This document shows, piece after piece, positions 1 to 64,000 of a stretch of 64,000 nucleotides of DNA. Origin of the DNA: Nonomuraea sp. NBC_00507. Lineage in GTDB: Bacteria; Actinomycetota; Actinomycetes; Streptosporangiales; Streptosporangiaceae. Where the stretch lies: positions 4,278,001 through 4,342,000 of the forward strand of contig NZ_CP107853.1 of NCBI RefSeq assembly GCF_036013525.1, given 5' to 3'. The notes under the pieces are model-generated. The model saw only the letters and a program-made list of their open reading frames with translations, was not told the DNA's origin and made no database searches. Made by a program: the position numbers and the translations under genes. The first letter of the stretch is position 1. Each line of letters starts with the position of its first letter.

Positions 1-618
1 CCCGAAGCCGTGCGGGCGCAGCTCGACTCGGTGCTCGGCGACATCGGCGCCCAGGCGGTCAAGACCGGCATGCTGGCCTCTCCGGCGCTGGTCGAGCTCG
101 TGGCGGACGTGCTGGGCGGCTATGCCGCGCCGGTGGTGGTCGATCCCGTCGGGGTGTCGAAGCACGGCGACCCGCTGCTGGCGCCCGAGGCCGTCGAGAC
201 GGTGCGGACCCGGCTCCTGCCTGTGGCCACCGTGGCCACGCCGAACCTGTGGGAGGTGGAGCAGCTCACCTCGGTCAAGGTCGAGGACGAGGATGGGCTC
301 CGGCGGGCGGCGGACGCCGTACTGGAGCTGGGGCCCACGTGGGCGCTGATCAAGGGCGGCCACCTGCCCGGCGCGCCCGTGGACCTGCTCACGGACGGCA
401 CGAGCGAATACCGCTTCGCCGCCGAACGCCTCGACAACCGCCACACCCACGGCACGGGCTGCACGCTGGCCTCGGCCATCGCCTCCCGGCTCGCGCTGGG
501 CGACGATGTGCCCGCGGCGGTGGGAAAGGCGAAGGAGTACGTGACCGGTGCGATCGCCCGCGGATTCCCCCTGGGCGCCGGCATCGGCCCGGTGGACCAC
601 GCCTGGCACTGGCGCTGA
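1..618 (+). CDS. thiD: Hydroxymethylpyrimidine/phosphomethylpyrimidine kinase ThiD, C-terminal part
   Basis: The reading frame is open from the first base, so the true start lies upstream and about 205 C-terminal residues are seen. The product phosphorylates HMP and HMP-phosphate in cytoplasmic thiamine synthesis. Visible family features are the segment [10 protein letters not shown], the VVDPV strand followed by [10 protein letters not shown], a [10 protein letters not shown] segment and, near the end, [12 protein letters not shown], the anion-hole loop with the catalytic Cys of ribokinase-like HMP kinases. The gene converges on rpmB. The GTG at base 10 is internal and should not be taken as the start. 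The N-terminal substrate-binding part is outside the window. Confidence 0.93.
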
Positions 619-666
619 CCTGCATGGGGCGCCGCGGGTCGGGGCGTCACTGACGCTGACCCGCAT

Positions 667-692
667 GAGGCGCCCCGGGGCCGGGGCGCCTC
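667..692 (+). terminator. Stem-loop after thiD
   Basis: A perfect 10-bp GC stem (667-676 with 683-692) has a 6-base loop and lies 49 bases after the thiD stop. There is no T run, so termination would have to be of the U-tract-less kind common in actinomycetes. Confidence 0.5.
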
Positions 693-730
693 TGAGCTGA
701 GCATGACCGGGCTGTGGGCGTTTGGTCTGG

Positions 731-782
731 GGACGAAAAACGCGCAAGCCCGCAACTCCCTCAGGAGCGACGGGCTTGCGCG
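731..782 (-). terminator. Intrinsic terminator of rpmB
   Basis: A 12-bp perfect stem (741-752 with 771-782) lies 11 bases past the rpmB stop on the minus strand and is followed in that direction by TTTTTCGTCC, a classical U tract. It separates rpmB from the convergent thiD. Confidence 0.85.
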
Positions 783-792
783 AAAGTGTGGA

Positions 793-978
793 CTAGCGGG
801 TGACCTTGCCCGCCTTGATGCACGAGGTGCACACGTTCAGCTTCTTCGGCGTGCCGCCGATGACCGCGCGAACCGTCTGGATGTTGGGGTTCCAACGACG
901 GCGGGTGCGGCGGTGCGAGTGGGACACATTGTTGCCGAAGGTCGGGCCCTTGCGGCAGACATCGCAGACGGAAGCCAC
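793..978 (-). CDS. rpmB: 50S ribosomal protein L28, zinc-binding (C+) form
   Basis: A 61-residue protein of the large ribosomal subunit. It begins [20 protein letters not shown] after the initiator and ends in AGKVTR, as in bacterial L28. Two CxxC pairs (CDVC near residue 5, CTSC near residue 50) make it the zinc-ribbon C+ version. The GTG start is fixed by AAGGAG eight bases upstream and by the conserved N-terminus. It is monocistronic on the minus strand, divergent from the DAK2 gene, and has its own terminator. A C-minus paralogue induced under zinc starvation may exist elsewhere in the genome, but that is inference. Confidence 0.95.
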
Positions 979-1263
979 GGTATCGCTCCTTAAAACAGTC
1001 GATGTAGCCCTGTCCGCTGATGCTTTCCGGGCGGAGGGCATGCCGGGACAACCGGCCAGCCAGACGAGAATATCCGATCCATACCGTTGGGCGCGAACCG
1101 GAGCGCTGGACCGAGTGCTGACGCACACTCCACTTGGCCCCTGCGCAGAGATATTCTCCTCCAACAACAGTAGCGCATTCGGGCCGGCCGGCCAGCCGGG
1201 ATGCGGTCGGCCGGGGTCGGTTGGTCGGGGTCGGTTGGTCGGGGACATAGTCGGAGGACGCAG

Positions 1264-2808
1264 ATGAAGATCCTCGACCCGCCCGCGGTGCGCCGCTGGG
1301 CCCGCCTGGCGGCCGACGCCCTGGGCCGGGCCAGGACGGAGATCGACGCCCTCAACGTGTTCCCGGTCGCCGACGGCGACACCGGCACCAACCTGCACCT
1401 GACCCTGTTGTCCGCGGCCGAGGCCGTCGAGTCGCTGCCCGATGACGTGGACGCGGCCGTGGTGTGGCAGACGCTCTCGTACGGCGCCTTGGTCGGGGCC
1501 CGGGGCAACTCCGGCGTGATCGTCAGCCAGGCGCTGCGCGGTCTCGCCGAGGTGCTGAAGGACGGCCACGACCTGCGAGCCGGGCTGCTCAGGGCCGCCG
1601 TGCTGGCCAGGGAGGCGGTGGCCAGGCCGGTCGAGGGCACGGTGCTGAGCGTGCTGGAGTCCGCCGCGCGGGCCGTACAGGATGTGGACGGGGACCTGCA
1701 CGAGGTGGCGCGGCAGGCGGCGGGGGAGGCGCGGGCGGCGCTCGGACGTACTCCGGATCAGCTCGACGTGCTGGCCCGCAGCGGCGTCGTGGACGCGGGC
1801 GGCGCAGGCGCGGCGATCGTGCTGGAGACCCTGGCCGCAGTGATCACTGACTCGTACGCCGACCACTACGACGTGCCCCCGCCCACCACGCGGGTGGCGC
1901 CGATGACCGAGGTCGGGGCGGGCTATGAGGTGATGTACCTGCTGGACGCCGACGACCGGGCGGTGGCCCGGCTGCGTGAAGAGCTCGACGCCATGGGCGA
2001 CTCGCTCGTCGTGGTAGGCGGCGAAGGGCTGTGGAACGTGCACGTCCACGTGGCCGAGGCCGGTCCCGCCGTCGAGGCCGGGTTGCGGGCGGGACGGCCG
2101 CACCGGATCAAGATCACCTACCTGGCCGAGCGCACCCATCGCGGCAGCGCCGGCAGGGGCGTGGTGGCGGTGGCCGCCGGAGAAGGGATCGCGGCGTTGT
2201 TCGAGGAGTGCGGGGCCGTCGTCGTACGCCGCGCGCCCGGCGCCCGGCCCGCGCTCCCCGCCCTGCTGGCCGCGATCAGGCAGGCCGGCAGCGAGGTCGC
2301 GGTCCTGCCGAACGACGACGGCGTCGGCTCCGTCGCCGCCGCGGCGGCCGAGATCGCCCGCGAGGACGGCGTCACCGTCAGCGTGCTGCCCACCAAGGCG
2401 ACCGTACAGGGGCTCGCGGCGCTGGCCGTGCACGATCCGCTGCGCCGCTTCGACGACGATGTGGTGGCGATGACCGACGCGGCGAGCCAGACCAGGTACG
2501 GGCACGTGACGGTGGCCGACAGGGAGGCCTTCACAAGCGCCGGGGTGTGCCGTCCCGGCGACGTGCTGGGCATGATCGAGGGCGACGTGGCGCTGATCGG
2601 CGGCACGCTGGAGCGGGTGGCCACGATGATCGTGGACAGGATGGTGGCCGGCGGCGGCGAGCTGGTGACGCTGGTGACGGGTGCCGAGGCGCCCGCGGGC
2701 CTGGCCGCCGGCATCGAGGAGCATCTGCGACATACCCGACCGGACGTGGACTTAGTGGTCTACGACGGCGAGCAGGGCGGCTACCCGCTGCTGATCGGTG
2801 TGGAGTAA
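1264..2808 (+). CDS. DAK2 domain (FakA-like) fatty-acid kinase family protein
   Basis: 514 residues. The N-terminal DAK2 domain (about residues 1-190) shows the nucleotide/metal motif [15 protein letters not shown] and the glycine-rich [15 protein letters not shown]. The rest matches the middle and C-terminal domains of FakA/YloV proteins. Firmicute FakA phosphorylates fatty acids bound by FakB (DegV) partners at the membrane. In actinomycetes this gene commonly sits just before recG, as here, and its substrate is not established. The ATG start is preceded by GGAGG. recG starts 50 bases after the stop, so the two are probably co-transcribed. Confidence is high for the family and lower for the reaction. 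Confidence 0.85.
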
Positions 2809-2857
2809 ACCGCGTGAACGGGATTCCTGTCGGCCGCAGGCGGTAGAACTTAATGCC

Positions 2858-5050
2858 GTGAGCCGTTTCGACGAGCCTCTGACGAAGGCGCTCGACCCGA
2901 AGACCGCCAAGCTGCTGCACAGCGTGCTCGGCCTGGAGACGGTCGGTGACCTGCTGCGCCACTATCCGCGCCGCTACGCCGAGCGCGGCGAGCTGACCGC
3001 GCTGGACGCGCTCGAGGTGGACGAGCACGTGACCGTGGTCGGCGAGGTGACCAGGCTCATGCGCAAGCCCATGCGCAACCGCGGCGGCACCTGGCTGGAG
3101 GTCGAGGTCGTCGACGGTGACGGCAACAAGATCTACCTGGCGTTCTTCGGCAAGGGCTCTCATGTGGCCGAGTCACGGCTGAAGCCGGGGCGGCGCGGCA
3201 TGTTCGCGGGCAAGGTGGGGCTGTTCGGGGCGCGGGGCAGGCCGCGCTGGCAGCTCGCGCACCCGGAGTTCGAGCTGTTCGAGGAGAGCGAGGGGAGCGC
3301 GGAGGAGTTCGCGGCGGCGCCGGTGCCGATCTACCCGGCGGGCAAGGACCTGACACCGTGGGCGATCAGGCGCGCGGTCGGCATCGTGCTCGACACCCTC
3401 GGCCCGCTGGACGACCCGCTGCCCGCCGAGCTGCGGGTGCGCCAAAGCCTGCAGCCGCTGGCCGACGCGCTGGTGGGAATCCACCGCCCGAAAGATTTCG
3501 CCGAGGTGGGGCGGGCACGCAAACGGCTGAAGTTCGACGAGGCGTTTGTCTTGCAGGCCGTGCTGCTGCAACGCCGCCAGGCGGCCACCGCCTGGCCCGC
3601 CAAGCCGCGGCCCAGGCGGGGCGACGGGCTGCTGGCGGCGTTCGACGAGCGGCTGCCGTTCTCGCTGACGGAGGGGCAGGCGCAGGTGGGTGAGGAGATC
3701 GCCGACGACCTCGCGCGCGAGCACCCGATGCACCGGCTGCTGCAGGGCGAGGTCGGCGCGGGCAAGACGGTGGTGGCGCTGCGCGCGATGTTGCAGGTGG
3801 TCGACGCGGGCGGGCAGGCCGCGCTCCTGGCCCCCACGGAGGTGCTCGCGCAGCAGCACCACCGCTCGATCAGCACCATGCTGGGCGACCTGGCGCAGGG
3901 CGGCATGTTCGGGGGCACGGCGGTCACGCTGCTGACCGGCTCCATGGGCGCGGCCGCCCGGCGCTCCGCCCTCCTCGACGCCGCCTCGGGCACCGCCGGG
4001 ATCGTCGTCGGCACGCACGCGCTGCTGCAGGAGCACGTGCAGTTCGCCGACCTTGGGCTGGTCGTGGTCGACGAGCAGCACCGCTTCGGGGTCGAGCAGC
4101 GCGACGCGTTGCGCGAGAAGGCGGGGGACGGCCGGCCGCATGTCCTGGTCATGACCGCCACCCCGATCCCCCGCACGGTCGCCATGACCGTCTTCGGCGA
4201 CCTGGAGGTCTCGACGCTGTCCCAGCTTCCGTCGGGCCGCGCCCCCATCACCACGCACGTCGTGCCGGCCGCGGAGAAGCCCCACTACCTGGAGCGCACC
4301 TGGGAGCGGGTGCGTGAGGAGGTGGCGCTGGGGCGGCAGGCCTACATCGTGTGCCCGCGCATCGGCGACCTGGAGGGCGACGAGGGCGACATGGGGGTCG
4401 TCGCGTCAGGAGGCGCTTCGGGGGAGGACGAGCGCCGCCCGCCGCTGGCCGTCCTGGACGTGGCCGAGCTGCTGACCCAGGGGCCTTTCCACGATCTGCG
4501 CGTCGGCACCCTGCACGGCAAGCTGCCGCCCGAGGAGAAGGACGCAATCATGCGCTCCTTCACCCGCGGCGAGCTCGACGTCCTGGTGGCCACGACGGTC
4601 ATCGAGGTGGGCGTCGACGTGCCCAACTCCTCCGTCATGATCATCATGGACGCCGACCGCTTCGGCGTCTCCCAGCTCCACCAGCTGCGTGGCCGAGTGG
4701 GCCGCGGCGGCCTGCCCGGCCTGTGCCTCCTGGTCTCCGACTTCCCCGAGGGCACCCCTGCCCGCCTCCGCCTGGACGCGGTGGCCGCCACCCTGGACGG
4801 CTTCGAGTTGTCCCGAGTGGACCTGGAACAACGACGTGAGGGCGACGTCCTGGGCGCGGCCCAGTCGGGCAAGCGCTCGTCACTGAAGCTGTTGCAACTC
4901 CTGCGCGACGAGGACGTCATCGCCACCGCCAGAGAGGAGGCTTCCGCCCTCCTGACCGAAGACCCGGACCTCACGACCCACGAGGAACTGAGAGCCGAGA
5001 TCGACCGGCTACTGGAGGACGAACGAGCCGATTATCTGGAGAAGGCCTGA
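2858..5050 (+). CDS. recG: ATP-dependent DNA helicase RecG
   Basis: 730 residues. RecG regresses stalled replication forks and branch-migrates Holliday junctions. An N-terminal wedge/OB region (about residues 50-150, with GEVTRLMRKPM) is followed by superfamily 2 helicase domains: Walker A GEVGAGKT, the DEQH-type box VVDEQHRFGVEQR, motif III MTATPIPRT and the C-terminal helicase motif VIEVGVDVPNSS with QLRGRVGRG. Length is normal for actinobacteria. I chose the GTG at 2858 because the protein then begins SRFDEPLTKAL and an in-frame upstream start would overlap the DAK2 gene. A short acidic insertion (EGDEGDMGVVASGG) lies between the two helicase lobes. Confidence 0.95.
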   Translation: MSRFDEPLTKALDPKTAKLLHSVLGLETVGDLLRHYPRRYAERGELTALDALEVDEHVTVVGEVTRLMRKPMRNRGGTWLEVEVVDGDGNKIYLAFFGKGSHVAESRLKPGRRGMFAGKVGLFGARGRPRWQLAHPEFELFEESEGSAEEFAAAPVPIYPAGKDLTPWAIRRAVGIVLDTLGPLDDPLPAELRVRQSLQPLADALVGIHRPKDFAEVGRARKRLKFDEAFVLQAVLLQRRQAATAWPAKPRPRRGDGLLAAFDERLPFSLTEGQAQVGEEIADDLAREHPMHRLLQGEVGAGKTVVALRAMLQVVDAGGQAALLAPTEVLAQQHHRSISTMLGDLAQGGMFGGTAVTLLTGSMGAAARRSALLDAASGTAGIVVGTHALLQEHVQFADLGLVVVDEQHRFGVEQRDALREKAGDGRPHVLVMTATPIPRTVAMTVFGDLEVSTLSQLPSGRAPITTHVVPAAEKPHYLERTWERVREEVALGRQAYIVCPRIGDLEGDEGDMGVVASGGASGEDERRPPLAVLDVAELLTQGPFHDLRVGTLHGKLPPEEKDAIMRSFTRGELDVLVATTVIEVGVDVPNSSVMIIMDADRFGVSQLHQLRGRVGRGGLPGLCLLVSDFPEGTPARLRLDAVAATLDGFELSRVDLEQRREGDVLGAAQSGKRSSLKLLQLLRDEDVIATAREEASALLTEDPDLTTHEELRAEIDRLLEDERADYLEKA

Positions 5051-5542
5051 CACTCGCGACGCGGCGCCGGATGCGGCAAAGCGCATGGCGCAGGACGGGC
5101 CACGCGGGGCGCCAATGCGGCGAGGAGGCGTGCGGTGGGGACCGGCGCGTGCGGCGATCAGATGGGAACCACGGAGCCCGGTCAAGATGGGCTCGCGTAA
5201 CGGCGGGCCACCGGTGAAGGGATCAGAGGCTGTTTCCTGGAGGGCCCTCAGCCGAAGTAAGGCGAGTGGCGAACCACGACACCGCGTAAAAAAGAAAAGA
5301 AATGGCCCCCAGCCGCGGGGACGGCCTCCCCCCGAATGCCGTCCCCGGCTGGGCCCACCCTCGGGTCAGGTGCCGAGGGAACCGGCGTGCGGAAGGGCTC
5401 ACGATCACGCCGGTCGACCTTCATGTGGGTCACCTTGAAGGCCGCAGACTCATCATGCGGGCCCGCCGCACCAATGTGAATCACCCTTGCGCACTTGAGG
5501 CAGACACTTGTCCACTCTTGACCTGCGTGAACATGCGAAAGA
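5051..5542. other. 492-base gap between recG and rsmD
   Basis: I see no convincing protein gene here on either strand. It holds a strong stem-loop with a T-rich tail in the minus direction at 5287-5353 (listed separately) and an A-rich stretch around 5287-5303 that stands out from the GC-rich surroundings. The rsmD promoter should lie in the last 100 bases. Confidence 0.6.
5287..5353 (-). terminator. Minus-strand stem-loop plus U tract in the recG-rsmD gap
   Basis: The arms 5308-5325 and 5338-5353 pair over 16 bp with a 2-base bulge. In the minus direction the stem is followed by ATTTCTTTTCTTTTTTA (complement of 5287-5303), a good U-rich tail. No minus-strand gene ends just before it, so it implies an unannotated leftward transcript starting somewhere in 5360-5560. 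Confidence 0.6.
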
Positions 5543-6118
5543 ATGGGGCACATGACTCGGATCATCGCGGGGAGCGCGGGTGGGCGGCGGTTGACCGTCC
5601 CGCCGGGGCGCGGGACGAGACCGACCAGCGACAGGGCGCGAGAAGGGATCTTCTTGACGCTCGATTCACTGTACGGACTCCACGACGCCCGGGTCATGGA
5701 CCTCTACGCCGGCTCGGGCGCGATCGGCCTGGAGGCGCTGTCACGCGGAGCCGCCGAGGCCGTGATGGTCGAGTCCGACCCCAAGGCCGTAAGGACGATC
5801 AAGGCCAACGTCCAGTCCCTGGGCCTCGATGGCGCCCACGTGGTGGCCGACAAGGTGATGCGGGTCCTGGCCAAGACTCCGGACGCCCCGTACGACATCG
5901 TCTTCGCCGACCCGCCCTACGCCGTCTCCGACGCCGAGGTGCTCGCGGTCCTGGAGCTGTTGCGTGACAACGGCTGGCTGGTCGAGGAGGGGTTGGTGGC
6001 GTTCGAGAGGGAAAGCAGGGGAAAGGTCCTGGTGTGGCCCGAAGGGTACGTTGAGGAGAGGGTCCGTCGCTATGGCGAAGCGTCTGTTTGGTACGGTCGC
6101 GCCGCCGGGAACCCGTAG
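5543..6118 (+). CDS. rsmD: 16S rRNA (guanine(966)-N2)-methyltransferase RsmD
   Basis: About 190 residues, the usual length. This SAM-dependent enzyme methylates G966 of 16S rRNA on the 30S subunit. Visible are the N-terminal RIIAGSAGGRRL, the SAM-binding motif I MDLYAGSGAIGLEALSRGA, and motif IV FADPPY, the N2-guanine methyltransferase NPPY-type catalytic box. The start may be 5543 or the second ATG at 5552; the family N-terminus (TRIIAG) favours the latter. coaD follows 14 bases after the stop, the conserved rsmD-coaD pair. Confidence 0.93.
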   Translation: MGHMTRIIAGSAGGRRLTVPPGRGTRPTSDRAREGIFLTLDSLYGLHDARVMDLYAGSGAIGLEALSRGAAEAVMVESDPKAVRTIKANVQSLGLDGAHVVADKVMRVLAKTPDAPYDIVFADPPYAVSDAEVLAVLELLRDNGWLVEEGLVAFERESRGKVLVWPEGYVEERVRRYGEASVWYGRAAGNP

Positions 6119-6132
6119 ACCTGGGAGGCGTC

Positions 6133-6609
6133 TTGCGCCGCGTAGTCTGCCCGGGGTCGTTCGACCCCATCACCAATGGCCACCTCGACATCATCGGCCG
6201 CTCGGCGCGCCTGTATGACGAGGTGACCGTGGCCGTGCTCATCAACGTCGAGAAGAGCAGCCTGTTCACGGTTGATGAACGCATCGAGATCCTGCAGACC
6301 GTGACCAAGGATTTCGACAACGTCAAGGTTCGGAAGTTCCACGGCCTGCTGGTGGACTTCTGCAAACAGAACGGCATCCCCGCCATCGTCAAGGGCATCA
6401 GGGTGGTCAGCGACTTCGACTACGAGTTGCAGATGGCCCAGCTCAACTACCGCCTGTCGGGGGTGGAGACGCTGTTCATGCCCACGAACCCCGAATACTC
6501 GTTCCTGTCCTCCAGCCGGGTGAAGGAGATCGCCCGGTATGGGGGGGACGTCTCGGGCCTGGTGCCGGATCTCGTTCACAAGCTGCTCATCGAGCGGCTC
6601 AGGGGCTGA
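6133..6609 (+). CDS. coaD: Pantetheine-phosphate adenylyltransferase CoaD
   Basis: 158 residues. CoaD catalyses the penultimate step of coenzyme A synthesis, 4'-phosphopantetheine plus ATP to dephospho-CoA. The T/HxGH nucleotidyltransferase motif is seen in CPGSFDPITNGHLDIIG, and the second nucleotide-binding motif in SFLSSSRVKEIA. I use the TTG at 6133: it has GGGAGG four bases upstream and places the family N-terminus (RRVVCPGSFDP) at the start. A longer in-frame version from 6088 would overlap rsmD and adds a basic tail absent from the family. Confidence 0.94.
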   Translation: MRRVVCPGSFDPITNGHLDIIGRSARLYDEVTVAVLINVEKSSLFTVDERIEILQTVTKDFDNVKVRKFHGLLVDFCKQNGIPAIVKGIRVVSDFDYELQMAQLNYRLSGVETLFMPTNPEYSFLSSSRVKEIARYGGDVSGLVPDLVHKLLIERLRG

Positions 6610-6681
6610 CTTCGACCTGCTATCCTTTCATTTCGGCCTTGTACGACGGCGATTCTTTTCGCCACGCCTAGCGAGAGCAGG

Positions 6682-7233
6682 ATGACTCAGCACCTCGACC
6701 CCCGCTCCCCGTGGGTGATCTCCACTCATGACCTGGGTAAGCGGCCGGGCACGATGCGGCAGATGACTCTGACCCTCCCGGCACCGGCGGATCTCGGCGT
6801 CGACATGATCGGTGTCCCCAAGGACGCCGAAGTCGAGCTGGATCTCCGGCTCGAAGCAGTGATGGAAGGCGTGCTCGTGTCCGGCACGGCGCAGGCCCCG
6901 CTCGCCGGGGAGTGCGCGCGCTGCCTGGACCCGGTCTCCTCGGACATCGAGGTGGACCTGCAGGAGCTGTTCTTCTACTCCGACGAGGACGCCTCGGACG
7001 AGGATTCGCTGCTCGACGGTGAGCTGCTCGACCTCGAGCCGACGTTCCGCGACGCGGTGGTGCTCGCACTGCCGCTGAGCCCGGTGTGCCGCGAGGACTG
7101 CGAGGGGCTCTGCGTGGAGTGTGGGATCAAGCTGGCCGAGGCCGGCAGCGATCACCGGCACGAGAAGATCGACGCCCGCTGGGCGTCGTTGCAAGGTCTG
7201 GTTACCGACAAAGATAACGATCAGGAGAAGTGA
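6682..7233 (+). CDS. YceD family (DUF177) protein
   Basis: 183 residues. YceD proteins are encoded immediately upstream of rpmF in most bacteria and are linked to 23S rRNA or large-subunit biogenesis. Here the C-terminal part carries two Cys pairs, in GECARCLDP and in [13 protein letters not shown], the usual metal-binding-like region of the family. The stop overlaps the spacer of the rpmF ribosome-binding site, so the two genes are translationally close. A likely -10 (TATCCT, near 6620) lies upstream in the coaD-yceD gap. Confidence 0.88.
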
Positions 7234-7234
7234 C

Positions 7235-7414
7235 GTGGCCGTCCCGAAGCGAAAGATGTCGCGGAGCAACACCCGCGCCCGTCGCTCCCAGTGGAAGACG
7301 ACTGCCGTCGCCCTGGTGAGCTGCCCGCAGTGCCGTTCGCCGAAGCAGCCGCACATCGCGTGCCCCACCTGCGGCACCTACAACCGTCGTCAGGTCATCG
7401 AGCCGTCCGCCTGA
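7235..7414 (+). CDS. rpmF: 50S ribosomal protein L32, zinc-binding form
   Basis: 59 residues beginning [20 protein letters not shown], the invariant L32 N-terminus. It has two Cys pairs, CPQC and CPTC, making a zinc ribbon (C+ form). The GTG start begins one base after the yceD stop and has AGGAGAAG upstream. It is a component of the large ribosomal subunit. Confidence 0.95.
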
Positions 7415-7607
7415 TCCGCAACAGTTGACGTGATGCCGACCGGGTGCCATTGTGCCTCGGTCGGCGTTACCGTCTCAGATGCGTACGGCGGCGGCTCGCC
7501 CGCGGCCGTGGTGGACGCCGGGGCTACGCGTTACCCCGACGCCCACCACGTTTTCGGGCATCTTCCGCAGTCGTCGCGCCATGTGAAGATGTCCGAGGAG
7601 GAAGCAC

Positions 7608-8348
7608 GTGGGCGCAGGTCCTAAGCCGGTGGCCGTGGAGGTCGCCAGAGACGAGCTGGAGCGGGTTCTGTCGGTCGGTCTCGACCACGACATTCTCGAG
7701 CGGGCGCTGACGCACCGCTCCTACGCGTACGAGAACGGCGGCCTGCCCACCAACGAGCGCCTGGAGTTCCTGGGCGACTCGGTGCTGGGCCTGGTCGTCA
7801 CCGACACCCTCTACCGCAACCACCCCGACCTGCCCGAGGGCCAGCTGGCGAAGCTGCGGGCGGCGGTGGTCAACATGCGCGCTCTCGCGGATGTGGCCCG
7901 CAACCTGGGCCTGGGCAAGTTCCTCCGGCTCGGCAGGGGCGAGGAGGGCACGGGCGGCCGCGACAAGTCGTCGATCCTGGCCGACACGCTGGAGGCCCTG
8001 ATCGGCGCGATCTACGTCGACAAGGGGCTGGACGAGGCGTTCCGGGTCGTGCACGTGCTGTTCGATCCGCTGATCGTGCGCTCGGCCTCGCTCGGCGCCG
8101 GGCTCGACTGGAAGACCTCGCTGCAGGAGCTGACCGCCTCCGAGGCGCTCGGCGTGCCCGAATACCACGTCGAGGAGAGCGGCCCCGATCACGCCAAGTC
8201 GTTCACGGCCATGGTGCGGGTCGGCGGCGAGTCCTACGGCTCGGGCACCGGGCGCAGCAAGAAGGAGGCCGAGCAGCAGGCGGCCGAGGCGGCGTGGACC
8301 CGTATCAGGGCCCGGCGCGAGCAGCGGGAGAGCCAGCCGGCCGGCTGA
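7608..8348 (+). CDS. rnc: Ribonuclease III
   Basis: 246 residues. This double-strand-specific endoribonuclease processes rRNA precursors and regulates mRNAs. The catalytic domain (about residues 15-150) has the signature [12 protein letters not shown] and the second acidic motif [15 protein letters not shown], giving all four metal ligands. A dsRNA-binding domain follows at about 165-235 ([10 protein letters not shown] to [16 protein letters not shown]). The GTG start is preceded by GAGGAGG. mutM follows 102 bases later, the usual actinobacterial order. Confidence 0.95.
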
Positions 8349-8450
8349 GCCGATCAGCCGTCGCACGGCCCGGGTGGCGGGTGCGCGACGTCGCTCAGGA
8401 CCCTCGAGGATCTTGATCGGTTCGGGGCATCAGAGAGGGCGAGGTGCGGG

Positions 8451-9305
8451 TTGCCGGAGTTGCCGGAGGTCGAGGTCGTCAGGCGCGGTCTCGCGCAGTG
8501 GGTCGCCGGCCGCGAGATCGCGGAGGCGGAGGTGTTCCACCCTCGCGCCATCAGGCGTCACGTGCCCGGGGCCGACGAGTTCGCCGCGCGGCTCAAGGGC
8601 CGCGCGGTGGTGTCCGCCGAGCGCCGCGGCAAATACCTGTGGCTGCCGCTGTCCAGGGCGGAGGAGGCCCTCATGGCCCACCTGGGGATGAGCGGCCAGC
8701 TGCTCGTCGTGGACCAGGACGCGCCGCCGGAGAAGCACCTGCGGGTACGCCTCCGCTTCGAGGACGGTGGCCCTGACCTGCGTTTCGTCGACCAGCGGAC
8801 GTTCGGCCACGTCATGATCACCTCCCTGGTGGGCGGCGTGCCCGAGCCGATCTCGCACATCGCCCCCGACCCGTTCGAGCCGGCGTTCGACGAGGCCGAG
8901 TTCACCCGCAGGCTCAGGGCCAAGCACACCGAGATCAAACGGGCGCTGCTCGACCAGTCGCTGATCAGCGGCGTCGGCAATATCTACGCCGACGAGGCAC
9001 TGTGGATCGCCAAGCTGCACTGGGCCCGCCCCACGCACACGCTCACCCGCCCCAAGATCCACGAGCTGCTCGCCGCCGTCCGCACGGTCATGGCCGCCGC
9101 CCTGCACCAGGGCGGCACGTCGTTCGACAGCCTCTACGTCAACGTCAACGGGGAGAGCGGCTACTTCGACCGCTCCTTGGAGGTCTACGGGCGCCGTGAC
9201 CTGCCGTGCTCCCGCTGCGGCACCCCGATCAGGCGGGAGGCGTTCATGAACCGGTCGTCCTACTCCTGCCCCACCTGCCAGCCACGGCCGCGGCCAGCAC
9301 GCTGA
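8451..9305 (+). CDS. mutM: Formamidopyrimidine-DNA glycosylase (Fpg/MutM)
   Basis: 284 residues. It removes 8-oxoguanine and other oxidised purines and nicks the abasic site. Pro2 of [14 protein letters not shown] is the catalytic nucleophile, Lys of [10 protein letters not shown] is the conserved beta-lyase region residue, [15 protein letters not shown] is the helix-two-turn-helix, and the C-terminal zinc finger has CSRC and CPTC. The start is TTG, fixed by the need for Pro at position 2. Its last 62 bases overlap the end of the convergent MFS gene, an unusually long antisense overlap for a core repair gene. Confidence 0.94.
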
Positions 9306-10395
9306 GCGCGGCTGCCACCCCCATCACCGCGGAGATCGACACACCGTCCACGATCCGGCCGCCGGCGAACGAGCCGAGCGCGATGGAGGCGTTGAAAGCG
9401 GCGACGAACAGCGCCGTGCCCAGCTCGCCTCCGCCCTCCCGCATGATCCACAGCTGCAGGGTGACGCCCACGCCGCCGTAGCCGAGCCCCCACACCACGA
9501 GCGCGGGCAGCGGCAGGCCGATCAGCGGCAGCGCCGCCGTGGCCAGGGCCATGAGGGCGGCCAGCGTGATCAGGACCGGCTGGGGGTTCCTGGCCGCCCG
9601 GGCACCGGCGGCGAAGTTGCCGAGCACGCCCGCGGCCCCGTACACCAGCAACGCCGTGCTCACGAGCGCGGGACCGGCGTGCGCCACCTCCTCCAGGAAC
9701 GGACGGACATAGGTGTAGGCCGCGAAGTGGCCGGACACGATCAGGACCGTCAGGACCAGGGCGACCTTCAGCGGCCCGGAGACCCGCCCGGCCCGGGCGC
9801 CGTGGGCCTCGCCCGGCAACGGCGGCACCGTCGCGGCCAGCAGTGCGAGCAGGGCCAGGGCGAGCACGCCCATCGCCGCGAATGCCGTGCGCCAGCCCGC
9901 GAACGACGAGACGAACGTCGCCGCCGGCACTCCCAGCACCGACGCCACCGACACCCCGGACAGGATGATCGATGTGGCCCGCCCGACGTGCCGCTCCGGC
10001 GCCAGCCGCGTCCCGAGCCCGGCCGCGAACGCCCAGAAGCCGCCGATGCTCACCCCGGTGATCACCCGGGCCGCCAGCATGAGCGGATAGCTCGGCGCCA
10101 GCGCGCCCGCCAGGTTGGCCACCGCCAGCAGCGCCATCAGCCCGAGCAGCACGGTACGGCGGTCCAACCGGCGGGTGGCGACCGCCAGCACGGGGGCGGA
10201 GACCGCGGCGACCAGCCCGGGCGCCGACATCGTGAGCCCGGCCGTGCCGGCGGACACGCCGAGGTCGGCGGCGATCGAGGTCAACAGGCCGACAGGCAGC
10301 ATCTCGCTGGTCACGAGCGTGAAGGTGCCCAGCGCCAGCGAGGACACGGCGATCCAGCGCGCCCGCACAGGGGCGGAGACAAGGGTTGTCGTCAT
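9244..10395 (-). CDS. MFS transporter, arabinose/drug efflux (AraJ/Cmx) type
   Basis: 383 residues with about twelve hydrophobic segments. The motif A-like loop [14 protein letters not shown] follows the second segment, and the end of the first half carries [11 protein letters not shown], as in the drug:H+ antiporter family of chloramphenicol and sugar efflux proteins. The ATG at 10395 opens a Thr-rich leader before the first membrane segment. It is divergent from a LysR gene 91 bases away, which probably controls it. The substrate cannot be told from sequence. The pair interrupts the conserved mutM-acyP order. Confidence 0.85.
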
Positions 10396-10486
10396 GCGCC
10401 CCAGCCTTCTGCCGCGCCCCGACGGGAACAATGACGAAGGTCGAAGGCTTGGTTTAGGCAGGCTAAGTGATCGTCCGGAGGTGAAG
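10396..10486. promoter_or_regulatory. Divergent MFS/LysR control region
   Basis: This 91-base gap contains TTAGGCAGGCTAA (about 10454-10466), a TTAG/CTAA palindrome with a 5-base centre, the sort of dyad LysR proteins bind. It resembles half of an iron box only weakly, so I read it as the LysR operator. Confidence 0.4.
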
Positions 10487-11389
10487 ATGGACTTCAGGGA
10501 GCTGGAGTGCTTCGTGGTGCTCAGCGAGGAGCTGCACTTCGCGCGTACGGCTGAACGCCTCTACCTGTCGCCGGGTCGGGTGAGCCAGCTCGTGCGCTCT
10601 CTGGAGACCAGGATCGGCGGCAGGCTCTTCGACCGCACCAGCCGGCATGTCCACCTGACACCCCTCGGTGAACGTTTCCTGGCCAATCTGAGGCCCTCCT
10701 ACGACGGTCTGGCGAACGCCCTGAGCCGCGCCAAGGCGGCCGCCCGCGAGGTGACCGGCGTGCTGCGGGTCGGCTTCCTGGCCACGCCCACGGACGCCGT
10801 CACGGGCAGCGTACGGGCCTTCGAGGGCCGCCACCCGGAGTGCGAGGCGGAGCTGGTCGAGATCCCGCTCTCCGACCCATTCAGCAGGTTGCGGGCCGGG
10901 CAGGTCGACGTCGCGTTCACGCTGCTGCCGGTGGACGAGCCCGACCTGGCCACGGGCGCGGTGCTGAACCGGGTCTCCTACCGGCTCGGCCTCTCCACCC
11001 GCCACCCGCTGGCGGCCCGCGCGCGTATCGACGCCGAGGACCTGGCCTCCGTGCCGTTGATCGGTGTGGAGGGACCGGCCCCGCGCTGGTGGCGCGAGCG
11101 GGTCGCGCCCTCCGTGACCCCTTCCGGACGTCCGATTCCCCGTGCCGGCGCGGTCGCCACCACCCAGGAGGGCCTCACCCAGGTTGCGCTGGACCGGGGC
11201 GGCATGCTCTTCTGCACGCCCACCGCGGCCCACCACGAGCGTCCCGACATAAGCTTCGTCCCCGTCACCGGACTGCCTCCGTCGATCTTGGGGCTGGCTT
11301 GGGTGAAGGCGGCGGAGACGGCCGCGGTCAGGGCGTTCGACGAGGCGGCGGCGGGGCACGCGCTCGGGGTGGAGGCCCTGGTGGCCTGA
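10487..11389 (+). CDS. LysR family transcriptional regulator
   Basis: 300 residues, the usual LysR length. The N-terminal winged helix-turn-helix (residues 1-60) reads FVVLSEELHFARTAERLYLS and continues with VSQLVRSLETRIGGRLFDRT. The remaining part is the periplasmic-binding-like effector domain (VLRVGFLATPTDAV onward). The ATG at 10487 has GGAGG five bases upstream. It is divergent from the efflux gene, the typical arrangement for an autoregulated LysR controlling a neighbouring exporter. The effector is unknown. Confidence 0.9.
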   Translation: MDFRELECFVVLSEELHFARTAERLYLSPGRVSQLVRSLETRIGGRLFDRTSRHVHLTPLGERFLANLRPSYDGLANALSRAKAAAREVTGVLRVGFLATPTDAVTGSVRAFEGRHPECEAELVEIPLSDPFSRLRAGQVDVAFTLLPVDEPDLATGAVLNRVSYRLGLSTRHPLAARARIDAEDLASVPLIGVEGPAPRWWRERVAPSVTPSGRPIPRAGAVATTQEGLTQVALDRGGMLFCTPTAAHHERPDISFVPVTGLPPSILGLAWVKAAETAAVRAFDEAAAGHALGVEALVA

Positions 11390-11407
11390 GACCTCAGGGG
11401 AGGAAAA

Positions 11408-11695
11408 ATGCAGGAAAATTCGGAAAACGTCAGGCTGACGGCGTGGGTACGGGGGAGAGTCCAGGGTGTGGGGTTCCGCTGGTGGACCCGAGCCAGGGCC
11501 TTGGAGCTAGGTCTGGCGGGCTGGGCGCGTAACACCGAGGACGGCCGGGTGGAGGTCGTCGCGGAGGGGCCGCGTGAGAGCTGCGTCAAGCTGCTGGAGC
11601 TGCTCAGAGGTTGCGACACGCCGGGCAGGGTCGATGGAGTAGTAGAACGCTGGAACGAACCCCGAGGTAGTTTGGGCGGTTTTGTGGAGCGGTAG
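11408..11695 (+). CDS. acyP: Acylphosphatase
   Basis: 95 residues. It hydrolyses acyl phosphates such as acetyl or carbamoyl phosphate. The family signature is complete: [20 protein letters not shown] with catalytic Arg, then [17 protein letters not shown] with catalytic Asn. The ATG is preceded by GGGGAGG. It lies before the small coiled-coil gene and smc, as in many actinobacteria. Confidence 0.93.
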
Positions 11696-11886
11696 CGGCT
11701 TCCGGTAAACCGGCCAAATAGGGTATAGTTGTATGTCGGGAGTGCCCATCAGTAGGGCGCAGCGGTTTGTTCGACTTGACCGCCCACACTGCCGGTGCGA
11801 CTCTTGTTAGGTACCACGCGCACCCCTCCCGCGGAATAAGAAGTGCGCGAACCAGTCTGGTCACTCAGCGTGGAGGACCCTTTACC

Positions 11887-12081
11887 ATGGCGAAGGCTCT
11901 ACTCGGCCACGTCGGCGGTCCTGACCCTCGGATGGTCTCGGAGATGCGCCGCCTGCAGCAGCGTATCCGTGACCTGGAGGCAGAACTCATCCGACTTCAG
12001 GCCACGAATGACGCTCTTGCAGCGCAAACTCGCGACGAGGCGCTAAGCCGCATGCAAGAGCGCGAGCCGGCACTCACCTGA
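11887..12081 (+). CDS. Conserved small coiled-coil protein upstream of smc
   Basis: 64 residues, starting MAKALLGHVGGPDPRMV, then a strongly heptad-like charged helix (MRRLQQRIRDLEAELIRLQ). I recognise the type as a small actinobacterial protein of unknown function, but I assign no role. The ATG is preceded by GGAGG and the gene has its own upstream region with a plausible -10 (TAGGGT/TATAGT near 11725-11735) and its own terminator, so it is a free-standing, probably well-expressed unit. Confidence 0.75.
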   Translation: MAKALLGHVGGPDPRMVSEMRRLQQRIRDLEAELIRLQATNDALAAQTRDEALSRMQEREPALT

Positions 12082-12104
12082 GAGTGATCGGAGCGCAAGA
12101 CCCA

Positions 12105-12137
12105 GGGACGTCTCGGAGAGGCGTCCCTTGTTATTTG
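12105..12137 (+). terminator. Terminator of the small coiled-coil gene
   Basis: The stem 12105-12114 pairs with 12118-12127 (10 bp, one G-U) around a 3-base loop and is followed by the T-rich TTGTTATTTG. Confidence 0.8.
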
Positions 12138-12248
12138 CCCTGAATTGAAAAGCCCTGGTCAAGGCCGTCCCGGACTGTACATGCCCACGTGGGGCAGTCA
12201 GGACCAGTAGTCTTTTCCGAAGTCCGTTCAGGGAGAAGGGGGTCGCGC

Positions 12249-15200
12249 TTGTATTTGAAGACCCTCACCCTGCGCGGCTTCAAGTCCTTCGCCTCCGCCA
12301 CCGCCCTGAGGTTCGAGCCGGGCATCACCTGCGTGGTCGGCCCCAACGGCTCCGGCAAGTCCAACGTCGTCGACGCCCTGGCCTGGGTCATGGGCGAGCA
12401 CAGCGCCAAGTCGCTGCGTGGTGGGAAGATGGAGGACGTGATCTTCGCCGGCACCTCGTCCCGGCCCCCGCTGGGACGTGCCGAGGTGACGCTGACCATC
12501 GACAACTCCGACGGCGCACTGCCCATCGACTACACCGAGGTCACGATCAGCCGGCTGATGTTCCGGTCGGGGCAGAGCGAATACGCCATCAACGGCGACA
12601 CGTGCCGCCTGTTGGACATCCAGGAGCTGCTGTCCGACTCGGGCATCGGCCGCGAGATGCACGTGATCGTCGGGCAGGGCCAGCTCGACGCCGTCCTCCA
12701 CGCGGGGCCTGAGGACCGGCGGGCGTTCATCGAAGAGGCCGCCGGCGTGCTCAAGCACCGCAAGCGCAAGGAAAAGGCGCTGCGCAAGCTGGACGCCATG
12801 CAGGCCAACCTGACCCGCGTCCAGGACCTCGCCACCGAGCTGCGCCGCCAGCTCAAGCCGCTGGGACGCCAGGCGGAGATCGCCCGCAAGGCCGCCGTCA
12901 TCCAGGCCGACCTGCGGGACGCCAGGCTGCGGCTGCTGGCCGACGACCTGGGCATCCTGCGGGCGACGCTGGAGCGCGAGGCCGCCGACGAGGCCGCGAT
13001 CATGGCCAGGCGCAACCAGGTGGAGGCCGAGCTGGCCGAGACCCAGCAGCGCGAGGCGGCGCTGGAGAGCGCCGAGACCGAGGCCCAGCCCAGGCTGGCG
13101 GCGGCTCAGGAGACGTACTTCAGGCTCTCGTCGCTGCGCGAGCGCATCACTGGCCTGGAGCAGCTCGCCGCCGAGCGCCGCCGGCACGCGCTGGACGCCG
13201 CCGCCATCGAGCGCCGCGGCCGGGACCCCGAGGATCTCGAACGGGAGGCGGCCGAGGTGCGCGAGCAGGAGCTCGTGCTCAAGGCCGAACTGGAGCACGC
13301 CCAGGAGCTGCTGGAGGATGCCGTCCAGCGGCGGGCCGACTCCGAGGCCGAGCTGAGCGCCGAGGAGCAGCGGCTCGCGCTGGCCGCCAGGGCCGCCGCC
13401 GACCGCCGCGAGGGGCTGGCCAAGCTGCGCGGCCAGGTCGATTCCGTACGGAGCCGGGCCAGGGCCGCCGAGGAGGAGATCGGCCGGCTCCAGCAGGCCG
13501 TGGCCGACGCGGCCGATCGCGAGCGGCAGGCCATGGAGGACCTCGAAACGCAGCGGCGGGAGGAGCCCGCGGTCGATCCCGCCCTCGCCGAGGAGCTGGC
13601 CACGGCGCAGGCCGTGGTCGAGGAGGCCAAGGCCGTCGCCGACGAGGCCGGACTCGCGGCGGAGGAGGCCAAGTCCGCGCTGGACGCGCCGCGTGCCGCG
13701 CTCCAGGCCGCCAAGTCGGGGGTCGGGACCGCCCGCTCCGCCGACCAGGAGGCCCAGCGGTCGGTGGCCGCCCTGATCGCTCGCCGGGACGCGCTGGAGC
13801 TGGGGCTGGCCAAGGGCGACGGCGGCGCGGCCCTGCTGGATGCGGACCTGGCCGGGGTGCTCGGCCCGCTGGCCGCCTCGATGCAGGTCACGCCGGGGGC
13901 CGAGCTGGCGGTGGCGGCCATCCTGGGACAGGTCACCGAGGCCATCGTCGTCAAGAGCTTGGACACGGCCGTCGAGGCGCTGGAGTTGCTGCGCACGGGA
14001 GGCGCCGGCCAGGCGACCCTCTTGGTGGCGCTCAACGGTGGCGCACAGGACGAGCACACGGCGGCTCTCGGCACCGGCCCGGACGGCGACGACGCGGTGA
14101 CTGCCGCGGGCGGCGACGCGCTGACCGCCGCGGCCGGCGACCCGTCGGAGCGCCGCGCCGGCGAGGCGTACGGCGCGGTCCGGCGTCCGCGTGCGGCGGC
14201 GCCAGAGGGCGGCGAGTGGGTGGCCGACCTCGTCACCGTGCCCGACCATCTGCGCCCCGCCCTCGACCACGTGCTTGAGGGCGTCGTGGTCGTGGCGGGC
14301 CTGGACACCGCCCGCGAGCTGGTCGACCGGCACCCTCACCTGAAGGCCGTCACCAGGGCGGGTGACGTGGTCGGGGCACACCTGGCCAGCGGCGGGTCCG
14401 AGGGCGGCACCTCCGTGCTGCAGGTGCGGGCCGCGCTCGATGAGGCCGTCAGAGACCTGGAGCGGGCTGAGGCGAGGGCCGAGGAGACCGCCGCGGGCCT
14501 GGACGAGGCGATCGGCCTCGAGCAGCGCGCCCAGACGGCGCTGGAGGCCGCCCAGGCGCAGGTGAGCGAGGCCCAGACCGCCGTCACCACCGCCCAGGCC
14601 GGCGTCAGCGCGGCCCAGGGCACGCTGGACCAGGTCAGGGCCCGCCAGCGGGAGGCCGACCAGCGCACCGCCGCGGCCGCCCAGCGCCTGGCCCAGCTCG
14701 AGGCGGCCGCCAACGCTGCCCGCGCCGAGGCCGAGCGGCTGGCAGGCAGCGTCACGAAGGCGGAGGAGGCCCGCGCCGAGGGCCAGGAGGAGCTGGCCGA
14801 GCTGGAGATCCGCCTGGCCGAGGCCGAATACGCCCAAGAGCTGGAGTCCGAGCCCACCACCGACCTGCGCGACGAGCTGGCGAGCGCCTGCGAGGTGGCA
14901 AGGCAGCGGGAGATGGACACCCGGCTCCAGGTGCGCACCGCGGAAGAACGCGTCAAGGGCATCGAGGGCCGCGCCGACGGCCTGGTGCGGGCCGCACAGC
15001 GTGAACGCCACGAACGCGCCCAGGCGGCCGCCCAGCGCGCCAGGCGCAGGCGGCAGGCGGCGGTGGCCGAGTCGGTCAGCAAGGGCGCCAAGCAGGTGCT
15101 CAGGGCCCTGGCCGAGTCCGTCCGGCTCGCCGCCAGGGAGCGCGACGAGGCCGACCTGGCCAGGGTGGCCGTCGACGCGGAGCTCAAGCAGGTGCGCCTG

Positions 15201-16061
15201 CGGGTCCGCGAGCTCGGCCAGGAGCTGGACAAGCTGGTCAACCGCGTGCACGGCAGCGAGGTAGCCCGCACCGAGCAGCGCCTGCGGCTGGAGCAGCTGG
15301 AGCAGCGGGCGATGGACGAGTTCGGGGTCGAGGTCGAGGCGCTGATCTCCGAGTACGGCCCCGAGGTCCCGATCCCCGGCGACCCGCCCGTCCCCTACGT
15401 GCGCGAGGAGCAGGAAAAGCGGGCCAGGGCCGCCGAACGGCAGATGAACCAGCTGGGCAAGGTCAACCCGCTCGCGCTGGAGGAGTTCGCGGCGCTGGAG
15501 GAGCGGCACGCCTTCCTCACCTCGCAGCTGGAGGACCTCAAGAAGACCAGGCGTGACCTGCTGACCGTGGTCAAGGAGGTCGACGACCGCGTCGAGCAGA
15601 TGTTCGCCGCCGCGTACGAGGACGTGGCCCGCGAGTTCGAGCAGATCTTCACCAGGGTGTTCCCCGGAGGCGACGGCCGCCTGGTGCTGACCGATCCCAA
15701 CGACATGCTGACCACCGGCATCGAGGTCGAGGCCAGGCCGCCGGGCAAGAAGGTCAAGCGGCTGTCGCTGCTGTCGGGCGGGGAGCGGTCGCTCACGGCG
15801 GTGGCGTTCCTGATCTCCATCTTCAAGGCGCGGCCGTCGCCGTTTTACGTGATGGACGAGGTCGAGGCCGCGCTCGACGACACGAACACGCAGCGGCTGC
15901 TGACCCTGTTCGAGGAGTTGCGGCAGAGCTCGCAGCTGATCGTCATCACCCACAACAAGCGCACGATGGAGATCGCCGACGCGCTCTACGGCGTGTCGAT
16001 GCGCGGCGACGGCGTGACGCAGGTCGTCAGCCAGCGGCTTCGGGAGCGCGAGTCCGCCTGA
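12249..16061 (+). CDS. smc: Chromosome segregation ATPase SMC
   Basis: 1270 residues. SMC forms the condensin core with ScpA/ScpB and organises and segregates the nucleoid. The N-terminal head has Walker A VVGPNGSGKSNVVDAL. Long coiled coils flank a hinge at about residues 535-720. The C-terminal head carries the signature LSGGERSLTAVAFL and Walker B FYVMDEVEAALDD. The TTG start at 12249 gives the family N-terminus (LKTLTLRGFKSFA) and has GGGAGAAGGGG upstream. Within the hinge, about residues 596-657 are a low-complexity Ala/Gly/Asp-rich insertion that looks like a flexible loop. It is followed by ftsY after 67 bases. Confidence 0.96.
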   Translation: MYLKTLTLRGFKSFASATALRFEPGITCVVGPNGSGKSNVVDALAWVMGEHSAKSLRGGKMEDVIFAGTSSRPPLGRAEVTLTIDNSDGALPIDYTEVTISRLMFRSGQSEYAINGDTCRLLDIQELLSDSGIGREMHVIVGQGQLDAVLHAGPEDRRAFIEEAAGVLKHRKRKEKALRKLDAMQANLTRVQDLATELRRQLKPLGRQAEIARKAAVIQADLRDARLRLLADDLGILRATLEREAADEAAIMARRNQVEAELAETQQREAALESAETEAQPRLAAAQETYFRLSSLRERITGLEQLAAERRRHALDAAAIERRGRDPEDLEREAAEVREQELVLKAELEHAQELLEDAVQRRADSEAELSAEEQRLALAARAAADRREGLAKLRGQVDSVRSRARAAEEEIGRLQQAVADAADRERQAMEDLETQRREEPAVDPALAEELATAQAVVEEAKAVADEAGLAAEEAKSALDAPRAALQAAKSGVGTARSADQEAQRSVAALIARRDALELGLAKGDGGAALLDADLAGVLGPLAASMQVTPGAELAVAAILGQVTEAIVVKSLDTAVEALELLRTGGAGQATLLVALNGGAQDEHTAALGTGPDGDDAVTAAGGDALTAAAGDPSERRAGEAYGAVRRPRAAAPEGGEWVADLVTVPDHLRPALDHVLEGVVVVAGLDTARELVDRHPHLKAVTRAGDVVGAHLASGGSEGGTSVLQVRAALDEAVRDLERAEARAEETAAGLDEAIGLEQRAQTALEAAQAQVSEAQTAVTTAQAGVSAAQGTLDQVRARQREADQRTAAAAQRLAQLEAAANAARAEAERLAGSVTKAEEARAEGQEELAELEIRLAEAEYAQELESEPTTDLRDELASACEVARQREMDTRLQVRTAEERVKGIEGRADGLVRAAQRERHERAQAAAQRARRRRQAAVAESVSKGAKQVLRALAESVRLAARERDEADLARVAVDAELKQVRLRVRELGQELDKLVNRVHGSEVARTEQRLRLEQLEQRAMDEFGVEVEALISEYGPEVPIPGDPPVPYVREEQEKRARAAERQMNQLGKVNPLALEEFAALEERHAFLTSQLEDLKKTRRDLLTVVKEVDDRVEQMFAAAYEDVAREFEQIFTRVFPGGDGRLVLTDPNDMLTTGIEVEARPPGKKVKRLSLLSGGERSLTAVAFLISIFKARPSPFYVMDEVEAALDDTNTQRLLTLFEELRQSSQLIVITHNKRTMEIADALYGVSMRGDGVTQVVSQRLRERESA

Positions 16062-16128
16062 TCGGTGTGGTCGTGTGCGTGACCCTGCTGGTCCAACTGG
16101 GCCGGACGATCTGGAAAACTGACATCTT

Positions 16129-17307
16129 GTGGATGGTTACCTCGGCGTCATCGTGATCGTGGCCGTCGTCGCCCTGCTGGCGGCGGGCGGCCTGTTCCTG
16201 CTCTTCAGGCCGGGCCGCAAGGCGGCCCCGCCCGTCAAGCCGCCTGAGACCCTCCCGATACCGGAGGAGAAGGAGCAGCGGCCCGCCGGCGTGGGCGAGG
16301 AGGGCGAGGGCGCGACCACCACGCTGCCGCCTCCGGCGAAGCCGGCCGAGCCGGCCGTCGTCAAGCCCGAGATCGAGGTGCCGCCACCGTCCGCGGGCCG
16401 GATGGTGCGGCTGCGCTCGCGCCTGGCGCGTTCGCAGAGCACGCTCGGGCGCGGCCTGCTGGAGCTGCTGTCCCGCGACCGGCTCGACGACGAGGTCTGG
16501 GACGAGATCGAGGAGCGCCTGATCACGGCCGACGTGGGCGTCGCGCCGACCCGCGCGATCGTGGAGGAGCTGCGCACCAAGGTCAAGGTGCTGGGCAGTC
16601 GCACGCCCGAGGAGGTGCGCGGCCTGCTGCGCGAGCAGCTGCTCATCCAGATCAACCCCGACCTGGATCGCACGCTGCACATTCAGAAGCACGGCGAGCG
16701 GCCCGCGGTTGCGCTCATCGTGGGCGTCAACGGCACCGGCAAGACCACCACCACCGGCAAGCTCGCCCGGTTCCTCGTCGGCGACGGCAAGAAGGTCGTG
16801 CTCGGCGCGGCGGACACCTTCCGCGCCGCGGCCGCCGACCAGCTGCAGACCTGGGGTGAGCGGGTCGGCGCCGACACGGTGCGCGGCCCCGAGGCCGGCG
16901 ACCCGGCCTCCGTGGCCTTCGACGCCGTGGCCAAGGGCATCGAGGAGAAGGTCGACGTGGTCATCGTCGACACCGCCGGCCGCCTGCACACCAAGACCGG
17001 GCTCATGGACGAGCTGGGCAAGGTCAAGCGGGTCATCGAGAAGAAGGCCACGGTGGACGAGGTGCTGCTCGTCCTCGACGCCACCACGGGCCAGAACGGC
17101 ATGCGCCAGGCCCAGGTGTTCGCCGAGGTGGTCAACATCACCGGCATCGCGCTGACCAAGCTCGACGGCACCGCCAAGGGCGGCATCGTGATCTCGGTGC
17201 AGCGGGAGCTGGGCGTCCCGGTCAAGGTCGTGGGGCTGGGCGAGGGGCCGGACGACCTGGCGCCGTTCGATCCCGAGGTGTTCGTGGACGCGATCCTCGG
17301 CGAATGA
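16129..17307 (+). CDS. ftsY: Signal recognition particle receptor FtsY
   Basis: 392 residues. The membrane receptor of the SRP pathway, docking ribosome-nascent-chain complexes. One N-terminal transmembrane segment (about residues 5-26) and a Pro/Glu-rich linker precede the N domain (about 85-175) and the SRP-type GTPase G domain with GVNGTGKTTTTGKLA, DTFRAAAADQL, DTAGRLHTKTGLMDEL and TKLDGTAKGG. The GTG start begins 67 bases after smc. The N-terminal anchor is the usual actinobacterial form. Confidence 0.95.
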   Translation: MDGYLGVIVIVAVVALLAAGGLFLLFRPGRKAAPPVKPPETLPIPEEKEQRPAGVGEEGEGATTTLPPPAKPAEPAVVKPEIEVPPPSAGRMVRLRSRLARSQSTLGRGLLELLSRDRLDDEVWDEIEERLITADVGVAPTRAIVEELRTKVKVLGSRTPEEVRGLLREQLLIQINPDLDRTLHIQKHGERPAVALIVGVNGTGKTTTTGKLARFLVGDGKKVVLGAADTFRAAAADQLQTWGERVGADTVRGPEAGDPASVAFDAVAKGIEEKVDVVIVDTAGRLHTKTGLMDELGKVKRVIEKKATVDEVLLVLDATTGQNGMRQAQVFAEVVNITGIALTKLDGTAKGGIVISVQRELGVPVKVVGLGEGPDDLAPFDPEVFVDAILGE

Positions 17308-17333
17308 TCGATTTCCGGTCATACGGTAATTAG

Positions 17334-17355
17334 TCCGGTAATGGCCCTTACCGGA
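17334..17355. promoter_or_regulatory. Inverted repeat ahead of the small-peptide/TPR genes
   Basis: TCCGGTAA (17334-17341) and TTACCGGA (17348-17355) form a perfect 8-bp dyad with a 6-base centre. It lies 26 bases after ftsY and 77 bases before the 24-codon gene. It could be an operator or a weak stem-loop ending ftsY. A related half, CCGGTCATACGGTAA, lies just upstream. Confidence 0.45.
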
Positions 17356-17432
17356 TAAAGGGTGATCTGTCACATATGTCTGTGTTGAGATGTACCGGTC
17401 ATCAATGATCGCATTCAGGTGAAAGGGCGCCC

Positions 17433-17507
17433 ATGAAGAAGATCGTCGTCCACAGGCCCGGGACCGTGAAGCCGACGGCTGCGGCCGCGCCTAGACACTG
17501 CTCCTGA
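17433..17507 (+). CDS. Putative small peptide gene (24 codons) preceding a TPR gene
   Basis: The predicted peptide begins MKKIVVHRPGTV, continues through an Ala run and ends PRHCS with a single Cys as the penultimate residue. Support for translation is GAAAGGG (17421-17427) five bases before the ATG, and the location 51 bases before a TPR protein with a strong ribosome-binding site. A basic, valine-rich start followed by a small-residue and Cys/His end is compatible with a ribosomally made, modified peptide or a signalling peptide, but no modifying enzyme is visible next to it. It could also be a leader peptide controlling the TPR gene. I do not recognise a named family. Confidence 0.45.
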   Translation: MKKIVVHRPGTVKPTAAAAPRHCS

Positions 17508-17511
17508 CAAC

Positions 17512-17545
17512 CGCCGGCCCGGCGTCTCGTCCGGGGCGCCGGCGC
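17512..17545 (+). terminator. GC-rich stem-loop between the small peptide gene and TPR gene
   Basis: The complementary segments near 17512-17518 and 17538-17545 (CGCCGGC/GCCGGCG) can pair just before the TPR ribosome-binding site. No T run follows, so an attenuator or mRNA-stability element is as likely as a terminator. Confidence 0.35.
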
Positions 17546-17558
17546 CAAGGAGGTTCGT

Positions 17559-19214
17559 GTGGACACGATCCTGCTAGACGCCGACCGCCGCGTCGGCGGC
17601 CCGTACACACTGGCCGCGGCGCTCCTCGACCGCCTCGTCCCGCAGGCGCTGGAGCGCCGGCCCGGCCTGGTCGCCGATCACGACATCGAGATCCGCGCGG
17701 CGGCGCCCCACCTGCGCGGCGCCGTGCCCGCGCGGCGGCGGTCGCTGGCCGATGATCTGCCCAGGGCGCAGCGAGTCCTCGTGCCTGGCGCCCGGCACAG
17801 CCTCAGGATCGCCAACGGGCTGGCCGAGTTCGTCCGCGACCACCTGCGCCGGACCGGGGCGCTGGCGCTGACCGTGACGAACCTGGGCGAGGCCGACCAC
17901 ACCGACACCGAGCTCGTCGCCGTACTGCGGCGCAGGCTGGACCCCGGCCTCCTCCGGATCGACGAGGGTCCCTCCGCGCCGGGCACCGGGCCCCTGCCCG
18001 CCGACTTCGACCGCTACCGCGACGAGGGTTTCCACCACGCCATGGCGGAGTCGGGCCTGGAGGCGTTGCGCGGTGTGGAGGATGTGCCGCTCCTGCTGCG
18101 CGTCGCCGCCGCCCTGGAGGCCATCGAACGCGAGGACGAGGCCCGCGAGCTCTACGACCGGGCCCGGCGCGAGAGCACGGACCCCAAACAGCGCGCCACC
18201 GCCGCCTACGCCACCGCCATGATCCTCGTACGCCACCACGACCACGACCGGCGCGACCCGGAGCACGCCCTGGCCTGGATCAACGAGGCGATCACGATCA
18301 CGTCTCTCCTTCCCGACCCGCGCGAGCGGGCCTTCCACCTCGGCTTCGACCTCAACGGCAAGGCCCTGGTCGAGGTACGCAGGGGACGCCGCGAGGCCGC
18401 CATGGAGCTCGTGCAGCGGGCCATCGACCTGGCCGATGCGGACCTGCCGGGCGAGCACCCGATCCACCGGCTCGTCCTGCACGCCAACCGGGCCCAGCTC
18501 CTGGTCATGGCCGGCCGCGAGGAGGAGGCGCTGGCCGATTACACGCGGGCCGTCGAGGCCGATCCTGGCTACCCCGACTACTACCTCGACCGCGGCAACC
18601 TGCTCTACAGGCTCGGCAGGACCGAGGAGGCCCTGGCCGACTACGAGGCCGTCCTACGGCTGAGCCCGCCGTTCCCCGAGGCCTACTACAACCGGTCCGA
18701 GCTGCGCTTCGCCGCCGGTGATCTGGCCGGCGCCCTGGCCGACCTGGACCACACGCTGGAGCTGGACCCGGCCTTCGCGCCTGCCTATGTCAACCGCGCC
18801 GGACTCAGGGTGGCGGCCGGGGATCACGCCCAGGCCAGGGACGACGTCGAGCACGGACTGGAGATCGCGCCGCGCGACCCCCACCTGCTGTGCGTGCTCG
18901 GGCAGGTGGAGCTGGCAGAGGGCCACCTACCGGAAGCGCGCATCGCGTTCGACCAGGCGCTGGAGCTCGATCCGGGCCTGGTGGCGGGCTGGGCCAACCG
19001 GGCCGAGCTGGCCTTCGAGCGTGGCGACCACGAGGCGGCGCTGGCCGATCTGGCGCGGGCGCTGGAGCTGGAGGAGACCGCCGAGTTGCTGTTCAACAGG
19101 TCGGTGGTGCATCGGGCCGCGGGCCGGCCGGACCAGGCCAGGAAGGACCTGCTCAGGGCCGCCGAGCTGGCCCCTGGCGACGAGGACGTGAAGCGGGCGC
19201 TGGCCGAGGTCTGA
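17559..19214 (+). CDS. Tetratricopeptide-repeat protein with a degenerate NTPase-like N-terminal domain
   Basis: 551 residues. Residues 1-150 form a domain beginning with GGPYTLAAALLDRLV and containing RIANGLAEFVRDHLRRTG and a hydrophobic strand with acidic end (LALTVTNLGEADHTD) that looks like a Walker B/sensor region, but no Walker A loop is present. From about residue 165 to the end there are some ten TPR units (for example EEALADYTRAVEADPGYPDY, GDLAGALADLDHTLELDPAF). GTG start with AAGGAGG five bases upstream. TPR stacks bind peptides or proteins, so the 24-residue product encoded just upstream is a plausible partner. No signal peptide is seen, so it is probably cytoplasmic. The function is unknown. 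Confidence 0.8.
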   Translation: MDTILLDADRRVGGPYTLAAALLDRLVPQALERRPGLVADHDIEIRAAAPHLRGAVPARRRSLADDLPRAQRVLVPGARHSLRIANGLAEFVRDHLRRTGALALTVTNLGEADHTDTELVAVLRRRLDPGLLRIDEGPSAPGTGPLPADFDRYRDEGFHHAMAESGLEALRGVEDVPLLLRVAAALEAIEREDEARELYDRARRESTDPKQRATAAYATAMILVRHHDHDRRDPEHALAWINEAITITSLLPDPRERAFHLGFDLNGKALVEVRRGRREAAMELVQRAIDLADADLPGEHPIHRLVLHANRAQLLVMAGREEEALADYTRAVEADPGYPDYYLDRGNLLYRLGRTEEALADYEAVLRLSPPFPEAYYNRSELRFAAGDLAGALADLDHTLELDPAFAPAYVNRAGLRVAAGDHAQARDDVEHGLEIAPRDPHLLCVLGQVELAEGHLPEARIAFDQALELDPGLVAGWANRAELAFERGDHEAALADLARALELEETAELLFNRSVVHRAAGRPDQARKDLLRAAELAPGDEDVKRALAEV

Positions 19215-19256
19215 CGATTCGACGGCGGGACGCAGCCCGCGGGTGGCAAGCCCGGA

Positions 19257-19274
19257 GTGCCGCTTGAGCGGCAC
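19257..19274. terminator. Stem-loop between TPR gene and siderophore ATPase gene
   Basis: GTGCCGCT and AGCGGCAC pair perfectly over 8 bp around a 2-base centre between two convergent genes. It is probably a bidirectional terminator. Confidence 0.5.
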
Positions 19275-19289
19275 CGGGGGCAGGAACGG

Positions 19290-20072
19290 TCAGGAACGCG
19301 GCCTGATCGGCACCACCAGCGGCGTCCCGGCCACGGGGTCCTCGATGACCTTCGCGTCCAGCTCGAACACCTCGCCCAGCAGCTCCTCCGTGAGCACCTC
19401 GTGCGGGGAACCCGCAGCGATCACCTTGCCGGCCCGCATGGCCACCAGCCGGTCGGCGTAGCGGGCGGCCAGGTTGAGGTCGTGCAGCACCATGACGACC
19501 GTGCGGCCGGCCTCCTGGTGCAGGTGCCGGACGAGCTCCAGCACCTCCACCTGATGCGCCAGGTCCAGGAACGTCGTGGGCTCGTCGAGCAGCAGCAGAT
19601 CCGTGCCCTGGGCCAGCGCCATGGAGATCCACGCCCGCTGCCGCTGCCCGCCCGACAGCTCGTCCAGCGGCCGCTCGGCGAGGTCCGCCAGGCCCGTCAT
19701 GTCCAGCGCCGCCGCGACCGCGTCCTCGTCGTCGGAGGACCACTGCCGGTACCAGGTCTGGTGCGGATGCCGGCCCCTGGCCACCAGGTCGGCCACGGTC
19801 AGCCCTTCGGGAGCGGTGGGCGCCTGGGGGAGCACGCCGAGGACCTTGGCCACCTCGCGGGTGGGGATCCTGTCGATGCGCTTGCCGTCCAGCAGCACCT
19901 CGCCGCCCTGCGGCTTGAGCAGGCGGCCGAGCGCGCGCAGCAGCGTGGACTTGCCGCAGCCGTTCGGGCCGATGATCGTGGTCACCGTGCCCGCCTCGAT
20001 GCCCAGGTCGAGCCCGTCGACGACGACGCGGTCGCCGTATCCGAGCGTGACGCCGGCGGCCTGCAGTCTCAC
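19290..20072 (-). CDS. Siderophore ABC transporter ATP-binding protein (FepC/FecE type)
   Basis: 260 residues. This cytoplasmic ATPase energises uptake of ferric siderophores. It has Walker [14 protein letters not shown], a Q-loop, the signature [18 protein letters not shown], Walker [13 protein letters not shown] and the switch His in VMVLHDLN. The GTG start overlaps the stop of the upstream permease by 4 bases, so it is translationally coupled. It is the last gene of a three-gene leftward operon controlled from the iron boxes at 22190-22228. Confidence 0.94.
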
Positions 20073-21112
20073 TTGCGAGCCCTCCAGATCAGATGGATCA
20101 AGTATGGGGCGCCCAGCACGGCGGTGACGATGCCGACGGGCAGCTCGATCGGCGAGAACGCGGTCCTGGCGATCAGGTCGGCGGCCGTGGTGAGCACGCC
20201 GCCGATGACCGCCGAGCACAGCAGCGGCGGCTGCCCCGAGCGGGCCAGCCGGAGCGCGATCTGCGGCGAGGCGAGCGCCACGAACGCGATCGGCCCGGCC
20301 GAGGCCGTGGCCACGGCGGCCAGCAGAACGGCGGCCAGGATCATCAGGGCGCGGGCCAGGTTCATGCGCACGCCCAGGGAGGCGACCGTGTCGTCGCTGA
20401 AGCGCAGCGCGTCGAGCGAGCGGGTGCCGAGCAGGGTCAGCGGCACCAGCACGGCCAGGGCGAGAGCCGTGGGCGCCACGTGCTCCCAGCCGCGGCCGTT
20501 GAGCGAGCCGCTGATCCAGACCATGGCGCGGGCGGTGTCGTTGACGTCGCCGACGGTCAGGAGCCAGAACTTGACGTTGGTGAAGACGGCGGCCACGCCG
20601 ATGCCGACCAGGACCAGGCGGTAGCCGTCCAGGCCGCGCCGCCACGCCAGCCCATACACGACGGCCGCGCCGATCAGGCCGCCGAGCAGGGCGAGCGCGG
20701 GGATGCCGAGGGTGGCGAGCAGGCCGCTGGTGCCGCCGTACACGCTGCCGCTGGCCACCACGCCGGCCACGACCGTGACGGAGGCGCCGGTGGTGACGCC
20801 GAGGATCTCGGGGCTGGCCAGCGGGTTGCGGGCGATGGACTGGATGATGGCGCCGGACAGCGCGAGCGCCGCGCCGACCAGGGCGCCGGTCAGCGCGCGC
20901 GGCAGGCGCAGCTCCATGATGACGAAGTGGGCGGCGCTGTTCGGGTCGAAGGTGCCGGCGATCACCTCGGCAACGGTCATCTCGATGTCGCCGATGCGCA
21001 TGTTCAAGGCCATGAGCAGGGCAAGGAGGACCAGGCCGAACAGGGTGATCGCGACGCCGCGCAGGCGTATCCGCCAGGACAGGGCGCCGACGCGCAGGGA
21101 GAGAGCGGTCAC
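20069..21112 (-). CDS. Iron-siderophore ABC transporter permease (FecCD family)
   Basis: 347 residues, about nine to ten membrane spans. FecCD features are [20 protein letters not shown] followed by [20 protein letters not shown], the typical motif after the second span. The GTG start overlaps the preceding permease gene by 4 bases. With its partner it forms the heterodimeric channel of the importer. Confidence 0.93.
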
Positions 21113-22143
21113 AGTCGCACCGGCTTCCTGCGGCGGACCAGGGCCACGAAGAACGGGGCGCCGATCAGCGCGAGCACCACGCCGACCTCCAGCTCGCCCG
21201 GCGGGGCGACCACGCGGCCGATCACGTCCGCGAGCAGCAACAGCGCCGCGCCGATCAGCCCCGAGTACGGCAGCAGCCACCGGTGGTCGGTGCCCGACAG
21301 AGGGCGGGCCAGGTGGGGCACGATCAGGCCGACGAACGACAGCGAGCCGCAGGCGGCGACTGCCGCGCCCGACAGCAGGGTGACGGCGGCGACGCCGATG
21401 GTGCGGGTCATGGCGATGTTCTGGCCGAGGCTCCTGGCCACGTCCTCACCGAGCGAGAGCGCGTTCAGGCCGGGCGCGTTGACCGTCGCGAGGAGCAGGC
21501 CCACCAGGATGAACGGCAGCACCTGCCAGACCACGTCGGCGCCCCTGGCCGCGATCGAGCCGGCCTGCCAGAAGCGGAACACGTCCATGGCCTGCTCGTC
21601 CAGCAGCACGATGGCCGAGGTGAGCGCGTACAACATGGCGCTGACAGCGGTGCCGGCCAGCGCCAGCGTGACGGGCGTGGGCCCGCCCCGGCCGCCTGCC
21701 ATGCCGAGCGCGAACACCGCCACACTGGCGATCAACGCCCCCGCCAGCCCGAACCAGATGTAGACGAGCAGGCTGGAGGCGCCCAGCAGGATGATCGAGG
21801 CCACCATCGCGAACGCCGCCCCCTGCGTGACCCCGAGCAGGCCCGGGTCGGCGAGCGGGTTGCGGGTGTGGCCCTGCATCAGCGCGCCGGCCACGCCGAG
21901 CGCGAGGCCGGCGAGCACCCCTAAGACGGTCCGCGGAACGCGGAGCGAGCGGATGATGATGTCGTTCTCGCTGCCGGTGGGCGCGGTGAGCGCGGCCCAG
22001 GCGTCGGCGAGCGGCACGGACTTGGAACCGATCGTGATGCTGAGCGCCACGGCCACCGCCACGGCGGCGACAAGCGCGAGCAGAACGGTGAGCCGGCGGT
22101 GACGGATGCCGTGGAGGCGCGGCGCGGCCACGGTTGTGCTCAC
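21109..22143 (-). CDS. Iron-siderophore ABC transporter permease (FecCD family)
   Basis: 344 residues, the first gene of the importer operon. It shows [20 protein letters not shown] and [20 protein letters not shown], the same paired motif as its partner but with clear divergence. I use the GTG at 22143, because GAGGAGG lies the right distance upstream; an ATG six codons earlier overlaps this ribosome-binding site. It is divergent from the lipoprotein gene. Confidence 0.92.
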
Positions 22144-22189
22144 CCTGTTCCTCCTCGGCATTTGCTCGATCCCGGTGAAGTATGCCAGT

Positions 22190-22208
22190 TTAGGCAGGGC
22201 TTACCTAA
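22190..22208. promoter_or_regulatory. Iron box (IdeR/DtxR operator)
   Basis: TTAGGCAGGGCTTACCTAA matches the 19-bp consensus TTAGGTTAGGCTAACCTAA at 15 positions. It lies between the divergent permease operon and the binding-lipoprotein gene, where the iron-loaded repressor would shut off both. Confidence 0.85.
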
Positions 22209-22209
22209 C

Positions 22210-22228
22210 TTAGGTTTGCCTTACTTTT
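22210..22228. promoter_or_regulatory. Second, weaker iron box
   Basis: TTAGGTTTGCCTTACTTTT matches the IdeR/DtxR consensus at 13 of 19 positions and begins one base after the first box. Adjacent boxes are typical for stacked repressor dimers. Confidence 0.6.
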
Positions 22229-22247
22229 CAGGGAAGGAACTTTGACC

Positions 22248-23228
22248 ATGAGACCGTTGCGTGCGCTGGTCGGCGCTCTTCTTGTGGCGGGACTCGCCGC
22301 CTGTGGTGCGACGGAGCCCGCCGCCACCACCACTGCCGGCGCCACGGCGGCCGCGCCGTTCAAGACCGTCAAGCACGCGATGGGTGAGACGAAGATCCCC
22401 GCTCAGCCGAAGCGGGTCGTGGCGCTGGACCAGAGCTTCGTCGACGCCGTCCTCACGCTGGAGACGCCCGTGGTGGGCTACACGACGTATCGCTCGCTTG
22501 ACGACAAGCTGCCCGACTATCTGGGGACCGTCGCCGAGCAGTATGGCAAGGAGGCGACCCCGGTCGGCACGCTGGAGGAGCCCAGCCTGGAGAAGATCAT
22601 CGCGCTCAAGCCCGACCTGATCGTCTCCGCCAAGGTCCGGCACGAGGCCCTGTACGACAAGCTCTCCAAGATCGCGCCGACCGTCTTCAGCGAGACCACC
22701 GGGGCCATCTGGAAGGAGAACATCCGGCTCATGGGGCAGGCCCTGGGCAAGGAGCAGCTCGCCGACGCCAAGATCAAGGAGTACGAGGACCGGGCCGCCA
22801 AGATCGGCACATCGATCAAGGAGAAGGAAGGCGGCGAGCTGCCCACGATCTCCATCGTGCGGTTCGCCGGTGAGCCCACGGTCCGCCTGTATGTGGAGAA
22901 GTCCTACTCCGGCATCGTGATGAAGGACGTCGGCTTCCCGCGCCCCGAAGGCCAGCCGACCGTGGAGGACACGATCGTGGTGGACGTGAGCCAGGAGAAG
23001 ATCGCGGACCTGGACGCCGACCACATCTTCGTCTCCACCTACGAGGACCCGACGGTGGCCGAGACCAAGGACAAGTTCCTGAACAACCCGCTGTGGGGCA
23101 AGCTCAAGGGCGAGAAGCACGACGTCGCCGACCTGACCTGGATGACCGCGGTGGGCATCCAGGGTGCGCACTCGATCCTGGACGACGTTGCCAAGTTCTT
23201 CAGCGTGGACCCGGCCAGGGCCGCCTAA
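22248..23228 (+). CDS. Ferric-siderophore-binding lipoprotein (FecB/FepB family)
   Basis: 326 residues. The N-terminus has a short basic stretch, a hydrophobic core and the lipobox LAAC, so it is anchored to the outer face of the membrane at Cys. The mature part is a class III solute-binding protein ([15 protein letters not shown], then [10 protein letters not shown]), with a long helix linking two lobes. It delivers ferric siderophore to the divergent FecCD permeases. A TTG two codons upstream at 22242 is closer to GGGAAGGA and could be used instead. The 3' end overlaps the convergent PLP gene by 4 bases. Confidence 0.92.
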
Positions 23229-24298
23229 CGAGGCAGCCAGGCGCGTAGCTCCGTCAGGTGTGGCTCGACGTTCAGACGCTGGCCGGCGAGCCACTCCGGA
23301 TTGCCGTACGTGCCCTTGTAGCGGTCGCCGCTGTCGCAGATCAGCGTGACGACGCTGCCCCGCTCGCCCTTTCGCCGCATCTCGTCGATCAGCTCCACGC
23401 AGGCCGCCATGTTGGTGCCCGTGGAGCCGCCGACGTTCAGGCCGGTGACCTCGCGGGTCCAGTGCATGGCGGCGATCGAGCGGGCGTCGGGCACCGCGAT
23501 CATGCGGTCGATGACGGACGGCTGGAACGAAGGCTCGACGCGGGGGCGGCCGATCCCCTCGATGCGCGAGCCCCGGGCGGTGACGGAGGCGTCGCCGGAA
23601 ATCCAGGCGGGGTAGAAGGCCGAGCCCTCGGGGTCGACGACGGCCAGCCGGGTGGGGTGGCGGCGGTAGCGGATGTAGCGGCCGATGGTCGACGACGTGC
23701 CGCCGGTGCCGGCCCCGACCACGATCCAGGAGGGCTCGGGGTGGGGCTCCATGGACATCTGCGAATAGATCGATTCGGCGATGTTGTTGTTGCCGCGCCA
23801 GTCGGTGGCCCGCTCCGCGTAGGTGAACTGGTCCATGAAGTGCCCGCCGGCCTCGGCGGTGAGACGGTGAGATTCGTCATAGATCGCGCCGGCATCCGCC
23901 ACGAGGTGACATTTCCCACCGTAGAACTCGATGAGGTGGCACTTCTCCGGTGACGTGGAGGCGGGCATGACGGCGATGAAGGGCAGGCCGAGCAGCCGCG
24001 CGAAGTAGGCTTCGCTCACGGCCGTGGAGCCGCTGGACGCCTCGACGATCGTGGTCGTGGGTCCGATCCAGCCGTTCGCCAGGCCGTAGAGGAAGAGGGA
24101 TCGGGCAAGTCGATGTTTCAGTGAACCGGTTGGGTGCACCGACTCGTCTTTCAAGTAGAGGTTTACACCCCAGTCCGAGGGCAGCGGAAAGACGTGCAGG
24201 TGTGTGTCACAACTGCGGTTGGCGTCGGCTTCGACCGTGCGGATGGCCTCCGCCACCCAGCGGCGCGTTCCCGTGTTGTGGCGGTCCACGAAATCCAT
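23225..24298 (-). CDS. PLP-dependent cysteine synthase/cysteine desulfhydrase-like protein
   Basis: 357 residues of the tryptophan synthase beta/CysK fold. The PLP lysine is in [13 protein letters not shown], the substrate loop in [12 protein letters not shown] and the phosphate-binding loop in [14 protein letters not shown]. Unlike housekeeping CysK it has an N-terminal extension ([20 protein letters not shown]) and the longer middle region seen in mycobacterial Cds1-type L-cysteine desulfhydrases, which release H2S. I favour that group, but cystathionine-synthase-like activity cannot be excluded. The gene is divergent from the SigR-like factor, which fits thiol or redox metabolism. Confidence 0.8.
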
Positions 24299-24537
24299 GT
24301 CCTTACGCTATCCCATGTGACGTTGGCCACTAGAACTGCGAATTTGGGTGGTTAGTGTTATGCTATTGAGACTTGTCCGGCCGTGGACGTGACCACGCAC
24401 GCCGCGAGCAGATGGACCGAAGCCCCCTCTGACCCAGGCGGATCCTCGTTAACGCGTCCCTTACCCGGGACTTGCCATGATGGGACCGCAGTCAGACGGC
24501 CTGTGCCGAAACGGGGGATAGCGCAAGGGGGAATGAA

Positions 24538-25131
24538 TTGATCACTATGACCGATGAGCAGCGTCAGGTCTGGTTCGAGCGCGATGTCGTGCCGGTGACG
24601 TCGCAGCTGTTCGCCTCCGCCATGCGCCTCACCCGTAACGCCGCTGACGCGGAGGATCTGGTGCAGGAGACGGTGGCGAAGGCATATACGTCGTATCACC
24701 AGTTCCGGGAGGGCACCAACCTCAAGGCGTGGCTGCACCGGATCCTGACCAACAACTTCATCAACGACTACCGGAAGAAGCAGCGCTCGCCCAAGCTGTC
24801 CGCCGCCGAGGAGATCGAGGACTGGCAGCTGCACGCCGCCGAGTCGCACAGCTCGACGGGCCTGCGGTCGGCCGAGAGCGAGGCGCTCGACCGGCTTCCC
24901 GACAACGTCGTGATGAACGCCCTGCGGTCCCTGCCCGAGGACTTCCGCGTGGCCGTCTACCTGGCCGACGTCGAAGGCTTCGCGTACAAGGAGATCGCTG
25001 ACCGCATGGGCACGCCCATCGGCACTGTCATGTCCCGTTTGCACCGGGGCCGCCGGCAGCTGCGCGGCATGCTGGAGGAGTACGCCCGCGAGGAGGGCGC
25101 TGTCCGCGTCCCGACCCAGCGTGCTGCCTAG
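24538..25131 (+). CDS. ECF RNA polymerase sigma factor, SigR/SigH (thiol-stress) type
   Basis: 197 residues. Region 2 contains [14 protein letters not shown] and [20 protein letters not shown], and region 4 contains [18 protein letters not shown] and [18 protein letters not shown]. The middle [20 protein letters not shown] is the hallmark of the SigR group, which directs the disulfide-stress response. The TTG at 24538 has GGGGGA five bases before it; ATG 24547 is an alternative. SigR factors are normally followed by the zinc anti-sigma RsrA, but here the next gene is convergent and no HxxxCxxC protein is seen. It is therefore an orphan paralogue or is controlled differently. Confidence 0.9.
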
Positions 25132-26072
25132 GACTGCATAGACAGATGAAGGCGGACGCGTAACAATCCGCCTTCCGTGCGCAGCTCCACGAGATCGCAG
25201 AGCTGACGACTGATCCAGAGCCCGTATCCCCTGGGGGACTCGGGCTCAGGTGGTATATAGCCGGGTAAGGGGTCGTCCAGCGAGCCGCCGGGGTCCGCGA
25301 TCTCGCAGATGAGCTCCCCGTTGTTCTCCCACATCGTGATCGTGCCGTATCCGGCGCCGTGTTCGATGCTGTTCGCGGCGATCTCCGAGACGCTGATGAC
25401 CAGCGACGTGATGAGGTTGCGGTCCATGCCCGCCGCGCGGGCATACTCGCCGACGCTCTGGCGCAGCCGCCGCAGCTCACGTCCGGTGAACCGGATGGTC
25501 ACCGCGCCGGGTCCCGGCTCTGGGAGCGGCGCGTGGTCGTCGTTGAGCACCAGTTGGTGGGGCGGGATGAAACGGGTGCTGGTCGCCTCCCCGTCCACGC
25601 CGAGCAGGAGCGGGTGGTTCACCTCGTGGTAGTCGAGCGCGGCAGCCGGCACCTCGCGGAGGTCGTACATGCACAACATGACGGCCGAGGCCGCGCTGAG
25701 CGCGGCGTTGACGACGGACTCGTAGCGGATCAGCTCCGTGATCTCGCGCCGGCTCAGGCCCTCCCAGCTGGGCTCGGCGATCACGAGGGTGCGCCGCCCG
25801 CGTGTGTAGTCGTGGTAGGCGGCCAGCGTGCGGTACGGGTGGCCATACCAAGCGGTGGAGACCCGGGTGTCGACGTGTCCCGCGTCGTCGCCCAGGGCAT
25901 CGGCCAGCAGGGCGAGCCTGGCCGCGCCGGTGATCACCAGCACCCGCCTGCCCTCACCGAGCGCGGCCCGCACGCGGGGCACGGCGAGATCCAGAAAGGA
26001 CTCATCGGAGTCGTAGGGCACGCCGACGTGCCGCAGACCCTCGCCATCGAAACGTGCCCGCTCAGGGCGCAC
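25128..26072 (-). CDS. MEDS-domain sensor with HATPase (anti-sigma-like) domain
   Basis: 314 residues. The N-terminal about 170 residues are a MEDS-type sensory domain ([16 protein letters not shown] at the start, then [15 protein letters not shown]). The C-terminal part is a GHKL ATPase with N-box [11 protein letters not shown], the G1 box [12 protein letters not shown] and a G2-like [11 protein letters not shown]. Such proteins act as RsbW-like serine kinases or anti-sigma regulators in streptomycetes and relatives. GTG start. Its end overlaps the end of the sigma gene by 4 bases, so the two face each other. A functional link is possible but unproven. Confidence 0.85.
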
Positions 26073-26099
26073 GGGCGAAACGTAACAAGCGCCGCGTGG

Positions 26100-26933
26100 C
26101 TATGCAACGGCTATCAGGGCCACCGCGCCGAGCGCGCATGCCACACCGGTCACCTGGATCGTGTTCAGCCGCTCTCCGAGCACCTGCCTCGCCAGCAGCA
26201 GCGTGCTGGCGGGGTAGAGCGACACCAGCACGGCGACCAGGCTGAGCAGGCCCTGGCGCTGCGCCAGCAGAAAGAGGACGTTCGCCACCATGTCGAGCAC
26301 GCCCGCGGCCACGATGATGCGCAGCGAGCCCGCCCGCGGCCGGAGCGAGCGCCGGGCGGTCAGGGCCACCAGCGCCACCACGCTCACCGATGACAGTCTG
26401 GCCCCGACCAGCGGCCACAGGCCTGCCTCGGCCGGCGCCATGGCGAGCAGGATGAAGAATCCGCCGAACCCGGCGCCCGCGGCCAGCGAGGTCACCAGCG
26501 CGCCGAGCGAGGCGCGCCCGCCCGGGGACCCGTCCTGGCTGACCAGCAGCACCGAGCCCAGGGCCAGCGCAACGCCGGTCAGCGCCCAGAACCCCGGCCG
26601 TTCGCCCGTGGCCAGCCCGAACACCACAGGCAGCGCCGCCGAGGTCACCGCGGTCGTCGGCGCGACCACCGACATGACGCCCGTGGCCAGCGCCCGGTAG
26701 AACAGCGCCAGCCCGGCGGCGCCCGACAGTCCTGCGGCCAGCCCCCACAGGATCGCCCGGTCGCTGAACGTGCCCGGGAGCAGCGGCAGCAGGGCGAGGA
26801 TCAGCGTCAGCCCCGCCAGTTGGGAGAGGATGACGACCGACAGCACCTGGGTCCGTCGGGTGGCCAGGCCGCCGAAGAAGTCGGCCGTGCCGTAGACCAC
26901 CGCGCAGGCGGTCGCCAAGATCACTGCGGTCAC
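26100..26933 (-). CDS. DMT superfamily (EamA) transporter
   Basis: 277 residues with ten hydrophobic segments in two EamA repeats (first around residues 1-125, second 140-277, ending ERLNTIQVTGVACALGAVAL). This inner-membrane exporter family moves metabolites or drugs; the substrate is unknown. GTG start with GAGGAGG upstream. It is divergent from an XRE-cupin regulator across an operator-rich gap. The MEDS gene starts 27 bases past its stop on the same strand, so read-through is possible. Confidence 0.88.
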   Translation of the reverse strand: MTAVILATACAVVYGTADFFGGLATRRTQVLSVVILSQLAGLTLILALLPLLPGTFSDRAILWGLAAGLSGAAGLALFYRALATGVMSVVAPTTAVTSAALPVVFGLATGERPGFWALTGVALALGSVLLVSQDGSPGGRASLGALVTSLAAGAGFGGFFILLAMAPAEAGLWPLVGARLSSVSVVALVALTARRSLRPRAGSLRIIVAAGVLDMVANVLFLLAQRQGLLSLVAVLVSLYPASTLLLARQVLGERLNTIQVTGVACALGAVALIAVA

Positions 26934-26961
26934 CCTTGTCCTCCTCGGGTCAGTTCAATGG

Positions 26962-27027
26962 GTTGCACTCCTAGTACAACAGAATAGGTGCAACACAGTG
27001 CAAATCAAGTTCACTAGACTGCACTCC
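26962..27027. promoter_or_regulatory. Repeated TGCAC half-sites between EamA and XRE-cupin genes
   Basis: GTTGCACTCCTA (26962-26973) and TAGGTGCAAC (26985-26994) form a near-perfect dyad. Two more half-sites follow: GTGCAAA at about 26998-27004 and CTGCACTCC just before the regulator's ATG. This is the likely operator for autoregulation by the XRE protein. Confidence 0.65.
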
Positions 27028-27603
27028 ATGGAGGATCCCGAGCTGATCAATCAGGCCATCGCCAACAATGTGCGCTTTCAGCGCTCGCACCGAGGGCTGA
27101 CGCTGGACCAGCTGGCCGCCAGGTCCGGTGTGAGCCGGGGCATGCTCGTCCAGGTCGAGCAGGGGCGGACGAACCCCAGTGTCTCCACCCTCACCAGGAT
27201 CGCCTCCGCCCTGGGCGTCACCGTGGCCCGGCTGGTCGAGGTCGCGGACGTCCCCATGGTGCGGATCGTGGACAAGGCCGACGTGGTCACGTTCCGCCAG
27301 GGCGATGTGCAGGCTCGGCTGCTCGTCGGCGCGGACACGCCGATGATCCTGGAGCTGTGGGACTGGCGCCTGGCCCCGGGGGAGCACCACGACGGCGACC
27401 CCCACCCGCCCGGCACCCGCGAGATGCTCACCGTGCTGGAGGGTGAGCTGACGCTCAGCGTCTACGGCAGGAGCCATGTGATCGGCAAGGACGACGCCGT
27501 GCTCTTCACTGCCGACCGCCCCCATCGCTATGCGAACCAGGGCGAGGAGGAGCTCAGGCTCATCATGGTGGTCGCCGAACCACGCGAGGCACATGACCAG
27601 TGA
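27028..27603 (+). CDS. XRE family regulator with C-terminal cupin domain
   Basis: 191 residues. The helix-turn-helix lies at about residues 10-65 (LTLDQLAARSGVSRGMLVQV, then TNPSVSTLTRIASALG), and the cupin at about 100-185, with HHDGDPHPPGTREMLTVLEGE as motif 1 and HRYANQGEEE in motif 2. These regulators sense a small ligand in the cupin barrel and usually control an adjacent transporter, here the divergent EamA gene. The ATG at 27028 is chosen; an in-frame GTG ten codons earlier lies inside the operator region. Confidence 0.9.
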   Translation: MEDPELINQAIANNVRFQRSHRGLTLDQLAARSGVSRGMLVQVEQGRTNPSVSTLTRIASALGVTVARLVEVADVPMVRIVDKADVVTFRQGDVQARLLVGADTPMILELWDWRLAPGEHHDGDPHPPGTREMLTVLEGELTLSVYGRSHVIGKDDAVLFTADRPHRYANQGEEELRLIMVVAEPREAHDQ

Positions 27604-27721
27604 CGGTGAGTGTGTTCCTGATCGCCCTGCGGAGTTGACGACTACGGCATATCTTGGACCACTCGTGACCGTTGCTGGGTACATCCCTGGTAAACGGCGA
27701 TACCTCGGCAGGGGGTGGCGG

Positions 27722-28027
27722 GTGAGTGAGGCCCGAGCGGCGACGGAGAAGCTCCACACGGAGCTTCATGGTCTGGGCGTCACCAGCGCGTACGAGGTGG
27801 GCGACGACGCCACCATCGCGGTGTGGATAGGCCTTGTCGTGCGATATAGGGATGGTTTTTACCGCTGGCAGGAAGGACCTGCGAAACGTCGGCATTTGGG
27901 TACGGATCCGGTTGGATGTGCCATACGCGTGGCGCGCCGCTATAAGGAACTGCAGGCCGATATCCCACTCTGGTGGGACGACCTGGCCAGGGAACTGCGG
28001 GGAATACCGGTCCAGGACTACCCATAG
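27722..28027 (+). CDS. Hypothetical protein, about 101 residues
   Basis: No recognised family. The sequence is mixed alpha/beta in character, rich in aromatic and basic residues (VVRYRDGFYRWQEGPAKRRH), and ends GIPVQDYP. GC at third positions rises from 27722 on, which supports this GTG start; a GTG at 27665 is in frame too. The middle of the gene (27840-27960) is visibly richer in A+T than its neighbours. It lies on the same strand between the XRE-cupin gene and the deacetylase gene. Confidence 0.5.
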   Translation: MSEARAATEKLHTELHGLGVTSAYEVGDDATIAVWIGLVVRYRDGFYRWQEGPAKRRHLGTDPVGCAIRVARRYKELQADIPLWWDDLARELRGIPVQDYP

Positions 28028-28057
28028 GCCCCCGCATGCGCGGTTTCGGGGGGAAGC

Positions 28058-28855
28058 ATGCGCGTCTGGGCTCTGCCGCTGGCCTTGCTCGCCCTGGTGG
28101 CCTGTGTCACCTACTCGGTGGCGTACCGCCGATCTGCCGAAGAACCGCCGGTGATCGTGCCGCTGCGGCAGGTGAGCGTCGATCCCGCCCAGCTGGCCAA
28201 GCGGCTGGCGTCGATGCAGGCCGGCTGGCCGCGTAGCCGCAAGTTCGACTGCGCGCGGCTCAAGTGCGTGGCCCTGACCTTCGACGACGGTCCCGGCGAG
28301 CACACCGGCCGGCTCCTGGATCTGCTCAGCGCGCGTGATGTCCGGGCCACGTTCTTCGTCATCGGGCAGATGGTGGCCGCCGACAGGGGCGGGATCCTCA
28401 CGCGGCGCATCGTGGACGAGGGCCACGAGATCGGCAACCACTCCTGGAGCCATCCGCCGCTGGCCGCGCTGTCGCACGAGGCGGTCCATCGCGAGCTCAA
28501 GTACACCGACGACATCGTGGAGCACCTGACCGGGGTGCGGATGCGGGTCATGCGGCCGCCGTACGGGGCCACGGACAACGGCGTCGCCGCGGAGACCCGC
28601 CGTGAAGGGCTGGCGCAGATCCTGTGGAACGTGGACACCCTCGACTGGCGCGACCGGGCGGCCCCGACCGTGGCCAAGCGGGCTTGCGAGGCCAAACCCG
28701 GGTCGATCGTCCTGCTGCACGACATTCACCGCAGCACCGTGGACGCCATGCCGGCAGTGCTCGACACGCTGAGCAGGAAGGGGTTCACGTTCGTCACGGT
28801 CTCGGAGCTGTACGGCAAGACGCCGCTGCCGGGCAGGACGTACACCTCGCGGTGA
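28058..28855 (+). CDS. Secreted or membrane-anchored polysaccharide deacetylase (NodB family)
   Basis: 265 residues. An N-terminal hydrophobic segment (residues 3-22) with Cys16 could be a signal anchor or lipobox-like site. The CE4 domain has motif 1 TFDDGPGEHT, motif 2 HEIGNHSWSHPPL with the metal His residues, motif 3 RPPYGATDNG and motif 5 IVLLHDIH. The enzyme would N-deacetylate peptidoglycan or chitin-like glycans outside the cell. The ATG is preceded by GGGGGGAAG. DUF2461 follows after 35 bases. Confidence 0.92.
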   Translation: MRVWALPLALLALVACVTYSVAYRRSAEEPPVIVPLRQVSVDPAQLAKRLASMQAGWPRSRKFDCARLKCVALTFDDGPGEHTGRLLDLLSARDVRATFFVIGQMVAADRGGILTRRIVDEGHEIGNHSWSHPPLAALSHEAVHRELKYTDDIVEHLTGVRMRVMRPPYGATDNGVAAETRREGLAQILWNVDTLDWRDRAAPTVAKRACEAKPGSIVLLHDIHRSTVDAMPAVLDTLSRKGFTFVTVSELYGKTPLPGRTYTSR

Positions 28856-28890
28856 CCCGGGATGTCGGTGGGACGTGGCACCCTGACGGC

Positions 28891-29541
28891 ATGGGTTTCA
28901 CCGGCTTCCCCGACGAGGCGTTCATCTTCTATGAGGGCCTCGAGGCGGACAACAGCAAGACTTACTTCACCCGGCACAAGCAGCTCTACGAGGAGGCGGT
29001 GCGGGCGCCCATGGTCGCGCTCACCGACGAGCTTGCCGCCGAGTTCGGGCCCGCGCAGCTCTTCCGGCCCTATCGTGACGTGCGTTTCTCCAAGGACAAG
29101 TCGCCATACAAGACGCATCAGGGTGCGTTCGTGGATCTGATGCCGGGGATCGGGCTTTATGTCGAGATCAGCGCGTCAGGGCTGTTCACGGCCGGGGGCT
29201 TCTACACGCAGGCGGCCGACCAGGTGGCTCGCTACCGCGCGGCGGTGGATGAGGATCTTTCGGGCAAGCCGTTGACGGCGATCACCGACGCGCTGGCGGC
29301 GGCCGGTTACGAGGTGGGGGGCGAGCGGCTGAAGACCAAACCGCGCGGCTTCACCGAGGATCACCCGCGCATCGACCTGCTGCGTCACAAGTCGTTGTAC
29401 GCGGGGATGCGCTTCGAGCCTGAGCCCTGGGTGCACACGGCGGAGGCCCGCGCCCGTGTGGAGCAGACCTGGCGCGCCTTCGGGCCGCTGGTCGAATGGC
29501 TCTGCACCCACGTCAGGGGCAGCGAGCTCCCCCGCCGCTGA
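28891..29541 (+). CDS. DUF2461 (TIGR02453) family protein
   Basis: 216 residues, typical of the family. It shows the N-terminal GFPDEAFIFYEGLEADNSKT, the central FRPYRDVRFSKDKSPYKTHQ and GLYVEISASGLFTAGGFY. No biochemical role is known. A convergent stem-loop separates it from typA. Confidence 0.85.
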   Translation: MGFTGFPDEAFIFYEGLEADNSKTYFTRHKQLYEEAVRAPMVALTDELAAEFGPAQLFRPYRDVRFSKDKSPYKTHQGAFVDLMPGIGLYVEISASGLFTAGGFYTQAADQVARYRAAVDEDLSGKPLTAITDALAAAGYEVGGERLKTKPRGFTEDHPRIDLLRHKSLYAGMRFEPEPWVHTAEARARVEQTWRAFGPLVEWLCTHVRGSELPRR

Positions 29542-29568
29542 CCACCCGATCCCGCCCCCTACGGCCTA

Positions 29569-29615
29569 CGCGCAGGCACCACCCGCGCCTGCGCGTCGGG
29601 GGCGGTGCCTGCGCG
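29569..29615. terminator. Bidirectional stem-loop between DUF2461 and typA
   Basis: CGCGCAGGCACC (29569-29580) pairs perfectly over 12 bp with 29604-29615, with a 23-base loop that itself contains GCGCCTGCGCG. It ends both convergent genes; no T run is present. Confidence 0.6.
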
Positions 29616-29621
29616 TCGGGA

Positions 29622-31472
<1,851 letters not shown>

Positions 31473-31614
31473 GATGACGTCTCGCTCTGTGTCGTGGGGT
31501 CGGCCGCGCGAAGTCGCGACCACTTAAGTCTAGTTGATCCCCTCTCATGGCAAGAGCGGCACGAGATGACGGCGAGCGTAAGCGCGGGCGTCCTCGTCGT
31601 TGCCGACCGGGGCT

Positions 31615-31658
31615 GCACCTCGGCCGCACCTCGGCTGCACCTGGGGCGCACCTCGGCT
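31615..31658. repeat. Four tandem 11-bp units
   Basis: Four consecutive copies of GCACCTCGGCY occur at 31615-31625, 31626-31636, 31637-31647 (GCACCTGGGGC) and 31648-31658, in the 253-base gap between typA and the first shortened ANL gene. Confidence 0.8.
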
Positions 31659-31675
31659 GCAGCTACATAGAGGGT

Positions 31676-31719
31676 TGCACATTTGTGCGCATGGCAATGG
31701 TCGGGCCGGTCCCTAGATT
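31676..31719 (+). promoter_or_regulatory. Leaderless-type promoter of the first shortened ANL gene, with upstream element
   Basis: TAGATT (31714-31719) lies six bases before the ATG at 31726, so the transcript should begin at or next to the start codon; no ribosome-binding site is present. TGCACATTTGTGCGCATG (31676-31693) lies 20 bases upstream and resembles a block at the same distance before the second shortened ANL gene. Confidence 0.55.
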
Positions 31720-31725
31720 GTCGGC

Positions 31726-32478
31726 ATGACGTGGACAGAGCTGGTTATGACGTCGGCGCCGACGAAAGGTGACCAGCCGGCGGTGAGCGATGTCAGGACC
31801 GGTGAGGTGTTGTCGTACGCCGCGTTCGTGCGCCGCGTCACGCGTGCCGCGGCGGGCCTGCGCCGCCACGGCCTCCAGCAAGGCGAGCACGTGATCGTCG
31901 ACGTCCCGCTCGGTGTGTCGTTGCCCGTCGCGGTCCACTCCGTCGCCTGGGCCGGTGGGATCGCGGCACTCAGGTCCACCGGCAAGGCCCGCATGATGAT
32001 CACCTTGCGCGACTACGATCCGGCGGCCGTAAAGGCCGATCGGGTCTTCGCCTTCCGTCCGGGGCCGGGTGTCAGGCCGTTCGGTGAGTTGCTGGTCAGC
32101 GGTGCCGTGGACTTCGGTCCACTGGCGGGTCCCGCGCTCACGCTCGACGGCGCGCGCGTCTTCGACCACATCGAGCTGGCCGGCGACCTGCGCAGGGTGG
32201 CCACGCGCCTGGTGATCGGCAAGGACGACGTGGTGATCAGCGCGGTCAGCGAGCCGTTCACAGGTCTGCGGGTGCTGGACCTGGCGATGATGGCCGGCGC
32301 CCACGTCGTGCTCGCGCACGACCCCAGCGTGGTCGGGTGCCGCGTGCTGGCCGAGGAACACCGAGCCACCATGATCATCGCCCCTTACGACCTGGCCAGG
32401 CGGCTGCTCGGCGACCCCATCCTCGCGTTCGTGCGCGTCGTGGACGAGAGGGCGGTCGTCAGCTCACTCCGCCGGTGA
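31726..32478 (+). CDS. Shortened adenylate-forming (ANL) N-terminal-domain protein lacking the P-loop
   Basis: 250 residues that follow the fold of the N-terminal domain of acyl-CoA ligases/AMP-binding enzymes: LSYAAFVRRVTRAAAGLRRH, HSVAWAGGIAALRSTG, then IGKDDVVISAVSEP, LDLAMMAGAHVVLAHDP and EEHRATMIIAPYDLARRL. The ATP-binding P-loop, which in active enzymes (S/T-GTTG-PKG) lies just before this second block, is absent at about residues 143-150, and the protein stops before the A5-A10 motifs and the C-terminal domain. It is thus very unlikely to adenylate a substrate. Codon use is normal and the frame is intact, so it looks maintained, not a decaying fragment. A scaffold or ligand-binding role is possible. 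Confidence 0.75.
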   Translation: MTWTELVMTSAPTKGDQPAVSDVRTGEVLSYAAFVRRVTRAAAGLRRHGLQQGEHVIVDVPLGVSLPVAVHSVAWAGGIAALRSTGKARMMITLRDYDPAAVKADRVFAFRPGPGVRPFGELLVSGAVDFGPLAGPALTLDGARVFDHIELAGDLRRVATRLVIGKDDVVISAVSEPFTGLRVLDLAMMAGAHVVLAHDPSVVGCRVLAEEHRATMIIAPYDLARRLLGDPILAFVRVVDERAVVSSLRR

Positions 32479-32483
32479 CCGTC

Positions 32484-32508
32484 CAGGGGCCCGCGGGTGC
32501 GGCCCCTG
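32484..32508 (+). terminator. Stem-loop after the first shortened ANL gene
   Basis: CAGGGGCC (32484-32491) and GGCCCCTG (32501-32508) pair perfectly six bases past the stop codon, separating this gene from the LuxR-type regulator. Confidence 0.6.
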
Positions 32509-32570
32509 AGGTCGTGGGCTGTGAAACACTGTGCGAAAAGGGTGATCCTTCAGCGACGCAGGGTGACCAG

Positions 32571-34985
32571 ATGCCAGAGCCCCCCAGGCACAACCTTCCC
32601 GCAGAGCCCAACCGGTTCGTCGGCCGCGAACGCGATGTCGACGATCTCCGCAGGTTGTTCGGCGAGACGCGGGTCGTGACCTTGTGCGGGGTCGGCGGCA
32701 TCGGCAAGACCCGGCTGGCCCTGCGGGTCGCGGCGGGGCTGCTGTCCCGCTATCCCGACGGGGTCTGGCTGGTCGAGCTGGCCAGGCTGCGCCGGGCCGA
32801 GCTGGTCGTGCCGGAGATCGCCCGTGTGCTGCGGGTGCACCAGGAGGTCAACCGGCCGCTGCTCGACACCGTGACGGCCAGGCTGCGCGACCTGTGCTGC
32901 CTGCTGCTGCTCGACAACTGCGAGCACCTGGTCGACACGTGCGCCGAGGTGACGGCCGGGCTGGTGGCCTCCTGTCCGCGGCTGAGCGTCCTGGCCACCA
33001 GCAGGGAGCCGCTGCGCATCGCCAGCGAGCTGATCTGGCGGGTGCCGCCGCTCGATCTGCCCGACGCGGAGAGCGCCGACGCCGAGTCCGTGCAGTTGTT
33101 CCTGGACCGGGCGGCGGCCGCGGGCACCAGGCCGGGCCCTGGCGGCCTGTCCGACGTCATACGCCTGTGCCGGGCACTGGATGGGCTGCCGCTGGCCCTG
33201 GAGCTCGCCGCGGCCCGTACGAGCCTGCTCAGCCCCGGGCAGATCGCCGACCGCATCGACGACCGCTTCTCGCTGCTCACCACGGGTGGCCGCACCGCCC
33301 CCGCCCGGCAGCGCACACTGGCGGCGGCCGTCGAGTGGAGCCACGACCTGCTGTCGGCCAAGGAGCAGGTGCTGCTGCGCCGGCTGTCGGTGTTCGCCGG
33401 GGCCTTCGACCTGGATCTGGCCGAGCAGGTCTGCGCGGAGCAACCCATCGCGCCCGCGGATTTCGTGGACCTGCTGGGCAGCCTGGTCGACAAGTCGCTC
33501 GTGTTGTGCGACGAGAGCCGCACGCGCTATTGGCTGCTGGAGACCATCAAGCGTTACGCGCTCGAACGACTCCAGCAGGCCGGCGAGCGCGATGCGCTGC
33601 GCGAGCGGCACCTCCACGTGCTCTGTGAGCTGCAGGCGCGCCACTTCGCGACGGAGATGGTCGAGCCCGGCGTGCCGTGGCGCGAACGCCTGCGGGCACT
33701 CACCGCGAGCCGGAGCCTGCTCGACGATCAGCGGGTGGCGCTCGACTGGGCCGCCGAATCCGGGGACGTGTCACGGGGGCTGCACCTCTGCGCGACCAGC
33801 ACCGGGCTGCTGCCGATCGGCGGCCTCACAGAGGTCGTCGCCTGGATCGAGCGCCTGCTCTCGCTCGACCTGTCCTGCGTGCCGGCCGAGCGGATCGCGC
33901 ACGCCAAGGCGTACCTGGCCTATGGCCTGGAGGCGCGCGACGAGCTGAGCCGCTCGCTGGAGGTGGCCGAGGAGAGCCTGGCCGGGATGTCTCCGGTGGA
34001 CGCGTTCTCCCGCAGCGCCATACTCAACACCATCGCGACGGTGCTGCTCCGCATGGGCCGGGCCGACGAGGCGCTGCGCTACGCGGAGGAGGGCCTGGCC
34101 GTAGCCGTCCGCTCCGGCGACCTCTGGAACCAGGCGGCGGGGCTGGCCGGGCTGTCAGCGGTGGCCCTGACCCGCGGCCGGGTGCGCGAGGCCCAGCGGC
34201 ACGCCGAGGAGGCGCTCGCCCGAGCCCGCGAGCACGGCCACCGCTGGATCATGGCCGGGGCCGCGGCCCAGCTCGGCGCGGTGGCCGAGGCGCGCGGCGA
34301 CCTGGCGACGGCCGAGGCCCACTACACGATGGCCGTCCCCTGGCTGCGGGAGCTGGGCAGCCGCGCCGACCTGGCCCGCTGCCTGGCCAGGATCGGCCGG
34401 GTCGCGGCGATGTCGCACGAGTTCGGCCTCGCCAGGGAGCGGCTTGCCGCGAGCCTCGCGCTGAGCAGGCAGACCGGGCAACGCCGGGGGGTGGCCCGCT
34501 GTCTCGCGGGGCTGTCGGTGCTGGCGGAGCACGAAGGCGACCTGGAGGGCGCCGTGCTGACCGCCGCGGCGGCGGCCGCGCTCCGCGAGTCGATCGGGCA
34601 ACATTCGCCCACGATCAGGATCGAGGAGCTGCTCGGCAGGGCCCGTGCCAAACTGGGGGCGGGCCGCACCCTGTCGCTGTGGTCGCGTGGCCGGGCTATG
34701 AGCGCGGACGACGCCGCCCGCCACGTGCTGGAGGGCGAGCGCCCGGCGAGCGAGATTCCGGTGGCCGCCGAGCCCGTCAGGCACTCGCTCCTGACCGCCC
34801 GCGAGCACGAGATCGCCGGCCTGCTCACCCGCGGCCTGTCCAACCGGGCCATCGCGGAGGAGCTGGTGATCAGCCCGGCCACGGTCGCCCGGCATATCGC
34901 CAACATCATGGAAAAGCTCGGCTATACCTCCCGCGCGCAGATCGCGGTCTGGGCGGCCGAGCACTCTTCGAACCCGTCTGCATAG
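32571..34985 (+). CDS. Large ATPase regulator with TPR-like repeats and LuxR-type HTH
   Basis: 804 residues. Order: NB-ARC/AAA-like ATPase (FVGRERDVDDL, Walker A GVGGIGKT at residues 40-47, Walker B LLLLDNCEHL near 110, sensor VLATSREPLR), a winged helix/linker, a helical TPR-like region (about 400-680) and a C-terminal LuxR HTH (LTAREHEIAGLLTRGLSNRA, then EELVISPATVARHIANIMEK). This is the signal-dependent regulator architecture common in secondary metabolism and stress control. ATG 32571 is the first plausible start, though no strong ribosome-binding site is seen. It is flanked by two shortened ANL genes, which are its most likely targets. Confidence 0.9.
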   Translation: MPEPPRHNLPAEPNRFVGRERDVDDLRRLFGETRVVTLCGVGGIGKTRLALRVAAGLLSRYPDGVWLVELARLRRAELVVPEIARVLRVHQEVNRPLLDTVTARLRDLCCLLLLDNCEHLVDTCAEVTAGLVASCPRLSVLATSREPLRIASELIWRVPPLDLPDAESADAESVQLFLDRAAAAGTRPGPGGLSDVIRLCRALDGLPLALELAAARTSLLSPGQIADRIDDRFSLLTTGGRTAPARQRTLAAAVEWSHDLLSAKEQVLLRRLSVFAGAFDLDLAEQVCAEQPIAPADFVDLLGSLVDKSLVLCDESRTRYWLLETIKRYALERLQQAGERDALRERHLHVLCELQARHFATEMVEPGVPWRERLRALTASRSLLDDQRVALDWAAESGDVSRGLHLCATSTGLLPIGGLTEVVAWIERLLSLDLSCVPAERIAHAKAYLAYGLEARDELSRSLEVAEESLAGMSPVDAFSRSAILNTIATVLLRMGRADEALRYAEEGLAVAVRSGDLWNQAAGLAGLSAVALTRGRVREAQRHAEEALARAREHGHRWIMAGAAAQLGAVAEARGDLATAEAHYTMAVPWLRELGSRADLARCLARIGRVAAMSHEFGLARERLAASLALSRQTGQRRGVARCLAGLSVLAEHEGDLEGAVLTAAAAAALRESIGQHSPTIRIEELLGRARAKLGAGRTLSLWSRGRAMSADDAARHVLEGERPASEIPVAAEPVRHSLLTAREHEIAGLLTRGLSNRAIAEELVISPATVARHIANIMEKLGYTSRAQIAVWAAEHSSNPSA

Positions 34986-34990
34986 GCATC

Positions 34991-35034
34991 TGCATATTCC
35001 GCCCCATGTACGCATGAGACGCCCTCCCTACCGT
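34991..35034 (+). promoter_or_regulatory. Leaderless-type promoter of the second shortened ANL gene
   Basis: TACCGT (35029-35034) lies seven bases before the ATG at 35042. TGCATATTCCGCCCCATG (34991-35008) shares 12 of 18 bases with the element before the first shortened ANL gene and has the same 20-base distance to the -10, so the two genes are probably co-regulated. Confidence 0.55.
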
Positions 35035-35041
35035 GGGCGGC

Positions 35042-35434
35042 ATGGATGAGCGCGTCGTCATCGTGGACTCGGACACAGGACTGAGGCTCACCGAGGAGCA
35101 GCTGGACGAGAGGTCAGCTGCCGCGATCATCCAGTTGCGGCGCAGGGGCGTGCGGGTGGGCGACACCGTGCTCATCTGCCTGCCGGTCGGGCCCGATCTG
35201 CTGGTGGCGGCCGACGCGGTGATCGCCGTGGGCGGCGTGGCCTGGCCGGTGCCGGCCGACCTCGAGACGTGGGCGCTCCATGAACGCATTGAGGCCAGCG
35301 GGGCCCGCGTGCTGATCTCCGACCTCCCGCAGGCGCTGGAGGCGGCCGAGGAGTCCCGTGTGCGGATCGTCATGAGCGTCGCAGACCTCAGCGCCCTCCA
35401 GGCCGCCCGCGAGGCGGACGCCGAGCGAGCATAA
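35042..35434 (+). CDS. Very short ANL N-terminal-domain-like protein
   Basis: 130 residues, corresponding to only the first subdomain of an acyl-CoA ligase-like protein: GLRLTEEQLDERSAAAIIQL, RRRGVRVGDTVLICLPVGPD, ADAVIAVGGVAWPVPADLET and SGARVLISDLPQA. It ends before the P-loop position. There is an intact frame, normal codon use and an ATG that fits a leaderless mRNA. It cannot be an enzyme of the family. It may work with the 250-residue protein on the other side of the LuxR regulator, or be a remnant. Confidence 0.65.
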   Translation: MDERVVIVDSDTGLRLTEEQLDERSAAAIIQLRRRGVRVGDTVLICLPVGPDLLVAADAVIAVGGVAWPVPADLETWALHERIEASGARVLISDLPQALEAAEESRVRIVMSVADLSALQAAREADAERA

Positions 35435-35437
35435 GCT
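35432..35437 (+). promoter_or_regulatory. -10 box of the alpha/beta hydrolase gene (leaderless type)
   Basis: TAAGCT overlaps the stop codon of the preceding gene and lies seven bases before the ATG at 35445. No ribosome-binding site is visible, so a leaderless transcript is likely. Confidence 0.45.
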
Positions 35438-35444
35438 CGTATTC

Positions 35445-36197
35445 ATGCCTTTCGCGCCCAACTTCCCGGTCATGCTCAGGACTGAGGACGGGGTTCGCAT
35501 CGATGCGGCCCACACCCCGTCCGCGCGGACGGACCTCGGGATCGTGGTGGCGCACGGTTTCACCGGGTCGTGGCGGGAGCGTCCGGCGCGCCGCATCGTG
35601 CACGTGCTCAGCGGGTACGCCGGCGTGATCGCCTTCGACTTCCGCGGCCACGGGCGCTCCGGCGGCGAGACGACCGTGGGCGACCTGGAGGTGCTGGACG
35701 TGGAGGCGGCCGTCAGGCACGCGCGCGTGGTGGGCTACGAGAAGATCGCGGTGGTGGGGTTCTCCATGGGCGCGGCGGTGGCCGTACGGCACGCGGGGCT
35801 GCGTGGCGGGGTCGACGCGGTGGCGGCGGTGAGCGGCCCGGCCCGCTGGCACTACCGGGGCACCAAGCCGATGCGCCAGGTGCACTGGGTCATCGAGCAG
35901 CCGTTCGGGCGGTGGGCGGCCAGGGTGGCCAAGCGCACCAGGATCGCCCGCGGCCCGTGGGACCCGATCCCGATGCCGCCTTACGAGGCCGCCGCGCTCA
36001 TCTCTCCGACCCCTCTCCTGATCGTCCACGGCGACGCCGACACGTTCTTCCCGCTGGAGCACGCGCACCAGTTGTACGCCGGCGCACGCGAGCCCAAAGA
36101 GCTCTGGGTCGAGCCCGGGTACGGTCACGCCGAGGCCGCCGCGACCCCCGCACTCATCACCAGAATCGGCAAATGGATCTCCTCGAACTTTTTGTGA
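35445..36197 (+). CDS. Alpha/beta hydrolase
   Basis: 250 residues. The nucleophile elbow is GFSMGAAVAV, the oxyanion loop follows VVAHGFTGSW, the acid lies in LLIVHGDADTFFP and the catalytic His in GYGHAEAA. FDFRGHGRSGGE is the common strand-4/loop of esterases and lysophospholipase-like hydrolases. No signal peptide. The substrate is unknown. It begins ten bases after the short ANL gene and may share regulation with it. Confidence 0.88.
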   Translation: MPFAPNFPVMLRTEDGVRIDAAHTPSARTDLGIVVAHGFTGSWRERPARRIVHVLSGYAGVIAFDFRGHGRSGGETTVGDLEVLDVEAAVRHARVVGYEKIAVVGFSMGAAVAVRHAGLRGGVDAVAAVSGPARWHYRGTKPMRQVHWVIEQPFGRWAARVAKRTRIARGPWDPIPMPPYEAAALISPTPLLIVHGDADTFFPLEHAHQLYAGAREPKELWVEPGYGHAEAAATPALITRIGKWISSNFL

Positions 36198-36224
36198 GTA
36201 AAACACGTCTACCTAGAGCGGATG

Positions 36225-36268
36225 GAAGGAAACCGCCGGGAGAAAGTCCTTGGGGAAGGAAACCGTCG
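36225..36268. repeat. 15-bp direct repeat
   Basis: GGAAGGAAACCGCCG (36225-36239) recurs as GGAAGGAAACCGTCG (36254-36268), one mismatch, 29 bases apart, in the gap between two convergent genes. Confidence 0.6.
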
Positions 36269-36358
36269 ATGCGGTGGACGTGGGACATACTTCAGTAGTC
36301 AGGCGGTCGCCCAGCGTCGCGGGGGCGCGCTGGGTGGCATCCTGCCCATGCCCGCCGT

Positions 36359-36417
36359 GGGCCCCGCGAGACAACCGCGCGGGGCCCCGAGCCGGCCTCA
36401 CGGAGTGAGGCCGGCTC
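36359..36417. terminator. Two adjacent strong stem-loops between convergent genes
   Basis: The first stem pairs 36359-36368 with 36378-36387 (10 bp). The second pairs 36389-36401 with 36405-36417 (13 bp perfect, 3-base loop). They lie between the hydrolase and the aldehyde dehydrogenase and would stop transcription from both sides. Confidence 0.7.
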
Positions 36418-36424
36418 ACAGGCC

Positions 36425-37858
36425 TCAGCCGAGCCGCGCGATCGACTTGTACTCCAGGTAGCTCTGCAGGCCCTCGGGCCCCAGCTCGCGGCCGACGCCG
36501 CTGGCCTTGTAGCCGCCGAAGGGCGCGTTGGTCTCCAGCATGAAGCAGTTGACGCCGTACGTGCCGGTGCGCACCTGACGGGCCACCTCCATGCCGCGCT
36601 CGGTGTCGCCCGTCCACACCGTGCCGGCCAGGCCGTAGTCGCTGTCGTTGGCGATCCTGACGGCGTCGGCCTCGTCCTCGTACGGGATCACGGCCAGGAC
36701 CGGGCCGAAGATCTCCTCGCGGGCGATGCGCATGTCGTTGGTGACGCCGGCGAAGACGGTAGGGGAGACGTACCAGCCGCGGTCGTGGGGCCGGTCGAGG
36801 CCGCCGACGACGACCTTGGCGCCCTCGTCCATGCCGATCTTGATGTAGCCCTCCACCCGGTCCTGCTGCCGCTTGGCCACGAGCGGGCCGATGCCGGTCG
36901 CCGGGTCGGCGGGGTCGCCGACGGGCTGGGAGTTGACCATGTTCGCGATCGCCTCGACGACCTCGTCGTAGCGGTTGCGCGAGGCCAGGATGCGGGTCTG
37001 CGCCACGCACGCCTGCCCGTTGTTCATGAGGGAGGCCATCGACAGGAAGCCCATGCTGGCGGCCAGGTCGGCGTCGTCCAGGATGATCGCGGCCGACTTG
37101 CCGCCCAGCTCCAGGCTGACCCGCTTGAGCTGCTCGCCGCAGATGGCCGCGATGCGGCGGCCCGCCGCGGTGGAGCCGGTGAAGGCCACCTTGTCCACGC
37201 CCGGGTGGGAGATCAGGTGCTCGCCGACCTCGCGGTCGGCGGCCACGATGTTGAGCACCCCGGCGGGCACGCCCGCCTCCGCCACCCACTCGGCCAGCAG
37301 GTACGCGTCCAGCGGCGTCTCCGGCGCGGGCTTGAGCACGACCGTGCAGCCGGCAAGCAGCGCGGGCGCCAGCTTGGTCATCGTGACGAACTGCGGGACG
37401 TTCCACGGCACCACGGCCGCCACCACGCCCACGGGCTCACGCCGCACCGTGACCGGGCCGAACAGCCCGGGCCGCTGCTCCTCCTGCTCGTACGTCTTGC
37501 CCAGCTCCGCGTAGTACTGCAGCATGCCGAGTGGCTGCGGCGCCTGCGCGAGGCTGGAGAAGGTGATCGGCGAGCCCATCTCCTCCGTGATGAGCTGGGC
37601 CATCTCGCCCTGCCGCTCGTTGTAGATCGCGGCCAGCCTGCCGATGACCTCGGCCCGCTCGGCGAACGTCATCCGTGGCCACGGCCCGTGGTCGAACGCC
37701 TCACGGGCGGCCGCCACCGCGCGTTCCATGTCCGCGGCCGTGCCCTCCGGCACCCGGCCGACGACCTCCTCGGTGTGGGGTGAGACGACGTCGATCGTTC
37801 CCGTGCCCGCCGGGGCCACCCATTCGCCCCCGATGAACAGCGTGTCGTGCTGGCGCAT
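36425..37858 (-). CDS. Aldehyde dehydrogenase family protein
   Basis: 477 residues. NAD(P)-dependent oxidation of an aldehyde to its acid. Cofactor features are VVPWNVPQF, KPAPETPL and FTGSTAAGR, the catalytic Glu lies in LELGGKSA and the catalytic Cys in NNGQACVAQTR. The ATG at 37858 has AGGAGG eight bases upstream. TTGCTCGAGCAA (37890-37901), a perfect palindrome, sits in its promoter. The substrate is unspecified; the ALDH subgroup resembles those for geranial/betaine-type aldehydes only loosely. Confidence 0.9.
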   Translation of the reverse strand: MRQHDTLFIGGEWVAPAGTGTIDVVSPHTEEVVGRVPEGTAADMERAVAAAREAFDHGPWPRMTFAERAEVIGRLAAIYNERQGEMAQLITEEMGSPITFSSLAQAPQPLGMLQYYAELGKTYEQEEQRPGLFGPVTVRREPVGVVAAVVPWNVPQFVTMTKLAPALLAGCTVVLKPAPETPLDAYLLAEWVAEAGVPAGVLNIVAADREVGEHLISHPGVDKVAFTGSTAAGRRIAAICGEQLKRVSLELGGKSAAIILDDADLAASMGFLSMASLMNNGQACVAQTRILASRNRYDEVVEAIANMVNSQPVGDPADPATGIGPLVAKRQQDRVEGYIKIGMDEGAKVVVGGLDRPHDRGWYVSPTVFAGVTNDMRIAREEIFGPVLAVIPYEDEADAVRIANDSDYGLAGTVWTGDTERGMEVARQVRTGTYGVNCFMLETNAPFGGYKASGVGRELGPEGLQSYLEYKSIARLG

Positions 37859-37889
37859 GTCGTGAGCCTCCTGCTGACCTAATGCTTGC

Positions 37890-37901
37890 TTGCTCGAGCA
37901 A
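37890..37901. promoter_or_regulatory. 12-bp palindrome in the aldehyde dehydrogenase promoter
   Basis: TTGCTCGAGCAA is a perfect dyad 32 bases before the start codon, extended on one side by GCTTGC. It resembles TetR-family operators, but no adjacent regulator gene is present. Confidence 0.5.
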
Positions 37902-37942
37902 TGTCCCAAGCCGACCGAACCATGTTCTGTGGGTGCACGCAA

Positions 37943-37974
37943 GAGGGGCGCGGCACCAGCGTGCCACGCCCCTC
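37943..37974 (-). terminator. Terminator of the M14 carboxypeptidase gene
   Basis: GAGGGGCG (37943-37950) pairs with CGCCCCTC (37967-37974), with an inner GGCAC/GTGCC stem, just past the stop codon on the minus strand. Confidence 0.65.
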
Positions 37975-37983
37975 AAGACTGGC

Positions 37984-40900
37984 TCAGCGAGGATCGCCGA
38001 GCAGGTGCAGCATGGACCGCTTGATCAGGTCCGTACGCGCCGCCTGGTCGGTGATGCTCTCAGCGCCGAAGCCGAGGTAGACGGTGTCCTTGGTGACGAT
38101 GCCGCCGCCTTCCTCGAAGACCTGGTCGGTGCGGAACCAGTTGTTGACCGCCGAGGAGGAGCCCTCGGGCGCCGCCCCGATGGTCCAGCCGCCGAGGTCG
38201 GACTCGAACGAGGTCTCCTCCGCCGTCGCGCCGTCCAGCGTGACCTTGAAGTCGTCGAGGAAGACGCCCGCGCCCTGGGTGCCCCAGTCGCTGATGTAGG
38301 AGATGGACAGCTCGACCTGCTTGCCCGCGTACGGGGTCAGGTCGATCTTCCACTGCTGCCAGCCGGCCGAATTGCCCGAGGCGGCGTGCCACGCGCCGGA
38401 GGTGCCGGTCGGCTCACAGTTCGGTCCCTGGTAGCGCTGCGTGAACGGATGGATGGTCCGCCAGCCGTCACCGCCGCTCGGCGGGTCGCAGCTGCTGCCG
38501 GTGACCTGCGAGGTGTGGCTGTTGGCGTCGGGCAGAGTCGTCCAGTCGTCGCCGCCGGCCGTGCGGGCCTCCACGGTCAGGAAGTCCCACTCGCTCTCGG
38601 TGTCGTACGACGTCCAGAACGACAGGTCGCCGCTCGACTTGCCGGTCAGGTCGATGGTCTTGGTCAGCCGCTTCCACGAGACGTCGGCGATGCCGCTGTA
38701 GACGTCCCACGCGCCGGTGTGCGGGTCGAACGGGCCGCCCGGGCGTACCCACTTGACCTGCGCGGAGCTCTCGAACAGCGGGAACTGCTGCGCGGGCAGG
38801 ATGGCCGAGGTGGCCACGAACGAGTTGGTGTGGCTCGGCTCCAGCGTTGCGTTGAAGCCGTCGAACCTGCCGCCGTTGCCGGTCAGCGGGTACGGCTGGC
38901 CGGTGTCATGATCGGTGCCCGCGTCGTCGAAGAAGACGTAGGCGCCCAGGTAGTACTGCTGGAAGTCGTTGAACACCGGGATGCACGGCGGGTCGTCGGC
39001 CACGGCGCACTCGGACTGCGCGGGCTGGTCCGGCTCGTAGTAGTAGGAGCCGTTGTTGTTGGCCGCGTACGACGCGTACTTGCCGGCGTGCAGCAGCTTG
39101 CCGCCCTCGTTGAGGTAGTCGCGCACGGCGAGCTCGGTGTCCACGCCGCCCTTGGACGTGGTGCCGGGCACCTGGCCGGTCGAGCGCGGGATGATGTCGT
39201 CGCCGGTCTCCCACACCACGGCCTTGTAGTGGCTGAGCACGCCCAGCGGGTGCGGGGCCTTGCGGCCCATCTTGTCCATGTCGTACACGTCCGAGGTGTA
39301 GCCGGCCGCCGTCAGCGCAGCGGCGTACTCGTCGGCGTATTTGGCCTCGGCCACGCCCTGGACGGGGCTGATGCCGGTGACGTCCTCGGTGGCCAGCACC
39401 AGCACCTGTCCGCCGATGTCGGACGCGACGGTGTAGGTGAAGTCGGCGCTCTTCTTCCCGATCGAGGTGAACCAGACCTTCACCTGGTCGCCGGGCTTGG
39501 CGCCGGAGATCTTGCCACGCATCCAGTGGTAGTAGCGGTTGTAGCCCTTGCCGTAGCGCTCGCCGCCCTTCCACTCGCCGGTCGGAACGATCTTCGTCCG
39601 GCCGCCGTTGACCTGGTAGTTCAGGAAGACCGGGCCGAGCTTGCGCTTGGCGTTGACCTGGACGACCTGGTCCTTGCCGTGGCTGACCTCGAACGGGTCG
39701 AGCACGAAGTCGGGGGTCTTGTTGCCCAGGTGGCTCACCGGCTCGGCGGGGTTGACCGCCGACGTGGCGACGTCGAGCGCGAACGGCACGTTCTTCTCGA
39801 ACTCCGCCTGCACCAGGGCCTCGTCGTCGGGGAAGACGAAGCCGCAGCCGTCGCAGCCCTCGTTCAGCTCCGGGGTCCACGACAGCGTGCCGTACTGGAA
39901 GTGGGCCTGGTCGTTGGTGTCGCCGTTCGTGGTGTAGAGCTCGGCGCCGAGGTCGGGGTCGAAGCCGGGCACGGCCGGCTTGTCGTCGGTCCCGGTGAGC
40001 GCCTCGTAGATCGGGTTGTCGGCCGTCTCCGTGGCGATCTGCACGCCGATCGGGTAGAGCAGCAGCGGGCCGTAGGAGTGATAGTTCAGCTGCATCTCGA
40101 ACCCGACGCGCTTGAGCAGGCCGTCCATGGCCTTGGTCTCCGGCTCGCTGGCCGGACCGGGGCCGCGGTAGGTGTCGCTGCTCGTGACGCTCGACGAGCC
40201 CTCTTCGTCATAGTGGAAGTTCGTGGGGAAGTTGCGGTTCGGGTCGACGCCGTCGCCGACCGCGATCTTGCCGTCGCCGTTGTTGTCACGCAGGTTCTTG
40301 CGCCATAGGCGGTTGCCCTCGGTGAAGGTGAAGTCGTAGCCGTCGGGGTTGGCCACCGGCACGAACCACAACTCGGTCTTGTTGAGCAGGTCCTTGAGCG
40401 CGCCCTTGTTCGCGATCACGTACTTCAGCAGCCGCATGTCGACCTCGGTGGTGATCCACTCGCGGGCGTGCTGCGTGGCGGAGAACAGGGTGGACGGCTT
40501 GAGGCCGTCGGGCAGCACCCGCGCGCCGGTGCTCACCTTGGCGGCCAGGATGTCCTTGCCCTGCAGGGACTTGCCGATGGACTGGAGCTTGACGATGTCC
40601 TTGTTGGCGTTCGCGATGGCTTTGAGCTGGTCGGCGATGCCGCCCGGCTCGGAGTAGGACTTCCAGACGGTGTAGCCGCCGGCCGCCTGTGCCTTGGCGG
40701 CCTGCAGTTGGGTCTGGCCCTGGGGGTTGCGTACGGGCTCCGGCTTGAAGCCGAGTTTCCTCAGCCCGGCCACGTCCGCCTGGGCGGCGGTCAGCTCCAC
40801 GTGCTCCTTGTCGCCCTTGGTCTCGTGCTGGACGACGTCGAAGCCCTTCTCTCTGAGCGTCTGGGCGGTGCCTGGTGCGCTTTCGAGCTGGTAGAGCTCT

Positions 40901-41010
40901 ATCTGGTCGCCGGGCGGCAGCGGGTCGGCGGACACGGAGGTGGGGGCGGCCACGAGTAAGGTGCCTAAGCCGAGGATCATCGCGGCGACGAGGTTCGTTG
41001 ATCGAGACAA
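37984..41010 (-). CDS. Secreted zinc carboxypeptidase (M14) with C-terminal immune-inhibitor-A-like region
   Basis: About 1008 residues. A signal peptide (hydrophobic core AAMILGLGTLLVAAP, then SVSADPLPP) is followed by a propeptide and the M14 catalytic domain with metal ligands in SATQHAREWITTE and QLNYHSYG, and a probable catalytic Glu in WTPELNEG. After about residue 450 come beta-rich domains, the last resembling the C-terminal carbohydrate/surface-binding part of immune inhibitor A proteases (DLSFWTSYDTESEWDFLTVE, GVFLDDFKV). I chose the TTG at 41010 because AAGGGG lies seven bases before it and the signal peptide then begins normally; an upstream TTG at 41052 adds 14 residues. Monocistronic. 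Confidence 0.88.
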   Translation of the reverse strand: MSRSTNLVAAMILGLGTLLVAAPTSVSADPLPPGDQIELYQLESAPGTAQTLREKGFDVVQHETKGDKEHVELTAAQADVAGLRKLGFKPEPVRNPQGQTQLQAAKAQAAGGYTVWKSYSEPGGIADQLKAIANANKDIVKLQSIGKSLQGKDILAAKVSTGARVLPDGLKPSTLFSATQHAREWITTEVDMRLLKYVIANKGALKDLLNKTELWFVPVANPDGYDFTFTEGNRLWRKNLRDNNGDGKIAVGDGVDPNRNFPTNFHYDEEGSSSVTSSDTYRGPGPASEPETKAMDGLLKRVGFEMQLNYHSYGPLLLYPIGVQIATETADNPIYEALTGTDDKPAVPGFDPDLGAELYTTNGDTNDQAHFQYGTLSWTPELNEGCDGCGFVFPDDEALVQAEFEKNVPFALDVATSAVNPAEPVSHLGNKTPDFVLDPFEVSHGKDQVVQVNAKRKLGPVFLNYQVNGGRTKIVPTGEWKGGERYGKGYNRYYHWMRGKISGAKPGDQVKVWFTSIGKKSADFTYTVASDIGGQVLVLATEDVTGISPVQGVAEAKYADEYAAALTAAGYTSDVYDMDKMGRKAPHPLGVLSHYKAVVWETGDDIIPRSTGQVPGTTSKGGVDTELAVRDYLNEGGKLLHAGKYASYAANNNGSYYYEPDQPAQSECAVADDPPCIPVFNDFQQYYLGAYVFFDDAGTDHDTGQPYPLTGNGGRFDGFNATLEPSHTNSFVATSAILPAQQFPLFESSAQVKWVRPGGPFDPHTGAWDVYSGIADVSWKRLTKTIDLTGKSSGDLSFWTSYDTESEWDFLTVEARTAGGDDWTTLPDANSHTSQVTGSSCDPPSGGDGWRTIHPFTQRYQGPNCEPTGTSGAWHAASGNSAGWQQWKIDLTPYAGKQVELSISYISDWGTQGAGVFLDDFKVTLDGATAEETSFESDLGGWTIGAAPEGSSSAVNNWFRTDQVFEEGGGIVTKDTVYLGFGAESITDQAARTDLIKRSMLHLLGDPR

Positions 41011-41213
41011 CAGTCTGCCCCTTCGCAGAGTCGAGTTCGATCGCCATCTCAAACCGTTGGAGCGATCTAGGCAAGACCTAATGTTTTAGATCCGCGTTAA
41101 CTACGGCAAAGGGTGCCAAACCTCGCCAAAGGTGCGGCAGTTCGGTCGTTCGGATGACAGGAATCAAGATCATCTTCTATAGTTTCGGTCCGTCTATGAG
41201 GGGAGGGACGGGT

Positions 41214-42110
41214 GTGAGAATCTGGCGGTTCGCCGTTCTTGTCGCCGTCCTCTCCGGGCTGCTCGGGCTCCACTCGCCGCAGCCGGCGTCGGCCGATCCC
41301 AGCCCTGCTGAGCTGCGCAAGCTCACCAAACAGGCGGCCCGGCTCAACGAGCTCTACCGCGGCCAGATCCAGAGCCTGGAGGAGATCAGGATCCAGGCCA
41401 AGCGGGCCACCGAGACCTCGAGCGGTCTGCAGGCCAAGCTCGCGGCCGCACGGGCGGACGTGGGGCGCATCGCCCAGACCGCCTACATGATCGGCCCCAT
41501 CGACGGCATCCAGCTCTTCGGCATGACGGCCGAGCCGCATCAGGTCCTCGGCCAGGCGGCCAACATGACCTACATGGCCACCGAGCGGACCGAGCGCGTC
41601 AAGAGCATCCAGAAGCTGATCGAGGATTCCAAAGAGGCGAAGCTCAACGCCAATGACAAGATCGAGAAGCTGAAGAAGGAGATCAAGACCCTCCTGGGCA
41701 AACGCGACGACATTCAGCGCCTGCTCAACAAATACGGCTTCCAGCAGCCCGGCGGCGCGGACGGCCTGACGCCGCGCATGGTCCAGGTGCGTGCCGAGAT
41801 CATGCAGAACTTCCCGATGAAATACGGTGTGGGCTGCCTGCGCCCCGGTGACCCCGGCGAGCACGGCAAGGGCCGGGCCTGCGACTTCATGATGTCCCGG
41901 GGCGGCACCATGGCCGGTGGGGCCGACGCCGCCAACGGCGACGCCCTGGCCGACTGGCTCATCAAGAACGGCTCCAGACTCGGCGTGATGTACATCATCT
42001 GGAAGCAGCGCTACTACGACATCCGCTCAGGGGGCGGCTGGGATCCGATGTCGGACCGCGGCGGGGTCACGGCCAACCACTACGACCATGTTCATGTGTC
42101 GGTGTTCTGA
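41214..42110 (+). CDS. Secreted coiled-coil protein with C-terminal conserved (ARB_07466-like) domain
   Basis: 298 residues. An N-terminal signal peptide (RIWRFAVLVAVLSGLL, cleavage after PASA) is followed by a long charged coiled coil (about residues 30-180). The C-terminal domain has GVGCLRPGDPGEHGKGRACD, LADWLIKNG, VMYIIWKQRYYD and HYDHVHVSVF, a pattern found in extracellular actinobacterial proteins often joined to RipA/NlpC-type coiled coils. It is probably a cell-wall-associated protein or regulator of a wall hydrolase. GTG start with GGGAGGG before it. Its end overlaps the convergent GH1 gene by 19 bases. Confidence 0.78.
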   Translation: MRIWRFAVLVAVLSGLLGLHSPQPASADPSPAELRKLTKQAARLNELYRGQIQSLEEIRIQAKRATETSSGLQAKLAAARADVGRIAQTAYMIGPIDGIQLFGMTAEPHQVLGQAANMTYMATERTERVKSIQKLIEDSKEAKLNANDKIEKLKKEIKTLLGKRDDIQRLLNKYGFQQPGGADGLTPRMVQVRAEIMQNFPMKYGVGCLRPGDPGEHGKGRACDFMMSRGGTMAGGADAANGDALADWLIKNGSRLGVMYIIWKQRYYDIRSGGGWDPMSDRGGVTANHYDHVHVSVF

Positions 42111-43393
42111 CCCCGCAGGAAGTCCCTCAGCCACGCGTAGGACGCCTTTGGGGTGCGGCGCTGGGTGCCGAAGTCCACGTGCACCAGTCCGAAGCGCTGG
42201 TGGTAGCCCTCGGCCCACTCGAAGTTGTCCAGCAGCGACCAGACGAAGTAGCCGCGGACGTCCACGCCCTCGGCCATGGCCTGCCGCATCGCGGCGATGT
42301 GGCCCTCCAGGAACGCGATGCGGGCCGCGTCGTCGAGCGTGCTCGTGTCGTCGTTGGAGCAGCCGTTCTCGGTGATGAGGATGGGCGGGAGCGCGGCGCC
42401 GTACCTGGTCTTGAGTCCGGTGAGCAGTTCGCGCAGGCCATCGGGGACGATCGGCCAGCCGAACGCCGTCGTGGGATAGCCGGTGATGCCGGCGTCGGTG
42501 AACGGCAGGCCTTCCGACGTCGGGGCGGCGATGCGGGTGGGGTTGTAGTAGTTGATGCCCAGGGCGTCCAAAGGTGTGGCGATGACGTCGAGGTCTCCGT
42601 CACGGACGACGCCGAGGGCCGTGACGTAGGCCGACAGGTCGGGATATTTGCCGAGAAGGATGGGGTCGTTGAACAGGCGGTTGTGCAGGATGTCGTAGGC
42701 GTCGGCCGCCCTCAGGTCGGGCTCCTGCTGAGAGGCGGGCCAGACCGGAGTGCAGTTGTTCGTGATGGCCACCTGGCGCGCCCCCGCGGCTCGCAGGGCG
42801 CGCACCGCCAGCCCGTGGGCCAGGAGCTGGTGGTGCGCGGCCGGCAGGGCGCCGGTCAGCAGGGCCTGGCCGGGGGCATGCACGCCCATGGCGTAGCCGA
42901 AGGCCATGTGCACGAACGGCTCGTTCAGGGTGATCCACAGGGGGACGCGGTCGGCGAGGCGGGTGGCGACGGCGGCGGCGTACTCGGCGAACATTTCCGA
43001 AATTTCGCGATTCAGCCACCCGCCGCGGTCCTCCAGGGCCTGGGGCAGGTCCCAGTGGAACAACGTGGGCACCGGTTGGATGCCCGCCTCCAGCAGGGCG
43101 TCCACGAGCCGTTCGTAGAAGTCGAGACCCTTGGCGTTGGCCGGGCCCGAGCCGAGGGGCTGGACGCGCGGCCACGCGATCGAGAACCGGTAGGCGTTCA
43201 CGCCGAGGCCGGACATCAGGGCGACGTCCTCGCGCCAGCGGTGGTAGTGGTCGCACGCCACGTCGCCGGTGTGGCCGTCCCTGGTGCGGCCGGGCTCGTG
43301 GCTGAAGGTGTCCCAGATGGAAACGCCTCTGCCGTCCTCGGTGACGGCGCCCTCGATCTGGTAGGCGGCGGTGGCCGTACCCCAAAGGAACAT
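42092..43393 (-). CDS. Beta-glucosidase, glycoside hydrolase family 1
   Basis: 433 residues, typical of bacterial GH1. It starts FLWGTATAAYQIEGAVTEDG. The acid/base Glu lies in WITLNEPFVH and the nucleophile in PILITENGCSND; SIAWPRVQP and YNPTRI are family landmarks. There is no signal peptide, so it hydrolyses imported beta-glucosides in the cytoplasm. The ATG has GGGAGG five bases upstream. It is divergent from a TetR-type regulator. Confidence 0.94.
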   Translation of the reverse strand: MFLWGTATAAYQIEGAVTEDGRGVSIWDTFSHEPGRTRDGHTGDVACDHYHRWREDVALMSGLGVNAYRFSIAWPRVQPLGSGPANAKGLDFYERLVDALLEAGIQPVPTLFHWDLPQALEDRGGWLNREISEMFAEYAAAVATRLADRVPLWITLNEPFVHMAFGYAMGVHAPGQALLTGALPAAHHQLLAHGLAVRALRAAGARQVAITNNCTPVWPASQQEPDLRAADAYDILHNRLFNDPILLGKYPDLSAYVTALGVVRDGDLDVIATPLDALGINYYNPTRIAAPTSEGLPFTDAGITGYPTTAFGWPIVPDGLRELLTGLKTRYGAALPPILITENGCSNDDTSTLDDAARIAFLEGHIAAMRQAMAEGVDVRGYFVWSLLDNFEWAEGYHQRFGLVHVDFGTQRRTPKASYAWLRDFLRGQNTDT

Positions 43394-43452
43394 GACAGCC
43401 TCCCGGTAGATGCGAGTATGGCTCATGTTATCTGAAGCCCAAGTGACTCCCT

Positions 43453-43466
43453 TTACCTCCTGGTAA
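43453..43466. promoter_or_regulatory. Palindrome between GH1 and TetR genes
   Basis: TTACCTCCTGGTAA has perfect TTACC/GGTAA arms around a 4-base centre and lies 17 bases before the TetR ATG. It is a probable operator for autoregulation and GH1 control. Confidence 0.5.
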
Positions 43467-43483
43467 TACGCCAGGATGGGGGC

Positions 43484-44122
43484 ATGACGAGTATCTTGCG
43501 CCGCCGTCCCGCCCAGCGCCGCAGCGTGGAGCGGGTGGAGCGGATGCTCGACGAGTGCGCGTTGCTGCTCGACGAGGTCGGATATGAGGGACTGACCACG
43601 AAGGAGGTCGCCCGCCGGGCCGAAGTGCCGATCGGCACGTTCTACCAGTTCTTCCACGACAAACAGGGGTTGGTGCGGGCGCTGGCGCTGCGCAACCTCG
43701 ACGCGTTCCTCGAGCGGATCACCGAGCGCATCGCCACGGCCAAGCTCGGCCACTGGACCGACCTGGTCGACCTCGCCATCGACGAGTTCGTCGACATGAA
43801 GCGCACCACGCCGGGGTTCGCGGTCATGGACTTCGGCGAGGTGCTGGTCGCGCCAGGAGGGCCCGCGGTCCCGGGGACCGATCGCACGCTCGACGGGGCG
43901 AGGGACAACAACGCGATCGTGGCCGACCGGCTGCGTGCCCTCACGATGGAGGTGCTGGACATGCCCGTGGGGCCGGGGCTCGACCGGGCGCTGGTGGTGG
44001 CGGTCGAGGCGACGGACGCGGTGCTCAAGCTCGCCTTCCGCGTCGACCCCCGAGGCGACGCGGCACTGATCGCCGAGTGCAAACAACTGGTCCGCCGCTA
44101 CCTCTCCGACCACCTCCCGTAA
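43484..44122 (+). CDS. TetR family transcriptional regulator
   Basis: 212 residues. The DNA-binding helix-turn-helix is at about residues 28-65 (GYEGLTTKEVARRAEVPIGT, then FYQFFHDKQGLVRAL). The all-helical ligand domain follows (the DUF-type C-terminal with VVAVEATDAVLKLAF). Divergent from the GH1 gene. Three bases past 44122 the sequence turns into low-complexity and tandem-repeat DNA. Confidence 0.9.
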   Translation: MTSILRRRPAQRRSVERVERMLDECALLLDEVGYEGLTTKEVARRAEVPIGTFYQFFHDKQGLVRALALRNLDAFLERITERIATAKLGHWTDLVDLAIDEFVDMKRTTPGFAVMDFGEVLVAPGGPAVPGTDRTLDGARDNNAIVADRLRALTMEVLDMPVGPGLDRALVVAVEATDAVLKLAFRVDPRGDAALIAECKQLVRRYLSDHLP

Positions 44123-44160
44123 CCACCACCGGCACCCGCCCGCCCGCCGCCCCCGCCACG

Positions 44161-44315
44161 GAGACCGGCCGCACGCGGGCTCCGCCACGGAGAGACCGGC
44201 CGCACGCGGGCTCCGCCACGGCGAGACCGGCCGCACGCGGGCTCCGCCACGGCGAGACCGGCCACACGCGGGCTCCGCCACGGAGAGACCGGCCGCACGC
44301 GGGCTCCGCCACGGA
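44161..44315. repeat. Tandem array of five 31-bp units
   Basis: Five head-to-tail copies start at 44161, 44192, 44223, 44254 and 44285. Units begin GAGACCGGCC, contain GCACGCGGGCTCCGCCACGG and end in A or C; the fourth copy has one internal G-to-A change. 31 is not a multiple of 3 and the array lies between two convergent genes, so it is non-coding. GC is near 80%. Confidence 0.9.
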
Positions 44316-44379
44316 GAGCGGACGTGTGCGGCGGGCCGCCGCCCCGTAGCCTGAGGGCGGCGGCGCGGGGCCCCGCGGC

Positions 44380-45303
44380 TCAGGCCGGGGCGTCCAGGCG
44401 GGCGCGGAGGTCCGGGTCCAGCTTCAGGTCCGCGGCGCCGATGGCCTCTTCCAACTGCGCCATCGTCGACACGCCGACGATCGGGACGATGCCGTCGGCC
44501 ATCAGCCATGCCAGGACCACCTGGTTCGGGGTGGCGCCCAGCTCGTTCGCCACCTCCTGGAGGACGGCGAGGCGGGCGGTGGTGCCCGAGTGGTCGTAGA
44601 TCTCGGAGATCGGCCGGTCGGGACGCGTGTACGCGCCGAACATCAGCGTGTTGTACGCCCACAACGTCATGTCCGGCTCGGCGGCCAGGTAGTCGAGCAA
44701 CTCGTCCGTCACCAGCGTGTGCCCCGACTCCGCGGGCTTGGTGAGCGGCCGGGGCCGCAGGTACGTATGCCGCAGCTGCACGTACGTGTACGGCATCCAC
44801 CCGCGCGCCGCCGAGACGTTCCTGGCCCGCTCCAGCCGCCAGGTCGCCACGTTGCTCGCGCCCAGGGCGCGCACCTTGCCCTGCACGGCGAGCTCGTTGA
44901 AGGCCCCCAGGGTCTCCTCCAGCGGCACGGATCGGTCCTCGATGTGCGCCCAGTACAGGTCGATGTAGTCCGTCCCCAGCCTCCGGAGGCTGCCTTCCGC
45001 GGCCCTGGCGATGACAGGTGCCGACAGGCCCTCGGCGGAGTCGAGGGTTTTGTCGCCGGGGACGGTGGGCCGCGCCCCGGCCTTCGTGCTGATGAAGATC
45101 TCGTCCCGGTTGCCGCGGGCGGCCAGCCAGGCGCCGATGGCCTGCTCGCTCTCGTCGCCGGTGCAGCCCTCCACCCAGAACGGGTAGTTGTTGGCGGTGT
45201 CGAGCATGGTGCCGCCCGCCTCGTGGAACCGGTCCAGGATGGCGAAGGTGTCCCGCAGATCGACGCCGGTGCCGAAGTGAATCGTGCCGAGTGCGATGTT
45301 CAT
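44380..45303 (-). CDS. Aldo/keto reductase
   Basis: 307 residues, (alpha/beta)8 NADPH-dependent oxidoreductase. It shows GTMLDTANNY (Asp/Tyr active site), FISTKAG with catalytic Lys, DYIDLYWAHIEDRSVPLEET with the usual His, GASNVATWRLE and, near the end, IVPIVGVSTMAQLEEAIGA for cofactor binding. Substrate unknown. Its promoter contains MerR-type operators and it is divergent from the MerR gene, which probably controls it. Confidence 0.92.
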   Translation of the reverse strand: MNIALGTIHFGTGVDLRDTFAILDRFHEAGGTMLDTANNYPFWVEGCTGDESEQAIGAWLAARGNRDEIFISTKAGARPTVPGDKTLDSAEGLSAPVIARAAEGSLRRLGTDYIDLYWAHIEDRSVPLEETLGAFNELAVQGKVRALGASNVATWRLERARNVSAARGWMPYTYVQLRHTYLRPRPLTKPAESGHTLVTDELLDYLAAEPDMTLWAYNTLMFGAYTRPDRPISEIYDHSGTTARLAVLQEVANELGATPNQVVLAWLMADGIVPIVGVSTMAQLEEAIGAADLKLDPDLRARLDAPA

Positions 45304-45322
45304 GGCCCCGACTCTGGGAGCT

Positions 45323-45368
45323 GGAGTGCACTCCATGTCAAAGCGGTTGACCTGGAGTGGACTCCAGG
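45323..45368. promoter_or_regulatory. Two MerR-type operators between AKR and MerR genes
   Basis: GGAGTGCACTCC (45323-45334) is a perfect palindrome. CCTGGAGTGGACTCCAGG (45351-45368) has 8-bp arms and directly follows a -35-like TTGACC (45347-45352), the classic layout of MerR promoters with the dyad in the spacer. Both share GGAGT/ACTCC arms, so one protein should bind both. Confidence 0.75.
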
Positions 45369-45424
45369 TGGGAAACTGGCTGCGTGAGCGAGCGTAGCGA
45401 GCGAACCAATGGACACAGCCCGGT

Positions 45425-45463
45425 CACCGTCATGCGACCTTCGCAGGAGGTCGCATGACGGTG
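45425..45463 (+). promoter_or_regulatory. 16-bp perfect hairpin covering the MerR ribosome-binding site and start
   Basis: CACCGTCATGCGACCT (45425-45440) is exactly complementary to 45448-45463, with the 7-base loop TCGCAGG. The 3' arm contains the end of the AGGAGG ribosome-binding site and the ATG at 45455. In RNA this would bury the start codon; in DNA it is a long dyad. Confidence 0.75.
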
Positions 45464-45814
45464 TATACGCCTGCGGAGGCGGTCGAGGAGACCGGCTTCA
45501 GTCTCGACACCCTGCGTTACTACGAGAAGATCGGCTTGCTGGAGCGGGTCACCAGGAACGCCTCCGGCCAGCGCAGGTTCACTCAGGACGACATCGGCTG
45601 GCTCGGCATGCTGCGCTGCCTGCGTGACACGGGCATGCCCATCGCCACGATGCTGCGCTTCGCCGAGCTCGTCCGCGCGGGAGACCACACGATCCCGGAT
45701 CGGATCAAGCTGCTGGAGGAGCACGACGGGCACGTCCAGGCGCAGATCGCGAACCTGGCCGAGCGCCAGCGCTACATCCACAACAAGATCTCCTACTACC
45801 GCAGCGTCATGTAG
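45455..45814 (+). CDS. MerR family transcriptional regulator
   Basis: 119 residues. The N-terminal winged helix reads YTPAEAVEETGFSLDTLRYY, then EKIGLLERVTR; the dimerisation helix ends QRYIHNKISYYRSVM, as in MerR proteins of the AdhR/aldo-keto-reductase-linked type. No conserved Cys, so it senses something other than a metal or disulfide. ATG 45455 has AGGAGG; a GTG two codons later (45461) would partly escape the hairpin. Divergent from the aldo/keto reductase. Confidence 0.9.
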   Translation: MTVYTPAEAVEETGFSLDTLRYYEKIGLLERVTRNASGQRRFTQDDIGWLGMLRCLRDTGMPIATMLRFAELVRAGDHTIPDRIKLLEEHDGHVQAQIANLAERQRYIHNKISYYRSVM

Positions 45815-45850
45815 ACCCACCTTTGCCATCCGGCCGATAGACCAAGATCC

Positions 45851-47308
45851 ATGGCCGGAGCGAGGGCCGGACGGATCAACGTGTCACTGCGCCGCGTTGC
45901 CATGGTGGGCGCGGCGATGTTGTTCGTACTGCTGGGCCACATCACGATCGTGCAGGCGTTCGGGTCCCAGGCGCTCAACGCCGACCGCAGGAACGAGCGG
46001 CCGCTGCTCGCCAGGTTCGGCCACCCGCGTGGCGACATCCTGACCTACGACGGCACGGTCATCGCCACGAGCCGCCCGGCCGGTGGCGGCCCGTACCTCT
46101 ATCAGCGGGTCTACCGGCACGGCGAGGTCTACGTGCCGGTCACCGGGCACCTGTCGCTCTACCGCTCCTCCGGCATCGAGCAGGCGCAGGGCGCGGTGTT
46201 GTCCGGTGACGATGCCAAGGTCAAGGTCCGGTCGCTGGTGAGGGACGGCGGCGTCGAAGGGGCCGACGTGCGGCTGACGATCAGCGACCGGGTGCAGTGG
46301 GCCGCGTACCAGAGCCTCAAGGCGGTGGGCGTGCCCGGGGCGGTGGTGGCGATCAACCCGGCGACGGGCGCCATCCTGGCGCTGGCCTCGTACCCGTCGT
46401 ACGACCCGAACGTCCTCACCACGTTCGACCGCACCCGGCTGGCCGAGACGGCGCGGGGGTTGCGGCGAGCGCCCGGGCGGCCGCTGCTGAACCGGGCGCT
46501 GCGCCAGACGTATCCGCCGGGCTCGACGTTCAAGCTGGTGACCACGGCCGCGGCACTGGGCTCCGGCGAGTACAACCCGGCCGGCCTGGTCGACGCCCCG
46601 GCGCGGCTGCCGCTGCCGGGAACCTCGGCGTACGTCCGAAACGATCCCGGCTGCCGCGACAACCGCCCGACGCTCCTGTACGCCTTCCAGGTCTCCTGCG
46701 ATACGGCGTTCGCCACCATAGGGATGCAGCTCGGCCAGGACATCCTGCGGGACCAGGCGGAGGCGTTCGGGTTCAACGAGGAGAGTCTGGCGATTCCGGT
46801 GGCCACGACGCCGAGCAGGTTTCCTACCGCTCCGGCCATGACGCGGGCCCAGACGGCGCTGGCGGCCATCGGGCACCACGAGGACAGGGCCACGCCGCTG
46901 ATGATCGCCATGTTGTCGGCGGCCGTGGCCAACGACGGGGTGCTGATGCGGCCGTACCTGGTGGAGGAGGTGCGCCTGGCGGACGGCTCGGTCATCAACC
47001 GGGCCGGCCCCACGCCGTACCGTACGGCGGTGCCGGCCCCGCTGGCCAGACATCTGGCGGCGATGATGACCACGGTGACGCACGCGGGCGGCACAGGAAC
47101 GGGCGCGGCCATCCCCGGTGTGGAGGTGGCCGCCGAGACCGCCATGTCACGGGTCGTCCCCGGCGCGGAGGACCACGCGCTGGTCACCGCCTTCGCACCT
47201 GCCGACAAACCAGAGGTGGCGGTGGGGGTGGTGCTGGAGCACCCGGGCGCCCGGGCTGCCAACGTGGCGCCGATCGCGCGGGCCGTGATCGAGGCCGCCT
47301 TGGCATGA
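45851..47308 (+). CDS. Class B penicillin-binding protein homologue (PbpA-like) with altered SxN and KTG motifs
   Basis: 485 residues. An N-terminal membrane anchor (about residues 16-36), a dimerisation-type region (NERPLLARFGHPRGDILTYD, with S-rich signature) and a transpeptidase domain. The SxxK motif is intact (YPPGSTFKLV). The second motif reads SCD where active PbpA proteins have SxN, and the third reads AETA (VEVAAETAMSRVV) where KTGT is expected. The following TAFAPADKPEVAVGVVLEHP aligns with the normal family end, so the KTG position is clear. It is probably inactive or altered in beta-lactam/acyl-substrate binding and may be a regulatory or divisome-associated paralogue. An in-frame GTG at 45881 is an alternative start. 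Confidence 0.85.
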   Translation: MAGARAGRINVSLRRVAMVGAAMLFVLLGHITIVQAFGSQALNADRRNERPLLARFGHPRGDILTYDGTVIATSRPAGGGPYLYQRVYRHGEVYVPVTGHLSLYRSSGIEQAQGAVLSGDDAKVKVRSLVRDGGVEGADVRLTISDRVQWAAYQSLKAVGVPGAVVAINPATGAILALASYPSYDPNVLTTFDRTRLAETARGLRRAPGRPLLNRALRQTYPPGSTFKLVTTAAALGSGEYNPAGLVDAPARLPLPGTSAYVRNDPGCRDNRPTLLYAFQVSCDTAFATIGMQLGQDILRDQAEAFGFNEESLAIPVATTPSRFPTAPAMTRAQTALAAIGHHEDRATPLMIAMLSAAVANDGVLMRPYLVEEVRLADGSVINRAGPTPYRTAVPAPLARHLAAMMTTVTHAGGTGTGAAIPGVEVAAETAMSRVVPGAEDHALVTAFAPADKPEVAVGVVLEHPGARAANVAPIARAVIEAALA

Positions 47309-47315
47309 GCGTCGG

Positions 47316-49178
47316 TCAGCGGTAGGCCCTGGCCTGGAGGGAGTAGAGGTCGGCGTAGAGGCCGTCGAGGGCCATGAGCGTGTCGTGGTCGCCTTGTTCG
47401 GTGACCTTGCCGTGGTCGAGGACGTAGATGCGGTCGGCGTAGCGGACGCTGGCCAGGCGGTGGGTGATGAGCAGGACGGTGCGGCCGTCGGAGTGGGTGC
47501 GGATGCGCTCGAAGAGGGCGTGTTCGGCGCGGGCGTCGAGTGCGGCGGTGGGTTCGTCGCAGATGAGCAGGTCGGCGTCGCGGTGGAAGCCGCGGGCGAC
47601 GGCGATGCGCTGCCATTGGCCGCCGGACAGCTCGTGGCCGTCCTTGAAGCGGCGGTCGAGGAGGGTGCGGTAGCCGTGGGGCAGATCGGCGATGACTTCA
47701 TCGGCGCCCGCCACCGCCGCGGCCGCGTGTAAGGCCTCGTCCCCTTTGTCGGTGCCCATCGTGATGTTGTAGCGCGCGGTGAGCGGCCAGCGGGTGTGGT
47801 CCTGGGCGATCACGGCCGTGCGGAGGCGTAGGTCTTCCGGGTTGACCTGTTTCAGGTCGGTGTCGTCCCACAGGACCGCCCCGGAGTCCGGCTCGTAGAG
47901 GCCTGAGAGGATCTTGGCGAGGGTGGTCTTGCCTGAGCCGTTCTCGCCGACGAAGGCGATCACCTCGCCCTGCTTGATCTCGATGGTCACCTCGCGCAGG
48001 GCCGGCGCTTGCGCGCCGGGGTAGGTGAACGTCACGCCGCTGGCGGTGATGCGCTGGAAGCCCGGCGGCATCGCGGCCGGTCGTCTCGCGGACACGCGGC
48101 GCTCGGCGTCGGCGCAGAACTCCAGGAAGTCGGTGAAGTAGAGGCCCTCCTCGTAGAGGCGGTTGGTGGCGTAGATCAGGTTGCCGAGCGACTGCTGGGC
48201 GGACCTGATCGCCAGGACCGCCGTGCCGGCCACGGCCAGCGGGATCGCCCCGATCGCCAGGAGCACGCCCAGGGCGAGGTAGACCAGGCCGGTGCCGAGG
48301 CCGCCGAGCGCCTGGCCGGCGAGCCCGGCGAAGGTCTGCCGCCTGGCCAGCTTGAGCATCACGTCCTGCTCGGCCCGCGCCACAGCGTCGTACATGCGCA
48401 GCAGGAAACCGCGCATCGTGAACGAGCGGACCTCCGCCGCCGGCTCGCGGTTGGCCAGCAATTCACCGATGATCCACTTGCGGCGGTTGGCAGGGATGAG
48501 GGCGTAGAGGGTGGCGTAGCGCATCCTGGCGCTACGGACCATGGCCCACGCGTCCGGCAGCACCGCCAGCAGGAGCAGCGGGAGTAGCACCGGGTGCAGG
48601 ACGCCCAACACGCCGGCCACGGCGGCGATGCCGACAGCGGCGCTCAGCACGTCGACGGCCGCGGACACGACCTGGTCCGCCATGGCCACGCCACGCAGCC
48701 TGGCCCGCTGCAACGCGTCGTGGAACTCCGGGTCGTCGTAGGCGACCAGGTCGACGCGGCTGGTCAGGCCGTAGAGCCGCTCCTCGGTCAGACGGCTGAC
48801 CTGCGGGTCCAAGCGCGACTGCGCCCAGCCCGCGCCGGCCTGCACCGCCGTGCGCAGGGCCGCCGCGGCGGCCACCAGGGCCAGACTGGGCAGCGCGGCC
48901 ACGACGCGGTCCGGGGTCGGGCCCTCGCTGAAGAGCGCGGTCAGCACGCCTGTCGTGGCCAGCAGCCCGAACGCGGTGAACACGCCACCGAGCAGGTTGA
49001 GCGTGACCGTGGCCACGGTGTCGCGCGGGCTGGCCCGCCACGCCATGCGCATCGCCTGGGCCACCAGCGACGGCAGTCGCCTGGCGATGGTCAGGAAGCC
49101 CACGTCCGCCAGCTTGTCCGTGTGGGCGTGCCAGTCGGAGAAGGAGATCTCACCGAGCTCTAACGGCTCATCGGCCAT
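47316..49178 (-). CDS. ABC transporter, fused permease and ATP-binding protein (exporter type)
   Basis: 620 residues. Six membrane spans are predicted in residues 50-330. The nucleotide-binding domain then shows Walker A FVGENGSGKTTLAKIL, Q-loop, signature HELSGGQWQRIAVARG, Walker B LLICDEPTAALD and the switch His in LLITHRL. Half-size exporters of this type move peptides, lipids or small molecules. It is single and leftward, with an A+T-rich promoter region upstream (49200-49290). No substrate gene is adjacent. Confidence 0.9.
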   Translation of the reverse strand: MADEPLELGEISFSDWHAHTDKLADVGFLTIARRLPSLVAQAMRMAWRASPRDTVATVTLNLLGGVFTAFGLLATTGVLTALFSEGPTPDRVVAALPSLALVAAAAALRTAVQAGAGWAQSRLDPQVSRLTEERLYGLTSRVDLVAYDDPEFHDALQRARLRGVAMADQVVSAAVDVLSAAVGIAAVAGVLGVLHPVLLPLLLLAVLPDAWAMVRSARMRYATLYALIPANRRKWIIGELLANREPAAEVRSFTMRGFLLRMYDAVARAEQDVMLKLARRQTFAGLAGQALGGLGTGLVYLALGVLLAIGAIPLAVAGTAVLAIRSAQQSLGNLIYATNRLYEEGLYFTDFLEFCADAERRVSARRPAAMPPGFQRITASGVTFTYPGAQAPALREVTIEIKQGEVIAFVGENGSGKTTLAKILSGLYEPDSGAVLWDDTDLKQVNPEDLRLRTAVIAQDHTRWPLTARYNITMGTDKGDEALHAAAAVAGADEVIADLPHGYRTLLDRRFKDGHELSGGQWQRIAVARGFHRDADLLICDEPTAALDARAEHALFERIRTHSDGRTVLLITHRLASVRYADRIYVLDHGKVTEQGDHDTLMALDGLYADLYSLQARAYR

Positions 49179-49506
49179 GACTCGAGTGTGCCTACGGGCA
49201 CCGACAGTTCACCATCGATTATCGAGAGTAGTTGCTCGAATACGGATAGTAATATCTGCCTCGTCTACATATTGCCTTCTGCATCGTCGTATGGCCATGT
49301 CAATGCATGTGCGGCCCCCTTGCGTAGCTCTACGGTTGGGGACGCCGCGCAGCCGAGGGGCCGGACATCTTCGGAGGGGTGGGTGTCCGGCTCCGGGCGC
49401 GCGGCAGCGGGCTCGAGCCGCGCAGGGCTCGGGCCCGCCCAAGGCACAGAGGCCTCCATGGATCGGTGGACGCTGCGCCGTCCGGGGCGGTCGTACGTTG
49501 GCGGAT
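49179..49506. other. 328-base gap upstream of the ABC exporter and third ANL gene
   Basis: Bases about 49205-49295 are clearly richer in A+T than the rest of the window and contain a dyad TATCGAG/CTCGA-ATA (near 49220-49242). This is the likely divergent control region of the exporter. The second half returns to high GC and contains TACGTT (49494-49499). I see no supported gene. Confidence 0.5.
49494..49499 (+). promoter_or_regulatory. -10 box of the third shortened ANL gene (leaderless type)
   Basis: TACGTT lies seven bases before the ATG at 49507, the same geometry as for the other two shortened ANL genes. The TGCA...CATG block seen before those two is not found at 20 bases upstream here. 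Confidence 0.45.
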
Positions 49507-50319
49507 ATGCGGCCCGACGCCTCGGCCACCGTGATCAACGAGGTGTTCCACCGGGCCTACGAGCGCGGTGACCGGCCGGCGCTGGTCGACCTGCGCGGCG
49601 GCCACGTCTACGGTTATCGGCGGCTGGTGACCGAGGTGACCAGGGCGGCGTCCGGGCTCGTGCGCTGGGGCGCCAGACGCGACCAGGTCGTGGCCGTGCA
49701 CGTTTCGACGGCGGGGGCGCAGACGCTGGCCGTGCACACGGTGCTGGCGGCCGGAGGGGTGGCGGCGCCCATCGACCCCGCGCTCGGCGCCGAGGCCATG
49801 GCCGCCTGGCTGCTGGCCTGCGACGCACGCACCTTGATCACCACACCCGACCTGGCCGAGACGGCGAGGCAGGCGGCGCGCGGATCCCAGGTGCGGCAGG
49901 TCGTCTCGCTCGGTGCGGCGCTCGAGGCGATCGACTTTCGCGCCCTGCTCACGCTGGAGCCCACCGCGCTGCCCGCGCTCGACGCCGCGCGCCAGGACGC
50001 GTTGCTGCTGGCCGACGGCCGCCGCATGTCGCACGCGGCGCTGCTGGCCAGGATGGCCGAGCTCGACCGGCCCGTACGCCTGGCCGAGTCCGACGTGGTG
50101 CTGACCACGTGGCGGCCCGACGGCGGCTGCGACCTGCTCGCCCTCGTCGGTCTCGGCATGTCGAAGGGCGCTCTGGTGGTGGCCGCAGGTGATGATCTAC
50201 CCGGCGGCATCCAGGACTTCGCCGTCACCGTGGTGGCGGGCACCGAGGGCAGGCTGCAGCGCGTCCGCAGGAGCGGTCAGGGGGTGGCAGGGTGGAGGAG
50301 CGGCTCGCCGCGCACGTAG
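49507..50319 (+). CDS. Shortened ANL N-terminal-domain protein lacking the P-loop
   Basis: 270 residues. It follows an acyl-CoA ligase N-terminal domain: YGYRRLVTEVTRAASGLVRW, VLAAGGVAAPIDPALGAEAM, DARTLITTPDLAETAR, then ALLARMAELDRPVRLAESDV and GCDLLALVGLGMSKGALVVA. At the P-loop position (about residues 168-176) it reads LLADGRRMSHA; the glycine/threonine-rich loop and PKG Lys are missing while both flanks are kept, as if cut out. The C-terminal domain is absent. The 3' end overlaps the convergent dehydrogenase gene by 43 bases. It is catalytically dead by sequence; the role is unknown. Confidence 0.75.
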   Translation: MRPDASATVINEVFHRAYERGDRPALVDLRGGHVYGYRRLVTEVTRAASGLVRWGARRDQVVAVHVSTAGAQTLAVHTVLAAGGVAAPIDPALGAEAMAAWLLACDARTLITTPDLAETARQAARGSQVRQVVSLGAALEAIDFRALLTLEPTALPALDAARQDALLLADGRRMSHAALLARMAELDRPVRLAESDVVLTTWRPDGGCDLLALVGLGMSKGALVVAAGDDLPGGIQDFAVTVVAGTEGRLQRVRRSGQGVAGWRSGSPRT

Positions 50320-51281
50320 CGGGCCACGTCCGCGGCCACGATCGCGGCCGCCTTCATCGCCGTCTCCTTGCTGGCCCCGGCCAGGTGCGGGCTCATGATC
50401 AGGTTCGGCGTCGTGAGCAGGCGCGAGCCCGGCGGGATCGGCTCCTCGGGGAAGACGTCCATCGCGGCGCCGAACAGGTGACCGGAATCCAGCGCGTCGC
50501 ACATCGCGTCGTAGTCGAGCAGCGCGCCGCGGGCGCAGTTGACCAGGACCGAGCCGCGCGGCATGGTGGCGAGCTCGGCCGCGCCGATCATGCCGGCGGT
50601 CTCGGGGGTGGCGCGGGCGTGCAGGGAGACGAAGCGGGAGCGGCGCAGCAGCTCGTCGAGCTCCACCCGGCCGGGCACGTCGACGTACGGGTCGTGGACG
50701 AGGACGCTCGCGCCGAAGCCCTCCAGCATGCGGGCCACGCGGCGGCCGATCGCGCCGTAGCCGACCAGGCCGACCGTGCTGCCGTCCAGCTCGGGGCCGA
50801 CGTTGTCGTACATGTAGTAGTCGCCCCGCCACACGCCTGCGGCCAGATCGGCGTGGGTCTGGGGGATCCTGCGGGTGGCGGCCAGCAACATGGCGAGCGT
50901 GTGCTCGGCGGTGGCGACCGCGTTGCGGCCGGGCGCGTACGTCACCGCCACGCCGGCCTGCGCCGCCGCCTCCAGGTTCGCGTTCACCGGGCCGCCCCGG
51001 CTGACGCAGAACAGCCGCAGGTCGGGAGAGGCGTCCAGGACCCGCTTGGTCAGCGGAGCCATCTGGGTCACGCAGACCTCGACACCGCGGAGCGCCTCGA
51101 TCAGCTCGTCCTCCACGTCCGACGCCTCGTCCACCTCGCCGACCCGGCCGAACGGCTCCACCGGCCAGGGCAGCGTCAGCTCGCGGATGTCCACCTCGCC
51201 GGGGACCTCGCGCCTGAGCGCGTCGACGAGCAGGCGGTTCTGGACGAAGTGGTCGCCTGCGACAAGGACTCGGGTGGTCAA
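50277..51281 (-). CDS. 2-hydroxyacid dehydrogenase (D-isomer-specific family)
   Basis: 334 residues. The NAD-binding loop is GLVGYGAIGRRVARML, the substrate Arg lies in VNCARGALLD, the Glu in FPEEP and the catalytic His in MSPHLAGAS. The N-terminal lobe (VTQMAPLTKRVLDA, FCVSRGGPVN) resembles phosphoglycerate/erythronate-type dehydrogenases. TTG start overlapping the stop of the histidine phosphatase gene by 4 bases. It is the last gene of the sugar operon and should oxidise a hydroxyacid, perhaps a phosphorylated sugar acid, generated by the pathway. Confidence 0.88.
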   Translation of the reverse strand: MTTRVLVAGDHFVQNRLLVDALRREVPGEVDIRELTLPWPVEPFGRVGEVDEASDVEDELIEALRGVEVCVTQMAPLTKRVLDASPDLRLFCVSRGGPVNANLEAAAQAGVAVTYAPGRNAVATAEHTLAMLLAATRRIPQTHADLAAGVWRGDYYMYDNVGPELDGSTVGLVGYGAIGRRVARMLEGFGASVLVHDPYVDVPGRVELDELLRRSRFVSLHARATPETAGMIGAAELATMPRGSVLVNCARGALLDYDAMCDALDSGHLFGAAMDVFPEEPIPPGSRLLTTPNLIMSPHLAGASKETAMKAAAIVAADVARYVRGEPLLHPATP

Positions 51282-51898
51282 CGAACGGCTCCAATCGGGG
51301 AGTTGTACTGCAGCAACGCGGCCCGCCCGCCCGCATCACGCAGACGCAGCTCGGTCAGCGCGCAGTTGTCCAGACGTGGAAACAACCGCCGGTACTCGCC
51401 GAGCGGCACGCCGATCAGCCGGCACAGGGTCAGCCTGATCGCGGTCGTGTGCGCGACCACCAGCACCCGGCCGCCGGATTCGGCGGCGGCGATGTCGTGC
51501 AGGGCCGCGACGAAGCGGGCGGCGGCCCCGTGGGGGTCCTCGCCGCCGGGCAGCGGGTGCCCGGCGGGGTCGGCCTCGAAGGCGGCGCGTGCCCCGGGGA
51601 ACCGTTCGGCCATCTCGGCCGAGGTCAGGCCCTCTCCCTGGCCGAAGTCCAGCTCGCGCAGCCGGGGGTCGGTCCGGAGCGCCACGCCGGCTTTGGCCGC
51701 GCTCGCCTCGGCGGTGATCCTGGCGCGGCTGAGTGTGGAGGACCACACCGCCGACAGACCCGCTCGTGCCGCCCATTCGGCCAGCTGGGCGGCCTGGGCG
51801 TGGCCGCGCGGGGTGAGCTCGATGTCGCTGACGCCGGCGTAGCGGTTCTCGGCGTGCCAGACGGTCTCGCCGTGACGGACGAGCACGAGGTCGGTCAT
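51278..51898 (-). CDS. Histidine phosphatase superfamily protein
   Basis: 206 residues. The phospho-His motif is VLVRHGETVWHAENRYAG, the second Arg lies in SSTLSRARITAEA, the Glu in LRELDFGQGEG and the second His in VLVVAHTTAIR. It is a phosphoglycerate-mutase-like cytoplasmic phosphatase, placed between a kinase and a dehydrogenase gene (4-base overlaps at both ends), so it is likely to dephosphorylate an intermediate of the same pathway. Confidence 0.9.
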   Translation of the reverse strand: MTDLVLVRHGETVWHAENRYAGVSDIELTPRGHAQAAQLAEWAARAGLSAVWSSTLSRARITAEASAAKAGVALRTDPRLRELDFGQGEGLTSAEMAERFPGARAAFEADPAGHPLPGGEDPHGAAARFVAALHDIAAAESGGRVLVVAHTTAIRLTLCRLIGVPLGEYRRLFPRLDNCALTELRLRDAGGRAALLQYNSPIGAVR

Positions 51899-53334
51899 CG
51901 GGCAGTCCTCTCGCGGGCGTGTCGCGCGGCCTGCTCCTGAAGCCAGCCGCGTCGTTCCAGCTCGGCGACGAAGCGCAGGTACGGCTCACGCAGGTCGGTG
52001 CGCGACGGTTCCACTGTCGCGCGGGTCCTGATCATCCGGCTGGGGTCCCCGCCGGCCAGGACGGCCATGCCCAGCGCGGGTTCGGCGTTCTCGCGCAGCG
52101 TCACGGGACGTCCCAGGACGTCCGCCCTCAGCTGGTTCCAGAAGGCGCTGCGCGTGGCGCCGCCGGTCAGGATCACCTCGCCGTCCACGGGAGCGCCGAG
52201 GAGGTCGAGGTGGTCGAAGCAGAGGCGCTCGACGAAGGCCGCCCCGAGGAGGATGGCCGCATAACGTTCGACGTCGTCGGCCGGTTCGCCGAGCGTGAAG
52301 GTCTCGGCGGCTGGCGCGTCGAACGGGAAGCGCTCACCGCGCGACACGAGCGGGTAGGTCACGGGCACGGAGAGGAGCCTTTCTCCAGACGTGACGCGCA
52401 ACCGCGCCGTGGCCTGCGTGCTCAGCGCGTCCAGATCGCGGCCGGGCAGGTCGCGGGTCAGAGCGCCCGCGCCTGTGCTCGAAGCGCCGCCGGGCAGCCA
52501 GGAGCCGTCGGGGGCGCGGTGCGAATACACCACGCCGAGCGGGTCGTGGAGCAGCTCCTTCGTCACGCCCTTGAGCACCAGCGTCGTGCCCAGCACCGAG
52601 TTCCAGCTGCCGGTCCGGGTGGCGCCCGCGCCGAGCTGGGCCGCGCAGCCGTCCGTCATCCCGGCGATCACCGGTGTGCCCGCCGGGAGGCCGGTCTCCT
52701 CGGCGGCCGCCGCGCAGACCACCCCCAACCGGGTGCCCGGACGTACGACCTCGGGGAGGATCTCCGGAGGCACCAGGTCCAGCACCTCGGCGGGCCAGCG
52801 CTCCTCGATCAGGTCCACACCGGTCTTGAGCGCGTTGCTCAGGTCCGTAGGCACCTCGTGCCCGGTCAGCCGCCGGTTCACGAAGTCGTTCTGGTGCGCC
52901 GGCCGGGCCCCGGCCGGCGCGTCCCTGAGCAGCCACAGCAGCTTCGGCAGCGCCCAGTTGGGCTGCATCCGGCGGTAGCCGAGCCGCTCCCACACCCCCG
53001 CGCCCACCTCGTTGACCCGTTCGGCGTCGGCGCGGCGGTCGTCGTACATGAGCGCCGGGGTCAGCGGCCGGCCGGCCGTGTCCGTGAGCAGGATCGTTCC
53101 AGAGGTGGCGGCCACGGCCACGCCCGCCACCAGGGAAGAGGGCACGTCGCGCAGCGCCTCGCGGGTGGCGGAGGCCAGCGCGCGCCACCACTCCTCGGGG
53201 TCCTGCTCGTGGCGGGGCCCGTCGCGGCGGCTGGTCAGCGGGCGGCCGGCCGCGCCGAGCACCTCGCCGCCCTCGCCGACGGCCATCGCTCGCACGCTCT
53301 GCGTGCCGAGGTCGATGCCGATCCAGACGCTCAT
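51895..53334 (-). CDS. FGGY family carbohydrate kinase (xylulokinase-like)
   Basis: 479 residues. ATP-dependent sugar kinase with the N-terminal phosphate loop GIDLGTQSVRAMAVGEGG, the substrate region DDRRADAERVNEV, ALPKLLWLLRD, catalytic Asp in GMTDGCAAQLGAG and the adenosine motif VILTGGATRSAFWNQLRADV. ATG start overlapping the upstream kinase stop by 4 bases. It is more like xylulokinases than the second FGGY kinase next to it; the true sugar is unknown. Confidence 0.9.
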   Translation of the reverse strand: MSVWIGIDLGTQSVRAMAVGEGGEVLGAAGRPLTSRRDGPRHEQDPEEWWRALASATREALRDVPSSLVAGVAVAATSGTILLTDTAGRPLTPALMYDDRRADAERVNEVGAGVWERLGYRRMQPNWALPKLLWLLRDAPAGARPAHQNDFVNRRLTGHEVPTDLSNALKTGVDLIEERWPAEVLDLVPPEILPEVVRPGTRLGVVCAAAAEETGLPAGTPVIAGMTDGCAAQLGAGATRTGSWNSVLGTTLVLKGVTKELLHDPLGVVYSHRAPDGSWLPGGASSTGAGALTRDLPGRDLDALSTQATARLRVTSGERLLSVPVTYPLVSRGERFPFDAPAAETFTLGEPADDVERYAAILLGAAFVERLCFDHLDLLGAPVDGEVILTGGATRSAFWNQLRADVLGRPVTLRENAEPALGMAVLAGGDPSRMIRTRATVEPSRTDLREPYLRFVAELERRGWLQEQAARHARERTAR

Positions 53335-54800
53335 GAACGGCCCCTCAGCTCGCCCAGCAGCGGCCACGAATCGGCGTTGGCCTCGCGCAGGGTCAGGAAG
53401 TCGGCGAACATCCGCGCGTAGAAGTCCTGCCGCCCGGGGTCGGGCTCGATCGCGTCGCGCAGGCGTACGTGATCGGCGGCCGCCGCGGCCACCGACGGCG
53501 CGGCGCCCGTCGCGGCCAGGCCCACCAGGTACGCACCCCGCGCCCCCACCTCGGCGTCGGCTGAGCGCCGCACCGGCAGCCCGGTGACGTCGGCGATCAT
53601 CCCCAGCCAGGCGGCGTTGGCCGATCCGCCTCCGCACACGCGCAGCTCCGTGGGCGCGGCGCCGGTGGCCGCCAGGCAGTCCTTGATCACCATGGTGAGC
53701 CCTTCGAGTGCCGCCCGCGCGACGTGCTCACGGCCGTGCTCGAACGACATGCCGAGCATCGCGCCCCGGGCAAGGGGGTCGGTGAAGGGCGCCCGCTCGC
53801 CGGCCGGCGACAGGTAAGGCAGGAACGTCAGCCCGCCCGCTCCCGGCGCGCTCAGCCCGGCCAGCTCGCCCAGCTCCGCAGGCTCGCGCAACCCCAGCAG
53901 GCGGCACGTCCACTGCACCACCTCCGTGCCCGCGAACGTGGGGAAGGCCCGCAGGTAGCCGCCGGGCAACGCGATCGTGATGCCGATCGGCTCGCCGTCC
54001 AGCTCGGGAGAGCCGACGACGACCTCGGTGCACAGCGTGGTCCCGAGGATGCCGCACGCCTGCCCGGGCGCGACCGCGCCCGCGCCCAGCGCCGTCGCGG
54101 CGATGTCGTACGGGGCCATGACGACCGGCGTCCCCGGGGTCAGCCCCAGCGCCCGCGCCGCTTCCGGGGTGAGCTCGGCGACGGGGCAGGAGCGGATCGG
54201 TGGAAGGAGCCGCTCGGCCTGCTCCAGGCCGAACAGGGTGAGCAGGTCGGGGGAGTACGCCCGTGCCCGCAGGTCCATGAACGGAGCCGAGGCGTCCGAC
54301 TCATCCGCCACCAGCTCCCCGGTCATCTTCACGAAGATCCAGCCGCCGCAGGTGAGCATGGCGGCCGACCGGTCCAGCCGCCGGGGGTCGTGGGCGCGCA
54401 GCCAGGTCAGGATCGCGTGCGGCAGTCCGGAGGCGGCCGAGGAGCCGTTGATCCGGAAGGCCGCCGCGGCCCGTCCCTCCCGCGTCCAGGAGTCCACGGT
54501 CGCCGCCGCGCGGGCGTCGTTCCACAGGATGGCCGGACCGGTGGGTTCGAGATCCGCGCCGACCAGCCAGCAGCCGTCTCCCTGGGCCGTCACGGCCAGG
54601 AAGTCGACGTCCCCGGTCGCGACCTCGCGGACCGTGGCCGCGACCGCGTCCCAGACCGCGCGCATGTCCTGCTCGGCGTGGCCGGGCGCGGGCCTGGACA
54701 CCACGGTTTCGCGCCGGGCGACGGCCGACTCCGCGCCCGCGGCGTCGTACGCGACCGCCTTGATGACGGTGGTCCCCGCGTCCACGCAGATGATCGCCAT
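53331..54800 (-). CDS. FGGY family carbohydrate kinase (second, distinct type)
   Basis: 489 residues. The phosphate loop is CVDAGTTVIKAVAYDAAG, followed by TAQGDGCWLVG, LWNDARAA, DIAATALGAGAVAPGQACG, SFEHGREHVARAALEGLT and CGGGSANAAWLGMIADVTGL. It differs from its neighbour through most of the length, so this is not a recent duplication. The type recalls erythritol/L-xylulose kinase-like FGGY proteins but I do not assign a sugar. TGATG overlap with the permease gene. Confidence 0.88.
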   Translation of the reverse strand: MAIICVDAGTTVIKAVAYDAAGAESAVARRETVVSRPAPGHAEQDMRAVWDAVAATVREVATGDVDFLAVTAQGDGCWLVGADLEPTGPAILWNDARAAATVDSWTREGRAAAAFRINGSSAASGLPHAILTWLRAHDPRRLDRSAAMLTCGGWIFVKMTGELVADESDASAPFMDLRARAYSPDLLTLFGLEQAERLLPPIRSCPVAELTPEAARALGLTPGTPVVMAPYDIAATALGAGAVAPGQACGILGTTLCTEVVVGSPELDGEPIGITIALPGGYLRAFPTFAGTEVVQWTCRLLGLREPAELGELAGLSAPGAGGLTFLPYLSPAGERAPFTDPLARGAMLGMSFEHGREHVARAALEGLTMVIKDCLAATGAAPTELRVCGGGSANAAWLGMIADVTGLPVRRSADAEVGARGAYLVGLAATGAAPSVAAAAADHVRLRDAIEPDPGRQDFYARMFADFLTLREANADSWPLLGELRGRS

Positions 54801-56080
54801 CAGGCCCTGCCGTGGGAGGTCCTCGACCGGCGCGACACGGAGTCGACGATCACCGCGAGCAGCAGCACCGCACCGGTGACCACGAACCGGATCGAGGAGT
54901 CGAGGTTGAGCAGCGTGAGGCCGCTGGAGATCGACTGGATCACGATGATCCCGAGCAGCGCGCCGAAGGCCGTGCCGCGCCCGCCGAACAGGCTCGTCCC
55001 GCCGATCACGGCCGCCGCGATGGCGTTGAGGTTGACGTCGCCCGCGCCGCTGCTCTGGTTGGCCGCCGCGAGCCTGGCCGCGGCCAGGATGCCGCCGACG
55101 GCCGCGAACGTCGAGCACAACACGAACACCGAGGTGTAGATCGCCTTGACGTTGATGCCCGCCCGGCGTGCGGCCTCCACGTTGCCGCCCACGGCGTAGA
55201 CCGCCCGGCCCCATTTCGTCCGCGACAGCAGGTAGTGCATGATCAGCACGAGCGCGACGAAGAAGACGAACATCCAGCCGACGCCGCGCGTCTGGCCGAG
55301 ATACCAGACCACGAAGGCCAGCACCGCCAGCAGCGCCGCGCTCCTGAGCGCCAGCGTGGACACGCTCCTGGCCGACAGCCCCGCCCGGCGCCGCTCCCGC
55401 GCGTGCAGGTAGCCACTGGCGAACAGCCAGACCGCGGCGATCACCGCGAACGTGTACGACAGCCAGGCCGGCACGAAGTCCAGCTGCGCGAAGTTCACCA
55501 GTCCCGAGTCGAACGGCAGGTTGATCGACCCCTTCGTGCCCAGCACGTACAGCTGGAGCCCGAGGAAGCCCAGCAGACCGGCCATCGTGATCACGAAGCT
55601 CGGCACGCCGAACCTGTTGAACAGCTGCCCGTACACCCAGCCGATGACGGCGCCCATGATGACCGAGGCCGCGATGGCCAGCCAGACCGGCAGCCCCTCG
55701 CCCACGAACAGCACCGCGAGCACCGCGCCCGACAGCCCGCTCACCGAGCCGACCGACAGGTCGATCTGGCCCACGAGCAGCACGCACACGATGCCGAGCG
55801 CGATGACGCCGACGGCGGCCGATTCGAGGGTGAGGTTCACCAGGTTCGCGCTGGACAGGAAGACCGGGTTGAGCACCTGCAGAACCGTCCAGATGACCAC
55901 GAGCCCGACCACGACCGGGATGACGCCCAGGTCGCCGCCGCGGGCCCGCTCGACCACGTCGGCGAGCGCGCCGCGCAGCCCGTCGCGGTCTTGGAGCCGC
56001 TCGTCCTGCCGGTCGGTCGCCGCGCTCATGGCCTCACCCGGTGAGGCGGGCTCGGTCGCCGCATGCCGTCGCGTGCTCAT
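54800..56080 (-). CDS. Sugar ABC transporter permease (RbsC/XylH type)
   Basis: 426 residues with about ten membrane spans, longer than RbsC because of an N-terminal cytoplasmic extension (about 50 residues) and a charged loop near residues 225-245 (HARERRRAGLSARS). The BPD_transp_2 motif is seen in GGNVEAARRAGINVKAIYTS and GGTSLFGGRGT, and VGQIDLSVGS lies after the third span. ATG start overlapping the ATPase stop by 4 bases. Confidence 0.92.
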   Translation of the reverse strand: MSTRRHAATEPASPGEAMSAATDRQDERLQDRDGLRGALADVVERARGGDLGVIPVVVGLVVIWTVLQVLNPVFLSSANLVNLTLESAAVGVIALGIVCVLLVGQIDLSVGSVSGLSGAVLAVLFVGEGLPVWLAIAASVIMGAVIGWVYGQLFNRFGVPSFVITMAGLLGFLGLQLYVLGTKGSINLPFDSGLVNFAQLDFVPAWLSYTFAVIAAVWLFASGYLHARERRRAGLSARSVSTLALRSAALLAVLAFVVWYLGQTRGVGWMFVFFVALVLIMHYLLSRTKWGRAVYAVGGNVEAARRAGINVKAIYTSVFVLCSTFAAVGGILAAARLAAANQSSGAGDVNLNAIAAAVIGGTSLFGGRGTAFGALLGIIVIQSISSGLTLLNLDSSIRFVVTGAVLLLAVIVDSVSRRSRTSHGRA

Positions 56081-56847
56081 GAGGGCTTCCTTTCCTGCGC
56101 CCGAGCCGCCCGCTGGGAGACCGCGTTGTCGCTGGCGCCGGTGATGGCGGCGATGATGTCCTCGGTGGAGACCTCGCCCACGTCGAACACGCCGTTGTTG
56201 CGGCCGAGCCGCAGCACCGCCACGGTGTCGGCGACGGCCTTCACATCCGCCATGTTGTGGCTGATCATGATGACGCCCAGGCCGCTCTCCCGCAGCCGCT
56301 CGACCAGGTTGAGCACTTCGGCCGTCTGCGCGACGCCGAGCGCGGCTGTGGGCTCGTCGAGGATGATGACCTTCGGGTCGCCGAGCAGCGACCTGGCGAT
56401 GGCGACCGTCTGCCGCTGGCCGCCGGACAGCGCCGCGACCGGCACCCGCACGCTCGGGATCTTGGCTGAGAGCTGGCGGAGCAGCTCCCACGAGCGGGTC
56501 TCCATGGCCACGTCGTTCAGCCGCAGCGGGCGGACCTCCTGGCCGAGGAACAGGTTCTGGATGACGTTGAGGTTCTCGCACAGCGCCAGGTCCTGGAAGA
56601 CGGTGGCGATGCCGAGCTTGTGCGCGGCGGCCGGCGTGGGGATGTCGACCTCGCGGCCCTCGAAGGTGATCGTGCCGGAGTCCTGCGGGTGCACCCCCGA
56701 CAGGATCTTGACCAGCGTCGACTTGCCCGCGCCGTTGTCGCCGACGACCGCGACGACCTGACCGGCGGCCACGTCGAGGTCCACGCCGGTGAGCGCGGCC
56801 ACCGCGCCGAAGGTCTTGCTGATTCCGCGGAGCGAAAGAACGTTCAT
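56077..56847 (-). CDS. Sugar ABC transporter ATP-binding protein, single-domain
   Basis: 256 residues, one ATPase domain where RbsA-type proteins have two. Walker A GDNGAGKSTLVKIL, Q-loop FQDLALCENLNV, signature ALSGGQRQTVAIARSL, Walker B VIILDEPTAALG and His in MISHNM. The ATG at 56847 shares one base with the upstream stop; a GTG at 56850 is an alternative. It works with the adjacent permease and lipoprotein. Confidence 0.93.
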   Translation of the reverse strand: MNVLSLRGISKTFGAVAALTGVDLDVAAGQVVAVVGDNGAGKSTLVKILSGVHPQDSGTITFEGREVDIPTPAAAHKLGIATVFQDLALCENLNVIQNLFLGQEVRPLRLNDVAMETRSWELLRQLSAKIPSVRVPVAALSGGQRQTVAIARSLLGDPKVIILDEPTAALGVAQTAEVLNLVERLRESGLGVIMISHNMADVKAVADTVAVLRLGRNNGVFDVGEVSTEDIIAAITGASDNAVSQRAARAQERKPS

Positions 56848-57938
56848 CACTTGATTCCGAGCTCGGCACAGCCCTTGGCATACGCGCCCGTGCAGATCTC
56901 GGCGGCCTTCATGATGCCGCTGTCGAACAACACTTCCTTGATGTTCTCCTTGGTCACGACCGTGGGGGTGAAGAGCTCGGACGGCGTGTTGTAGAGCGTG
57001 GTCTTGCCGGCGGGCTTCTTGCCCTGCATGAACTCCCAGGCCACGTTCGCCGACGCCTCGGCCACGATCTTGATGGGCTTGGAGATCGTGTTGTACTGGT
57101 CGCCGGCGATGATGCGCTGCGCGGCGGCCGGCTCGGCGTCGTTGCCGGTGATCGGCGGCACCTGCACACCCGCGGCCTTGAACGCGGCGATCGAGCCGCC
57201 GCCGGTGCCGTCGTTGGCCGCGACCACGCCGGCGATCTGGTCCTTGAACTGCGTGATCTGGCCGCTCACCCAGGTCTGCGCCTTCTCCGGCTGCCAGTCG
57301 GGGGTGTCGTACTCGGCCAGCAGCTTGAAGCCGCTCGGGTCGACCGCGCTGTGGATGCCCTTCTTGATCAGCCCGGCCGCGGCGTCCGTCGGGGAGCCGT
57401 TGACCTGGAGGATCCCGCCCTCGGCGTTCTCCTTCTTCAGGTGGTCCACCAGGGACTGGGCGATCATCGCGCCGATCTTCTCGTTGTCGAACGAGATGTA
57501 GTAGTCGGCCGGTGTGGCCGGGATCGGCCGGTCGTAGGCGATGACCGGCACCTGCTGCGACTGCGCCGACTTGACGATGGTGGCCGCGGCGGCGGAGTCG
57601 ACCGGGTCGAGCACGATGGCCTTGACGCCCTGGGCGAGCGCGGAGTTGGCCTGCTGCTGCTGCTTGGCGGCGTCGGAGTCGGCGTTCTGGTAGATGACCT
57701 CACACGTTGGGCACAGCTGCTTCATCTTCGCTTCGAACAGCGGCTTGTCCTGCAGCTCGTACCTGGTCGACGCGAGGTCGGGCATGAGGAAGGCGACCTT
57801 GGCGTTCTGCAGGTCGCCGCCACCGGTGCCGCCGGTGTTCCCGCCGGCTGAGCCGGAGCCTGAGCCGCACGCCGCCAGTGTCGAGGCCAGCACTGCCACT
57901 GCGGCGAACGCGGAGGTCCGCATCTGAGCTCTGTTCAC
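56847..57938 (-). CDS. Sugar-binding lipoprotein (RbsB-like, periplasmic-binding type 1 fold)
   Basis: 363 residues. Signal sequence with lipobox LAAC followed by a Gly/Ser-rich tether, then a type 1 sugar-binding fold (KVAFLMPDLASTRYELQDKP, GVKAIVLDPVDSAAAATIVK, AYDRPIPAT, ANDGTGGGSIAAFKAAG). Three Cys besides the lipid Cys (LCPTC and two near the end) may form disulfides. GTG 57938 is preceded by GAGGAA; an upstream GTG at 57953 is possible. First gene of the transport/kinase operon. Confidence 0.9.
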   Translation of the reverse strand: MNRAQMRTSAFAAVAVLASTLAACGSGSGSAGGNTGGTGGGDLQNAKVAFLMPDLASTRYELQDKPLFEAKMKQLCPTCEVIYQNADSDAAKQQQQANSALAQGVKAIVLDPVDSAAAATIVKSAQSQQVPVIAYDRPIPATPADYYISFDNEKIGAMIAQSLVDHLKKENAEGGILQVNGSPTDAAAGLIKKGIHSAVDPSGFKLLAEYDTPDWQPEKAQTWVSGQITQFKDQIAGVVAANDGTGGGSIAAFKAAGVQVPPITGNDAEPAAAQRIIAGDQYNTISKPIKIVAEASANVAWEFMQGKKPAGKTTLYNTPSELFTPTVVTKENIKEVLFDSGIMKAAEICTGAYAKGCAELGIK

Positions 57939-58043
57939 GGATTCGTTCCTCACTCGCTATGTCCTCGCGGACGGATCCAAACGCTCGCTGCCCCCGAGAC
58001 ACGGGGATGCCCTCACGTGAGGGGAAATCCCGTGGTGCGGCAC

Positions 58044-58073
58044 ACGTTAGCGCGCGTTCAGAAACTTTGTCCA
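58044..58073 (-). promoter_or_regulatory. Promoter of the sugar operon
   Basis: On the minus strand, TGGACA (complement of 58068-58073) and TAACGT (complement of 58044-58049) are 18 bases apart, a good sigma-70-like pair. Copies of CTGAAC lie in the spacer (complement of about 58056-58061) and just upstream (complement of 58082-58087), a likely SorC-type operator arrangement. Confidence 0.6.
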
Positions 58074-58083
58074 GCACAGATGT

Positions 58084-59052
58084 TCAGAGCTGGCGAGCGG
58101 CTGCCACCAGGCCTTCCGCGGTGGGCGTATCCGTGACGAGCTGCTTGAAGTAGCCGCCCCTGGCGCCGGCGACGATCGACAGGACCTTCTCCGCGCCCAC
58201 GGCCACCGCGATCACGGCGGGGATGCGGCGCAACTCCTCCAGCTTCGTGGCCACCAGCCGCTCGCCGCCCGGATAGGTGATCGGGGCGCCGTTGCGGTCG
58301 TAGACCCGCATGCACACGTCGCCCACGGCCTCGCGCAGGCTGTCGGCGTCGCGCGGCATGAGCGAGGGCACCATCTGGCGCATCAGCGGCGGCGAGCCGA
58401 CGCCGACGATCGCGCACTTGGCGTGCGCCCACAGGTCCATGACGCGGCGTACGGACGGCTCGTGCTGCAGGGAGTAGAAGAGTTCGGGGCCGGGCAGGGC
58501 GGGGGCGTAGAGGTAGGCGGGCACGCCGCCGACGCGCTCGGCCAGGATGCGGGTGGTCTCGTTGGTCTGGAACCAGGGCTGCGGTTCCTCCTGCCCCCCG
58601 ACCGCGGGCGCGATCGTGACGCCGGGGAAGCGGCCGAGCCCCTCGCGGGCGCACTCGTAAACGGTGCTGCCAGAGGAGACGAGCACGACGTCGCCGGATG
58701 CCAGGCCCACGGCGGCCAGCGCGCGGGCCATGCCGGGCGCCAGCCAGGGGCCCAGCGCCGGGCCGCTGACCTTGGGCACCAGGAAGACGCGCTCCAGGCC
58801 GAGCGCCTGCGCGACCTCGTCGGCCAGCGGGCCCTCCGCCAGCGCGGCGGGACGGTGCACCTTGATCTCGACGATGCCCTGCTTGCGCGCCTCGGTGAGC
58901 AGCCTGCTCACCGTCGCCCTGGAGACGCCGAGCCGCTGGGCGATGTCGCCCTGCGTGGCGTCCTCCATGTAATACTGCTGCGCCGCCGCGTACATCAGCT
59001 CATGCGGGAACCTGGCCTGCTGCGCGTCCGGGGCGACGTCGGCGGCATTCAT
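58084..59052 (-). CDS. SorC/DeoR-type sugar-binding transcriptional regulator
   Basis: 322 residues. N-terminal HTH (MEDATQGDIAQRLGVSRATV, then SRLLTEARKQGIVEI) and the C-terminal sugar-phosphate-binding NagB-like domain (SSGSTVYECAREGLGRFPGV, GVGSPPLMRQMV, GDVCMRVYDRNGAPI, VAVGAEKVLSIVAGARGGYF). ATG 59052 with GAGGAG upstream; a longer frame would add a Cys-containing leader. It lies just before, and on the same strand as, the sugar operon, and should be released by a phosphorylated intermediate made by one of the FGGY kinases. Confidence 0.92.
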   Translation of the reverse strand: MNAADVAPDAQQARFPHELMYAAAQQYYMEDATQGDIAQRLGVSRATVSRLLTEARKQGIVEIKVHRPAALAEGPLADEVAQALGLERVFLVPKVSGPALGPWLAPGMARALAAVGLASGDVVLVSSGSTVYECAREGLGRFPGVTIAPAVGGQEEPQPWFQTNETTRILAERVGGVPAYLYAPALPGPELFYSLQHEPSVRRVMDLWAHAKCAIVGVGSPPLMRQMVPSLMPRDADSLREAVGDVCMRVYDRNGAPITYPGGERLVATKLEELRRIPAVIAVAVGAEKVLSIVAGARGGYFKQLVTDTPTAEGLVAAARQL

Positions 59053-59143
59053 GCACGCGCTCCTCGTGAACAAGCTTGCTGAACTGATGTGCAACGACTA
59101 TACCCGTGTGCTCTCCGGAGAGAAGGCTAGTCGTTGATCATGA

Positions 59144-60337
59144 TCAGCGGGCCGGCTGCGGTGCGGGAGACGGGCGCAGCACGCCGGCCAGCGCCAGCGC
59201 CACCAGGATGCCCCCGCCGCCCGCGACCGCGATCGCCGGGCCAGGCCCGATCGCCTCGCCCAGCACCCCGACCAGGGCCGCGCCGACCGCCTGGCCGGTC
59301 ATCAGCCCGGCGGACTGCAGCCCGAACGCCTGCCCGCGCACCTCCTCGGGCACCGCGTCCACGAACCGCCGCTGCAACCCCAGCTGGTACGCCAGCCCGG
59401 CCGTCGCCACCCCCGCCAGCACGGAGGCCCACACGACCTCCGGCCCGAACGCGTAGCCGATCCAGGGGATCCCCAGGAGCAGTGCCAGGGGCAACGACAA
59501 CCGCTCGCGCAATGTCGGCGCCGCGAAGCGGCCGACCGCGAACTCGCCGACCGCCATACCGGCCGCGGCGGCCGCCAGCACCACCCCGGCCTGTCCCTCC
59601 CCGCCCATGTACGGCACCACCATGGCCTCGGCCCCGGCCAGGCACACACACGGCACCCAGCCGGCCAGCAACAGCCCGCGAACCCGCCCGTCGGCCAGCA
59701 GCCGCCGGTTGACCCGCAGCGTCTCCCGTACCGCACCGCCGTTGGCCGCACCCCGCGCCGGCCCGTACGGCAGTCCCACCCGCAGCACCACGGCGGCCAC
59801 GACCGACAGGCCCGCGGTGACCGCCAGCGCCCCGGAAGGCCCGGTGAACCCCAGGAACGCGCCCCCGACGGCCAGCCCGGCGATCTGCGCGCTCGCCGAG
59901 GCGACGTTGAGCACCGAACGCCCGAGCACGAACGCGTCACCCGGCAGCACCTCGGGCAGCATCGCCGCCCGTGCCGCGAAGAACACCGGCGAGAACAGCC
60001 CGGTGACCAGCACGAGCGCCAGCAGCCCCCACACCGGCAGCCCCGCGTACGCCAGCAGCAGGCACGTGACCGCCCTGACCAGCTCGCCGGCGATCATCAG
60101 CGCCCGTGGCGGCATCCGGTCGGCCAGCGACAACAGGAACAGCCCGCCCAGGATGAACGGCAACCACCCGGCCATGTACGCCGCGGCCGACAGCCCGGGC
60201 GAGCCGGTCCTCTCGTAGACCAGCACGGCCAGGGCCAGCATCTTGATCATGTCGCCGGCGATGAGCAGCACGAAGCTGCCGAACAGCACCCGGAACTCCC
60301 TGACGGCGAATACCTCGCCGAACGTCGCACCCTTCAT
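59144..60337 (-). CDS. MFS transporter (MFS_3/enterobactin-exporter-like)
   Basis: 397 residues, about twelve spans. It starts GATFGEVFAVREFRVLFGSF, typical of the actinobacterial MFS group next to winged-helix regulators, with motif A-like ADRMPPRALMIAGELVRAVT. It is probably an efflux protein; substrate unknown. Divergent from the regulator across TTTCGG-N6-CCGAAA. Confidence 0.87.
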   Translation of the reverse strand: MKGATFGEVFAVREFRVLFGSFVLLIAGDMIKMLALAVLVYERTGSPGLSAAAYMAGWLPFILGGLFLLSLADRMPPRALMIAGELVRAVTCLLLAYAGLPVWGLLALVLVTGLFSPVFFAARAAMLPEVLPGDAFVLGRSVLNVASASAQIAGLAVGGAFLGFTGPSGALAVTAGLSVVAAVVLRVGLPYGPARGAANGGAVRETLRVNRRLLADGRVRGLLLAGWVPCVCLAGAEAMVVPYMGGEGQAGVVLAAAAAGMAVGEFAVGRFAAPTLRERLSLPLALLLGIPWIGYAFGPEVVWASVLAGVATAGLAYQLGLQRRFVDAVPEEVRGQAFGLQSAGLMTGQAVGAALVGVLGEAIGPGPAIAVAGGGGILVALALAGVLRPSPAPQPAR

Positions 60338-60376
60338 GGGACCGATGCTGCGAGCGCCACAGCCATCGGGCGACTT

Positions 60377-60394
60377 TTTCGGATATAACCGAAA
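60377..60394. promoter_or_regulatory. Palindrome between MFS and winged-helix regulator
   Basis: TTTCGG (60377-60382) and CCGAAA (60389-60394) are perfect 6-bp arms around ATATAA, which may double as a -10 box. It is a probable operator. Confidence 0.55.
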
Positions 60395-60401
60395 GGTGGT
60401 C

Positions 60402-61391
60402 GTGAGCATCGAGGTCACTCCGCAGGACCTGGTGGCCAGCAGGTTCGCCATCTCGCCGCTGATCGAGACCATGCACGCCCAATGGGTGCTTGCCGGCCGG
60501 GCCGAGGCAGGCGTACACGGCCAGTGGGTCCGGCGGTGGCGGGAGACCTACCGCGAGGTCGTGCGCGATCATCCGGCACTCCGGGCGGCCGGGGCGATCA
60601 GCGGCAACATGGGCGACGCGAACGTCGACTTCATCGCCCCTCCGCCCACGACCGTGGACGTGCCGTTCGAGGGAGAGCTGTCGTCCATGCGCGCCACGCC
60701 GCTGGAGCAGGCGCACGAGGAGATCGCCAGGGTACTGGCCGAGCGGCGGGTTCCTGACGGGGTCAGGGATCTGCTGCTGGGTCCGGACGTGGTCGAGCTG
60801 CTCGCGGACGCGTACGAGGCGCTGTGGACGAAGATCATCTCCCACGAGTGGCCGCGATTCCGGGCGATCCTGCAGCGCGACGTGGCCCAGCGGGCGGGAC
60901 GGCTGGCCGCCTATGGCTGGGAGGCGGCCCTGGAGGATCTCAGCCCCCGCGTTCACTGGCAGCGCAGCGGGCGCATCGAGCTCGAAATGAGGTCGATCAG
61001 CGGGCCCCGCAGGCTGGGCGGCAAAGGGCTGCTCTTCCTGCCGTCGGCCTTCATGCGCACCATCGCCGTCTACCTGGAGGACGCCTGGCCATACGCGATG
61101 ATCTACCCCGCCAGAGGAATCGCGGCCGCTCCCGAGGCGCCTGACGCGGACCTGTCGTCGCTGATCGGCCGCAGCCGCGCGCTCATCCTGGCCGAGCTCG
61201 CCGAGCCGGCCACGACCACGCAGCTCGCGGCCCTGCTCCGGCAGAGCGTGGGCACCACGGGCGAGCACGTCGCGGCGTTGCGCAGGACGGGGCTGATCAC
61301 CGGCACCCGTACGGGCCGCAGCGTCCTCTACGCACGCACGCCGCTCGGCGACGCCTTGATCAAGGGAGCTCGCCCGAGCCGCGTGGAATGA
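60402..61391 (+). CDS. ArsR/winged-helix family regulator with N-terminal DUF5937-like domain
   Basis: 329 residues. The N-terminal about 240 residues are the conserved region of this actinobacterial group (LVASRFAISPLIETMHAQWV, GPRRLGGKGLLFLPS). The C-terminal winged helix is at about 255-320 (ILAELAEPATTTQLAALLRQ, HVAALRRTGLITGTRTGRSV). GTG 60402 preferred; GTG 60396 is also possible. It should repress the divergent MFS gene. The 3' end overlaps the convergent LacI gene by 32 bases. Confidence 0.87.
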   Translation: MSIEVTPQDLVASRFAISPLIETMHAQWVLAGRAEAGVHGQWVRRWRETYREVVRDHPALRAAGAISGNMGDANVDFIAPPPTTVDVPFEGELSSMRATPLEQAHEEIARVLAERRVPDGVRDLLLGPDVVELLADAYEALWTKIISHEWPRFRAILQRDVAQRAGRLAAYGWEAALEDLSPRVHWQRSGRIELEMRSISGPRRLGGKGLLFLPSAFMRTIAVYLEDAWPYAMIYPARGIAAAPEAPDADLSSLIGRSRALILAELAEPATTTQLAALLRQSVGTTGEHVAALRRTGLITGTRTGRSVLYARTPLGDALIKGARPSRVE

Positions 61392-62337
61392 GGCGCACGG
61401 GGAGCTGGATGTGCTCGGGCGGCCCCACGTCGCCGCGCAAGCGGCGGAACAGCAGCTCGGCCGCCACCCTTCCCATCCAGGACGGATCCTGCGCCACGAC
61501 CGTCACCCCAGGTTGGAGCAGGTCGGACAGCTCGAAGTCGTCGAAGCCCACCACCGCGATCGGCCGGCCGGCCAGCGCCCGCAGCGTGGTCACGGTGTAG
61601 CGGCTGTTGCCGGTGAACAGCGCCGTCGGAGGCCTGTCCAGGGCGAACATCCTGTCCAGGTCCGCCCGCACCCCCTCCAACGTGGGCGGGCGCATGGAGA
61701 CCAGCCGCGGGTCGTACAGGCCGCCGAGAGCCTCCCGGTAGCCGCGGTGCCGCTCGGCGGCGGTGTAGATCGCCAGGTCGTCGCCGAGGAAGGCGATGCG
61801 ATGATGCCCGTGCCCGAGCAGGTGGCGGATCGCCTGCTCGGCCCCTCCCGCGTTGTCGGCGAGCACGGTGTCCACGTCGAGTCCCGCCCCCGGCGGCCGG
61901 TCCGCGAACACCACCTTCGTCCCCGCCTCCAGCTCCGGTCGCAGGTATGTGTGGTCGTTCCCGGCCGGCACCACGATGAGCCCGTCCACCCGGCGGGTGA
62001 AGAAGGTCTCGACCAGCTCCCGCTCCCTGACCGGCTCCTCTCCGGACGAGCCGGTCAGCAGCAGGCAGTCGTGACCGATCACCACGTCCTCCACGGCCCT
62101 GCTCAACCCTGAGTAGAACGGGTCGGCGACGTCCTCGATGACCAGCCCGACCGTGGCCGTCCTGCCCCGGCGCAGCACCCGCGCGCTCTCGTTGCGGCTG
62201 TAGCCCAGCCGGTCGATGGCCGCGCGCACCCGCTCGGCGGTGGCCGGGTGCACGCCCGGCTCGCCGTTCACGACGCGCGAGACGGTCTTGAGCGCCACGC
62301 CCGCCGCCGTGGCGACGTCCTTCATCGTCGGTCTCAC
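61360..62337 (-). CDS. LacI family transcriptional regulator
   Basis: 325 residues. The LacI HTH and hinge are at the N-terminus (TMKDVATAAGVALKTVSRVV, then NGEPGVHPATAERVRAAI), followed by a type 1 periplasmic-binding fold (TATVGLVIEDVADPFYSGL, VDGLIVVPAG, AVVGFDDFELSDLLQPGVTV). Start GTG 62337 or ATG 62325. Divergent from the CynX-like MFS gene across a palindromic operator. The ligand is unknown. Confidence 0.92.
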   Translation of the reverse strand: MRPTMKDVATAAGVALKTVSRVVNGEPGVHPATAERVRAAIDRLGYSRNESARVLRRGRTATVGLVIEDVADPFYSGLSRAVEDVVIGHDCLLLTGSSGEEPVRERELVETFFTRRVDGLIVVPAGNDHTYLRPELEAGTKVVFADRPPGAGLDVDTVLADNAGGAEQAIRHLLGHGHHRIAFLGDDLAIYTAAERHRGYREALGGLYDPRLVSMRPPTLEGVRADLDRMFALDRPPTALFTGNSRYTVTTLRALAGRPIAVVGFDDFELSDLLQPGVTVVAQDPSWMGRVAAELLFRRLRGDVGPPEHIQLPVRLIPRGSGELP

Positions 62338-62368
62338 GCCAGGATCATGTCTCACCAGGTAGGGGACA

Positions 62369-62380
62369 GACAACGTTGTC
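62369..62380. promoter_or_regulatory. LacI-type operator
   Basis: GACAACGTTGTC is a perfect 12-bp palindrome with the central CG step typical of LacI-family operators. It lies 31 bases before the GTG of lacI-type gene and 27 before the MFS ATG. Confidence 0.75.
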
Positions 62381-62407
62381 AGGGCGGCTGTGCCAGAGTG
62401 GTCCCCT

Positions 62408-63580
62408 ATGTCGTTGAGATCCGCTGTGCTCGTGGCCGGATTCATCCTGGCCGCGCTCAACCTGCGGCCCGCCATCGCGGGCGTCTCCCCGCTTCTCGAC
62501 GAGATCATGAACGATGTCGGCCTCTCGCCCGCGGGCGGTGGCGCGATCACCACGGTCATGGTGATCTGTCTGGGCGTGTTCGGCCCGGTCGCGCCGCTGC
62601 TCGCGCGGCGCATCGGGCTCGACCGCATGCTGCTGGCCGGGCTGCTCGTCATCGCCTCAGGCGTCGCGCTGCGCGCTCTCGGCGGCGCGCCGGTGCTCTA
62701 CCTCGGCTCCGCCCTGGCCGCCACCGCGATCGCCGCCATGAACGTGGCCATGCCCGCCGTGGTCAAGCAGCACTTCCCGCTCCGGATCAACCTGATGACC
62801 GGCGTCTACGTGTCCGCAGTGGTGGCCGGCGCCGCCACCGCCTCCGCCGTGATGATCCCCCTCGAGCACGCCACCGGGTACGGCTGGCGCGGCGTCTCGG
62901 CGCTCCTGGCCGTGCCCGCCCTGCTCGCGGCGCTGCTCTGGCTGCCCCAGGCCCTCGCCAAGCAGGCCGGAGCGCAGAACGGGCCCAGGCCGATCGGCAT
63001 GGTCCTGCGCAGCCGCGTGACCTGGTACGTCACCGCCCTCATGGGTCTGCAGTCGCTCACCTTCTACGTCGTCCTGGCCTGGCTACCGACGATCTTCCTG
63101 GACCACGGCCTCCCCGCCGACCAGGCGGGCTACCTGCTCAGCCTCACGAACCTGGTCCAGGTCGCCACCGCGCTCGCGGTCCCGGTGCTGGCCGGGCGGC
63201 GGGCCTCGCAGGTGCCGTACGTGGTCGGGGCGGGCCTGCTGACCGTGGCCGGTTACCTCGGCGTGCTGCTGGCCCCGTTGGCCGCGCCGTGGTTGTGGAT
63301 GATCGTGCTCGGCGTCGGCCAGGGCGCGTCCTTCGCGCTCGCGCTGCTCATCATCGCCCTGCGACCGGCCGACCCCGCCACGGTGACCGCGTTGTCGGCC
63401 GTGGCCCAGTCCGTCGGGTATGTGATCGCGGCACTGGGGCCGATGATGTTCGGGCTCCTGCGGGAGGTCTCCGGCGGCTGGTCGGTGCCCTTGATCGCGG
63501 TGCTGGGGGTGCTGGCGGTGCAGATCTTGGCTGGCTGGTTCGCCGGCCGCCCTGCTACTTTAGGTAAGGCTAACCTTTAG
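62408..63580 (+). CDS. MFS transporter, CynX/NimT (cyanate/nitroimidazole) type
   Basis: 390 residues, about twelve spans. It begins LVAGFILAALNLRPAIAGVS, the hallmark of the CynX/NimT group, and contains YGWRGVSALLAVPALLAALLWLP and SLTFYVVLAWLPTIFLDHGL. Substrate unknown. The last three codons and the stop lie inside the iron box for the next gene. Divergent from and probably repressed by the LacI protein. Confidence 0.9.
   Translation: MSLRSAVLVAGFILAALNLRPAIAGVSPLLDEIMNDVGLSPAGGGAITTVMVICLGVFGPVAPLLARRIGLDRMLLAGLLVIASGVALRALGGAPVLYLGSALAATAIAAMNVAMPAVVKQHFPLRINLMTGVYVSAVVAGAATASAVMIPLEHATGYGWRGVSALLAVPALLAALLWLPQALAKQAGAQNGPRPIGMVLRSRVTWYVTALMGLQSLTFYVVLAWLPTIFLDHGLPADQAGYLLSLTNLVQVATALAVPVLAGRRASQVPYVVGAGLLTVAGYLGVLLAPLAAPWLWMIVLGVGQGASFALALLIIALRPADPATVTALSAVAQSVGYVIAALGPMMFGLLREVSGGWSVPLIAVLGVLAVQILAGWFAGRPATLGKANL
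63560..63578 (+). promoter_or_regulatory. Iron box (IdeR/DtxR operator) before the FhuF-like gene
   Basis: TTAGGTAAGGCTAACCTTT matches the 19-bp consensus at 16 positions. It overlaps the end of the upstream MFS coding region and lies 18 bases before the next start. Confidence 0.88.
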
Positions 63581-63596
63581 GGGAGGGTGTTCCAGC

Positions 63597-64000
63597 GTGC
63601 TGACCGAGGCGCTCCAGCGTTTGGCCGACGGGCGCGGCGGGGTGATCGGGGTCGAGCCCGGCCTCGTCGTCGAGCCGGACCCGAGCTGGACGCCGGTCGC
63701 GGAGTTGCTGCGGGAGCCGTACCCGCTGCTGGACGGGCTGATCGACGAGACGGCCGGGCGCTGGAACGCGCCACGCCACGTCGGCGCGGCGTTGTTCTGG
63801 AAGACCTTCGCCTACTGGCACACGTTGCCGATGGCGCTCGGCTGGGCGCTGGACCGGCGGGTGCCGATCATGCGGTTGCCGGAGACCTATTTCAAGCCGT
63901 CCGGCGCCGGGGTGACGATCGCCGCCACCCGCGTGACGTGGGACTCGGGCGCGGGAGCCATCCGTGAGGCGCTGGCGGAGTCGCAAGAACCCCTGGTCCA
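63597..64000 (+). CDS. FhuF-like ferric-siderophore reductase, N-terminal part
   Basis: 134 residues are seen and the frame runs off the window. HVGAALFWKTFAYWHTLPMA and RLPETYFKPSGAGV fit the N-terminal half of actinobacterial FhuF-like (2Fe-2S) iron reductases, which release iron from imported siderophores. The diagnostic C-terminal cysteine motif lies outside the window, so the assignment leans on this pattern and on the iron box. GTG start with GGGGAGGG upstream. A GTG at 63587 leads into another frame with no family features. Confidence 0.65.
   Translation, partial: MLTEALQRLADGRGGVIGVEPGLVVEPDPSWTPVAELLREPYPLLDGLIDETAGRWNAPRHVGAALFWKTFAYWHTLPMALGWALDRRVPIMRLPETYFKPSGAGVTIAATRVTWDSGAGAIREALAESQEPLV

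Follow-up and report, generated by a model that had tools for sequence, protein, structure and literature searches.

The window, a 64-kb stretch of the genome of the soil bacterium Nonomuraea sp. NBC_00507, contains three short genes of the ANL superfamily (acyl-CoA ligases, NRPS adenylation domains and luciferases), all on the forward strand and here called A, B and C, or collectively, with their homologues, S. A (31726-32478, 250 aa) encodes an ANL N-domain protein that lacks the P-loop, and B (35042-35434 from its ATG, 130 aa; 35033-35434 and 133 aa if the alternative GTG at 35033 is used) a piece that ends before the P-loop. Both were assessed as open reading frames and by Pfam, homologues, dN/dS and structure models, and A also by alignment. 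C (49507-50319), recognised in homologue searches, encodes a third P-loop-less N-domain protein. The gene finder used was a custom script, which in the window began A too late, at 31783, and did not call C. Between A and B, on the same strand, lies an intact regulator gene, R (32571-34985, 804 aa). B is followed after 10 bp by an alpha/beta hydrolase gene (35445-36197, forward strand), recognised by Pfam and containing the nucleophile motif GFSMG, which is probably co-transcribed with B.

Truncated ANL proteins and the regulator between them

The original prediction described A and B as pieces of the ANL N-domain without P-loop or C-terminal domain, and this agrees both with Pfam and with alignment to a full-length relative (locus L068). 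The AMP-binding profile PF00501 (384 positions) was matched by A at positions 4-74 only (E 2.5e-11) and by B at 10-136 (E 1.6e-15). At the P-loop, which reads TRGTTGPPK in the full-length relative, pairwise alignment placed a gap of 9 residues in A and of 8 residues in C, and the sequence of both was alignable on either side of the gap, as had been claimed for the longer of the two proteins; B stops before the loop. The third copy predicted at 49.5 kb is C. The C-terminal domain with the catalytic lysine is absent from A and B, which both end inside the N-domain; they differ from other ANL proteins in having no P-loop, no C-terminal domain and no catalytic lysine. The AlphaFold models of A and B are confident ANL folds of the N-terminal domain, covering residues 18-329 of chain 1v25_B (507 aa) and 13-144 of 8pyx_B, respectively. 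The strand-helix order in the model of A hinted at an internal two-fold repeat, for which the sequence gave no support (BLASTP E 1.8, profile-profile E 0.35). B resembles only the N-terminal half of A (E 6.8e-14), no match being obtained with the C-terminal half.

Immune receptors belong to the STAND proteins, as do regulators such as MalT. R was identified from Pfam, NCBIfam and motifs as a STAND-type ATPase with a TPR region and a C-terminal LuxR/GerE helix-turn-helix, so that the predicted LuxR-type ATPase between A and B is indeed present. Its nucleotide-binding module contains a Walker A (GVGGIGKT) and a Walker B motif (LLLLDNCE), and its sensor and DNA-binding regions matched TPR_12 (E 9.3e-15) and GerE (E 3.6e-17), while TPR_MalT and the AAA/NB-ARC-like families stayed below their cut-offs. 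Among the 146 R proteins linked to S genes, the Walker A pattern occurred in 134 and a narrow Walker B pattern in 81. R is not a MalT orthologue: the NCBIfam MalT model matched its TPR-HTH part with 46.7 bits (E 1.2e-12) against an equivalog cut-off of 537. In the 12.9-Mb genome 26 places are R-like (E<=1e-20), R itself being one of them, and no ANL gene was found in 20 stretches (4.5-6.5 kb) around 22 of the 25 others. In a midpoint-rooted tree the 146 linked R genes were separate from 22 unlinked paralogues, all sampled from one genome (support 0.79). None of the PADLOC defence models matched A, B, C or the hydrolase (E<=0.001) and R matched only HTH and TPR pieces, so an identity of these proteins as a PADLOC anti-phage defence system was rejected.

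Spread, maintenance and neighbourhood of the short genes

Homologues of 0.55-1.75 times the query length, a range outside which full-length orthologues fall, numbered 81 for A, 85 for B and 65 for C, and their abundance indicates that the three genes are not chance open reading frames. A whole-genome search, able to show full-length orthologues, gave a strong match to A (E below 1e-60) in 49 of 54 Nonomuraea genomes, none with an internal stop; the close relatives, in which full-length orthologues would have spoken against the original prediction, had the same short form with the same neighbours. A sequencing frameshift restoring the P-loop, the other objection raised there, is excluded for lack of space: only 92 bp separate A from R and 10 bp B from the next gene. 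The canonical P-loop pattern, (S/T)(S/T/G)GTTGxPK, was found in 0 of 124 short ANL genes and a relaxed pattern in 2, this set comprising loci L065-L184 and the window, chosen from whole-genome matches, with some stretches from the same genome. One of the two relaxed matches, L078, is itself related to the full-length forms and has been shortened. Short ANLs of other genera often have residues at the loop positions, but without the motif. By sequence, then, A, B and C are ANL pseudoenzymes of a set spread through the GTDB family; the "lineage" of the prediction is thus wider than Nonomuraea. Outside the family, in 345 genomes of the class, the best seven loci opened among the matches listed were full-length frames except L214, an ANL frame of 302 aa with an intact P-loop.

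The A, B and C genes of Nonomuraea are under purifying selection. No premature stop was present in the 30 best A and 30 best B places, the median dN/dS of which was 0.28-0.35 (dS being saturated in 29 of 435 B pairs), nor in 11 hand-picked C genes, with a median well under 1. The predicted undescribed and maintained family of non-catalytic ANL proteins, for which this comparison across species had been proposed, is supported. That the genes are instead decaying remnants of former enzymes is contradicted by the dN/dS test and appears extremely improbable, even though the P-loop, the C-domain and part of the pocket have been lost, B genes are uneven in length (98-154 aa), remnants of B of 74 aa occur in two genomes (G001 and G035) and single B pairs reach a dN/dS of 0.98. 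Besides the stop-free genes, the narrow length of A (239-265 aa in 76 of the 81 homologues within the length range), the confident folds of A and B and nearly invariant promoters do not fit decay. An internal stop was flagged in five further B matches outside the dN/dS set (G039, G015, G051, G041 and G001), and in the B match at L248 the sole stop is the final codon of the match.

Linkage to R is the strongest part of the original prediction, in which a tie to the regulator was one option. In the loci fetched from the GTDB family, an R homologue is the neighbour of 114 of 124 short ANL genes, either directly or across an intervening full-length ANL pseudoenzyme. R lies immediately upstream on the same strand in 98 cases and immediately downstream in 7 (all A types except one B, at the edge of a locus), and the order R, full-length ANL, short ANL is found in 9 (L066, L070, L073, L076, L079, L081, L139, L142 and L173). 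For each of the 105 R matches (E<=1e-105) in 50 Nonomuraea genomes, S was matched no more than 4 kb away. S places were typed from the genome searches with A and B (132 for the element test below, 133 with one added for the R-distance test), with matches in long frames (NRPS, full-length ligases), places already listed and the C of the window left out. Seven of the 133 have no R at the same threshold within 4 kb, and the C of the window, outside that list, is an eighth; most fetched Nonomuraea C loci have an R beside C. A looser HMM test found R at G002, one of the seven. In two genomes (G025 and G038, loci L033 and L101) and at loci L067 and L071, R is absent and A adjoins the hydrolase.

In a tree, S and its full-length relatives were separate from 11 other ANLs (support 0.979). 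The full-length members of this group look like pseudoenzymes too, as the catalytic lysine is missing in 11 of 11 (10 Arg, 1 Gln) and kept in two unlinked control ANLs. The likely history begins with a full-length ANL next to R, in which catalysis was lost first; trimming followed, and left roughly three quarters of the N-domain in A and one third in B. It could also be proposed that S is a non-catalytic subunit of a full-length ANL enzyme or of the hydrolase, with R as a bystander. The nine loci with a full-length ANL between R and S would fit this, as would the position of the hydrolase next to A or B in Nonomuraea, and next to A at L067 and L071. The missing lysines, however, suggest that the full-length ANLs of the group are no active enzymes, and the hydrolase cluster was not found beside the listed C-type or distant units whereas R was, which makes this arrangement very unlikely.

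The promoter element of the short ANL genes

A and B share an operator-like element upstream, found by pattern scans, TRCAYA-N5-YTRCAYA-N9-ATG, at 31664-31693 and 34979-35008 of the forward strand, respectively; the first half-site of the copy at B overlaps the R stop codon. The element is a tandem direct repeat of half-sites CTRCAYA, 12 bp apart, followed by ATG. Downstream are hexamers with a presumed -10 role, at 31714-31719 (forward strand, 6 bp before the ATG of A, conserved in Nonomuraea in an alignment of 26 loci) and at 35029-35034 (forward strand, 7 bp before the ATG of B, alignment of 27 loci), and from this spacing we infer that the A mRNA is leaderless. C is preceded by a decayed copy, GGCACA-N5-CTCCATG-N9-ACG (49443-49472, forward strand), recognised in the window and a sister species. 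No Rfam match was found at 31000-36500.

The whole genome of the window strain has exactly two exact matches, at the A and B promoters. A third exact match of a shorter pattern (C1:9475908) fails the longer one and was taken for chance. Sites with one mismatch were fewer than in the reversed control (49, as 23 + 26 with three exact, vs 77, as 35 + 42), so inexact matches carry no signal. Across the 54 Nonomuraea genomes there are 112 exact matches, compared with 0 for the reversed control, and every one precedes a short-ANL match by no more than 250 bp; in 84 cases the distance is 32-34 bp. Double-R loci have a longer interval, of about 380-575 bp, between the element and the called start of S. 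Genome-wide, the element is almost exclusive to S promoters. This shared promoter element of short ANL genes is new here.

In 200 genomes of the family there were 76 matches in 62 genomes (control 1): 71 precede S or its full-length relative, 4 have an R homologue as neighbour where no S is recognisable, and 1 is at a contig end; none was found in 311 sampled genomes of other families, where the reversed control gave 3. The exact element is missing at 20 of 132 S places in Nonomuraea and from 138 of the 200 family genomes, many of which hold R and S; either the exact pattern misses divergent elements or those 138 genomes lack it.

We consider it unlikely that R is a mere neighbour and the element a binding site for some other regulator or a promoter for a special sigma factor. 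Such a reading would account for C loci that keep the element without an adjacent R: L295, L297 and L086 retain 12-13 of 14 half-site letters, while the window and G046 have lost the element, so that decay upon loss of R is only partial. It is difficult to reconcile with the coincidence of R and element in 54 of 54 Nonomuraea genomes, 50 having both and the same four neither, or with the A gene of the R-less G038, which has no element. Where elements occur without a recognisable S (L315-L318), the neighbour in all four readable cases is an R homologue scoring 869-1034 bits, compared with 383-688 for unlinked paralogues. At L315, L317 and L318 the layout differs: element and R are on opposite strands, the element preceding R by 120-195 bp.

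A putative circuit of a STAND regulator and pseudoenzymes

We consider it reasonably probable that A, B and C form with R a dedicated regulatory unit, a closed circuit of regulator and pseudo-ANL. Its first half is the better founded: activated R very probably oligomerises, binds both half-sites and switches on the S transcript, which would be leaderless for the window genes, with A-R and B-hydrolase as the only exact-match targets in the window. The second half, in which S would feed back on R as its protein partner, draws on analogy, and we give it slightly less than even weight. Having no ATP site left, S could be an inhibitor or a ligand-presenting subunit of R through the remains of the acyl pocket, much as MalY and Aes keep MalT inactive.

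The known inhibitors of MalT are MalY, Aes and MalK. R has the same STAND plan as MalT, i.e. a nucleotide-binding module, a superhelical/TPR sensor and a C-terminal LuxR-type DNA-binding domain, but it scores far below the MalT cut-off, and the targets that can be detected for it are the partner genes, not sugar genes. Its putative partner would differ from the MalT inhibitors in being a piece of a dead ANL ligase. STAND/NLR immune receptors can have pseudoenzyme adaptors, such as the pseudokinases of plant ZAR1; there too a dead enzyme fold is paired with a STAND ATPase, but the likeness is one of logic only, the fold and the kingdom being others and R being a transcription factor. Passages of published work describe MalT of Escherichia coli as inhibited by proteins of enzyme fold, including a PLP enzyme and an esterase (PMC10427625), and as multimerising and binding MalT boxes cooperatively (PMC4381067). 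In a literature search mostly outside subscription journals, no title on a pair of STAND/LuxR regulator and pseudo-ANL was found.

S may alternatively be purely an output of R, without feedback, that works elsewhere, on an acyl or aryl ligand or on another protein, for example the hydrolase that follows B; we regard this as possible, at a lower probability than feedback. The element points from R to S and not back, S persists without an adjacent R in some genomes, and A has remained beside the hydrolase at the four loci from which R is absent. Against this stand the absence of a P-loop from S and the presence of only two detectable targets, one of which continues, after the 92 bp behind A, into R itself, which fits a feedback circuit.

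More tentatively, an ANL ligase may have become a dedicated signalling subunit of a STAND receptor across the family, the whole regulon of R being its own pseudo-ANL partner and the gene behind it, and the leftover acyl/aryl pocket of the partner setting R activity. On this reading, receptor and pseudoenzyme would make up a self-contained circuit, of which Nonomuraea has copies at up to three loci and in which the partner has there been cut to a third of the N-domain. A STAND regulator with only dead-enzyme neighbours as detectable targets offers a compact, testable case of the acquisition of a pseudoenzyme partner, and living genomes show stages of the loss of a catalytic domain under selection: the active loop, the second domain and then much of the fold. 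Genes of the A, B and C types, whose annotation is simply AMP-binding protein or ligase, give the appearance of a pseudoenzyme family that is maintained and has a regulator and a promoter code of its own. Many members of the family keep apparently dead pieces of acyl-CoA ligases beside a sensor-type regulator, and the element suggests that R mainly turns these pieces on.

Genomic pairing of short ANL genes with a STAND/LuxR regulator gene

In the window, the short ANL (acyl-CoA ligase superfamily) gene A (31726-32478, + strand) is followed on the same strand by the STAND/LuxR-type regulator gene R (32571-34985), the short ANL gene B (35042-35434) and an alpha/beta hydrolase gene (35445-36197), with intergenic distances of 92, 56 and 10 bp, respectively. 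The Walker motifs of the regulator are intact, and it also contains a TPR region and, at its C terminus, a LuxR helix-turn-helix. A third short ANL gene, C, is located at 49507-50319. Nearly all named homologues of A and B were from Nonomuraea, in keeping with a window (G000, C1:4278001-4342000) from a genome of Nonomuraea type.

When 200 genomes of the GTDB family were searched with a C-type protein of Sinosporangium (E ≤ 1e-6), matches, both short and full-length ANLs, were found in 130. Around these, and around matches from a search of Nonomuraea genomes with A, 120 stretches were fetched, and the genes called in them and in the window included 124 short ANL genes. An R homologue was directly upstream on the same strand of 98, nine had the order R, full-length ANL, short ANL, and the R of seven (six of A type, plus a B at the edge of its locus) was directly downstream. 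Nine had no adjacent R and one more was at a locus edge; the nine include L078, with the order R, short ANL, short ANL, as well as L093 and L105, where R is two genes off on the opposite strand. In Nonomuraea, all 105 R matches at E ≤ 1e-105 had a short ANL match within 4 kb, while 7 of 133 short ANL places, plus C of the window, had no such R within 4 kb.

A-type genes with an alpha/beta hydrolase gene directly after them, and with neither R nor B, were found in L067 (6621-8293), L071 (6741-8457), L033 (346-2235) and L101 (7812-9341). Based on this adjacency, A and the hydrolase may be linked by a tie of their own.

Loss of catalytic residues and proposed origin

The P-loop motif TRGTTGPPK of the full-length relative in L068 aligns opposite a gap of nine residues in A and eight in C; in short ANLs of other genera these positions are often occupied and the motif is absent. 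None of the 124 short ANLs matched the canonical P-loop pattern, and two matched a relaxed one. The fetched loci contained 11 full-length ANLs of the same group, 10 of them adjoining R. All 11 lack the catalytic lysine (10 Arg, 1 Gln), which was retained in two unrelated ANLs used for comparison, and three (L068, L070 and L073) retain a near-canonical P-loop. In a tree of 88 sequences, the short ANLs and their full-length relatives formed one clade (support 0.979) apart from 11 other ANLs. The 146 linked R genes separated from 22 unlinked paralogues, all from the window genome, in a midpoint-rooted tree (support 0.79). These clades and the lysine-less full-length proteins fit a single origin, in which a full-length ANL neighbouring R first became non-catalytic and later shrank.

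Many Nonomuraea relatives have a second STAND/LuxR regulator between B and the hydrolase (L086, 16929-19421; L089, 1130-3760; L326, 6814-8616), which is absent from the window, and in G041 R precedes an A-type gene (L090). Together these arrangements suggest that each short ANL gene once followed an R of its own. In double-R loci (e.g. L074, L075, L082, L083, L140, L155) a tandem pair of R genes lies upstream of a single short ANL; the inner copies cluster separately from the outer ones, in clades of 38 and 37 members.

A promoter element largely specific to the short ANL genes

Alignment of upstream DNA showed scrambled flanks, but a near-invariant block before A (26 loci) and B (27 loci); this layout was shared by C-type units and pair loci. 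This operator-like element consists of a half-site CTRCAYA, a second half-site 12 bp on, about 9 bp and an ATG, followed by a spacer of some 20 bp, a -10-like hexamer and, a few bases later, the start codon, from which we infer leaderless transcripts.

The fetched loci, 1.64 Mb in total, contained 77 exact matches of the 18-bp core. Of these, 69 preceded a short ANL and one a full-length ANL; the other seven were located in the stretch separating R from a short ANL, at a distance of 443-574 bp from the called start of the latter. A longer pattern occurred twice in the 12.9-Mb window genome, once upstream of A and once upstream of B. Across 54 Nonomuraea genomes, there were 112 exact matches to it (reversed control 0), all within 250 bp upstream of a same-strand short ANL match and 84 at 32-34 bp; an exact match was missing at 20 of 132 short ANL places. 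The four element-less genomes (G011, G016, G032, G038) are the same four without R at E ≤ 1e-105, and G038 still has an A gene, with no element before it. The 200 family genomes gave 76 matches in 62 genomes (control 1), 71 of them before a short ANL or its full-length relative. The loci of the remaining five were fetched as a test: in four the element adjoins an R homologue (869-1034 bits) with no recognisable short ANL, and in the fifth (L319) the contig ends 195 bp from the element. Of 345 genomes sampled from the class, 34 belonging to the family were set apart, and the element was found in none of the other 311 (control 3).

Strict coupling of R and the short ANLs is argued against by the R-less places and by the R-less C loci, which, apart from those of the window species and its sister, mostly keep the element.

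In double-R loci the element is just 3' of the inner R and, where matched exactly, 380-575 bp before the called short ANL start. In L316 (G064) an element (5316-5345, - strand) follows R with no short ANL, and the next gene on its strand encodes the sugar-binding protein of a sugar ABC transporter, a type which follows the short ANL in L095, L097, L100 and L104; C-type R units may also control sugar uptake. In L315 (5334-5363), L317 (5326-5355) and L318 (5308-5337) the element is 120-195 bp ahead of an R homologue, facing away, and no protein is recognisable downstream of the element. There, either the short ANL was lost or the transcript has another product.

Proposed mechanism

The linkage and co-occurrence of R and the short ANLs, the specificity of the element, selection and the folds are established by the analysis. 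R very probably binds the element and drives the short ANL genes. The short ANLs could possibly act back on R, a step which we hold at slightly less than an even chance and which has less support than the control of the short ANLs by R. As A precedes R in the window, switching on A could also raise R; B similarly precedes the hydrolase. Among the titles retrieved from a literature collection of incomplete coverage, none dealt with a regulator/pseudo-ANL pair of this kind. The parts are known; what is new is their arrangement, in which ANL proteins without catalytic function are linked to a STAND regulator and have a putative operator of their own.
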